A stretch of 40,878 nt of DNA, from assembly GCA_949297015.1 (NCBI GenBank), contig CASFRF010000042.1, positions 1-40,878 on the forward strand. Reading direction: 5' to 3'. The translations under genes and the position numbers were made by a program. Of this stretch, positions 1-40,878 are shown one piece after another. This DNA is from an uncultured bacterium (GTDB lineage: Bacteria > Verrucomicrobiota > Lentisphaeria > Victivallales > Victivallaceae). Position 1 is the stretch's first letter, and the number at the start of each line of letters is the position of its first letter. The notes beneath the pieces were generated by a model. It made no database searches. It was not told the origin of the DNA and was given only the letters and a program-made list of their open reading frames with translations.

Positions 1-1062
1 TGGCTGCTGGCGGCGCTGGCCGAGCCGATCGCGGCCGGGCAGTCCGCGGCGCTGGGGCAGGAGCCGCCGCTGCTGCTGGCGGGGGCGGCGGCGATTTTCT
101 GGGGGGAGCGCGAGTGGTACGGCCGGATGCTCGGCTGCCTCGCGCTGGCCGGTCTGATCAAACTGACCGCGGTGATTCCGACGGTGGCGCTGGTGCTCTG
201 TCTGCTGTTCCTGCCGCGGACCCGGGTCCGGCTCCGGGCGCTGGGGGGAGCGCTGCTGCTGCTGGCGGCGCTGCTGGCGCTGACCTGGATCGACTCCGAC
301 GGCGCGGAGGGCGATCCGGGCTCGCTCTGGTTCAAGCTGTATGAGCACTTTTCCACCTATTTCCCGCTGTTCGCGCTGCTGCTGCTGGCGGCGGCGGTGC
401 TGGCGGTGGTCCGGGCGCGGGAGCTGTGGCGCTGGCGGGAGGAGGAGGCCACGACGATCTATCTGGCGCTGCTGGTCGGCGGCTTCTGGAGCAGCTACTT
501 TCTCTATTCGGTGCCGCTGCCGCGCTATGCGCTGCTGAGCGGGATGCCGCTCTATCTGCTGCTGGCGCTGTGGTTGCCGGAACGTTTGCGGATCCCTGCG
601 GCGGGGTTGCTGCTGGCGGCGGGGCTGCTGCTCTGCGACGGTCGCTTCTACCGGCCGCTGCGTCAGCCCTGGACCTTCTCCGGCGAGTACCTGGAGCGGA
701 GCCGGGAGTTTCTGGCCGACCTCGACGCCAACCGCCAATTCTGCCGGGATCTGGAGGAGTCGTTCCCGGAGCTGCCGTTGGCGGTCAAGTGGCCGTTCGC
801 CCAGATGCTGACGATCCCGGAGTTCGGCTACGTCCGGCAGCCGCTGAAACGGGTCTATGTGGCCGGAATCGTGCCGCGCTACGCGCCGGTGGCGGGCCGC
901 TACCCGGAGGACGCGGTGCCGGGTACGGCCGGACTGTGGGTCGCCAACACCTTTGAGTTTTTCCGGGATTTCGGGGTGCCGCTGGCGCCCGTTCCGGGGG
1001 CCCGGGTGCTGTGGTACCGGAAACACCCCTACGCCCCGTTTCTGCTGTATCAGAATTTGTAA
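1..1062 (+). CDS. GT-C type membrane glycosyltransferase, 3' part (5' end outside window)
   Basis: The frame is open from base 1 to the TAA at 1060-1062, so the gene begins upstream of the window. The visible 353 residues start with a segment containing GQEPPLLL and a following GRMLGCLALAGLIKLTAVIP stretch. This resembles the loop and membrane helix of dolichyl-phosphate-mannose-type (GT39/ArnT-like) transferases, where a nearly identical pattern with a conserved lysine and threonine occurs. Several Leu/Ala-rich helices follow, then about 130 soluble residues at the C-terminus. By family, such proteins move a sugar from a lipid-phosphate carrier to an acceptor on the outer face of the inner membrane. 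Donor and acceptor cannot be told from this fragment, and the N-terminal catalytic loop acidic residues are not visible. The -35 box of the next promoter overlaps its stop codon. Confidence 0.6.
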   Translation, partial: WLLAALAEPIAAGQSAALGQEPPLLLAGAAAIFWGEREWYGRMLGCLALAGLIKLTAVIPTVALVLCLLFLPRTRVRLRALGGALLLLAALLALTWIDSDGAEGDPGSLWFKLYEHFSTYFPLFALLLLAAAVLAVVRARELWRWREEEATTIYLALLVGGFWSSYFLYSVPLPRYALLSGMPLYLLLALWLPERLRIPAAGLLLAAGLLLCDGRFYRPLRQPWTFSGEYLERSREFLADLDANRQFCRDLEESFPELPLAVKWPFAQMLTIPEFGYVRQPLKRVYVAGIVPRYAPVAGRYPEDAVPGTAGLWVANTFEFFRDFGVPLAPVPGARVLWYRKHPYAPFLLYQNL

Positions 1063-1086
1063 AAAGCCGGAATGGTGATATATTAT
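1057..1086 (+). promoter_or_regulatory. Sigma-70-like promoter for ptsH-ptsI
   Basis: TTGTAA at 1057-1062 could serve as -35 box and covers the last two codons (TTG TAA) of the upstream gene. TATATT at 1079-1084 lies 16 bases downstream, and the overlapping TATTAT at 1081-1086 lies 18 bases downstream. The same TTGTAA -35 box occurs before the GH38 gene. Transcription from here would give a leader of roughly 90 bases before ptsH. Confidence 0.55.
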
Positions 1087-1177
1087 CAATCTGATTGGGA
1101 ATCCGGTTCCGGCGGCCATGCTCAGCGGCCGGAACCATCGACGCACACGACCGGAGCGCAGCAGGAGTGGAAGGTTG

Positions 1178-1453
1178 ATGGTGAAAAGCACAGTCTCGGT
1201 GGTCAATCCGATGGGGCTCCATGCCCGGCCGGCGGCGCTGCTGGTGAAAACCGCCTCGCGTTTCGCCTCCCGGATCCTGCTGGAAAAGGATGGCGAGGAG
1301 GTCGACTGCAAGAGTATGCTCAGTCTGCTGATGCTGGCCGCCGGCGCCGGTTCTGAACTGTTGCTCCGGGTGGAGGGCGCCGATGCGGAACAGGCCAGCG
1401 CCGCCATTTCCGAACTCTTCGCCAGCGGATTCGGGGAGTGCGAACCGGCATAA
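1178..1453 (+). CDS. ptsH: Phosphocarrier protein HPr
   Basis: This 91-residue protein is a full-length HPr, the small cytoplasmic phosphocarrier of the sugar phosphotransferase system, which takes phosphate from enzyme I. The active histidine is His15 in GLHARPAA. A serine sits exactly at position 46 in CKSML, the residue that HPr kinase/phosphorylase modifies in many bacteria, so regulatory phosphorylation is possible. The ATG at 1178 is chosen because AGGAG lies 10 bases upstream and the protein then has the standard HPr length; an upstream in-frame start at 1118 would add 20 unconserved residues. The stop overlaps the ATG of ptsI (TAATG), so the two genes are translationally coupled. No sugar-specific EII gene is nearby. 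Confidence 0.93.
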   Translation: MVKSTVSVVNPMGLHARPAALLVKTASRFASRILLEKDGEEVDCKSMLSLLMLAAGAGSELLLRVEGADAEQASAAISELFASGFGECEPA

Positions 1454-3240
1454 TGAGGAAGCCGGAACAGACGCTTCAGGCTCTGGCCGTATCCCCGGGA
1501 ATCGCCATCGGTCGGGCCTGCCAGGTCAAGGGCGGCTCCTGGCGCTACGAGGAGCCGGTGCCCCGTACCTTGGCCGCCGCTGAGATCGAACCCGAAATCG
1601 CGCGTTTCCGGCAGGCGCTGGAGGAGACCCGGCGCGAACTCAGCGAACTGCAAAAGCAGCTCAAGGAGCATCTGAACAGTTCCGAGGCGGATATTTTCGA
1701 CGCCCATCTGCTGCTGCTCGCCGACGCCCGGCTGCTCCGCGACGTCGAAAAACATGTGCGCGAGGAGGCGCAGAACGCCGCTTTCGCCTTCTATACCGTG
1801 ATCGAGCGCTACGCCACCGCGCTGGCCCGGATGCCCGATGAATATCTGCGGGAGCGGGCGGTCGACATCCGCGACGTGGCGGCCCGGGTGCTCGGCCATC
1901 TGAACCATGAACGGCGCGAGGCCCCCGGGCTCGACGATCGGCGGATTCTGGCCGCCTGCGAGCTGACCCCCTCCGAAACGGCGATACTCGCCCCCCACAA
2001 GGTGCTGGGGTTCGTGCTGGAAAACGGCAGCGCCACCAGCCATACCGCGATTCTGGCCCGCTCCATGCGGTTGCCGGCGCTGGTCGGCGTCAGCCACGAG
2101 GTGATCGAAAAGCTCTCGGTCGACGACAAACTGATTGTCGACGGCTACGGCGGGCGACTGATTCTGAATCCCGAGCCGCGCACCGAGGAGGCCTATCGAC
2201 TCAAGGCGGCGGCGGCGGGCAAGCTCTACTCCGATCTCCAGCGCGACTCGACGCTGGAGCCGGAGACCCGCGACGGCTTCCGGGTGGAACTGGCGCTGAA
2301 TCTGGAGTCGGCGGAGGGGCTGCCCGAAATGAAGACGGTGGGGGCGACCGGAGTCGGGCTGTTCCGGACTGAATACCTCTATCTGGGGGCGGAGGGGCTG
2401 CCGGACGAGGAGGCGCAGTTTGCGGTCTACAAAGCGCTGCTGGTCGCCGCCGAAGAGCAGCCGGTGGTGGTGCGCACGCTCGACGTCGGCGGCGACAAGC
2501 TGCCGGGATCGATCTACTTTGTGCCGGAGGCGAATCCGTTTCTGGGGCTGCGCGGGGTGCGGCTGTGTCTGTACGGTCGGCCCGATCTGTTCCGGACGCA
2601 GCTGCGGGCGTTGCTGCGGGCGGGCGTGTTCGGCAATCTCAAGGTGATGCTGCCGATGGTTTCAACCGTCGAGGAGATCACCGAGACCAAGGCGCTGATC
2701 GCCGAGCTGCAAAAGGAGCTGACGGCGGAAAAGGCCCATTTCACTCCGCGGCTGTCGCTGGGGGCGATGATCGAGACCCCGGCAGCGGTGTTGCAGATCG
2801 AACAGCTGGCCCGCGAGGTCGATTTTTTCAGCATCGGGACCAACGACCTGGTGCAGTACACCATGGCGGCGGACCGGGGCAACGAGCGGGTGGCCTATCT
2901 GCAACAGATGTCGCACCCGGTGATTCTGGGCATGATCGATCGCTGTATCCGGGCGGCGCACAAGCATCATATCTGGTGCGGCGTCTGCGGTCAGATGGCG
3001 GCGGAGCCGCTCTACACGCCGTTCCTGCTGGGTATGGGCGTGCACGAGCTGAGCATGGATCCGAACTCCATCGGTCTGGTCCGGCGGGTGATCCGCAGTC
3101 TGTTTCTGCACGAGGCCGAGGCGGCGGTGGCCGAAGCGCTGGAGTGCCGCACCGCGGCGGAGACGCTGGCGGTGTCGCGTCGATTGCTCGAACGGGTTGC
3201 GCCGGAGGTGATTTCGCTGCTGAGCAGCAGCGGCAACTGA
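1453..3240 (+). CDS. ptsI: PTS enzyme I (phosphoenolpyruvate-protein phosphotransferase)
   Basis: Enzyme I uses phosphoenolpyruvate to phosphorylate HPr in the cytoplasm. The 595-residue product has the family layout: N-terminal HPr-binding and phosphohistidine domain with the active histidine in NGSATSHTAILAR (about His197), then the PEP-binding barrel with DVGGDKLPG, SIGTNDLVQYTMAADRGNE and the catalytic cysteine in CGVCGQMA. Length is typical for the family. The ATG at 1453 overlaps the HPr stop codon; a GTG at 1438 is in frame but would start inside ptsH. Two strong hairpins follow the stop. With only HPr and EI present here, the pair may feed permeases encoded elsewhere or serve mainly regulation. 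Confidence 0.95.
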   Translation: MRKPEQTLQALAVSPGIAIGRACQVKGGSWRYEEPVPRTLAAAEIEPEIARFRQALEETRRELSELQKQLKEHLNSSEADIFDAHLLLLADARLLRDVEKHVREEAQNAAFAFYTVIERYATALARMPDEYLRERAVDIRDVAARVLGHLNHERREAPGLDDRRILAACELTPSETAILAPHKVLGFVLENGSATSHTAILARSMRLPALVGVSHEVIEKLSVDDKLIVDGYGGRLILNPEPRTEEAYRLKAAAAGKLYSDLQRDSTLEPETRDGFRVELALNLESAEGLPEMKTVGATGVGLFRTEYLYLGAEGLPDEEAQFAVYKALLVAAEEQPVVVRTLDVGGDKLPGSIYFVPEANPFLGLRGVRLCLYGRPDLFRTQLRALLRAGVFGNLKVMLPMVSTVEEITETKALIAELQKELTAEKAHFTPRLSLGAMIETPAAVLQIEQLAREVDFFSIGTNDLVQYTMAADRGNERVAYLQQMSHPVILGMIDRCIRAAHKHHIWCGVCGQMAAEPLYTPFLLGMGVHELSMDPNSIGLVRRVIRSLFLHEAEAAVAEALECRTAAETLAVSRRLLERVAPEVISLLSSSGN

Positions 3241-3269
3241 GCGCCGCCCCCGGGGACGGGGGGCGGCGC
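3241..3269 (+). terminator. Hairpin after ptsI
   Basis: GCGCCGCCCCC (3241-3251) pairs perfectly with GGGGGCGGCGC (3259-3269) around a 7-base loop, starting directly after the ptsI stop. There is no T-run behind it, so termination strength is uncertain. Confidence 0.55.
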
Positions 3270-3277
3270 CCGGCGAC

Positions 3278-3299
3278 CCGCCGGGAACCATCCCGGCGG
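3278..3299. terminator. Second hairpin between convergent ptsI and GH39 genes
   Basis: CCGCCGGGA (3278-3286) and TCCCGGCGG (3291-3299) form a perfect 9-base-pair stem with the loop ACCA. It lies between the plus-strand ptsI and the minus-strand GH39 gene and could act in both directions. No T-run is present on either side. Confidence 0.5.
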
Positions 3300-3312
3300 C
3301 GTGGATCCGGAA

Positions 3313-4893
3313 TCAGAGTTCCTTCAGCAGCAGCAGCGCCCAGGGCTGGAGCCGGGTCTGCCAGCGCAAAATTCCGTGCTCATCAGCCCGCAGCAGGACC
3401 TTGCGGGTGGCCTCGGCCGCTTCGCGCAGCAACCGGGTCTCCTCGCGGGTCGGCGGTTCGGGGCAGCCCAGCTCCTCCCAGCGGCGGAAGGCGAAGCCCG
3501 AATCGCGGTCCACAAATTCGGCCTCGACGACGGTCCCGGGCTTCAGGTCGGTCACTTCCAGCTCGAAGTTCAGATCTCCCGGCCAGTTGATGGTTTCGGG
3601 GAGCTGTTCGCGCTGTCGGCAGATCGGCGGCGTCTTCAGGAAATCGGCCGGGTAGTTGCAGTACAGCCCCCGGAGTTTGCCGCTTTCGGGATCGCGGGTC
3701 ATGACGCCGGTTTCATCGTGGAGCAGCATTTCCGTGCCCAAGGCATGGAGCATCCGGTAGGCGTGGAAGGCCGGTTTCTTGATGCCCTGGAAGTTGATCA
3801 ACCCGAAGCCGCCGTGGAAGATGGAATCGCCGGCGCCCCCCTCTTCGAAGCAGTCGGTGAAGACCCAGAAGGAGAGGGAGTCGACCAACCCGATGCACTC
3901 CAGATTGGTCCGGACGATGTAGGCGCCCAACGGCAGCTGGTCGTGCATGTGATCGCGCGGGGTGGGGCTGGAATTCCATTCGGTCAGGTGCAGCTCGGCC
4001 TGCGGGTAGGCGCTGCGGGCCACGGTCTGTTTGAGCCAGCGCAGGTCGTCCAGCACCGAGTCGCGCTTGCGCGAAAGTCCGCCGAATTTGCCGTGGCCGT
4101 CCAGCGCGAAATCGGTCGGGTAGGGGTGCGTGGAGACGAAGTCCACCGGCAGCTTCTCCCGGGCGCAGAAGTCGAGAAAGGCCTCGATCCAGACGCCGTG
4201 CCAGGCGAGCTGGTCGATGTCCTCGACCCGGAAGGTCTGCTGCTTGGAGACGTCCTCGGTCTCGCCGTCGAAGCGCTCGTCGGGGACGAAGTTGCTGGTG
4301 GCCGGGCCGCCGACCCGGAATTCCGGATCGACCGCCTTGACCGCCCGCGCGGTGTGCCGGTAGAGCTCAAAGTATTCGCTGCGGGTGCCGTGCCAGAAGC
4401 CGTTCAAATTGGGTTCGTTCCAGACCTCGAAATACCAGCGGCGCAGCTCTTCGCGGCCGTAGCGGCGTACCAGATGGCGCAGAAACGCCTCGATGAACGC
4501 GCCCCAGCGGTTGAAGTCCTTCGGCGGCGCGGTGCGGCCCTTCCACCAGAAGGTGGTGCCGTCGTTGGCCGCCAGTTCCCGGGGCATGAAGCCGAACTCC
4601 ACGAAGGGGCGGACTCCGCGCTCGAGCATCCGGTCGAAGAGCTCGTCAATGTACTGGAAGTTGTAGACGGGATTGCCTTCGGCATCCTCGTGATAGGGAA
4701 ACATGTCGTCGTGGAACAGGCCGTGGAAGCGGCAGTACTCAAAGCCGCACTCCCGGTGCGCGGTGTCCAGATGTTCCTGCCAGTTGAGCCGCAACCCCTC
4801 GGCGGCCCGTCCCGCCCCCACACATTTGCTCCAGAACGGCTGGTAGCCGGTGCCCGACATGCCGGCCGAAAGCCGGACGATTTCCGTTGCCAT
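3313..4893 (-). CDS. GH39-family glycoside hydrolase (beta-xylosidase-like)
   Basis: This 526-residue protein has a retaining clan-A barrel. The acid/base glutamate is in FEVWNEPNLNGFW (about Glu160) and the nucleophile glutamate is in HLTEWNSSP (about Glu305), as in GH39 beta-xylosidases and alpha-L-iduronidases. GFMPREL and the THPYPTDF segment also fit the family, and a beta-rich C-terminal region follows the barrel. No signal peptide is visible, so it probably acts in the cytoplasm on imported oligosaccharides. It lies 57 bases behind the phoH-like gene on the same strand and may be co-transcribed with it. GAGGAAAA upstream of the ATG could serve as ribosome binding site. No transporter or sugar regulator is adjacent, so the substrate cannot be inferred from context. 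Confidence 0.85.
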   Translation of the reverse strand: MATEIVRLSAGMSGTGYQPFWSKCVGAGRAAEGLRLNWQEHLDTAHRECGFEYCRFHGLFHDDMFPYHEDAEGNPVYNFQYIDELFDRMLERGVRPFVEFGFMPRELAANDGTTFWWKGRTAPPKDFNRWGAFIEAFLRHLVRRYGREELRRWYFEVWNEPNLNGFWHGTRSEYFELYRHTARAVKAVDPEFRVGGPATSNFVPDERFDGETEDVSKQQTFRVEDIDQLAWHGVWIEAFLDFCAREKLPVDFVSTHPYPTDFALDGHGKFGGLSRKRDSVLDDLRWLKQTVARSAYPQAELHLTEWNSSPTPRDHMHDQLPLGAYIVRTNLECIGLVDSLSFWVFTDCFEEGGAGDSIFHGGFGLINFQGIKKPAFHAYRMLHALGTEMLLHDETGVMTRDPESGKLRGLYCNYPADFLKTPPICRQREQLPETINWPGDLNFELEVTDLKPGTVVEAEFVDRDSGFAFRRWEELGCPEPPTREETRLLREAAEATRKVLLRADEHGILRWQTRLQPWALLLLKEL

Positions 4894-4950
4894 TTTCTCT
4901 TGTTTTCCTCTTGTCTGTATTGTCTTGCTGAAGGTTTCGGATAAAGCGTT

Positions 4951-6330
4951 TTACAACAGGTTCGCAGCCAGCGCCGAGAGCGGACTGCGCTCGCTTCTGG
5001 CCAGCGTGACGTGACCGAACAGTTTCTCCCCCTTGAACCGCTCCACCAGATAGCTCAGCCCGTTGCTGGAGGAGTCGATGTAGGGATTGTCGATCTGGTG
5101 TGGATCGCCGGTCAGTACCATTTTGGTGCCCTCGCCGGCCCGGCTGATGATGGTCTTGACCTCGTGCGCGGTGAGGTTCTGCGCCTCGTCGATGATCACA
5201 TACTGCCGGGGCAGGCTGCGGCCGCGGATGTAGGTCAGCGCCTCCAGCTCCAGCCGGTGCGAATTGATCAGACTCTCCGGCGAGTAGCCGCCGCTGTAGC
5301 GGGACTTCCCCTTGGGGGCCGGGCCTTCGGCGCGCAGCAGGAAGTCCAGGTTGTCGTAGATCGGCTGCATCCAGCTCAGCAGTTTGGACCCCTTGTCGCC
5401 GGGCAAATAGCCGAGATCCTTGCCCAGGGGGACGATGGGGCGCGAGACCAGAATCTTCTCGTACTGCTCCTGCTTGAGCACCGCCTCCAGCCCGGCGGCC
5501 AGCGCCAGCAGCGTTTTGCCGGTTCCGGCGCCGCCGACCAGGGTCACCAGCTGCACCGCCGGGTCGCAGAGCAGCTCCAGCGCCATGCGCTGTTCGCGGT
5601 TGCGGGCGGTGATGTTCCAGCACGTGCGGTTTTCACTGCGGAGCGTGGCGAAGGAGCCGTCGGGGAACTCCCGGGCCAGCGCGGTCTGCCCGGAGTTGTC
5701 CCGGTTGCGGTAGACCACGAATTCGTTCGGAAACAGGCCCGCGGGGGGCTCGGGCAGGCGGTTTTCGCGGTAGATCGCCTTCAGCGCCGACTCCTCGAGC
5801 TCCACGGTGCGGAACCCGGTGTAGAGCACGTCGGAACGGATTTTCTCGCGCTCGTAGTCCATGACCTTGAGCCCCAGCGCGTCAGCCTTGAGCCTCAGAT
5901 TGAGGTCTTTGCTGATGAAGATCACCTGGTGATCCTTCTGGAGCAGCTGCACCAGAAAGGCGACCTGAAGGATGCGGTTGTCGGGCGAATCGTCGGTGAG
6001 ATCGGACTGAAACACCTGGGTCAGTTCGACGTCGCCCAGCTTGGCGCGCAGCGCGCTGCTGGAGAGCACCCGCAGCTTCCCGGTGGCGATGGAGCTGACC
6101 GTCTGAAGCGGCGACCCCTCCCGCAGATTGCCGGCGATGCGCAGCCGGTCGAGTTTGCGGATCACCTGCCGGGCGTTGCGGCCGTTCTGATCCAGATCCT
6201 TCTTGAACTTGTCCAGTTCCTCCACCACCGCCATGGGAATGACCACATCGTTGTCGGTGAAGGATTCGATGCTGCCGGCCGAGTACAGCAGAACATTGGT
6301 GTCCAGCACGAAAATTTTGGTTTTTTCCAT
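4951..6330 (-). CDS. PIN domain-PhoH family ATPase
   Basis: The 459-residue protein joins an N-terminal PIN nuclease-like domain (KIFVLDTNVLLY at residues 5-16, EELDKFKK near 38-45) to a C-terminal PhoH-type P-loop ATPase. The Walker A motif GGAGTGKT is at residues 266-273 and the Walker B region VIIDEAQN at about 378-385, followed by the family's LTGDPHQID. Proteins with this arrangement (YlaK/PhoH2 type) are believed to act on RNA as ATP-dependent nuclease-helicases, but the cellular role is not settled. AGGAGAAGG precedes the ATG. It is divergent from the CoA-transferase gene across a 157-base spacer with a possible promoter for each. Confidence 0.9.
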   Translation of the reverse strand: MEKTKIFVLDTNVLLYSAGSIESFTDNDVVIPMAVVEELDKFKKDLDQNGRNARQVIRKLDRLRIAGNLREGSPLQTVSSIATGKLRVLSSSALRAKLGDVELTQVFQSDLTDDSPDNRILQVAFLVQLLQKDHQVIFISKDLNLRLKADALGLKVMDYEREKIRSDVLYTGFRTVELEESALKAIYRENRLPEPPAGLFPNEFVVYRNRDNSGQTALAREFPDGSFATLRSENRTCWNITARNREQRMALELLCDPAVQLVTLVGGAGTGKTLLALAAGLEAVLKQEQYEKILVSRPIVPLGKDLGYLPGDKGSKLLSWMQPIYDNLDFLLRAEGPAPKGKSRYSGGYSPESLINSHRLELEALTYIRGRSLPRQYVIIDEAQNLTAHEVKTIISRAGEGTKMVLTGDPHQIDNPYIDSSSNGLSYLVERFKGEKLFGHVTLARSERSPLSALAANLL

Positions 6331-6365
6331 TGCCTTCTCCTGTTTTCCCCGCTCCTTATGAGCTT

Positions 6366-6393
6366 AACATATCGTTCCGGTCGGCAAATGCAA
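6366..6393 (-). promoter_or_regulatory. Possible promoter for phoH-like gene
   Basis: On the minus strand TTGCAT (6388-6393) and TATGTT (6366-6371) are separated by 16 bases and face the phoH-like gene. The match to consensus is moderate. Confidence 0.35.
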
Positions 6394-6413
6394 GGCGCGG
6401 CGGCAAAAAAAAG

Positions 6414-6442
6414 TTGCGAAGCCCGGCAACCGGTGCTATAGT
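6414..6442 (+). promoter_or_regulatory. Sigma-70-like promoter for CoA-transferase gene
   Basis: TTGCGA (6414-6419) and TATAGT (6437-6442) are separated by exactly 17 bases, preceded by an A-run at 6405-6412 that could act as an UP-like element. Start of transcription near 6449 would leave about 39 bases of leader before the ATG at 6488. Confidence 0.65.
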
Positions 6443-6487
6443 GTCAGGAATACAGTTTGAAGTTGCAGTCAACAGCAAGGAGCGGGA

Positions 6488-7801
6488 ATGGCCGGTGACT
6501 ATCGGGTGGTGAGTGCCGAGGAGGCGGTGCAGGAGGTGCAACCCGGGGATTCGATCCATCTGAGCAGTCTGGCGGCCGTGCCCCGGATTCTGGTCGACCG
6601 GCTGGTGGAACGGGGGCAGTCCGGCGCCTTGCGCGATGTGCGGCTCCGGCATCTGAACATCGTCGACACCACGCCCTTTTCGGGCCCCGAGTACGACGGG
6701 GTGTTTCACTCCGACTCCTTTTTCATCGGCGACTCCGTGCGGCGTTTCGTGGCCGACGGCTATGCCGACTACATCCCCGCGCCTCTGCACGAGACCGCCC
6801 GCTTCTACCGCGACGGGATTCTCCCCTGCGACGTGGCGATGATCCAGGTCTCGAAACCGGATCGCCGGGGCCGGGTGTCGCTGGGCATTTCGGTCGATCT
6901 CACGCTGGCCGCGGTGCAGTCGGCCCGCCGGGTGATCGCGGTGGTCAATCCGGAGATGCCCTACACCTACGGCGACGGCGTGTTCCCGCTGGAGCGCTGC
7001 GACCTGGTGGTGGAGCACGAGTCGCCGTTGCCCGAACACCGCAGCGGCGAACCGACCGCCGCGGAACTGGCGGTCGGGCGGCACTGCGCCGAACTGATCG
7101 AGGACGGTTCCTGCCTGCAGCTCGGCATCGGCGGGCTGCCGAATTCGATTCTGCGCCAGCTCGGGAACCACCGTCATCTGGGCATCCATTCGGAGATGGT
7201 CTCCGACGGGGTGATTCCGCTGATCGAGTCGGGCGTGATCGACAACAGCTGCAAAAAGCTCGACCGGGGGCGCACGGTGGTCACCTTTCTGATGGGGTCG
7301 CAGCGGCTCTACCGGTTCGCCCATCGCAACCGGGCGCTCCGGATGAAGTGCGTGTACTACACCAACGACCCCTTCGTCATCGCCAGGCAGCCGAAGATGG
7401 TGGCGATCAACAGCGCGCTGCAGGTGGATCTGACCGGTCAGGTCTGCGCCGATTCGCTGGGCACGCGGATGTACTCCGGCAACGGCGGTCAGCTCGATTT
7501 CATCTACGGCGCCAGCCGCTCGGAGGGGGGCAAGCCGATCATCGCGCTGACCAGCCGCACCAACCGCGGCATTTCGCGGATCGTGCCGGAACTGACGCCG
7601 GGGGCCGGGGTGGTCACGCCGCGCAGCCACATCCACTATCTGGTGACCGAGTTCGGCGCCGTGAACCTCTTCGGCCGCAATCTGCAGGAGCGGGCCCGGT
7701 TGATCATCGATCTGGCCCATCCGGAGTGCCGCGAAGAGCTCGAACGGGCGGCCGTGGAGCGGTTCGGACCCCGGTTCCTGAAGCTGAAGGTGAAGCCCTG
7801 A
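6488..7801 (+). CDS. Acetyl-CoA hydrolase/CoA-transferase family protein
   Basis: The 437-residue product belongs to the acetyl-CoA hydrolase/4-hydroxybutyrate CoA-transferase family, cytoplasmic enzymes that move CoA between acyl groups through a glutamyl-CoA intermediate. The catalytic glutamate lies in GIHSEMVSDG (about Glu236), preceded by the glycine-rich LQLGIGGLPNSI. The C-terminal half has the YSGNGGQLDFIYGASRSEGG block typical of the family. Length fits the 4-hydroxybutyrate and butyryl-CoA:acetate transferases of anaerobes, but sequence alone does not separate these from succinyl- or acetyl-CoA-using relatives. AAGGAG lies just before the ATG. It stands alone between its own promoter and a downstream hairpin, so no pathway partner is indicated. 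Confidence 0.85.
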   Translation: MAGDYRVVSAEEAVQEVQPGDSIHLSSLAAVPRILVDRLVERGQSGALRDVRLRHLNIVDTTPFSGPEYDGVFHSDSFFIGDSVRRFVADGYADYIPAPLHETARFYRDGILPCDVAMIQVSKPDRRGRVSLGISVDLTLAAVQSARRVIAVVNPEMPYTYGDGVFPLERCDLVVEHESPLPEHRSGEPTAAELAVGRHCAELIEDGSCLQLGIGGLPNSILRQLGNHRHLGIHSEMVSDGVIPLIESGVIDNSCKKLDRGRTVVTFLMGSQRLYRFAHRNRALRMKCVYYTNDPFVIARQPKMVAINSALQVDLTGQVCADSLGTRMYSGNGGQLDFIYGASRSEGGKPIIALTSRTNRGISRIVPELTPGAGVVTPRSHIHYLVTEFGAVNLFGRNLQERARLIIDLAHPECREELERAAVERFGPRFLKLKVKP

Positions 7802-7822
7802 CGGCGGCGGCGCCCGGCCCGG

Positions 7823-7846
7823 GCGGGGTTTCGGGGAAAATCCCGC
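7823..7846 (+). terminator. Possible hairpin terminator after CoA-transferase gene
   Basis: GCGGGGTTT (7823-7831) and AAATCCCGC (7838-7846) form a 9-base-pair stem with one G-U pair and a 6-base loop. No T-run follows. The next promoter starts nine bases downstream. Confidence 0.35.
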
Positions 7847-7854
7847 GTCGCAAT

Positions 7855-7882
7855 TTGCAAATGCGGGGAATTCGGTTACATT
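7855..7882 (+). promoter_or_regulatory. Promoter for the lipoprotein-thyX-pdxA-surA-like operon
   Basis: TTGCAA (7855-7860) and TACATT (7877-7882) are separated by 16 bases. Exactly the same two boxes and spacing occur on the minus strand before the GH36-like gene at 13347-13374. The lipoprotein start lies about 43 bases beyond the predicted start of transcription. Confidence 0.5.
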
Positions 7883-7931
7883 AAACGCATCACCAGATCA
7901 GGCGAAAACCCAACGGAAAGCGAAGGCGAAA

Positions 7932-8426
7932 ATGAACAGAATGTTGCTTCTTCCGGTGCTGGCGGCGCTGCTGCTGCTGCCGGCGGGCTGCGGCGACCGC
8001 AGCGATGAGAATCACCCCCGGTACCGCAAGGCGGCGGAGTTGCGCGAGGCCGGAGACTATCAGGGCGCGGTCCGCGAGCTGCGCCGGTTTCTGGGGGCCC
8101 GGCCCGACTCGGCCAAAGGCTGTCTGGCGCTGGGCAATCTCTACAGCGAGCAGCTGCACGATCCCTGTGCGGCGGTTCACTACTATCAAGAGTATCTGCG
8201 GCTTGAGCCCGGCGCGGCCGACGCCGACACCGTGCGCGGCTATCTGGAAGGAGCCCGGCGCGACATCGCGCGGGAGGCGCTGCTGCAATCGCCCGAAATG
8301 CGGCAGCTGAGCGAGGAGAACGCGCGGCTGCAGGCGCTGAACACCCAGCTCAAGAAGTATATGCTCGGCATGCAGAAAAAGCTCGACGCCCGGCAGGCGC
8401 CGGCGGCCGGGAGCCGCACCCGGTGA
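7932..8426 (+). CDS. Small TPR-like lipoprotein with C-terminal coiled coil
   Basis: A 164-residue protein with a clear type II signal peptide: MNRM, a leucine-rich core and the lipobox LPAGC, giving a lipidated Cys20. Residues about 30-105 have the alternating helix pattern of two tetratricopeptide repeats (AAELREAGDYQGAVRELRRF, then an ALGNLYSEQ-type helix). Residues about 115-155 (QLSEENARLQALNTQLKK) form a coiled coil. It is probably anchored to a membrane facing the periplasm and mediates protein contacts. It overlaps the next lipoprotein by four bases, so the two may work together. The specific function is unknown. Confidence 0.75.
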   Translation: MNRMLLLPVLAALLLLPAGCGDRSDENHPRYRKAAELREAGDYQGAVRELRRFLGARPDSAKGCLALGNLYSEQLHDPCAAVHYYQEYLRLEPGAADADTVRGYLEGARRDIAREALLQSPEMRQLSEENARLQALNTQLKKYMLGMQKKLDARQAPAAGSRTR

Positions 8427-8956
8427 GGATGAACGCACGGTACGGCCGGATCCTCGCGGCCCTGCTGGCGACGGGTTGGCTGTCCGGATGCGGTTTGCTG
8501 GGCGCGCCGGAGTACCGGCCGGTGGTCTACTACGATCTCGGGCCCGGAGATCCGGAGCCCCGGTTCGATTTCCGGGGGTACCGGGTCGGGCGCTGGACCG
8601 GTTCGGTGCCCTCCACCCGGCGGCTGCTGCTGCGGCAGCGGGGCAATGCGCTGGAGGAGTTGGAGTATCACGCTTGGATTCAGCTGCCGGCGCCGCTGTT
8701 GAGCGGGTTTCTGGATCAGGTCTCCGGCGGCGGTTCCGGCAGGGAGGAAATTTCCGGAGAGATCTGGCGCTTCGAGCTCGATCAGGAGCGGAAACTGGCG
8801 TGGCTGGGAGTCTCCTACCAGCTCGGGAATCAGCCGGCGGTGAGTCGCAGTTTCCGCGCGGAGTGGCGCGGCGACACCCCGGCCGACGCGGCGGCGGCGA
8901 TGGCCGATTGCGCCCGGCAGCTGGCGGCTGAACTCGAGCGGGCGTGCGGAAAATAA
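8423..8956 (+). CDS. Lipoprotein resembling ABC-transport auxiliary/PqiC-type component
   Basis: The 177-residue product has a signal peptide ending in the lipobox LSGC (Cys23), followed closely by RPVVYYDLGPGD. The YY-DL pattern near the mature N-terminus, the RQRGNALEELEYHAW segment and the final conserved helix (AMADCARQLAAELERA) are the arrangement of the ABC-transport auxiliary lipoprotein family (PqiC-like). Those proteins sit in the outer membrane and help MCE-type lipid transport. The GTG start at 8423 overlaps the previous stop (GTGA) and has GGGAG 9 bases upstream; an ATG at 8429 is the alternative. No MCE protein, permease or ATPase is adjacent, so the assignment rests on fold-like pattern alone and is tentative. 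Confidence 0.6.
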   Translation: MRMNARYGRILAALLATGWLSGCGLLGAPEYRPVVYYDLGPGDPEPRFDFRGYRVGRWTGSVPSTRRLLLRQRGNALEELEYHAWIQLPAPLLSGFLDQVSGGGSGREEISGEIWRFELDQERKLAWLGVSYQLGNQPAVSRSFRAEWRGDTPADAAAAMADCARQLAAELERACGK

Positions 8957-8975
8957 AGGAAGGAACGAAAGAGTC

Positions 8976-9671
8976 ATGGAACACTTGAATATTCCGCCGG
9001 AGAATCACGTCCGGGTGCTCGGCGGTCAGGGCTGGGTCGGCCTGATCGACCGGCTGGGGACGGAGAGCACCATCGTCAATGCCGCGAGGGTCTCCTTCGG
9101 CAAGCTCAAGCGCGAGATGGACGACCGGGATGTGACGCTGCTGGAGTATCTGATCTCCAACCGGCACACCAGCCCGCTGGAGCATGTGGTCTTCACCTTC
9201 AGCATCCACTGTCCGCTGTTTGTCCGCGGCCAGTGGCACCGGCACCGGACCTGGAGTTACAATGAGATTTCCCGGCGGTACACCGAAATCGACCTGGAGT
9301 TCTACACGCCTGAAAAGCTGCGCGGGCAGGCCGAGAACAACCGCCAGGCCTCGGTGGAGGCGGCCATCCCCGAAAACGACCGCTGCCGGGAACTGATCGC
9401 CGCGCACAACCGCCGCTCGCTCGAGCTCTACGAGGAGCTGCTGAGCAAGGGCGTCTGCCGCGAACAGGCGCGGGGCGTGCTGCCGCAGAACATGATGGTG
9501 ACCTTCTGGGGGACGGTGGATCTGGCCAATCTGCTCCACTTTCTGGAGCTGCGCGACAGTCCCCACGCCCAGTACGAGATTCGGGAGTACGCCGTGGCCA
9601 TCAAGAAGTTGATCAAGCCGCTGGTGCCCCACGTCGCCGCCTACTTCGAGAAGCGGGGGCAGGTGTGGTGA
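8976..9671 (+). CDS. thyX: Flavin-dependent thymidylate synthase ThyX
   Basis: ThyX methylates dUMP to dTMP using methylenetetrahydrofolate, FAD and NADPH. The diagnostic ThyX motif RHR-x7-S is present as RHRTWSYNEIS (residues 89-99). NAARVSFGK and the SPLEHVVFTFSI segment are also characteristic. At 231 residues it is a normal length. A purine-rich site (AAGGAA) precedes the ATG. Its stop overlaps the start of pdxA, and the lipoprotein gene ends 19 bases upstream, so it sits in the middle of an operon. No classical thyA is seen in this window. Confidence 0.95.
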   Translation: MEHLNIPPENHVRVLGGQGWVGLIDRLGTESTIVNAARVSFGKLKREMDDRDVTLLEYLISNRHTSPLEHVVFTFSIHCPLFVRGQWHRHRTWSYNEISRRYTEIDLEFYTPEKLRGQAENNRQASVEAAIPENDRCRELIAAHNRRSLELYEELLSKGVCREQARGVLPQNMMVTFWGTVDLANLLHFLELRDSPHAQYEIREYAVAIKKLIKPLVPHVAAYFEKRGQVW

Positions 9672-10618
9672 GTCGGCCGCGGCTGGCGGTCACCGTCGGG
9701 GATCCGGCGGGAATCGGGCCGGAACTGGCGGTCCGACTCGCCGCCGAGCCGGAGTTCCGCGAACGCGCCGAACTGATTCTGTACGGTCCGCCCGAGGTGA
9801 TCCGCGCCGCCGCGCGGCAGTTCACGCCGGGGTGGACTCCGGCGCTGGAAGCGGTGGGGAACCTCGCGCCCGGGGAGTTTGTGGCGGGGGAGGCCTCCGC
9901 TGTCTGCGGCCGCGCCGCCTACGACGCCGTGGTGCGCGCCACCGCCGACGCGCTCGCCGGACGGGTGGCGGCGCTGGTCACCGCGCCGGTCAACAAATAC
10001 GCGGTGAATCTGGCGGGCATCCCCTTTACCGGACACACCGAACTGATCGCCGGAATGTGCGGCGTTCAGGACTACGCCATGATGCAGTCCTCGGGGCGGC
10101 TGCGGGTGGCCTTCGTCACCACCCACATTCCCCTGCGCGAGGTGGCGACGACGATCACGGAAGCGCGGATCCGCCGGGTGGCCGGGCTGCTGGCGGCGGC
10201 GATCCGCGAGGAGGGAATCGCCGTGCCGCGTCTGGCGGTGGCGGCGATCAACCCCCATGCCGGGGAGAACGGTCGGATGGGACTGGAGGATGAGCAAATG
10301 ACCCGGCCGGCGCTGGAGCAGTTGCGCGCCGAAGGGTTGATGGTCGAGGGGCCGTTCCCGCCGGATACGCTGTTCCTGCCGGAGACGCTCGAACGGTTCG
10401 ACGGCGTGGTCTCCATGTACCACGATCAGGGGCACATCCCCTTCAAGATGCTGGCCTTCCACAGCGGCGTCAACTCGACGCTGGGGTTGCCGATCATCCG
10501 GACCAGTCCGGATCACGGCACCGCCTTTGACCTGGTCGGTCGCGGCGCGGCCGATCCCGGCAGCATGGCGGCGGCGCTGCGGTTGGCGATCCGCCGGGCG
10601 GAGCGGCGGCAGTCATGA
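9668..10618 (+). CDS. pdxA: 4-hydroxythreonine-4-phosphate dehydrogenase PdxA
   Basis: PdxA oxidises 4-phosphohydroxy-L-threonine in the DXP-dependent pyridoxal phosphate pathway. The 316-residue protein opens with VTVGDPAGIGPE, and the metal-binding histidines are in FTGHTE, INPHAGENG and SPDHGTAFD, all family signatures. VTAPVNK and MYHDQGHIPFK are also present. The GTG at 9668 gives a 4-base overlap (GTGA) with the thyX stop; a GTG one codon earlier is equally possible. It overlaps the SurA-like gene by four bases. In enterobacteria pdxA also neighbours surA, so this pairing is a known conserved association, here in the order pdxA then surA-like. Confidence 0.95.
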   Translation: MSRPRLAVTVGDPAGIGPELAVRLAAEPEFRERAELILYGPPEVIRAAARQFTPGWTPALEAVGNLAPGEFVAGEASAVCGRAAYDAVVRATADALAGRVAALVTAPVNKYAVNLAGIPFTGHTELIAGMCGVQDYAMMQSSGRLRVAFVTTHIPLREVATTITEARIRRVAGLLAAAIREEGIAVPRLAVAAINPHAGENGRMGLEDEQMTRPALEQLRAEGLMVEGPFPPDTLFLPETLERFDGVVSMYHDQGHIPFKMLAFHSGVNSTLGLPIIRTSPDHGTAFDLVGRGAADPGSMAAALRLAIRRAERRQS

Positions 10619-11568
10619 GTCGCCGATGGTTTTTTGCGCTGTCGGCGTTCCTGGCGGCGCTGGTGCCGGCCGGCGCGGACCCCGGACCGGTCGGCGAGCT
10701 CAATTCGGTGCTGGCCTCGGTCAACGGCGAGCCGATCACCTTGGGCGAGGTGCTCAAGGAGACGCAGCTGGAGGAGGCCCGGTTGCTGCAGCTGCATCCC
10801 GGAGCTTCCTCGCAGGAGCCGGTGCTGGCGCTGCGGCGGCGGGTGGTGGATGACCTGATCGACCGCAAGCTGGTGCTTCAGGATTTTCAGAAGCAGCCGT
10901 TCGAGATTCCGCTGCAATATGTCGAGAGCATGATCGATCAGGTGGCGCTGGATTCGGGGCTGCGCAGCCGCAGCGAGCTGGAGCGGGCGTTGCGCGCCTC
11001 GGGCAGTACGCTCGAAGCGCTGCGGCGCAAGGCGCTGGATTCGGTGATCCAGCAGGCGATGTTCGCCCGGCGGGCGCAGCTGGACGTCAACTTGACGCCG
11101 CACGAGCTTTATACCTACTATCAGGAACACCCCGCCGAATTCACCACGCCGGAACGGCTCCGGCTGGCGCTGCTGCTGCTCAAACCCGACGCCTCCGCCG
11201 CGGCCCGGGAGGCGGCGGGGACGTTGTCGGAACACCCCGAACGCTTCGATCAGGTGACCCGGCTGTACAGCGACGGCCCGGCCCGGGAGCAGGGGGGCGA
11301 TCTCGGCTATGTGGTGCGCGCGCAGCTGCGCCCGGAGTTCGCCGAAGCGCTCAAGGAGCCGGTTCCGGACCGGGTTTACGGGCCGGTGAAGACCGCCGAA
11401 GGGACCTATTATCTGAAGTTGACCGATTACCGGCCCGCGCGGCGTTCGGCCTTCGCCGAGGTCGCGGGGCCGCTGCGCCGGAAGCTCGAGGAGGAGTTGC
11501 ACCGGCAGAGCCGCGAGCGCTATCTGCGGGAGCTGCGCTCGCGGGCGGTGATCCGCTATCTCTTCTAG
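10615..11568 (+). CDS. SurA/PrsA-like periplasmic peptidyl-prolyl isomerase
   Basis: A 317-residue secreted protein with a signal peptide ending near VPAGA (about residue 21). Residues about 30-165 form the helical SurA-N-like chaperone region, starting with the characteristic SVLASVNGEPITLGEV. Residues about 178-272 look like a single parvulin (PpiC) domain, with YSDGPAREQGGDLGYV matching the family's conserved segment. Such proteins help fold outer membrane proteins. E. coli SurA has two parvulin domains and about 430 residues, so this is a shorter one-domain relative. It overlaps pdxA by four bases and is the last gene of its operon. It converges on the GH36-like gene with only 22 bases between, and no terminator is visible. 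Confidence 0.8.
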   Translation: MSRRWFFALSAFLAALVPAGADPGPVGELNSVLASVNGEPITLGEVLKETQLEEARLLQLHPGASSQEPVLALRRRVVDDLIDRKLVLQDFQKQPFEIPLQYVESMIDQVALDSGLRSRSELERALRASGSTLEALRRKALDSVIQQAMFARRAQLDVNLTPHELYTYYQEHPAEFTTPERLRLALLLLKPDASAAAREAAGTLSEHPERFDQVTRLYSDGPAREQGGDLGYVVRAQLRPEFAEALKEPVPDRVYGPVKTAEGTYYLKLTDYRPARRSAFAEVAGPLRRKLEEELHRQSRERYLRELRSRAVIRYLF

Positions 11569-11590
11569 CGCCCGGCACCGGCCGGAGGGG

Positions 11591-13306
11591 TCAGAGCTCG
11601 TCGCGGAGCAGCCGGTAGTCCGCTTCGGTCATTGGCTCGAAGGGGCTGAACAGGTCGTCCCGGATCAGGAACAGCTGGCCCACATGAACCGAAGCGTCCA
11701 TGGCCCGGGCCTGCCGCAGATAATCCCGCAGATTCTCGCGCGGTACATGCATATCCATGACCACCGGGGTGCCCGGCGTGGTCGCCCGCAGCATCCGGGC
11801 GCGGTTGCCGTGTTCGCGCGGATTGGAGTTGGCCACGTCGTAGGTACGGTTGAGGTCGATGGTGTGGGCCAGGAAGTAGTTGCCGGCGCAGCCGATGTGG
11901 ACGCCGTCGGGTTTGTGGCGGCGCAGCTCGCGCAAAAAGAGTTCGCTGACCCGGCGGAAGTAGTTCTCCTCGCCGCGCCACGCGGGATCGGCCGGGGGCA
12001 GCTCCGGGTGCACTTTGTCGGCCAGGAAATCGGTCTTGACGCCGTCCAGATCGAAGCAGCCCGGCTCGCTCGAAAACAGTCGCCGGAAGAGCGGAATCAG
12101 ATACTCCTGCTGGGTTTCGGGTTTGGAGTAGTCGCGCATCAGCCGGCCGTGCCGGTTGCGCCGCCCCCCCGCCAGCAGATGGGCGGGGACGAGGCTCGAC
12201 TCGGCCTCGGGCAGGATTTCGGCCCAGTTCCACCAGACCACCACCCGGAAGCCGTCGCGGTGGAGATCGTCCACCAGGCGCCGCAGATCGGGGAAACGTT
12301 CGGGGTGCGGCTCCCAGTGGCCGCGGGCGATCTGCCAGCCGTCGTCGAGCAGGATGGTGTTCAGCGGCAGCCGTTCGTGCCGGATCAGCGCGGCGGCGCG
12401 CCGTACAAAAGCCTCGTCGAGCACCTTCAGAAAGGGCTGCTCGGATTCGGCCAGCGCCGCCTGCGCCTGCAGGTCGGCGGGGGGCAGCGACTGGGTCCGG
12501 GCGCACTGGTCGTTCCAGGTGCAGTAGACTCCGTCCCGGTGCCAGGCGAACCGGGGTTTGGCGGTCGGGTCGGGAATCAGCCCTTCGCGGACCAGCAACC
12601 GGCCGAAGGCGGTGTAGGCGTCGAACGCGGACTCTCCGCGCCGCAGGAAGAGCCGGAAGGTCGGGGTCGTGAACGCCGTCCCGGCCTTCAGCTCCAGCCC
12701 GCAGCCGGGATCGCCGTAGTGGAGGATCCAGCGGTCCAGTGTGTACTCGTGACACTGAAAATAGAACCCGTACCCCCCGACCGGGGCGGAATCGGCGCCG
12801 ACGAAGAGCTGCGTCCGGTTTTTGGTCAGCAGCAGCGCGGTGGGATGCGGTGCGAACTGCCAGTCGCCGGAGTAGGTGTCGGTGCGGCACTCTCCGAACC
12901 CCAGCGGCAGCTCGGGCCAGACCTGATCGGTGTGGTGGCGGTTCCGGAAGTTGACCAGCTGATAGAGTCCGAGCCGGGTGCCCGCCGGGAACAGCGGCAG
13001 CTCCGTCAGCTCATAATCCGCGATCGGCAGCCAGCTGCTCGAGAGTGCGAAGTGGTCGCCGCAGCTGCGGATCTTCGTTTCGACGCGCAGCCCCGCCGCC
13101 GTATGGGTGGTGAAGAGCAGTTCCTGCTCCCGAAGTTCGACGACCGGCGGTTGACAGCGCTCCGCCGCGGCGGGCAGGAGCGGGGCGGTGTTCGGCGGGA
13201 ACAGCAGCAGCCGTTCATGGCGTTCGGCGTCAATCAGTTCCAGTCGCGCTTCGGCGGGGAGATACCGGAAGGTCAGTGCTCCGGCGGACAGGTGGTATTC
13301 AGTCAT
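11591..13306 (-). CDS. Clan GH-D glycoside hydrolase, alpha-galactosidase-like (GH36-like)
   Basis: The 571-residue protein has an N-terminal beta-rich domain (about 1-250) and a barrel whose hallmarks fit GH36/GH27 enzymes: NTILLDDGWQ (residues about 316-325), WEPHPERFPDL with VVVWWNWAEI, and GVKTDF containing the likely nucleophile Asp426. The acid/base aspartate is less certain; Asp490 in TYDVANSN is a candidate. No signal peptide is seen, suggesting action in the cytoplasm on alpha-galactosides or related sugars. Sequence divergence around the nucleophile (usual pattern KWD) means another clan member, such as a raffinose-synthase-like or uncharacterised subfamily, is possible. It has its own promoter and no adjacent transporter. 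Confidence 0.7.
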   Translation of the reverse strand: MTEYHLSAGALTFRYLPAEARLELIDAERHERLLLFPPNTAPLLPAAAERCQPPVVELREQELLFTTHTAAGLRVETKIRSCGDHFALSSSWLPIADYELTELPLFPAGTRLGLYQLVNFRNRHHTDQVWPELPLGFGECRTDTYSGDWQFAPHPTALLLTKNRTQLFVGADSAPVGGYGFYFQCHEYTLDRWILHYGDPGCGLELKAGTAFTTPTFRLFLRRGESAFDAYTAFGRLLVREGLIPDPTAKPRFAWHRDGVYCTWNDQCARTQSLPPADLQAQAALAESEQPFLKVLDEAFVRRAAALIRHERLPLNTILLDDGWQIARGHWEPHPERFPDLRRLVDDLHRDGFRVVVWWNWAEILPEAESSLVPAHLLAGGRRNRHGRLMRDYSKPETQQEYLIPLFRRLFSSEPGCFDLDGVKTDFLADKVHPELPPADPAWRGEENYFRRVSELFLRELRRHKPDGVHIGCAGNYFLAHTIDLNRTYDVANSNPREHGNRARMLRATTPGTPVVMDMHVPRENLRDYLRQARAMDASVHVGQLFLIRDDLFSPFEPMTEADYRLLRDEL

Positions 13307-13346
13307 AATCCGATCTCTTTCGTGTCAGGAGTTCGCGTTTCCGCAT

Positions 13347-13374
13347 AATGTAAAAGGGAAAAAGGAATTTGCAA
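13347..13374 (-). promoter_or_regulatory. Promoter for GH36-like gene
   Basis: On the minus strand TTGCAA (13369-13374) and TACATT (13347-13352) are separated by a pyrimidine-rich 16-base spacer. The same boxes and spacing occur at 7855-7882. This places a leader of about 35 bases before the ATG at 13306 and separates the gene from rsmG. Confidence 0.5.
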
Positions 13375-13404
13375 GTGCCGTCTCCGCAGAATCGGAACGG
13401 AAAG

Positions 13405-14049
13405 TCAACGCTCCGGCTCGGGGTAGTTGTACAGGAATTGGCGCGCCCCCGCCCCCTCGGGGAGCTCCAGTACCGGCGTGACGCGCCAGTTCCCGGCGGC
13501 GTGTTTCCGCAGTTCGATCAGATCGGCGGCCGCCTGTTCCGGCGTCTTGTACAGGATGTAGCCGCCGCCGGGGCGCGGGAAGTTCCGGCTGTCGGCGACG
13601 ATGACCGGCGCTGCCGCCACCGCCCGGGCGGTGACCAGATCGAAGGCGTGACGGAATTCGCTCCGGCGGTCGAGTTCGCGGCTGCGGCCGGTGACCACGG
13701 TCAGGTTGTCGAGTCGCAGCAGCTCTTTCATCCGCTGGACGAACGCGGTCTTCTTGCCGGTGGAATCGATCGCCGTCAGCTGCCAGTTCGGACAGGCCAG
13801 CGCCAGCACCAGCGAGGGGAACCCGGCGCCGCAGCCGATGTCGGCCACGCGCAGCGGTTTTTCCCGGAGCCGGGGGAAGGTCTGCACCAGCAGCAGCGAG
13901 TCGGCCACATGCTTTACATAGAAGTCGCGGCGCTCCAGAATGCGGGTCAGATTGACCCGGCTGTTGGCCTCGACCAGCTCCCGGTGCAGAAGCTCACAGG
14001 CGGCGCGAAAGGCCGGATCGGCGGGCAGAAACGGAAACTCCTCAGCCAT
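13405..14049 (-). CDS. rsmG: 16S rRNA (guanine-N7) methyltransferase RsmG
   Basis: RsmG (GidB) methylates N7 of G527 in 16S rRNA using S-adenosylmethionine. The 214-residue product has the family's NSRVNLTRI and KHVADSLL segments near the N-terminus, the SAM-binding motif VADIGCGAGFPSLVLA, the following AIDSTGKKTAFV, and VTARAVA. Length is typical. It overlaps the 3' end of the upstream membrane protein gene by eight bases, so it is likely translated by coupling from that gene's transcript. It is not next to mnmG (gidA), its frequent neighbour in other bacteria. Confidence 0.95.
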   Translation of the reverse strand: MAEEFPFLPADPAFRAACELLHRELVEANSRVNLTRILERRDFYVKHVADSLLLVQTFPRLREKPLRVADIGCGAGFPSLVLALACPNWQLTAIDSTGKKTAFVQRMKELLRLDNLTVVTGRSRELDRRSEFRHAFDLVTARAVAAAPVIVADSRNFPRPGGGYILYKTPEQAAADLIELRKHAAGNWRVTPVLELPEGAGARQFLYNYPEPER

Positions 14050-14590
14050 GAAGACTCATCCCGGCGGCCAGCAGCAGCAACAGCCCGTTGAGCAGGAAGA
14101 AGCCGGTGCCGCTCCAGCGCCAGCTCCGGCTCCCGGCCATTTTCCGGGCGAGGTCGCGGAACCAGCAGGGGCGCCCCGAAAAGGCGATGCCGAGTCCGCC
14201 GAAGAGCCAGGCCAGGACGGTCAGCGCCGGAGCCCCCGGGGTGTGGAACTCAAAAACGCCGTGAACCACCGCATAGGCGGTCAGGATCAGCAGCCCGCCG
14301 AAGGCCCGGCTGAACAGATAGTCCAGAAAAAAGTAGCCCAGCACCGCTCCGGCCACGGCCAGCGGATAGAGCAGCGGCACCAGCCAGTCGAAGGAGATCG
14401 GCCGGGCGTGCGGCACGCAGCAGAGGAGGTCGAAGAGGGCGAGGGCCGCTCCGAGCAGCCGGGCCCGGGCCAGCGCCTGTGCCCGGGGCAGCCGTTCCGG
14501 CGTGAGCCGTCCGCACCAGATGGCGACCCCCAGCGAGCCGAGTCCGGTCAGCGTCAGCAAAACGAGATGGAGCTGCAAATCCGTAATCAT
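14042..14590 (-). CDS. Small integral membrane protein of unknown function
   Basis: A hydrophobic protein of about 182 residues with roughly five membrane segments (near LVLLTLTGLGSLGVAIW, ARLLGAALALFDLLCC, LVPLLYPLAVAGAVLGYFFL, AFGGLLILTAYAVV, ALTVLAWLFGGLGIAF and a C-terminal FFLLNGLLLLLAAG). I do not recognise the family. The ATG at 14590 is chosen because the TTG at 14599 would lie inside the predicted -10 box and could not be transcribed from that promoter. The ATG then falls about one base after the predicted start of transcription, so the mRNA may be leaderless. It overlaps rsmG by eight bases, making them one transcription unit. Confidence 0.65.
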   Translation of the reverse strand: MITDLQLHLVLLTLTGLGSLGVAIWCGRLTPERLPRAQALARARLLGAALALFDLLCCVPHARPISFDWLVPLLYPLAVAGAVLGYFFLDYLFSRAFGGLLILTAYAVVHGVFEFHTPGAPALTVLAWLFGGLGIAFSGRPCWFRDLARKMAGSRSWRWSGTGFFLLNGLLLLLAAGMSLHG

Positions 14591-14597
14591 AATCGAC

Positions 14598-14626
14598 AAT
14601 ATACCACTTCAGCCCCCCTTATGCAA
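14598..14626 (-). promoter_or_regulatory. Promoter for the membrane protein-rsmG operon
   Basis: On the minus strand TTGCAT (14621-14626) and TATATT (14598-14603) are separated by exactly 17 bases. Only seven bases lie between the -10 box and the ATG at 14590. Confidence 0.6.
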
Positions 14627-14668
14627 GGCGCCGGCGGGGAAAACTTGGCTGGAAAACGCAATCGCGGA

Positions 14669-14697
14669 TTGACATTTTCCGACGCCTTTATTATATT
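14669..14697 (+). promoter_or_regulatory. Consensus sigma-70 promoter for the UROD-like/hydE/regulator operon
   Basis: TTGACA (14669-14674), a full -35 match, and TATATT (14692-14697) are separated by 17 bases. This is the strongest-looking promoter in the window by consensus. The ATG of the first gene is at 14737. It is back to back with the minus-strand promoter at 14598-14626, the two -35 boxes being 42 bases apart. Confidence 0.75.
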
Positions 14698-14736
14698 GTA
14701 CGGAACAACTCAAAGCGAATTGAGGTGCGGTGAATC

Positions 14737-15753
14737 ATGGAAAAGCGCGAAGTGGTGAAGCGGGCGATCCGGTTTGAGCATCCGCCCTATGTGCCTTGGC
14801 AGATCGGGCTGACCCGGAATCAGCAGGAGCGCCTGGCGGCGAAGCTGGGCAGCGTCGAAGCGGTCGAGGAGGCGCTGGAGAATCACTTTCTGATGCTGGG
14901 GGAGAACGCCGGGTTCTTCACCGAGCTGGGCGACCACTGCGTGCGCGACTACTTCGGGGTGGTCTGGGACCGCAGTTCCGACCGCGACATCGGCGTGGTC
15001 CGGGGGCAGGTGCTGCCGGAGCCGACGCTGGCGAACTACCGGTTCCCCGACCCCCGCGGCGAGGTCTACTTCGGAAGGATGGAGGAGGCCTTGTCCCGGC
15101 ACGGCGATCGGTTCCGGATGTTCAATCTGGGCTTTTCGCTGTTCGAGCGGGCTTGGACGCTGCGCGGCATGACCGAGCTGCTGATGGACTTTCATCTGAA
15201 TCCGGAGTTTGTGCATGAACTCTTCGCCCGGATTGTGGACTACAACCTGGAAGTGGTCGAGGAGGCGCTCAAATACGACATCGACTGCGTCTACTTCGGC
15301 GACGACTGGGGGCAGCAGCACGGGCTGCTGATGGGCTACCCGCTGTGGCGGGAGTTCCTCTATCCGGAGCTGAAGCGGCAGTACGCCCGGGTGGTGGCGG
15401 CGGGGAAGCTGGTCTGCATCCACTCCTGCGGCGACGTCGATGAGCTGTTCGACGATCTGGTCGGAATCGGGCTCAACTGCTTCAATCCGTTCCAGCCGGA
15501 GGTGATGGATGTCCACCGCCTGCTGCGCGACTACCATGGGAAACTCTGCTTTTTCGGCGGACTTTCGACCCAGCGGCTGCTCCCCTACGGCACGCCGGAG
15601 GAGGTCGCCGCCGAGACCCGGAAACTGCTGGCCGCCGGTCGGGACGGCGGTTTGATTCTCGCCCCCGCCCACGCGGTGCCGGGCGACGTGCCGCCGGAAA
15701 ATCTGCTGGCCATGCTGGCCGAACTTAAAAAGCAACCGGGAGCCCCCGGATGA
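14737..15753 (+). CDS. Uroporphyrinogen decarboxylase-superfamily protein (not HemE)
   Basis: The 338-residue protein has the fold signatures of the UROD/MtaA/CmuA superfamily. Residues near 225-250 (LVCIHSCGDVDELFDDLV) carry the His and Cys positions used for zinc in the methyltransferase branch. FNPFQPEVMD, FFGGLSTQRLLPYGTPEEV and the C-terminal LAPAHAVPGDVPPENL follow. The N-terminal arginine motif of true HemE (RQAGR) is absent, with WQIGLTRNQQ in its place, so it is unlikely to be the haem enzyme. Related proteins act as corrinoid-dependent methyltransferases or demethylases. The substrate here is unknown. Its stop overlaps the hydE start (ATGA), suggesting a shared function or at least coupled translation. 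Confidence 0.7.
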   Translation: MEKREVVKRAIRFEHPPYVPWQIGLTRNQQERLAAKLGSVEAVEEALENHFLMLGENAGFFTELGDHCVRDYFGVVWDRSSDRDIGVVRGQVLPEPTLANYRFPDPRGEVYFGRMEEALSRHGDRFRMFNLGFSLFERAWTLRGMTELLMDFHLNPEFVHELFARIVDYNLEVVEEALKYDIDCVYFGDDWGQQHGLLMGYPLWREFLYPELKRQYARVVAAGKLVCIHSCGDVDELFDDLVGIGLNCFNPFQPEVMDVHRLLRDYHGKLCFFGGLSTQRLLPYGTPEEVAAETRKLLAAGRDGGLILAPAHAVPGDVPPENLLAMLAELKKQPGAPG

Positions 15754-16850
15754 AGTCGTGGACGGAGTGGTTGCGCGAGGTGGTGGCGGGTGCCCGCCCG
15801 GATCGCGCCGGATTGCGCCGGATGCTCGAACTGGAGAAGCCGGCGGAGCTGGCGGAGCTCTATCGCGCCGCCTATCAGGTGAAGCTCGCGGAGGTGGGCA
15901 ACCAAGTCCGGTTGCGCGGGTTGATCGAGATTTCCAACTACTGCACCAAAAATTGCTATTACTGCGGAATCCGGCGCGACAACCGCGCGGTGCACCGGTT
16001 CGCACTGACCTTGCCGGAGATCCGGGCGGCGGCGACGCACGCCTGGGAGTTCGGCTACGGCTCGGTGGTGCTGCAGTCCGGCGAGCGCAGCGACCCGGAG
16101 TTCGTCGACTACATCGAGCAGGCGGTCCGGGAGCTCAAGGAGTTGTCCCGGGGCGAGCTGGGGATCACCCTCTCCTGCGGGGAGCAGTCGGCGGCGACCT
16201 ACCGGCGCTGGTTCGCCGCCGGAGCCCACCGCTATCTGCTGCGGATCGAGAGCAGCACGCCGGAGCTCTACCGGGCGCTCCATCCGGCCGATCATGACTA
16301 CGCGGAGCGCCGGGCCTGTCTCGGGCGGTTGCGCGAGGCGGGGTTCCAGGTCGGGACCGGGGTGATGATCGGTCTGCCCGGGCAGACCGTGGACCATCTG
16401 GTCAACGATCTGGAGTTCTTCCGGGAGCTCGACATCGACATGATCGGCATGGGCCCCTATCTGCCGCACTCGGAGACCCCCCTGGGGCGCGCCGTTCACG
16501 ATTTCGACCCGGAGCGACAGCTGACGCTCGGGCTCAAGATGATCGCCGCCGCGCGGCTCAGTCTGCGCGACGTCAACATCGCCGCGACCACCGCGCTTCA
16601 GACCCTGGCCCCGGACGGGCGCGAGCGCGGACTGCTGGCCGGCGCCAACGTGATCATGCCCAACGTCGGAGAGGTCGAGCACCGGCCCGATTATTTGCTG
16701 TACGACCACAAGCCCGGGCTGGACGAGAACGCGGCGGAAAGCCGCGAGCGGCTGGAACAGTCGCTGCTGGCGATCGGCGAGCAGCTGGCACCGGGGGAGT
16801 GGGGGGATTCCCCGCATTTCGCCCGGCGGCGTGGAGGATCCCGCGCATGA
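15750..16850 (+). CDS. hydE: Radical SAM protein HydE ([FeFe]-hydrogenase maturase family)
   Basis: A 366-residue radical SAM enzyme. The iron-sulfur cluster motif is C65-x3-C69-x2-C72 in NYCTKNCYYCGIRRDN. VVLQSGERSD, ITLSCGEQS, YLLRIESSTPELYRALHP, GVMIGLPGQT and DIDMIGMGPYLPH all match the HydE family, which makes part of the dithiolate bridge of the hydrogenase H-cluster. HydE usually works with HydF and HydG; neither those nor a hydrogenase gene lies in this window. HydE-like proteins also occur without hydrogenases, so the role should be treated as probable. It overlaps both neighbours by four bases. Confidence 0.8.
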   Translation: MKSWTEWLREVVAGARPDRAGLRRMLELEKPAELAELYRAAYQVKLAEVGNQVRLRGLIEISNYCTKNCYYCGIRRDNRAVHRFALTLPEIRAAATHAWEFGYGSVVLQSGERSDPEFVDYIEQAVRELKELSRGELGITLSCGEQSAATYRRWFAAGAHRYLLRIESSTPELYRALHPADHDYAERRACLGRLREAGFQVGTGVMIGLPGQTVDHLVNDLEFFRELDIDMIGMGPYLPHSETPLGRAVHDFDPERQLTLGLKMIAAARLSLRDVNIAATTALQTLAPDGRERGLLAGANVIMPNVGEVEHRPDYLLYDHKPGLDENAAESRERLEQSLLAIGEQLAPGEWGDSPHFARRRGGSRA

Positions 16851-18244
16851 AACCGCATCTGCCTCCGGTTATTGTGCTGCATCGCGATCCCGACGTGGTG
16901 GCCCGGCTCGAAACCGGTCTGAAAAGCCGGGGTGTGACCCGGGTGATCATCGCCGACGGCGCCTCCGAGGTCGGCTGGGAGCTGCAGAAGGAGTGCCCGC
17001 TGGCGCTGCTGCTGGGGGCGCGGCTGGAGGGGGACCGCTCGGCGCTGGAGCTGGTCGGACTCTATCATCGCGTGCAGCCGACGCTGCCGATCGTGGTCTG
17101 CGGCGAGGAGGCGGATCTGGAGACCGGGCTGCGCTTCATGCGGGCGGGCGCCGCCGATTATCTGGTGCCGCCGTTTGATCTGGCCCGGCTCTGGCAGCGG
17201 GTGCAGCGCGAGCGGAACCGGGTGCTGGAGTCCTGCGCCTCGCTGGACTCCGTGGAGCGTTTCACCGCTTCGATCGTCACACGCGACCCGCGGATGCTGC
17301 AGCTCTTTGACTACTGCCGGAACGTGGCGGCCAGCCCGCGGCCGGTGCTGATCACCGGCGAAACCGGAGTCGGCAAGGAACTTTTCGCCGAACTGCTGCA
17401 CCGGATGTCGGGGCGTCCCGGCAAGCTGGTGGCGGTCAACATCGCCGGACTGGACGATACGCTGCTTTCGGATACGTTGTTCGGCCATCGCCGCGGAGCC
17501 TACACCGGTGCAGTGGACGACCGGGCCGGCGCGCTCGAACAGGCGGGCGGCGGGACCGTGCTGATCGATGAAATCGGCGATCTTTCGCTGTCGGCCCAGA
17601 TCAAGCTGCTGCGCTTGCTGCAGGAACAGGAGTACTCGCCGCTGGGGTCGGACGAGGTCCGGCGGACCGAGGCCCGGATCGTGCTGGCCACGCACCGGGA
17701 TCTCTTCGCGTTGCAGCAGGAGGGGCGTTTCCGGGCGGACCTCTATTACCGGATCTACACCCACCGGCTGCTGATTCCGCCGTTGCGGGAACGGCTGGAC
17801 GATCTGCCGCTGCTGCTGAACGCCTTCATCGCCTCCAGCGCCGCGGCGCTGCACCGGCCGCCGCCGGGTTATCCGGCGGAGTTGCTGACGCTGTTGCGCC
17901 ATTACTCGTTTCCGGGGAATATCCGGGAACTGGAGAGCATGGTCTTCGACGCGGTGAGCTGCTGCCGCAGTGCGATGTTGAGTCTGGACTCGTTCCGGGA
18001 GCATCTGGAGAGCCGGAACCGGCCGGCCTCGTCGCCGGAGGAGCCGATTGAGGCGGTGATCCGGCGACTGAGCCGGCTGCCGCCGCTGAAGAGCGTGACG
18101 CGGCTGCTGATCGCGGAGGCGCTGCGCCGGAGCGGCGGCCATCAGAGTCTGGCCGCGCGGATGCTGGGAATCACGCCGCAGGCGATCAATTCACGGCTGC
18201 GGCGATTGCGCTCGGAGTCGAAGGCGGAAACGGAGGGGGCCTGA
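16847..18244 (+). CDS. Sigma-54-type AAA+ transcription activator with degenerate receiver
   Basis: A 465-residue protein with three parts. Residues 1-125 look like a response-regulator receiver, but the phosphoacceptor aspartate is replaced by glycine (LLLGARL, about Gly57) and the conserved lysine by proline (YLVPPFD), so classical phosphorylation is unlikely. Residues about 140-370 form the AAA+ module with Walker A GETGVGKE (171-178), the sigma-54 contact loop as GAYTGA (217-222), Walker B LIDEIGDL, and FRADLYYRI. Residues about 420-455 form a Fis-type helix-turn-helix. The ATG at 16847 overlaps the hydE stop, with GGAGG 9 bases upstream. It may regulate its own operon or distant genes; no clear -24/-12 site was found in the window. 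Confidence 0.85.
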   Translation: MKPHLPPVIVLHRDPDVVARLETGLKSRGVTRVIIADGASEVGWELQKECPLALLLGARLEGDRSALELVGLYHRVQPTLPIVVCGEEADLETGLRFMRAGAADYLVPPFDLARLWQRVQRERNRVLESCASLDSVERFTASIVTRDPRMLQLFDYCRNVAASPRPVLITGETGVGKELFAELLHRMSGRPGKLVAVNIAGLDDTLLSDTLFGHRRGAYTGAVDDRAGALEQAGGGTVLIDEIGDLSLSAQIKLLRLLQEQEYSPLGSDEVRRTEARIVLATHRDLFALQQEGRFRADLYYRIYTHRLLIPPLRERLDDLPLLLNAFIASSAAALHRPPPGYPAELLTLLRHYSFPGNIRELESMVFDAVSCCRSAMLSLDSFREHLESRNRPASSPEEPIEAVIRRLSRLPPLKSVTRLLIAEALRRSGGHQSLAARMLGITPQAINSRLRRLRSESKAETEGA

Positions 18245-18285
18245 CCTCCCGGGGCGGGGAGCGCCTGAAAAAAAGTGGAAAAAAA

Positions 18286-19107
18286 ATGAAAAAAAACTGG
18301 AAATCCCGGGGGTTTGGGATTACATTATTAAATCTCCTGCTGTGCGGGTGGCTTGTGCCTGCCCTGACGGCGGAGGAACCGGCGCCGGAAACGGCCCCGG
18401 GGGTGACGATCGAGCTGGAACCGAGAGATGCTGCCCGGCTTCAGGCTCTGGAGGACACCCGCCGGGAGCTGGAGGCGGCGCGGGAAGAGATGCGGAAGCT
18501 GCAGCAGGAACTTCGGCAGGCGGCCGAGGCGGACCGGCGGCGGAACCGCGAGTTGCTTGAATTGACGACCAAGTTTCAACAGCAGAATGAGGCGAACCGG
18601 CAACTGCAGTTGCTGGTCTCGGGGCTGGCGGCGGAGACCGCCGGGCGGCCCGGGGACCGGGAAGGGCAACTGGGCGAACAGTTGAGTCGGGAGCGGGAGG
18701 CAGGGAAGGCCCTCGCTCTCGGGGCGGCTTCGTTCTGCGAACTGGCGGAGCGGTTGCTGAAGGCGGCGGATCAAGGGAAGGGTCCGCCGGCGGAGTTTGC
18801 GCTGGCGAGCGAGGAACTCCGGCAGCTGAGTCGCCGGTTCATCAGCATGACCACGCCCGGAGTGGCGTCGCGGGAACTCGAAAGATGCAGGATTCTCGCG
18901 GTGGACCGGGAGCGGTCATTCGTCATACTGCCCGTGGGGATCCGGCAAGGTGCGTTCAATGGCCTGATCTACCATGTAGGGAAGGGATCGGTAAAGCTCA
19001 AAATCGTCGGGGTGCGACCCGATGTGGCGGCGGCGGTGCCGATCACCGGCAGGATTGACGACCTCGCTCCGGGGATGGAGGCCGTGACCGACGAAAAGAG
19101 AGAATAA
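18286..19107 (+). CDS. Secreted coiled-coil protein of unknown function preceding the ribosomal cluster
   Basis: A 273-residue protein with a signal peptide (MKKNWKSRG, hydrophobic core, cleavage near PALTA, about residue 29). Residues about 48-105 form a long coiled coil rich in E, R, Q and L (LEDTRRELEAAREEMRKLQQ), and residues 110-185 are also helical. The last 85 residues look beta-rich: RCRILAVDRERSFVILPVG, GAFNGLIYHVGKG, and a final LAPGMEAV. I do not recognise a named family. The protein probably works in the periplasm or at the envelope. The gene starts 41 bases after the regulator gene and ends 19 bases before rplV, so it appears to head the ribosomal protein transcript, an odd place for an exported protein. 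Confidence 0.75.
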   Translation: MKKNWKSRGFGITLLNLLLCGWLVPALTAEEPAPETAPGVTIELEPRDAARLQALEDTRRELEAAREEMRKLQQELRQAAEADRRRNRELLELTTKFQQQNEANRQLQLLVSGLAAETAGRPGDREGQLGEQLSREREAGKALALGAASFCELAERLLKAADQGKGPPAEFALASEELRQLSRRFISMTTPGVASRELERCRILAVDRERSFVILPVGIRQGAFNGLIYHVGKGSVKLKIVGVRPDVAAAVPITGRIDDLAPGMEAVTDEKRE

Positions 19108-19126
19108 ACAAACAAGAGACCGGATT

Positions 19127-19459
19127 ATGGAAGTTAGAGCTTTGACCAGAAATGTGCGGATTTCGCCGGAAAAGGCGCGGCACGTTTCCCGTCTGATCCA
19201 GGGCAAGTCCGCCACGGAGGCGCTGGCGATTGTCGATCTGTGCCCGCGCAAGGCAGCCCGGCTGATCGCCGACACCCTGCGTTCTGCGGTGGCCAATGCC
19301 GAAAACAATCATGATTTGAGCCGGAAAGATCTGCAGGTGAAAGCCGCGACGGTCAGCCCCGGTCCGCTCATCAAGCGTTTTCGCGCCAAAGCCCGCGGTT
19401 CCGCCGGCCGGATCCGGAAGCGGACCAGCCATCTGGAAGTTGTCTTGACGGATATTTAA
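19127..19459 (+). CDS. rplV: Ribosomal protein uL22
   Basis: The 110-residue product matches L22, which binds 23S rRNA and lines the exit tunnel. Visible signatures are ISPEKARHVSRLIQGKSATEAL, SAVANAENNHDLS and the C-terminal KARGSAGRIRKRTSHLEVVL. Normally rpsS precedes rplV; here the preceding gene encodes a secreted coiled-coil protein. The initiating AGAGACC-like leader carries no strong Shine-Dalgarno sequence. Confidence 0.97.
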   Translation: MEVRALTRNVRISPEKARHVSRLIQGKSATEALAIVDLCPRKAARLIADTLRSAVANAENNHDLSRKDLQVKAATVSPGPLIKRFRAKARGSAGRIRKRTSHLEVVLTDI

Positions 19460-19476
19460 GGTAAGGGGATTGCATT

Positions 19477-20169
19477 GTGGGACAAAAAGTAAATCCGATC
19501 GGATTGCGGACCGCGCTGACCAAGAATTGGGAGTCCCGCTGGTTTGCGGGCAAGGCGTTGTTCGGCGAATGGCTCCATGAGGATCTCAAGATTCGCAAGT
19601 TCATCAAGGAGAAATTCGCGGCGGCGGCGATTGCGCGGATTCAGATCGAGCGTTTTGCCAGCCGGGTGCGGGTGACCATTTTCGCGGCGCGTCCGGGGCT
19701 GTTGATCGGCAAGAAGGGCGCGGAGCTGGATGCCCTGCGTCAGGATATCACCAAGCTCACCGGGAACAAGGAAGTGTTCGTCGAGATCGGCGAGATCCGG
19801 CGGGCGGAGGCGAATGCTCAGCTGGTGGCGGAGAACATCGCGCAGCAGCTGGAGCGGCGGATCGGGTTCCGTCGGGCCATGAAGCGGTCGATTCAGACGG
19901 CCATGGATATGGGCGTGGACGGAATCAAGATCAACTGCGCCGGACGTCTGGGCGGGGCGGAGCTGGCCCGCGAGGAGCAGTACAAGGAAGGCCGGGTGCC
20001 GCTGCACACGTTGAAGGCCAATATCGATTACGGTTTCACCGAGGCGAACACCACCGCCGGCAAGATCGGGGTGAAGGTTTGGATTTGCCACAAAGAGGGT
20101 ACGGAGGATCAGGATTATGCCGTTAATGCCAAAAAGAGTAAAGTACAGAAAGGTTCAGCGCGGAAGTAA
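19477..20169 (+). CDS. rpsC: Ribosomal protein uS3
   Basis: The 230-residue protein begins with [14 protein letters not shown] from a GTG start and contains the KH-domain core ([20 protein letters not shown]) and the [21 protein letters not shown] block of S3. It helps form the mRNA entry site of the small subunit. Its C-terminal 17 codons (from about GCC GTT AAT) overlap the start of rplP in a different frame by 53 bases, far more than the short gaps usual between these genes. Overall length is normal, so the overlap reflects a shifted rplP start rather than an obvious S3 extension. Confidence 0.97.
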
Positions 20170-20530
20170 TGCCGGGTTGTCCACCAGCAACAACAAGCTG
20201 GATTTCGGCGACTATGCATTGCAGGCGTTGACCAGAGGGTACGTTACCAACAATCAGATTGAAGCGGCTCGTGTGGCGATCAACCGTCACCTGAAGCGTC
20301 GGGGCAAAGTGTGGATTCGGATGTTCCCGTTCCGCTCGTTTACCAAGAAGCCGCTGGAAGTGCGTATGGGCAAGGGCAAGGGAAATGTCGAAGGCTGGGT
20401 GGCTCCGGTGAAGCCGGGTCGGGTGCTGTTCGAGGTTTCCGGCTGCAGCGAGGCGGTGGCGCGCGAGGCGATGAGCCGTGCGGCGAACAAGCTTTGTCTG
20501 CGGTGCAAGTTCCTGGCGCGCGAAGAGTAG
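20117..20530 (+). CDS. rplP: Ribosomal protein uL16
   Basis: The 137-residue L16 starts [16 protein letters not shown], the standard N-terminus, and has GRVLFEVSG and [14 protein letters not shown]. It is part of the tRNA-binding side of the large subunit. The ATG at 20117 lies inside rpsC and is supported by GGAGG at 20103-20107, nine bases upstream. A second ATG at 20126 (MPKRV) is possible and would still overlap rpsC by 44 bases. Confidence 0.97.
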
Positions 20531-20533
20531 AGG

Positions 20534-20737
20534 ATGGCCATGAAGTACAAACAGATCAAAGAAATGACCGATCAGGAGCTGGAGAATCAGCTCGGCGAGC
20601 TGCGGCGGGAGAAACTGAATCTCGCGATCCAGTCCCGCACCGGTCAATTGGAAAAGACCGCCCGGGTCCGGGAAGTTCGTCGCACCATCGCGCAGATCTT
20701 AACCGAAAAGGCGGTTCGCGCCAACGAGGTGAAATGA
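20534..20737 (+). CDS. rpmC: Ribosomal protein uL29
   Basis: A 67-residue helical protein with the L29 pattern ([23 protein letters not shown], then [15 protein letters not shown]). It sits near the exit tunnel of the large subunit. It starts three bases after rplP and its TGA overlaps the rpsQ start (ATGATGA). Confidence 0.95.
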
Positions 20738-21009
20738 TGAGTGAAGTACAGGAACGCGGTCACCGCAAAGAGCGCGTCGGCGTGGTGGTCAGCGATGTGC
20801 AGGATAAGACGATTGTGGTGAATGTGGATCGCCGCACGCCGCATCCGTTGTATGGCAAGATCATGAAGGTGCGCAAGAAGTTCACGGCGCATGACGAGGA
20901 GAATCAGGCGAAGAAGGGCGATACCGTCCGGATCGTCGAGACCCGTCCGCTGAGCAAGAACAAGCGCTGGCGCCTGGTGGAGATTCTGGCCCGGGCGGAG
21001 CAGGAATAA
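20734..21009 (+). CDS. rpsQ: Ribosomal protein uS17
   Basis: S17, a primary 16S rRNA binder. [31 protein letters not shown] and the [16 protein letters not shown] segment are family signatures. Two adjacent ATG codons (20734, 20737) are available; GAGGT lies 4 bases before the first and 7 before the second. Both overlap the rpmC stop codon. The frame is open far upstream, but only this start gives an S17-like N-terminus. Confidence 0.95.
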
Positions 21010-21027
21010 CGCGAAGGAGCAGGTAAA

Positions 21028-21393
21028 ATGATTCAGATGCAGACGATTCTGCAGGTTGCCGACAACTCCGGAGCGAAGTCGCTGCTGACCATCACCGTGC
21101 TCGGTCAGGGCAAGACCATCGCCGGGATCGGCGATGTGGTGACGGCGGCGGTTCAGGAAGCGATTCCGGACGGCAGCGTCAAGAAAAAGCAGGTGGTCAA
21201 GGCGGTGATCGTGCGGACCAAGGCCAAGATCCGTCGTCCGGACGGGTCGTATCTGCGGTTTGACGAGAACGCCGCGGTGATCATCGACAAGGACAAGAAC
21301 CCGGTCGGCACCCGTATTTTCGGGCCGGTCGCCCGTGAGCTGCGCGAAAAGGATTTCATGAAGATCATTTCGCTGGCGCCGGAGGTGTTGTAA
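21028..21393 (+). CDS. rplN: Ribosomal protein uL14
   Basis: The 121-residue product begins [19 protein letters not shown] and contains [21 protein letters not shown] and [13 protein letters not shown], all diagnostic of L14, a subunit-interface protein. GAAGGAG lies upstream of the ATG. rplX begins three bases after its stop. Confidence 0.97.
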
Positions 21394-21396
21394 CTT

Positions 21397-21657
21397 ATGA
21401 AGAAATTTCACGTCAAGAAGGGCGATAAGGTCAAGGTCAACGCCGGCAAGTTCAAGGGCGAAGAGGCGACCATCGCAGCCGTGCTGGCGGATAAGGACCG
21501 GGTGGTGCTGGAGCTGGCCGACAAAAATCTGAAGACCGGGCGTCGCACGCTCAAGAAGAGCAAGGCCAATCCCAACGGCGGAATGATCGAGCGCTCGGTT
21601 TCGGTGCACGTCTCGAACGTCAACAAGGTCGGCGGCGCCGAGAAGCAGACGGAGTAG
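21397..21657 (+). CDS. rplX: Ribosomal protein uL24 (short form)
   Basis: An 86-residue L24, the assembly-initiating protein of the large subunit. The KOW motif region (HVKKGDKVKVNAGKFKGEEATI) and NPNGGMIERSVSVHVSNVNKV are clear. Bacterial L24 usually has about 100-105 residues; here the protein stops shortly after the VSNV block and lacks the usual C-terminal RVGF...KKVR segment. The stop is followed immediately by rplE and I see no sign of a frameshift, so the short form looks genuine. Confidence 0.93.
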   Translation: MKKFHVKKGDKVKVNAGKFKGEEATIAAVLADKDRVVLELADKNLKTGRRTLKKSKANPNGGMIERSVSVHVSNVNKVGGAEKQTE

Positions 21658-21663
21658 TGCAAA

Positions 21664-22200
21664 ATGCCTGACATGAGCAAAAAATACAAGGAAGAGGTCC
21701 GTCCCGCGTTGCAGTCGAAGTACGGCATCAAGAATGTGATGCAGATTCCGAAACTGACCAAGATCGTGGTCAGCACCGGAGTCAAGACCAGTGCCGAGCG
21801 CGATGCGATTCCGGAGGCGGTGAAGCATCTGGCGGCGCTGACCGGCCAGAAACCGGTGGTGACCAAGGCGCGCAAGAACGTGGCGAACTTCAAGCTGCGT
21901 GTGGGTATGCCGATCGGCGCGATGGTGACGTTGCGTGGCAGCCGGATGTACGAGTTTCTGGACCGTTTCGTTCACAACGTGATGCCGCGCGTGCGCGACT
22001 TCCGCGGGATTCCGAAAGACGGTTTCGACGGCTTCGGCAACTACAATGTCGGTGTGCGGGACGTTTCGGTGTTCACCGAGATCGACCCGGACAAGCTCAA
22101 GTATCCGCTGGGCGTCAACATCACCATGGTGACGACCGCCGGCAGCAAGGAACAGGCGTTCGATCTCCTGAAGCTGCTCGAAGTGCCGTTTGCGGAATAA
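21664..22200 (+). CDS. rplE: Ribosomal protein uL5
   Basis: The 178-residue L5 binds 5S rRNA in the central protuberance. [55 protein letters not shown] and the final [20 protein letters not shown] match the family. It follows rplX after six bases and precedes the zinc S14 gene. Confidence 0.97.
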
Positions 22201-22213
22201 GGGGAAGGAAATC

Positions 22214-22399
22214 ATGGCTAAAACCAGTTTGATCGTCCGGTCGCTCCGTGACAATAAGTTCAAAGTTCGCAACTACACCCGGTGCAAAGCCTGCGGACGG
22301 GCCCGTGCCTACATCCGCAAGTTTCAGCTGTGCCGGATCTGCTTCCGGGAGCTGGCCTCCAAGGGACAGATTCCGGGCGTCACCAAGGCGAGCTGGTAA
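22214..22399 (+). CDS. rpsN: Ribosomal protein uS14, zinc-binding type
   Basis: A 61-residue S14 of the short type Z form, with four zinc cysteines in [20 protein letters not shown]. The start [10 protein letters not shown] at 22214 is preceded by AAGGAAA; an in-frame upstream start at 22190 lies within rplE and adds residues not found in the family. The zinc form is common in non-proteobacterial lineages. Confidence 0.96.
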
Positions 22400-22414
22400 G
22401 GAGGGAGTGGACAA

Positions 22415-22810
22415 ATGAGTATGCAAGATCCGATTGCCGATATGTTGACCCGGATCCGCAATGCGGGTGCCGCCGGTCTGGAGTCGGTGGTGATTCCGGG
22501 CTCGAAGCTGAAGGCGGCGATCGCCGAAGTGCTGAAGTCCGAGGGCTACATCCGGGATTGCCGGGTGGTCGCCGATGGTCCGAAATCCGAGCTGGTGGTC
22601 ACGCTGAAGTACAGCGACGGAAAACCGGTGATTGAAGGACTTGAGCGGGTGAGCAAACCCTCCCGCCGCGTCCATTGCGGCAGCCGCGAAGTGCCTCTGG
22701 TCCGGCGCGGTCTGGGCACGGTGATCCTGTCGACGCCGAACGGCGTGATGTCCGGCCGGCAGGCGGCCAAGTCGAACGTGGGCGGCGAAGTTCTCTGCTA
22801 CGTTTGGTAA
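22415..22810 (+). CDS. rpsH: Ribosomal protein uS8
   Basis: The 131-residue S8 shows [34 protein letters not shown] and the C-terminal [20 protein letters not shown] block. It binds the central domain of 16S rRNA, and in E. coli it represses this operon by binding its mRNA near rplE; whether that holds here cannot be seen. GGAGG precedes the ATG. Confidence 0.97.
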
Positions 22811-22837
22811 TCTAAATTTGACTGAAGGATTGTAGAT

Positions 22838-23371
22838 ATGTCTCGAATTGGAAAGAAACCGATTGCGGTTCCACCCTCGGTCAAGGTGTCGCTCGACGCC
22901 ACGGCCGTGACCGTGGAAGGCAAGGCCAAGCTGGCGCTGACCTTGCCGCCGCTGGTATCGGTGGAGCAGCAGGGGGCCGAGCTGTTTGTCCGGCGCGCTG
23001 ACGATTCCGCCGCCTCCAGTGCGATGCAGGGACTGGCCCGGAGTCTGATCAACAACATGGTGATCGGCGTGACCGAGGGCTTCAAGAAGGAGCTGGCGAT
23101 CGTCGGGGTCGGCTACAAGGCGGCGCTGTCCGGCAGCAAGCTGACGCTGAACCTCGGGTTTTCGCACCCGATCGAGTTCCAGATTCCGGAAGGGATCAAG
23201 ATCACGGTGACCGACGGCACCAAGATTCTGGTCGAGGGCGCGGACAAGCAGCTGGTCGGCGAGACCGCTGCGACCATCCGGCGGTTCCGTCAGCCGGAGC
23301 CCTACAAGGGTAAGGGCGTGCGCTATGCGGACGAGCGCGTGATCATTAAGGAAGGCAAGTCCGTTGGATAA
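22838..23371 (+). CDS. rplF: Ribosomal protein uL6
   Basis: The 177-residue L6 begins MSRIGKKPIAVP and contains RSLINNMVIGVTEGFKKEL, GVGYKAAL, NLGFSHPIEFQIPEGI and EPYKGKGVRYADE. It lies near the factor-binding site of the large subunit. The 27-base gap to rpsH is among the longest in the ribosomal run, exceeded only by the spacer before secY. Confidence 0.97.
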   Translation: MSRIGKKPIAVPPSVKVSLDATAVTVEGKAKLALTLPPLVSVEQQGAELFVRRADDSAASSAMQGLARSLINNMVIGVTEGFKKELAIVGVGYKAALSGSKLTLNLGFSHPIEFQIPEGIKITVTDGTKILVEGADKQLVGETAATIRRFRQPEPYKGKGVRYADERVIIKEGKSVG

Positions 23372-23390
23372 GGAAAAGGTAGCGTAAATC

Positions 23391-23753
23391 ATGGCTGTCA
23401 AAGATAAAAACGTATTGCGCGCCCGGCGCCATCTGCGGATCCGCAAGAAGGTCTCCGGCACCGCGGCCAAGCCGAGATTCTGCGTGAGCATCACGGCGCA
23501 CCACATCTACTGCCAGTTCATCGACGACGAGGCGGGCAAGACCCTCGCGGCGGCTTCGACGCTCTCTGCGGCCTTCAAGGGCGAGGGCAAGAGCGCCAAT
23601 CTGGAGGGGGCGGCGGTGCTCGGCAAGCTCGCGGCGGAAGCGGCGAAGAGTGTCAATATTTCGGAAGTGGTGTTCGACCGCTCCGGGTTCCGCTATCACG
23701 GCCGGGTCAAGGCGATCGCCGAGGCCGCCCGTGAGGCCGGACTGAAATTTTAG
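23391..23753 (+). CDS. rplR: Ribosomal protein uL18
   Basis: The 120-residue L18 has the 5S rRNA-binding pattern [26 protein letters not shown] and the C-terminal [28 protein letters not shown]. It follows rplF after 19 bases and precedes rpsE by 11. Confidence 0.97.
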
Positions 23754-23764
23754 GAGTTCAGACT

Positions 23765-24277
23765 ATGGCGAGACGAGAAAATTTCAAGTCGGAAGAACCG
23801 GTGCAGAGCGAGTTCGAAGAGAGCGTCATCAGCATCAACCGCAGCGCGAAGGTGGTGAAGGGCGGCAAGAACTTCAGCTTCGGCGCGCTGGTGGTGGTCG
23901 GGAACCGCAACGGCCGGGTCGGCTACGGCTACGGCAAGGCCAACGAGGTCTCCGATGCGATCCGCAAGGGCGGCGAAGTCGCCCGCCGGAACCTGGTGGA
24001 CGTGCCTCTGGCCGGCAACACCATTCCGCACGATATTGAAGTGAAGTTCGGCGGCGCCCGGGTGCTGCTCAAGCCGGCCGGTCCCGGTACCGGTCTGATC
24101 GCCGGCGGCGCGGTCCGCGCGATTCTGGAGCTGGCGGGCGTGGCCGACGTGCTGGCCAAATCGCTGGGCGCGGCCAACGCGGCCAACGTGGCCAAGGCGA
24201 CCTTCAAGGCGATTGCCGGGCTCTCCACCCGCGAGATGGTGATGGCTCGCCGCGGTCTGTCCGCGGACAACAAATAA
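23765..24277 (+). CDS. rpsE: Ribosomal protein uS5
   Basis: The 170-residue S5 contributes to decoding accuracy. [44 protein letters not shown] and [22 protein letters not shown] are the family hallmarks. It is followed after nine bases by rplO; the rpmD (L30) gene that often lies between them is absent. Confidence 0.97.
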
Positions 24278-24286
24278 GGAGCGATT

Positions 24287-24733
24287 ATGAAACTGCACGA
24301 AATGAGTCCGAATCCCGGTTCGCGCAAGCGGCGCAAACGGGTCGGCCGCGGTGACTCCTCCGGCATGGGCAAGACCTGCTGCCGCGGCGAGAAGGGGCAG
24401 AAGTCCCGGACCGGAGCTAAGATCCGTCCCTTCTTCGAGGGCGGTCAGATTCCGCTGTTCCGGCGGTTGCCGAAGCGCGGCTTCAACAGCCCGGACCACA
24501 AGGAGTACGAGCTGGTCAACCTGAGTCTGCTCGACGAGCACTTCGCCGCCGGCGAGGTGGTCGACGTCGAGTCGCTCCGGGCCAAGAAGCTGCTGGCCAA
24601 GAACGAGCGTCCGCTCAAGGTCCTGGCCAACGGCGAGATCACCAAGAATTTGACCGTCAAGGCGGACAAGTTCTCGGCGGCGGCGGTGGCCAAGATCGAG
24701 GCTGCCGGCGGCCAGGCCGTGGTGGTCGAGTAG
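24287..24733 (+). CDS. rplO: Ribosomal protein uL15
   Basis: The 148-residue L15 starts MKLHEMSPNPGSRKRRKRVGRGDSSGMGKT, has the glycine- and arginine-rich GEKGQKSRTGAKIRPFFEGGQIPLFRRLPKRGF stretch in pieces along residues 35-70, and ends in a VAKIEAAGGQAVVVE domain. It joins several 23S rRNA domains. An 80-base spacer with a strong hairpin separates it from secY. Confidence 0.96.
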   Translation: MKLHEMSPNPGSRKRRKRVGRGDSSGMGKTCCRGEKGQKSRTGAKIRPFFEGGQIPLFRRLPKRGFNSPDHKEYELVNLSLLDEHFAAGEVVDVESLRAKKLLAKNERPLKVLANGEITKNLTVKADKFSAAAVAKIEAAGGQAVVVE

Positions 24734-24744
24734 GCAAATTCGCA

Positions 24745-24781
24745 GACCGCGGGCCGGGTGCGGGAAACCCGGCGCGCGGTC
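24745..24781 (+). other. Stable hairpin between rplO and secY
   Basis: GACCGCGGGCCGGGT (24745-24759) and ACCCGGCGCGCGGTC (24767-24781) form a 15-base-pair stem with one mismatch and a 7-base loop. No T-run follows, so it is not a typical intrinsic terminator. It could be an attenuator, an RNase processing site or a stability element. Confidence 0.6.
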
Positions 24782-24813
24782 GGCACTCACTTTAACACGG
24801 GTAGTTAGGGACT

Positions 24814-26175
24814 ATGTGGGCGGCATTTTGTAACATTTGGAAAATCAAGGAATTGCGCAGTCGGCTGCTGTTTACGGCGCTGATCATTGTGCTGGTGCGC
24901 TTTGCCAGTAACATCCCGTGTCCCGGGGTGGACCCGGTGGCGCTGGAGAACTTCATCCACAAAATGAGTTCCTCCTCCGATACCGCCAGCGGCTTTATGA
25001 ACATGATCGACATCTTTTCGGGCGGCGCGCTGGCCCAGTTCGCGCTGGGGGCGCTGGGCATCATGCCCTACATCACCGCCTCGATCATCTTCCAGCTGCT
25101 GGTGCCGGTGATCCCCTCGCTGGAAAAAATGCAGCGCGAGGGCGAGACCGGACGCCAGAAGATCACCCAGTATACCCGTTATCTGACCATTCTGGTCTGC
25201 ATTATTCAGGGCACCATGGTCGCGGTGGCCATGATCAATCCGACCCGTCTGGGTCTGGGCACGCCGGACCAGCCGCTGGTGCTCGGCAACGCCGGGGTGT
25301 TTCTGGTCTCGGCGGTCATCGTGCTGACCTGTACGACCATGGTCTTCATGTGGCTCGGCGAACAGATCACCGACCGCGGCATCGGCAACGGGGTTTCGTT
25401 GATCATCACCATCGGCATCGTTTCCCGGTTGCCGGTCGCGGTGATCGATCTGATTCAGATGGCCCTCAAGGGCGAGACGCCCGACGGCAACACCTTCCGC
25501 CCGGTTCAGTTGCTGTTGCTGCTGCTGGTCTTCGCCGTGGTCACCGCCGCCACCATTCTGCTGACCCAGGGCTACCGCCGGGTGCCGATTCAGATGGTGC
25601 GCAAGACCGTGGGCAGCCAGCTCACCGGCGGCAGCACCTACATGCCGCTCAAGGTCAACTTCGCCAACGTGATGCCGATCATTTTCGCCGGCGCCATCCT
25701 GATGTTTCTGGTGCCGATTCTGGGCTGGTTCAAGCTCTATGGACTGGCCGCGATGTTCCAGCCGAGTCATTCGGGCTACATGATCGCCGAAGGTCTGCTG
25801 ATTCTGGCCTTCAGCTTCTTCTGGGTCGCCAACCAGTTCAATCCGATCCAGATCGCCGACAACCTGAAGAAGGAGGGCGCCTACATCCCCGGCATCAGTC
25901 CCGGCAAGGCCACCGCCGACTTCCTGGACACCGCGATGACCCGGGTGACCTTCGGCGGCGCGATCTTCCTGATGGCGCTGGCGCTGTTCCCGAGTTTCCT
26001 CTACTCCAATTTCGGCATCCCCTTCATGGTGGCGCAGTTCTTCGGCGGCACCAGTTTGCTGATCATGGTCGGCGTGGTGCTCGACACCATGCGTCAGCTC
26101 GAATCGCATCTGACCATGCGCAACTACGAGGGATTTTTGAAGAGCGGCCGCTTGCGCGGGCGCTCGGGGAACTGA
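24814..26175 (+). CDS. secY: Protein translocase subunit SecY
   Basis: The 453-residue membrane channel of the Sec machinery. The N-terminal IKELRSRLLFTALIIVLVRF, plug-region segment FSGGALAQFALGALGIMPYITASIIFQLL, EGETGRQKITQYTRYLT, GIGNGVSLIITIGI, and the cytoplasmic PIQMVRKTVGSQLTGGSTYMPLK loop are diagnostic. About ten membrane helices can be traced. It is the last gene of the spc-type run. The adk, map, infA and rpmJ genes that often follow are not present; cmk comes next after a 112-base structured spacer. Confidence 0.97.
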   Translation: MWAAFCNIWKIKELRSRLLFTALIIVLVRFASNIPCPGVDPVALENFIHKMSSSSDTASGFMNMIDIFSGGALAQFALGALGIMPYITASIIFQLLVPVIPSLEKMQREGETGRQKITQYTRYLTILVCIIQGTMVAVAMINPTRLGLGTPDQPLVLGNAGVFLVSAVIVLTCTTMVFMWLGEQITDRGIGNGVSLIITIGIVSRLPVAVIDLIQMALKGETPDGNTFRPVQLLLLLLVFAVVTAATILLTQGYRRVPIQMVRKTVGSQLTGGSTYMPLKVNFANVMPIIFAGAILMFLVPILGWFKLYGLAAMFQPSHSGYMIAEGLLILAFSFFWVANQFNPIQIADNLKKEGAYIPGISPGKATADFLDTAMTRVTFGGAIFLMALALFPSFLYSNFGIPFMVAQFFGGTSLLIMVGVVLDTMRQLESHLTMRNYEGFLKSGRLRGRSGN

Positions 26176-26185
26176 GTTTCAGCTT

Positions 26186-26213
26186 CGGTCGGTCGACGCG
26201 GTCGACGCGACCG
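26186..26213 (+). other. Hairpin 1 in the secY-cmk spacer
   Basis: CGGTCG plus GTCGAC (26186-26197) pair with GTCGAC (26201-26206) and CGACCG (26208-26213), giving a 12-base-pair stem with a one-base bulge and a 3-base loop. The region also reads as two tandem copies of the 9-mer CGGTCGACG. Confidence 0.5.
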
Positions 26214-26214
26214 G

Positions 26215-26230
26215 CCCCGGAGGACCGGGG
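26215..26230 (+). other. Hairpin 2 in the secY-cmk spacer
   Basis: CCCCGG (26215-26220) and CCGGGG (26225-26230) form a perfect 6-base-pair stem with loop AGGA. Confidence 0.4.
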
Positions 26231-26233
26231 AGC

Positions 26234-26266
26234 CGGGACACAAGGGGCGTGTACTCTTGTGTCCCG
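26234..26266 (+). other. Hairpin 3 in the secY-cmk spacer
   Basis: CGGGACACAAG (26234-26244) and CTTGTGTCCCG (26256-26266) form a perfect 11-base-pair stem with an 11-base loop. It ends 21 bases before the cmk ATG. No T-run follows. Confidence 0.55.
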
Positions 26267-26287
26267 AATTGGTTTACAGGGTGGCGA

Positions 26288-26956
26288 ATGTCCAGCAAAG
26301 TGATTGCAATCGACGGGCCGGCGGCTTCCGGCAAAAGTACGGCGGCCGCCGGGGTGGCCCGGGCGCTCGGAATTCCCTATGTCAACACCGGGAGTCTCTA
26401 CCGGGCGGTGGCGCTGCTGGCCGGGAACGAGCTCGATCCGGTGCCGGAACGGGTGTTGAGTCGGCTGCAGCTGGCCTATCTGCGCAATGCCGACGGGGAG
26501 TTTGAACTGGCCATCGACGGCCGCTTCCCCGGCGCCGTGCTGCGTCGGCCGGAGATCGCGGCCGGGGCCAGCCGGGTGGCGACTCAGCCCGCGGTGCGCG
26601 CCGCACTGCTCGAACTCCAGCGGAAAATGGCGGAGAACGGCTGGCTGGTGATGGAGGGGCGGGACATCGGCACGGTGGTGTTTCCGGACGCCGCCTTCAA
26701 GTTTTTCATCACCGCTTCTCCTGAGGAGCGGGCGCGGCGGCGGCTGGCGCAAGCCGGTGAGACGCCGGACGGCGCCACGCTGGAGGAGGTGGCCGCCGAA
26801 ATCCGCAAGCGGGATGAGCAGGACGCCGGGCGGGCGGTGGCGCCGCTGCGGCCCGCGCCCGGTGCGGTTCTGGTGGATACGACGGATTTGACCGCCGAAG
26901 CGGTGAAGCGGCGGATTCTCAACCTGGTGGAGAGGAGTGTATGTACCACGAAATGA
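26288..26956 (+). CDS. cmk: Cytidylate kinase
   Basis: CMP kinase phosphorylates CMP and dCMP with ATP. The 222-residue protein starts KVIAIDGPAASGKSTAA (P-loop), continues with YVNTGSLYRAVAL, and has VMEGRDIGTVVFPDA and FFITASPEERARRR, all family signatures. The ATG at 26288 places the P-loop at the usual distance from the N-terminus; an in-frame GTG at 26249 lies within the loop and stem of the upstream hairpin and adds 13 unconserved residues. It overlaps the ybgC-like gene by 16 bases. In many bacteria cmk precedes rpsA, which is not so here. Confidence 0.95.
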   Translation: MSSKVIAIDGPAASGKSTAAAGVARALGIPYVNTGSLYRAVALLAGNELDPVPERVLSRLQLAYLRNADGEFELAIDGRFPGAVLRRPEIAAGASRVATQPAVRAALLELQRKMAENGWLVMEGRDIGTVVFPDAAFKFFITASPEERARRRLAQAGETPDGATLEEVAAEIRKRDEQDAGRAVAPLRPAPGAVLVDTTDLTAEAVKRRILNLVERSVCTTK

Positions 26957-27354
26957 GTTATCGCGTCCCCTATGCCGACACCGATCAGATGGGGGTGGTC
27001 TACTACGCCAATTATCTGGAGTACTTCGAGCGGAGTCGGACCGAGCTGCTGCGGGAGGCCGGACTGCCCTATTCGGAACTGGAACGGCAGGGCGTCTATC
27101 TGCCGGTGACGGAGGTGCAGCTCAAGTATCTGGCGCCGGCGCACTACGACGAACTGCTGACCTTCCGCTCCTGGATTCAGGAGCTCAAGGGGGTCCGGCT
27201 GTGGGTGGCCAGCGAAGTCCGGCTGGGGGATCGGGTGCTGGTTTCCGGGGTGGTGACGTTGGGTTGTGTGGACGGCTCCCGGCATCCCCGCCGGTTGCCG
27301 CCGGAACTGATCGCCTGCGGGCGGAAATTTAACGGGGAGGAGGCGCAGAAATGA
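26941..27354 (+). CDS. YbgC/4HBT-type acyl-CoA thioesterase
   Basis: A 137-residue hotdog-fold protein. YRVPYADTDQMGVVYYANYLEYFERSRTELLR is the family signature (spread over residues 7-38), with the catalytic aspartate in the YADTDQMG portion. YbgC-type enzymes hydrolyse acyl-CoA esters in the cytoplasm and in E. coli are linked with the Tol-Pal system; no tol genes are seen here. The ATG at 26941 overlaps cmk by 16 bases; an ATG at 26953 would instead give a 4-base ATGA overlap. AGAGGAG at 26931-26937 is very close to the first and rather far from the second, so the start is not settled. Confidence 0.9.
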   Translation: MYHEMSYRVPYADTDQMGVVYYANYLEYFERSRTELLREAGLPYSELERQGVYLPVTEVQLKYLAPAHYDELLTFRSWIQELKGVRLWVASEVRLGDRVLVSGVVTLGCVDGSRHPRRLPPELIACGRKFNGEEAQK

Positions 27355-28364
27355 CTGCCGCGGAACAATTGTATCCTTTGAAATTCGCGCCGCTGTATAT
27401 GATGCGGATGTGGGGCGGCAACCAGCTGGGCGAGGTGTTGCAGCGGGACGTGCCGCGCGGTGACCAGCCGATCGGCGAATCGTGGGAACTGGTCGACCGC
27501 CCGGACGAGCAGAGCGTGGTGGTCAACGGGGAGCTGGCGGGGAAGACGCTGCAGGAGCTGGTCCGGCTGTACGGCGACAATCTGGTGGGGCCCAAGGCCC
27601 AGCACGCCGGGCGCTTTCCGTTGCTGGTCAAGCTGATCGACGCCGGGGAGCGGCTGAGTCTGCAGGTGCATCCGGAGGAGGCCACCTGCCGCGAACTCGG
27701 CAACGGCGCGGAGCCCAAGACCGAGATGTGGTACATCATCGCCGCCCGCAAAGGCGCGAAGATCCTGGCCGGTCTGAGCCCCCGCACGACCCGGGTGCAG
27801 CTGACCGAGCTGTTGAACTCTCCGGAGGTGGAAAATCTGCTTCAGGTCTATCCGTCGCAGCCGGGCGACGCCTATTTCATCACCTCCGGCACGCTGCACG
27901 CCATCGGCGGCGGCAATCTGATTCTGGAAATCCAGCAGAACAGCGACACCACCTACCGGGTCAGCGACTGGGGGCGGGTCGATCAGTACGGGCGGCCGCG
28001 TGAACTGCACGTGGAGCAGGGGTTGAAGTCGATCAACTTCATGAACCGGACCTCGCCGCGGATCGCCGGGGCCTCGGACGTGGCGGCGCACAACCGGAAG
28101 TTTCCGCTGGTCAATCAGTGCCGGTTCTTCCAGGTCGATGTGTTGCTGCTGGTCGATACCTGGTATGACGACACCGTGGTCTCCGGGTCCTTCCATCTGG
28201 TCAGCGCGATCAACGGCGAAATCAAGCTGGTGGGACTCGGCGAAAAGGCGCCGGAGTTGATTCTGCAGGCCGGGGAGACCGCGCTGGTCCCCTATGCCTT
28301 CGGCAAATACTGCATCATCCCCCTGAGCGAAGGCGAGGTGCGGGTGGTGCGCACTACGTTGTGA
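27351..28364 (+). CDS. manA: Mannose-6-phosphate isomerase, class I
   Basis: This zinc enzyme interconverts mannose 6-phosphate and fructose 6-phosphate. The 337-residue product has MMRMWGGNQLGEVL, IGESWELVD, LSLQVHPEEATCRELG (metal-binding Gln and His), KTEMWYII and GTLHAIGGGNLILEIQQNSDTTYR, matching the short bacterial ManA type. Its start overlaps the stop of the thioesterase gene (ATGA). It could link mannose released by the GH38 enzyme downstream in the window to glycolysis, which is an inference from function, not from gene adjacency. Confidence 0.93.
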   Translation: MTAAEQLYPLKFAPLYMMRMWGGNQLGEVLQRDVPRGDQPIGESWELVDRPDEQSVVVNGELAGKTLQELVRLYGDNLVGPKAQHAGRFPLLVKLIDAGERLSLQVHPEEATCRELGNGAEPKTEMWYIIAARKGAKILAGLSPRTTRVQLTELLNSPEVENLLQVYPSQPGDAYFITSGTLHAIGGGNLILEIQQNSDTTYRVSDWGRVDQYGRPRELHVEQGLKSINFMNRTSPRIAGASDVAAHNRKFPLVNQCRFFQVDVLLLVDTWYDDTVVSGSFHLVSAINGEIKLVGLGEKAPELILQAGETALVPYAFGKYCIIPLSEGEVRVVRTTL

Positions 28365-28372
28365 GGGCCGTC

Positions 28373-30163
28373 ATGCAATTTCAGGTTTTTGATGAACTGC
28401 AACGGGAGCTCGCCTCCCGCTATCCCGGATTCCCGGCCGACGCGGTGTCGGTGGAACGCTGCCCGGAGGGCATGAAGGGGGATCTGACCGTCAACTGTTT
28501 CCGTTTCGCCCGCTTCGCCAAGCTGCCGCCGGATCGGATGGCCGCTGAGGTCGCAACCTGGCTGAAGAGTCGGCCGGAGGTCGCGGCGGTCGAGGTGATC
28601 AAGGCGTTTGTGAACGTCACGCTGACGCCGGAGGCGGTCTATCGCGACACGGTGGCGGATCTCGACCGGCTGCTGGCGGCGGGGTTGCTGCCGGAGTCGG
28701 AACGGCGGCGGATTCTGATCGAATTTTCGGCGCCCAACACCAACAAGCCGCAGCATCTGGGGCACGTGCGCAACAATACGCTGGGAATGGCGCTGGCTTC
28801 GCTGCTCAAGCGCGTCGGGAACGAGGTGATCGAGATCAATCTGGTGAACGACCGCGGCATTCACATCTGCAAATCGATGCTGGCCTACTCCCGGTTCGGG
28901 CACGGCGAGACGCCGGAATCCGCCGGGATCAAGGGGGACCACCTGGTCGGGGATTACTATGTGAAGTTCAACACCGAGCTCAGCCGGGAGCTGGCCGAGC
29001 TGCGGGCCGCCCGCCCCGAGCTGGCGGCGAAGAGCGACGAGGAGCTGTTTCTGGAGACCGGACTCGGCGCGGCGGCGCAGCAGATGCTGCGCGACTGGGA
29101 GGCCGGGGATCCGGAGGTCCGCGCGCTGTGGCGGAAGATGAACGACTGGGTGTTCGCCGGCTTTGCCGAAACCTACCGCCGACTGGGCGTCGCCTTTGAC
29201 CACACTTATCTGGAGAGCGAGACCTATCTGCTGGGCAAGGACGTGATTCAATCCGGACTGGCCCGGGGCGTGTTCCGGAAGCGCGACGACGGCGCGGTGG
29301 TCGCCGACCTGGGCAAGCTCGGGGAGAAGGTGGTGCTCCGCTCCGACGGGACCAGCGTCTACATCACGCAGGACATCGGCACCACCCTGCGCAAGGTCGA
29401 GGACTATCATCCGCAGGAGCTGATCTGGGTGGTCGGCGACGAGCAGAATCTGCATTTTCAGATGCTGTTCGCCATTATGAAGAAACTCGGGTACGACTGG
29501 GCCGACCGGTTGTTCCACCTCTCCTACGGCATGGTCAATCTGCCCTCCGGGAAGATGAAGAGCCGGGAGGGTACGGTGGTGGACGCCGACGATCTCTTCG
29601 ACCGCATGGCGCAGCTGGCCACCGCCGCCTGCGTCGAGCGGGCCGGCGCGGATGCCGATCCCGAAGAGTTGAAACGCCGCGGCGAAGTGATCGGGCTCGG
29701 GGCGCTCAAATTCATGCTGCTCAAGTTCAACCCCCGGACCACCATGCTGTTCGACCCCGAGGCGAGCATCCGGTTCGAGGGCGATACCGGACCCTATGTG
29801 CAGTACGCCTGCGCCCGGATCTCCTCGATGGAGCGCCGGGCGGCGGCGGCCGGATCGGGATGTCCGGCGGAGCAGGTGGCGTGGCATCGCCTGACGCACG
29901 AGGCGGAGAAGGCGCTGGCGATCGAAACGGGCTTCTACGGCCCGGTGCTGCAACTGGCGGCCGGGCGGCACGACGTGTCGCCGCTGGTCGAGTATCTGCT
30001 GAATCTGGCCAAGGCCTTCAACCGGTTCTACCGGGAGTGTCCGGTGTTGTCGGCGGCGGATCCGGAACTGGTGAACGCGCGTCTGGCGCTCTGCTCGGCG
30101 GTGCGCCGGGTGCTGGCCGACGGACTGGCCACGCTGACCATCGGCGTGCCCGACGCGATGTAG
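28373..30163 (+). CDS. argS: Arginyl-tRNA synthetase
   Basis: A 596-residue class I synthetase that charges tRNA-Arg. The HIGH-type motif is HLGH in APNTNKPQHLGHVRNNTLG (about residues 128-131), preceded by the ArgS-specific IEFSAPN. The second signature is KMKS in LPSGKMKSREG (about residue 394). The C-terminal anticodon-binding region includes LLNLAKAFNRFY. The ATG at 28373 has GAGGG five bases upstream. A GTG at 28361 overlapping the manA stop (GTGA) is an alternative that adds four residues. Confidence 0.96.
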   Translation: MQFQVFDELQRELASRYPGFPADAVSVERCPEGMKGDLTVNCFRFARFAKLPPDRMAAEVATWLKSRPEVAAVEVIKAFVNVTLTPEAVYRDTVADLDRLLAAGLLPESERRRILIEFSAPNTNKPQHLGHVRNNTLGMALASLLKRVGNEVIEINLVNDRGIHICKSMLAYSRFGHGETPESAGIKGDHLVGDYYVKFNTELSRELAELRAARPELAAKSDEELFLETGLGAAAQQMLRDWEAGDPEVRALWRKMNDWVFAGFAETYRRLGVAFDHTYLESETYLLGKDVIQSGLARGVFRKRDDGAVVADLGKLGEKVVLRSDGTSVYITQDIGTTLRKVEDYHPQELIWVVGDEQNLHFQMLFAIMKKLGYDWADRLFHLSYGMVNLPSGKMKSREGTVVDADDLFDRMAQLATAACVERAGADADPEELKRRGEVIGLGALKFMLLKFNPRTTMLFDPEASIRFEGDTGPYVQYACARISSMERRAAAAGSGCPAEQVAWHRLTHEAEKALAIETGFYGPVLQLAAGRHDVSPLVEYLLNLAKAFNRFYRECPVLSAADPELVNARLALCSAVRRVLADGLATLTIGVPDAM

Positions 30164-30170
30164 GGGCACG

Positions 30171-31790
30171 ATGAGCGCGGCGCCCGACCGATCCGGGCTG
30201 TTGAAGAGTTCAGCCGGAGTGGCGCTGGCGACGTTGCTGTCGCGGGTGCTCGGACTGGGGCGGGTGATGCTCGAATCCCGGGTGCTCGGCGGCGGCGCGG
30301 TGGCCGGGGCCTGGCTCTTTGCGCTGGCGATTCCGAATCTGTTCCGCCGGTTGCTGGGGGAGGGGGCGCTGGGCACGGCGCTGATTCCGCTGCTGACCCA
30401 CACCGAAGCGCAGCGCGGAGCCGATCAGGTCCGCCGCGATCTGGGGGTGGTGTTCTGCTGTCTGGGGCTGGTGTTGGCGGCGATCGTGGTGGTGATTTCG
30501 CTGGTGGCCTGGGGGTTGCGCGAGCTCTCCGGCTGGGAGGTGGGGTGGCGGTATTTTCCGCTGCTGGCGACGGAACGGGTGCGGTTGACGCTCTATCTGG
30601 TGCCGCTGCTGATGCCCTACGCCTTCTTCATCTGCCTGATCGGGGTGGTGGGCGCGGTGCTGAATGCCCGGAAGGTGTTCTTCCTGCCGGCGCTGGGGGC
30701 GCTGTTGCTGAATCTGGCGCTGATCGGCGGGCTGGGGTTCGGATACTGGCGGGGGATTCGCGGTGCGGCGTTGACCGGGATGCTGCCGGTGCTGGCCGGA
30801 CTGGTGTTGCTTTCGGGCGCGGTGCAGCTGGTGCTGCTGCTGGGGCTGTTGTGGCGGACGGGGCGATTTCCGCAGTTCCGCTGGGCGGAGCTCCGGGAAC
30901 TCCGGGTGGTGCGTGAGTTGTGGCAGCTGGTGCTGCCGGGGTTGATCGGCGGTTCGGCGCTGCAGATCAGTTTTGTGGTGGACCGGATGTTGGCACTGAG
31001 TCTGGGGCCGCAGGCGGTGCCGGCGCTGGGGTATGTCGATCGGCTGGTCGATCTGCCGATCGGGATTTTCGCGGTCTCGCTGGGGTCGGTGCTGATGGTG
31101 GAGTTGAGTCACCGGGCGGCGGCGGCCGATCGCGAGGGGATGCTGGAAAGTCTGGTGTTCAGTCTGCGGCACGTCTATTTCATCTGCGTGCCGATGACGT
31201 TGACGGTGGTGGTGTTCCGCGAGCCGCTGCTGCGGTTGCTGCTGATGGGTGGCAATTTCAACCGGAGCGATCTGGAGGCGGCGTTGCCGGTGGCGGTGTG
31301 TTACGGACTGGGGATTCCGTCATTTTGTTCGCTGAAGATGATTCTGCCGATGTTTCACGCGCGCAAGATGATGACGCTGCCGATGAAGGTGTCGCTGTTG
31401 TGCATTGCGGTCAATCTGGCGCTCAATCTGATTCTGATGCGCGTTCTGGCGCAGGCGGGGATCGCGCTGGCCACGGTGTTGTCGTCGATGCTGAACAACG
31501 GGATTCTGATCTGGTGTCTGCGGCGCGAGGGGTTGGTGCTGCCCGGTCGGCGCCTGGCGTTGACGCTGCTCCGGTTCGTGATTCTGAGCGGCGTGGCGGT
31601 GACGGTCGCTTACGCCGCGTTCCGGCGCTGGGGCGGCGGCCCCGGAGCCGGCTACTTGGAACAATGGGTGGCTTTTCTGCTGGCGCTGGCATTGCTGGCG
31701 GGGATTTATCTGCTGCTGGGACGGTGGTCCGGCAGTCCGGAATTGGGTGAAGCGATGGCGCTGGTCCGGCGGCGTCGGGTAAGGAAGTGA
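30171..31790 (+). CDS. murJ: Lipid II flippase MurJ
   Basis: MurJ moves the peptidoglycan precursor lipid II across the inner membrane. The 539-residue protein has about 14 membrane segments. The N-terminal half shows [46 protein letters not shown] and the [17 protein letters not shown] block of the family. Charged residues in the first helices, needed in the central cavity of known MurJ proteins, are present (the arginines in SRVLGLGR and FRRLLGEG). It begins eight bases after argS and its stop overlaps the ribBA start region. Confidence 0.94.
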
Positions 31791-31792
31791 TG

Positions 31793-32995
31793 ATGGACGG
31801 AATCTTTCAATTCAATTCAGTCGAAGAGCTGATTGCCGATTTGAAGCAGGGCAAGATGGTGGTGATCACCGACGACGAGCACCGCGAGAACGAAGGGGAT
31901 CTGATTGTGGCGGCGTCGTTCGCCACGCCCGAAGTGATCAATTTCATGGCGGTGAACGGCCGCGGACTGATCTGCGTGCCGCTGTCGGCGGAGCGGGCGG
32001 AGGAGCTCGATCTGCACACCCCGGCGTCGCTGTCGGATCCCTTCGGCACGGCCTTCACCCAGAGCGTGGACGCCCGGCGCGGAACCACCACCGGGATTTC
32101 GGCCTTCGACCGGGCGCGGACGGTGGCGACGCTGATCGATCCGCAATCGACGGCGCACGATTTCATCTCGCCGGGCCATCTGTTCCCGCTGGTCGCCCGG
32201 CCCGGCGGCGTGCTGCGGCGGGCCGGACACACGGAGGCGGCGGTCGATCTGGCCCGATTGGCGGGGCTCACTCCGGCGGGGGTGATCTGCGAGATCATGA
32301 ATGATGACGGCACCATGGCCCGGCTGCCTCAGCTCGACGAGTTCCGCCGCCGTCACGGGCTCAAGTGGGGCACGGTGGCCGATCTCATCGCCTACCGGCG
32401 GCGGCACGAGGTGTTGATCGTGCGGGGCGAGAGCGCCCGGCTGCCGACGGTGTTCGGCGAGTTCCGGGTCACCGCCTACCAGTCGAAGGTGGATCACCTG
32501 GAGCATCTGGCGCTGGTCTACGGCGAGGTGCGCGATTGCGAAAACGTGCTGGTCCGGGTGCACAGCGAGTGTCTGACCGGGGATGTCTTCGGCTCCTGCC
32601 GCTGTGATTGCGGCGATCAGCTGCATCAGGCGATGAAGCAGATCGTGGAGAACGGCTCCGGGGTGCTGGTCTATCTGCGGCAGGAGGGGCGCGGCATCGG
32701 CATCTTCAACAAGATCCACGCCTACAAATTGCAGGACGAGGGGTGCGATACGGTGGAGGCCAACGAGCGCCTGGGGTTCCCGGCCGATCTGCGCGAGTAC
32801 GGAATCGGGGTGCAGATTCTGCTCGATCTCGGGGTGCGTTCGGTGCGGCTGCTGACCAACAATCCGCAGAAGCTGGTGGGGCTTTCCGGGTACGGGCTGA
32901 CGGTGACGGAGCGGGTTCCGATCGTGATTCCGCCGGGGGCCGACAACGCCTTCTATCTGCAGACCAAGAAGGAGCGCATGGGGCATTTGTACTGA
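31793..32995 (+). CDS. ribBA: Riboflavin biosynthesis bifunctional protein RibBA
   Basis: A fusion of 3,4-dihydroxy-2-butanone-4-phosphate synthase and GTP cyclohydrolase II, the two entry enzymes of riboflavin synthesis. The first domain (about residues 3-203) has [11 protein letters not shown] and [14 protein letters not shown]. The second (about 205-395) has the zinc cysteines in [18 protein letters not shown] and the RQEGRGIG motif. Length of 400 residues is standard. The ATG at 31793 has AGGA seven bases upstream; a GTG at 31787 and an ATG at 31790 are also in frame and overlap the murJ stop. No FMN riboswitch is expected within this operon position and none was seen. Confidence 0.95.
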
Positions 32996-33041
32996 TTCGG
33001 CGGCAACGCCGCGGCGCCGGATCGCCGGGGGCCGCGGGCGG

Positions 33042-33083
33042 AAAAAACCCGGGCGGAGTTTTTCACTCCGTCCGGGGTTTTTC
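33042..33083. terminator. Bidirectional intrinsic terminator between ribBA and gpmI
   Basis: CCCGGGCGGAGT (33048-33059) and ACTCCGTCCGGG (33065-33076) form a 12-base-pair stem with one G-U pair and the loop TTTTC. A T-run (33078-33082) follows on the plus strand and an A-run (33042-33047) precedes it, which is a T-run for the minus strand. It therefore serves both convergent transcripts. Confidence 0.9.
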
Positions 33084-33099
33084 GTGGTCGGTCGCGAGG

Positions 33100-34752
<1,653 letters not shown>

Positions 34753-34821
34753 TTTCTTCTCCCTGGGATTTGCTCCCGTAATTGATTCAGAAACGTCTCT
34801 TCGGTGTTCCCGGCGCCGGGC

Positions 34822-35622
34822 TCAGGCCCGGTGGCCCTCGGTGTGGCAGGAGAGCACGCCGCGTTTGCTGGTCTCGCAGAAGCGGATGAACTCCAGCACC
34901 TCGGGCAGGGGCGGGACCTCCTCCCGGATCTTCTTGAGGGCGTTGGGCGGAATCAGGCCGCTGCGGTAGAAAATCCGGTGGACCTGCTTGAGCGCCCGGA
35001 TGGTCTCCTCGGAGAAACCGGCCCGCTTCAGCCCGACCAGGTTGATCATCTTGACCCCGCCGTTGCGGCCCTCGGCCATCATGAAGGGTGGGATGTCCTG
35101 CGAAAAGACTGAGCCGCCGGAGATGATCGCCAGCCGCCCGACCCGGCAGAACTGATGAAGTCCGGAGACGCCGGAGATCAGCGCCCGGTCGCCGATTTCG
35201 CAATAGCCGGCGCAGGCGCTCAGCCCGACCATGATCACCTGATTGCCGATCACGCAGTTGTGCGCGACGTGCGTGGAGTTCATGAACATGCAGCCGTTGC
35301 CGATCACGGTCCTGGTGCCGGGTTTGGTCCCGGTGTGGACGGTGACCCCTTCGCGGAAGAGGTTGCCGTCTCCGATCTCCAGATAGGTCACCGATCCGGG
35401 CTCGACGCCGTGATCCTGGGCGTTCTGCCCCAGCGCGCAGAAGGGATAGAGCACGTTCTTCTCCCCCAGCGTGGTGTGGCCGTCGACATGGCACTGGGCG
35501 ATGAGCCGGGTTCCGGCCCCGATCCGGACGTGAGGGCCGATGTAGCACAGGGGGCCGACTTCGACGTCGTCGGCCAGAATCGCGCCGTCGGCGACGACGC
35601 TGGTGGGATGAATTTTGGGCAT
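34822..35622 (-). CDS. lpxA: UDP-N-acetylglucosamine acyltransferase LpxA
   Basis: LpxA adds the first acyl chain to UDP-GlcNAc in lipid A synthesis. The 266-residue protein has the left-handed hexapeptide-repeat helix (IHPTSVVADGAILADDVEVG onward), the catalytic histidine in THVAHNCVIG (about His121), and FRKxxT-like NLFREGVTVHTGT. The C-terminal helical part includes GLKRAGFSEETIRALKQ. The ATG at 35622 is chosen because GAGGGAGC lies upstream; the frame is open further upstream but those residues lie across the promoter. The usual neighbours lpxD, fabZ and lpxB are not adjacent. Its presence implies a lipid A-bearing outer membrane. Confidence 0.95.
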   Translation of the reverse strand: MPKIHPTSVVADGAILADDVEVGPLCYIGPHVRIGAGTRLIAQCHVDGHTTLGEKNVLYPFCALGQNAQDHGVEPGSVTYLEIGDGNLFREGVTVHTGTKPGTRTVIGNGCMFMNSTHVAHNCVIGNQVIMVGLSACAGYCEIGDRALISGVSGLHQFCRVGRLAIISGGSVFSQDIPPFMMAEGRNGGVKMINLVGLKRAGFSEETIRALKQVHRIFYRSGLIPPNALKKIREEVPPLPEVLEFIRFCETSKRGVLSCHTEGHRA

Positions 35623-35662
35623 GGTGTCCTGAGCTCCCTCTGGATAATTGATTTTAAGGGAT

Positions 35663-35691
35663 AATATATCACACAAAATCCCCGAAATCAA
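35663..35691 (-). promoter_or_regulatory. Promoter for lpxA-gpmI
   Basis: On the minus strand TTGATT (35686-35691) and TATATT (35663-35668) are separated by 17 bases and lie about 40 bases before the lpxA ATG. The region is A+T rich compared with its surroundings. Confidence 0.6.
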
Positions 35692-35703
35692 GCATCCCAG
35701 CGG

Positions 35704-35732
35704 TTGTAATCGCGGCGCTTCGGCAGTATAAT
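35704..35732 (+). promoter_or_regulatory. Promoter for the GH38 gene
   Basis: TTGTAA (35704-35709) and TATAAT (35727-35732), a perfect -10 box, are separated by 17 bases. It is back to back with the lpxA promoter, the two -35 boxes being only 12 bases apart. Confidence 0.75.
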
Positions 35733-35785
35733 ATCCCCTGTTTGTCACCTGGAATCAACCCGATTATGAAACAAGGGCGGAAAAG

Positions 35786-38700
35786 ATGCAGAAAAAAGAG
35801 TTCGATCTGTTGTTGACCCGGGCCCGGCGCTGGGCCGGAAGACTGGAACACGCCTGGCTGGAAACCCCGCAGCCGCTTGCCGCAGTGTGCGCCGTGACCC
35901 CCGACCGGCTCCCCTTCGCCGAGGGGACCGGTTTGCCCGGGAAACCGGTCCGGGTCGGCGATCTCTGGAACGACGGCAAGGCCTGGGTCAGCGGCTGGTT
36001 CAAGCTCTCGGGGCGGCTCCCGGAGGAGCGGGCCGGGCGGCCGGTCTTCGTGCGGCTCAACTTCGGCGGCGAGATTCTGGTGTTCGACGCCGCGGGCAAG
36101 GTCCGGGCCGGGTTGACCAATCAGTCGGCCTTCGCCCACTGGTACAACAAGGAGTACCACGAGATCACCGATCTGATCCGCCCCGACGGCTCGTTTGAGT
36201 TCTGGGCCGAGGCCGCGGCCAATCACCTCGGCGGCGTCGACGCGCGCGACGGCATCGCCACCCCCGGCCACGCCGGCGAGCGCGGCTACTACCACGCCGA
36301 CATCGCCCGGCTGGAATTCGGTTTCGGCAACAGCCAGCTGCGTCAGCTCCATCTGGATTTGCAGTTCCTGATCAGTCTGGTCGAGGCCGGTGCCGAGTCC
36401 CCCGACCCGCGGCGCCGCCAGATCGTGCGGATTCTGTCCAACGCGGCCGATCAGTATCTGGACAACCCCGCCAACGCCGGGAAGGCGCGGGCGGTGCTCA
36501 AGGAGCTCTTCGAGCGGCCGGCCGCCGCCTCGAGTCTGAAGACCACGGCGGTGGGCCACGCCCATATCGATACCGGCTGGTTGTGGCCGGTGGCCGAGTC
36601 GGTGCGCAAGACCGCGCGGACCTTCGCCAGTCAGCTGGAGTTGATCCGGCAGTATCCCGACTATGTGTTCGGGGCCAGCGCGCCGCAGCATTTCCTGTTC
36701 CTCAAGGAGTACTATCCGGAGCTCTACGCCGAGGTGAAGAAAGCGGTCGCCGCCGGGCGCATTGAGCCGCAGGGCGGCATGTGGGTCGAGGCCGACTGCA
36801 ACCTGACCGGCGGCGAGGCCATGGTCCGGCAGTTCGTGCACGGCAAGAACTTCTTCCGCGACGAGTTCGGATTCGAGGTGAAGAATCTGTGGATTCCCGA
36901 CGTCTTCGGCTATTCCGCGGCGATGCCCCAGATCATCCGCAAGGCCAACTGCGACTACTTCCTGACCCAGAAGATCTCCTGGAATCAGGTCAACCGCTTC
37001 CCGCACCACACCTTCCTGTGGCGCGGCATCGACGGGACCGAGGTGCTGACCCACTTCCCGCCGGAGGACACCTACAACTCCGAGTGTTCGCCCAAGGGGC
37101 TGATCGGCGCCGAACAGCGGTTTATCGAAAACGACTTCGTCGATGAGTTCATGACCCTGTTCGGCGTCGGCGACGGCGGCGGCGGGCCCAAGATGGAGGT
37201 GGTCGAAAACGCGCTGCGGGCCCGGAATATGGACGGGGTGCCGCAGGTCCGGATGGGGCGCGCCTGCGACTTCTTCGAGCGGATCAGCCGCTTCCGCGGA
37301 CAGCTGGCGGTCTGGTCGGGCGAGCTCTATCTGGAGCTCCACCGCGGCACGCTCACCACCCAGTCGCGGACCAAGCGCGGCAACCGCAAGTGCGAACAGG
37401 CGCTGCGGCTGGTCGAGGGGGTCTACGCGGCGCTGCCCTTCGGCGAGTATCCGGCAAAGGAACTTGACGCACTCTGGAAAAAGCTGCTGATCAATCAGTT
37501 CCATGATATTCTCCCGGGCAGCTCCATCGAGCTGGTCTACGAACGCACCGAGCGCGAACATGCCGAAATTCTGGCCGCCTGCCGCGAACTGCTGAACCGG
37601 GCCGCGCGGATCGGTCTGCAACCGGATCCGGCGCACATCGTGCTGACCAACGTGTTGAGCGTCCCCTACCGGCGGTCGATCGAACTGCCGGAGTCGTGGC
37701 GGGGCTGCGCCGTGGTCCGCGCCGACGGCGCCCCGGTGACGGTGCAGCAGGAGGCGGGCCGGACCGTGATCGCCACCGAGATCCCGGCCTGGAGCTCGGT
37801 CGAGCTGGTGCGCGGCGGGCAGCTCTCCGCCGCGGCGGAGCTGCGCGAGTCGCTGGTGCTGGAGAACGCGCTGGTGTGCTACGAATTCGATGCCGACGGG
37901 CGGCTGCTGCGGGCCCGGGATCTGGAGACCGGGCGGGAGCTGCTCGAGGGTGTGGGCAATGAGCTGACGCTCTACGTCGACCGGCCGAACAACTGGGACG
38001 CTTGGGACGTCGACTTCTTCTACGAGCAGGAGAAGATCGAGACCGCCCGCGGCCTCGGACACCGCCGGATCGCCGACGGTCCGGTGCGGCAGGGGCTGGA
38101 ATTCCAGCTGGCGATCGGCGCTTCCAAGCTGGTTCAGAAGGTCTATCTGGAGGCGAACTCCCGGCGGCTCGAGTTCCGCACCGAGGCCGACTGGCACGAG
38201 GCGAACCGGATGCTGCGGGTCTCCTTCCCGGTGACGGTCCGCGCCGCCGAGGCCGCGTTCGACATCCAGTACGGCTATGTCCGGCGGCCGACCCACCGCA
38301 ACACCAGCTGGGATCAGGCCCGCTTCGAGACGGTCGCGCATCGCTACGTCGATCTGTCGACCGAGGACGGCGGCGTGGCGCTGCTGAACGACTGCAAGTA
38401 CGGGCACAAGGTGCACGAGAACGTGCTCGATCTGAATTTGCTGCGGTCGCCGCAGCATCCGGATCCCTACGCCGATCAGGGCCGTCACGAATTCACCTAC
38501 GCGCTGCTGCCGCACGCGGGGAATCTGGTCGCGTCGGAGGTGCAGGCCGAGGCGGCGGCGCTGAATCTGCCGCCGTTCCTGGCCGAGGGCTTCAGCGGCG
38601 GATTCCGCCAGCCCTTCGCGGTGACCGCCGACGGCGTGTCGCTGGAGGTGGCCAAAAAGGCGGAAAAGGACTCCGACCTGGTGCTGCGGCTGGTCGAGAC

Positions 38701-38881
38701 CCGCGGTCGTGAAGGCGCGGCGGAGCTGCGTTTCGAGCAGCCGGTGACGGCCGCGGAGACCGATCTCCTGGAGTGGAACACGCTGGCGGAACTGGGCACG
38801 GGGAGTCTCTTCCAACTCAGCTTCAAGCCGTTTGAGATCAAGACCGTCAAAGTGCGGTGCGCGGCGACGGCGGGGATTTGA
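35786..38881 (+). CDS. GH38 alpha-mannosidase
   Basis: A 1031-residue protein with the full GH38 layout. Residues about 1-245 form an N-terminal beta domain. The catalytic region starts with GHAHIDTGWLWP (zinc ligands His258 and His260 region, Asp262), followed by WVEADCNL, LWIPDVFGYSAAMPQI with the nucleophile Asp372, LAVWSGELYLELHRGT and the zinc histidine in QFHDILPGSS (about His573). A large C-terminal beta domain follows. No signal peptide is visible, pointing to cytoplasmic action on mannosides. AAGGGCGGAAAAG precedes the ATG. It has a strong own promoter, and its stop codon overlaps the next promoter. No transporter or regulator gene is adjacent. Confidence 0.93.
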   Translation: MQKKEFDLLLTRARRWAGRLEHAWLETPQPLAAVCAVTPDRLPFAEGTGLPGKPVRVGDLWNDGKAWVSGWFKLSGRLPEERAGRPVFVRLNFGGEILVFDAAGKVRAGLTNQSAFAHWYNKEYHEITDLIRPDGSFEFWAEAAANHLGGVDARDGIATPGHAGERGYYHADIARLEFGFGNSQLRQLHLDLQFLISLVEAGAESPDPRRRQIVRILSNAADQYLDNPANAGKARAVLKELFERPAAASSLKTTAVGHAHIDTGWLWPVAESVRKTARTFASQLELIRQYPDYVFGASAPQHFLFLKEYYPELYAEVKKAVAAGRIEPQGGMWVEADCNLTGGEAMVRQFVHGKNFFRDEFGFEVKNLWIPDVFGYSAAMPQIIRKANCDYFLTQKISWNQVNRFPHHTFLWRGIDGTEVLTHFPPEDTYNSECSPKGLIGAEQRFIENDFVDEFMTLFGVGDGGGGPKMEVVENALRARNMDGVPQVRMGRACDFFERISRFRGQLAVWSGELYLELHRGTLTTQSRTKRGNRKCEQALRLVEGVYAALPFGEYPAKELDALWKKLLINQFHDILPGSSIELVYERTEREHAEILAACRELLNRAARIGLQPDPAHIVLTNVLSVPYRRSIELPESWRGCAVVRADGAPVTVQQEAGRTVIATEIPAWSSVELVRGGQLSAAAELRESLVLENALVCYEFDADGRLLRARDLETGRELLEGVGNELTLYVDRPNNWDAWDVDFFYEQEKIETARGLGHRRIADGPVRQGLEFQLAIGASKLVQKVYLEANSRRLEFRTEADWHEANRMLRVSFPVTVRAAEAAFDIQYGYVRRPTHRNTSWDQARFETVAHRYVDLSTEDGGVALLNDCKYGHKVHENVLDLNLLRSPQHPDPYADQGRHEFTYALLPHAGNLVASEVQAEAAALNLPPFLAEGFSGGFRQPFAVTADGVSLEVAKKAEKDSDLVLRLVETRGREGAAELRFEQPVTAAETDLLEWNTLAELGTGSLFQLSFKPFEIKTVKVRCAATAGI

Positions 38882-38906
38882 AAAAAACGGGCCGCGCTTG
38901 TATATT
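38878..38906 (+). promoter_or_regulatory. Promoter for the leuB-like gene
   Basis: TTGAAA (38878-38883) and TATATT (38901-38906) are separated by 17 bases. The -35 box covers the TGA stop codon of the GH38 gene (38879-38881). The leader to the ATG at 38977 would be about 63 bases. Confidence 0.65.
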
Positions 38907-38976
38907 AATAGGCCGGCCCGAACCGGGGAACCGGAGTTTCAACGACAAAACCTGAACGGAGAGAAGAGAGCGGAAC

Positions 38977-40086
38977 ATGAAGAACTATAAGATTGCGGTG
39001 CTGCCCGGCGACGGCACCGGCCCGGAAGTGGTGGCCGAAGGACTCAAGGTGCTGGCGGCGGCCGCGGCGAAGTACGGTTTCACCTACGAGACGGTGAGCT
39101 ACAACTGGGGTGGCGAAAACTATCTGGCGACCGGCGTCACGCTGCCGGAGAACTTCAAGGAGGAGCTCGAGAAGTACGACGCGGTGTTCCTGGGCGCGAT
39201 CGGCCATCCGAAGGTCAAGCCCGGCATTCTGGAGAAGGGCATTCTGCTCAAGCTGCGGTTCGCGCTCGATCAGTACATCAATCTGCGGCCGGTCAAACTC
39301 TATCCGGGCGTGGAAACGCCGCTGGCGAACAAGGGGCCGGAGGACATCGACTATGTGGTGGTCCGCGAGAACGTCGGCGACGTCTACTGCGGACTCGGCG
39401 GCGTCTCCGGGCAGGGGACCAAACAGGAGATCGCGCTGCAGGACATGGTCTACAGCTACTTCCAGGTCGAGCGCTGTCTGCGCTACGCCTTCGAGGAGGT
39501 TCGGCGCCGTCACTCCCGCGAGAATCCCTGGCGCGGACTCAAGCCCGAGGATCTCAAGGCCGGCAAGATCGGGCAGCTGACGCTGTGCGGCAAGACCAAC
39601 GTGCTGACCTACGTCTTCGGACTCTGGGACCGGGTCTTCCACGAGCTGGCCGCCGAGTATCCGGACGTCAAGCTCGACTACTGCCACGTCGACGCCACCT
39701 GCATGTGGATGGTCAAGAACCCCGAGTGCTTTGACGTGATCGTGACCGGAAACATGTTCGGCGACATCATCACCGACCTGGCCGCAGTCACCTCCGGCGG
39801 CATGGGCGTGGCGGCCGGCGGCAACATCAATCCGAACGGCGTGAGCATGTTCGAGCCGATCGGCGGCTCCGCGCCCAAGTACACCGGGCTCGGCGTGATC
39901 AACCCGCTGGCCGCGATCGGCGCGGTGGCCATGATGCTCGACTTCCTGGGCGAGGCGCCGGCGGCCCGGGCGATCGAGGCGAGCATCGCCTACGTCACCG
40001 GGAACAAACTCAAGTCGGTGGCCGCCGGAAAGATGGGGTACTCCACCAGCGAGGTCGGAGACCTGGTGGTCGAGAATCTGAGGTAG
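38977..40086 (+). CDS. leuB: 3-isopropylmalate dehydrogenase-family protein
   Basis: The 369-residue protein is a beta-decarboxylating dehydrogenase. VLPGDGTGPEVV, LRFALDQYINLRPVKLYPG with the substrate arginines, VRENVGDVYCGLGG, DATCMWMVKNPECFDVIVTGNMFGDIITD (metal aspartates) and FEPIGGSAPKYTG are family signatures. 3-Isopropylmalate dehydrogenase of leucine synthesis is the best call. Relatives acting on tartrate, malate or homoisocitrate share these motifs, and no leuA, leuC or leuD lies nearby to support leucine synthesis. It has its own promoter, and the next gene follows after nine bases. Confidence 0.8.
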   Translation: MKNYKIAVLPGDGTGPEVVAEGLKVLAAAAAKYGFTYETVSYNWGGENYLATGVTLPENFKEELEKYDAVFLGAIGHPKVKPGILEKGILLKLRFALDQYINLRPVKLYPGVETPLANKGPEDIDYVVVRENVGDVYCGLGGVSGQGTKQEIALQDMVYSYFQVERCLRYAFEEVRRRHSRENPWRGLKPEDLKAGKIGQLTLCGKTNVLTYVFGLWDRVFHELAAEYPDVKLDYCHVDATCMWMVKNPECFDVIVTGNMFGDIITDLAAVTSGGMGVAAGGNINPNGVSMFEPIGGSAPKYTGLGVINPLAAIGAVAMMLDFLGEAPAARAIEASIAYVTGNKLKSVAAGKMGYSTSEVGDLVVENLR

Positions 40087-40095
40087 TATCGAACC

Positions 40096-40878
40096 ATGGT
40101 GAGGGGTCCCGGCTGGAATCCGGCGGCCGGATCCGGCGTTGAAGCGGAGGAGTATCGCCGCTTCCGCCGGGACGGCATCGCCGGGTATTGCCGCCGGGAT
40201 CTCGAGCCCGGACGGCTGGTCGAGCTGCTGTTGCGGCCGCAATTGCCGTACCGGGTGCTCAAGGACTCCCGGTCGGCGCGGATCCTGCTCGGAACCGCCG
40301 GCGGGGAGTCGGGTTTTTTTCTGAAACGCTACAACTACCGCGGGTTCCGTCACGCTTGGCTGCGGAGTTTCCGGCGGCCCCGGGCCTTCCGCTGCCTGGC
40401 GGCGGCGAGGAAACTTGCGGAGCTGGGAATCCCGACGCCGAAGGTGTTGGCGGCGGCGACCGAGCGGCGCGGCGGCTGGCTGCTGTTCCACCAGTATCTG
40501 CTGACCGAGGCGCTCGCCGAGACGGAGCGGTTTCTGCCGGAACTGCTGACCGGTGCGCCGGATCCCGAGGCGCTGGTGGCGGAAGTTCTGCGCTTTGTCG
40601 CCCGGCTGCACGAGGCGGGCATCGAACATGGGGATCTGAGCTGGCGCAATCTGTACCGGCAAGAGGAGGACGGCGCCTTCGGGGTGATCGATCTGGACGG
40701 CTGGCGCTTTCACCCCCGGGGGGTGTCGGCGGCGGTGCGGTGCCGGGAGGTGGCCCGGGTGATCTCCAGCGCCCGGCGGGTGCTGGCGGCGGCGGGGCGA
40801 CCGGCATCGGACGTGGACGGCGCGGTGAGCCGGGCGGCGGCGGTCTACGCGGCGGCCTCCGGCGTGACGCTGGAAACG
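40096..40878 (+). CDS. Lipopolysaccharide kinase (WaaP/Kdo kinase)-like protein, 3' end outside window
   Basis: The frame is open from the ATG at 40096 through the last base, giving 261 residues of an incomplete gene. The kinase core is visible: FFLKRYNYRGFRHAW with a candidate ATP-binding lysine, the catalytic loop HGDLSWRNLY (about residue 176) and the metal-binding VIDLDGWRF. This matches the WaaP/InaA-like family that phosphorylates sugars in the lipopolysaccharide inner core. GAGGT at 40080-40084 is a possible ribosome binding site, 11 bases before the ATG. It begins nine bases after the leuB-like gene and is likely co-transcribed with it. Another aminoglycoside-phosphotransferase-fold kinase remains possible. 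Confidence 0.75.
   Translation, partial: MVRGPGWNPAAGSGVEAEEYRRFRRDGIAGYCRRDLEPGRLVELLLRPQLPYRVLKDSRSARILLGTAGGESGFFLKRYNYRGFRHAWLRSFRRPRAFRCLAAARKLAELGIPTPKVLAAATERRGGWLLFHQYLLTEALAETERFLPELLTGAPDPEALVAEVLRFVARLHEAGIEHGDLSWRNLYRQEEDGAFGVIDLDGWRFHPRGVSAAVRCREVARVISSARRVLAAAGRPASDVDGAVSRAAAVYAAASGVTLET

Follow-up and report, generated by a model that had tools for sequence, protein, structure and literature searches.

A gene for a predicted exported coiled-coil protein at the rpsS–rplV junction of Verrucomicrobiota and its place in the split S10-spc cluster of Lentisphaeria

The S10-spc cluster ranks with the longest gene arrays that are conserved in bacteria (PMC2837039). In the Lentisphaeria genome studied here the cluster is split, and its rplV half is headed by a gene for a predicted exported coiled-coil protein. 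We consider it probable that this gene was inserted between rpsS and rplV early in the phylum Verrucomicrobiota, that in Lentisphaeria the operon later broke between rpsS and the gene, and that the arrangement ties an envelope protein to growth. Since the plain, inserted, and split states coexist in living relatives, they reveal directly in what order the events took place. The initial annotation of this DNA had taken the coiled-coil gene to stand in place of the missing upstream genes; its observation was confirmed and its interpretation was borne out in part, with an old insertion followed by separation taking the place of the supposed replacement. It is unusual for the S10 operon to hold, across much of a phylum, a gene for a non-ribosomal exported protein, and the arrangement points to an uncharacterised envelope family whose expression is likely growth-linked. 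No earlier report of the coiled-coil gene or the split arrangement was found in the literature searched.

The two halves of the cluster

The window, that is, the whole stretch of 40,878 nucleotides that was analysed, is one entire contig (G000:C42) of a draft Lentisphaeria genome (96 contigs, 83% complete). Its L22 is 87% identical to that of an uncultured Victivallis sp., the closest named relative. The features at and around the coiled-coil gene are as follows (positions in the window).

16799–18244, + strand: sigma-54-dependent response-regulator gene, same direction as the coiled-coil gene (Pfam)
18245–18285, + strand: 41-base gap between the regulator gene and the co-directional coiled-coil gene (ORF positions)
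18286–19107, + strand: gene for a predicted exported coiled-coil/beta-barrel protein of 273 aa, heading the rplV half (ORF)
18301–18354, + strand: N-terminal hydrophobic helix, residues 6–23, putative signal peptide or membrane anchor (AlphaFold2)
18421–18636, + strand: long coiled-coil helix, residues 46–117 (AlphaFold2, pLDDT >90 across most of it)
18655–18852, + strand: helical region, residues 124–189 (AlphaFold2)
18883–19089, + strand: C-terminal small beta-barrel, residues 200–268, the most conserved part (AlphaFold2 of the domain alone; alignments)
19108–19126, + strand: 19-base gap from the coiled-coil gene to rplV (rplV ATG at 19127)
19127–19459, + strand: rplV (L22; Pfam PF00237, 1.8e-33)
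19477–20169, + strand: rpsC (S3; Pfam PF00189)
20117–26175, + strand: remaining S10-spc cluster, rplP to secY (Pfam matches)

The ORF at 18286–19107 (+) begins with MKKNWKSRGFGITLLNLLLCGWLVPALTA. Its coordinates agree with the description of a gene that heads the rplV half and ends 19 bases before rplV, and the Pfam matches after S3 (L16, L14, L24, L5, S8, L6, L18, S5, L15, and SecY) bear out the usual S10-spc arrangement from rplV to secY. The gene adjoining the coiled-coil gene upstream varies between relatives. Runs of eight A flank the start codon of the coiled-coil gene (18276–18302; AAAAAAAATGAAAAAAAACTGG) and are a possible slippage site; A-rich starts of this gene are also seen in several relatives. 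After secY, where adk, map, or infA is usual, the window has cmk (cytidylate kinase, 26249–26956), and a cmk-like gene likewise follows secY in G025 (locus L208); the cluster may have a second break at secY/cmk.

The genes that normally precede rplV (rpsJ, rplC, rplD, rplW, rplB, and rpsS), annotated as missing, lie elsewhere in the same genome. A search located the whole block on one other contig, in the order rpoC-rpsL-rpsG-fusA-rpsJ-rplC-rplD-rplW-rplB-rpsS, with single copies of rpsJ (G000:C67:28595-28879(-)) and rpsS (G000:C67:25803-26042(-)). The rplV gene, which directly follows rpsS in a canonical S10 operon, is thus on a different contig here. One base separates the fusA stop from the rpsJ start. 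A terminator-like hairpin with a T run lies ~24 bases 3' of the rpsS stop, and the next Pfam-detected gene beyond rpsS is on the opposite strand.

The separation of rpsS and rplV is a class-wide trait of Lentisphaeria. Among the 104 genomes of the class in which both genes were found, none had the two adjacent; they were on different contigs in 98 and on one contig in six, 37 kb to 2.1 Mb apart. One apparent exception (G035) was set aside, as it has two copies of both genes and 6% contamination; its second, adjacent rpsS–rplV pair (G035:C6) is probably foreign sequence in the bin. In the phylum sample, the coiled-coil gene lies directly before rplV in 42 Lentisphaeria genomes including that of the window, and three of them (G009, G025, and G047) are single-contig. 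An assembly error at 19107–19127 that joined the coiled-coil gene to rplV, with rpsS as the true neighbour, had been raised in the initial annotation, and the draft state of the assembly is in favour of it. The same adjacency recurs in 41 other Lentisphaeria assemblies, however, among them the three single-contig ones, and rpsS has its own terminator-like hairpin followed by an opposite-strand gene. A misjoin has a negligible probability and is already refuted by the independent assemblies. The cluster is therefore split as annotated, with one correction of the break site, which is between rpsS and the coiled-coil gene and not exactly between rpsS and rplV.

Homologues at the rpsS–rplV junction and the order of events

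A family profile HMM was built from 16 Lentisphaeria sequences and then iterated, and loci were labelled as plain, inserted, or split by profile searches. In the fetched rplV loci of Lentisphaeria and Verrucomicrobiae, the Lentisphaeria-only HMM matched only upstream of rplV, with E-values down to 1.2e-15 for Verrucomicrobiae members, and its iteration picked up short members retaining the C-terminal domain alone. Alignment of the Lentisphaeria and Verrucomicrobiae profiles with hhalign gave a probability of 98.9% (E 1.5e-17, 208 columns), and the profile-profile comparison of Verrucomicrobiae with the short members gave 97.5%. Paralogues away from the ribosomal cluster were observed at L202:4319-5910, L203:4999-5748, and L207:4601-5347; they share the anchor helix, the coiled coil, and the C-terminal domain, and the two tandem paralogues of L202 are beside dnaX-like and YbaB-like genes.

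The family was matched in 153 of the 195 genomes of the phylum sample. Among the genomes with the rplV position listed, the match immediately precedes rplV in 42 Lentisphaeria genomes and in 54 others. Of the 67 genomes compared outside Lentisphaeria, 66 have rpsS and rplV on one contig, with the domain matches 49 to 1159 bp apart (often about 400–1160), and the larger gaps examined hold a homologue of the coiled-coil gene. The order rpsS–gene–rplV was counted in 27 loci and gene–rplV in 54 (Lentisphaeria). In the unbroken operon, the inserted gene lies 0–44 bases from rpsS and 0–65 bases from rplV; the median spacing to rplV is 20 bases there and 22 bases in Lentisphaeria. The comparison of rplV upstream regions across the phylum, suggested earlier as a check, thus places the gene before rplV in Lentisphaeria and between rpsS and rplV in others. 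Because its homologues lie inside the unbroken operon of related classes, the gene is an older insertion retained with rplV and does not stand in for missing genes. The order is plain rpsS–rplV, with gaps <200 bp, in 54 outgroup loci from Bacillota and other phyla, and the profile search found no family match in them. Kiritimatiellia-like and Opitutales-like families without a match also occur; losses or several gains are therefore needed.

In a phylogeny based on L22 and S3 together (102 rows), Verrucomicrobiae carry the insert with few losses. One locus with the insert (L080) groups with a Kiritimatiellia-like clade (support 100/99), the other members of which have plain or separately split clusters. 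Since this insert lies outside Verrucomicrobiae, one early gain followed by losses fits. In Lentisphaeria the gene heads the rplV half, and the basal branches have no firm order, so that one split event in the class is not proven. The two genes are also separated in family f34, another lineage of Verrucomicrobiota (genomes G148, G257, G143, G195, G237, and G259; loci L192, L195, and L197–L200), by ~566 kb in the single-contig G257, and no family member was found before rplV in the f34 loci. On the simplest reading this split would be independent of that in Lentisphaeria, and in the simplest overall history an early insertion would have been followed by separation in Lentisphaeria, by several losses, and by the independent f34 split. 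In the genus g15, a member of the same family as the window, the cluster begins with rplV, whose upstream neighbours vary, and the gene is found at a distance or on a separate contig (G014, G063, G067, G069, G081, G099, G130, and others; loci L030, L064, L066, L067, and L069). Adjacency is not essential in g15, since the cluster kept working with the gene moved.

A different history would have the gene gained beside rplV in Lentisphaeria only, after the split, the Verrucomicrobiae insert being an independent, related paralogue. Paralogues of the same architecture elsewhere in Verrucomicrobiae genomes indicate that the family can move or duplicate, and the loose order at the base of the tree leaves space for separate gains. 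However, two independent insertions would hardly be expected to hit one junction and both to lie close to rplV, and L080 has the insert outside Verrucomicrobiae. The rplV-linked members also outscore the paralogues with the family profile, which is suggestive only, as the profile includes rplV-linked members. We regard independent gains as quite improbable.

According to the preferred reading of an early insertion, the gene for an exported, anchored coiled-coil and beta-barrel protein would have been acquired between rpsS and rplV in ancestral Verrucomicrobiota, as the tree and gene order suggest. The split observed in Lentisphaeria would go back to one rearrangement of the chromosome between rpsS and the coiled-coil gene in the ancestor of the class. 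It would have left rpsJ–rpsS fused behind fusA and ending at the terminator-like hairpin, as seen in the window's own genome, and the coiled-coil gene would thereby have become the first gene of the rplV–secY unit.

The encoded protein and the control of the rplV–secY unit

The AlphaFold2 model of the whole protein has a mean pLDDT of 83.8, and its helices at residues 6–23 and 46–117 are consistent with the initial description of an exported coiled-coil protein. The C-terminal barrel modelled alone has a pLDDT of 86.4 and a pTM of 0.74, and in the alignments it is the sole domain retained in short members. A hydrophobic N-terminal segment is present in 81 of the 82 family members, suggesting that the protein is exported or anchored. 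The dN/dS values of 13 pairs range from 0.05 to 0.46, all <0.5, and the protein diverges fast, with an identity of ~42% where that of rplV is 79–86%. These sequence comparisons indicate that the family is real and under purifying selection. Pfam and NCBIfam searches with the coiled-coil protein returned no family, only coiled-coil noise, and the family is thus undescribed in these databases. Judging from its architecture, the protein most likely works in the cell envelope as a structural or assembly factor that is anchored and self-associates. The neighbours of the paralogues and of the relocated g15 copies gave no functional clue.

The position in the operon would tie synthesis of the protein to ribosome production and growth. 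We tentatively propose, as one possible reading, an undescribed envelope family that is ancestral to Verrucomicrobiota and kept in the S10 operon to coordinate the assembly of an envelope structure with that of the ribosomes; the barrel would be its functional core, as the short members suggest. Alternatively, the protein could have no link to growth, the gene being kept because its removal disturbs rplV expression, by carrying a promoter or coupling translation. The low sequence identity and the removal of the gene from rplV in one genus (g15) fit such a passenger. Purifying selection and the conserved C-terminal domain speak against it, as do the relocated g15 copies, since a gene serving only as a spacer would have no reason to stay intact away from rplV, and we find this explanation unlikely.

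If the gene was inserted and then separated from rpsS as preferred here, the rplV–secY unit would have to start at a promoter upstream of the coiled-coil gene, as promoter-like motifs in relatives suggest. In G025 the gene upstream of the coiled-coil gene is divergent, and the unit therefore begins at the coiled-coil gene there. Of 52 Lentisphaeria loci, 9 have the extended −10 motif TGnTATAnT upstream of the gene, compared with 1.0 expected from shuffles (the loci are related and the counts not independent), and none of the 52 has it before rplV. No sigma-70-like promoter was recognised upstream of the coiled-coil gene in the window.

The initial annotation had also stated that control of the cluster must differ from the classical L4-based system. 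Rfam searches found no leader at either half and no structured leader upstream of rpsJ, where rpsJ follows the fusA stop too closely (1 base) to accommodate an S10 leader. Most ribosomal protein leader RNAs of E. coli are described as narrowly distributed to Gammaproteobacteria (Fu et al. 2013, as cited in PMC4647458 and PMC10931766). Outside Gammaproteobacteria, L4 control would not be expected, so that its absence is hardly informative and the statement holds only trivially. A role of the coiled-coil protein itself as a regulator of the cluster, replacing L4 control, would suit the first gene of the unit. Its signal or anchor helix should keep it from reaching mRNA, however, and neither an RNA-binding family nor a leader was found; this role was rejected on the predicted export signal, and we consider it extremely unlikely.

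Comparison with known systems

The protein resembles several known families in part. The FlgT C-terminal domain (PF16538) and TsaP, which are from exported envelope proteins, have a similar small beta-domain pattern with weak sequence matches: FlgT_C matched 6 of 65 members with a best E-value of 0.0086, too weak for membership, and TsaP matched with E 0.032, not significant alone. In contrast to them, the protein lacks LysM or FlgT N-terminal parts and has a coiled coil instead. The best Foldseek match of the C-terminal domain was the N-terminal beta-barrel of the F1-ATPase alpha subunit (TM ~0.65–0.71 on the query, E 2e-4). The likeness is in the fold only, as the protein has no ATPase domain and is predicted to be exported, and the F1-alpha hits of the whole model and the C-terminal domain were treated as fold resemblance alone. 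MreC shares the anchor helix, coiled coil, and beta-domain, whereas the protein here has one small barrel. The MreC match was weak and covered only the coiled coil (E 0.00023); MreC was absent among the Pfam matches listed for family alignment A4, the NCBIfam matches were weak, and the beta-domain was not matched.

In gene order, the rplV–secY and rpsJ–rpsS parts are each intact as in the canonical S10-spc cluster. The difference lies in the break, which separates rpsS from the insert, and in the upstream half, which is fused to fusA and ends at a terminator-like hairpin. The closest parallel is the invasion-separation route described for clusters of ribosomal protein operons in Gammaproteobacteria and Bacilli (PMC8046335), in which a gene is first inserted and the parts are then disconnected in a separate event. 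As in that study, living relatives show the stages here: the uninterrupted order in the 54 plain outgroup loci of other phyla, the intermediate with an unbroken operon in the 27 loci of the order rpsS–gene–rplV, and full disconnection in Lentisphaeria. The described route operates between operons, whereas the insertion here interrupts the S10 operon itself, at the rpsS–rplV junction. It spans Verrucomicrobiota, a phylum not covered by that study, and the gene remained attached to the rplV half.
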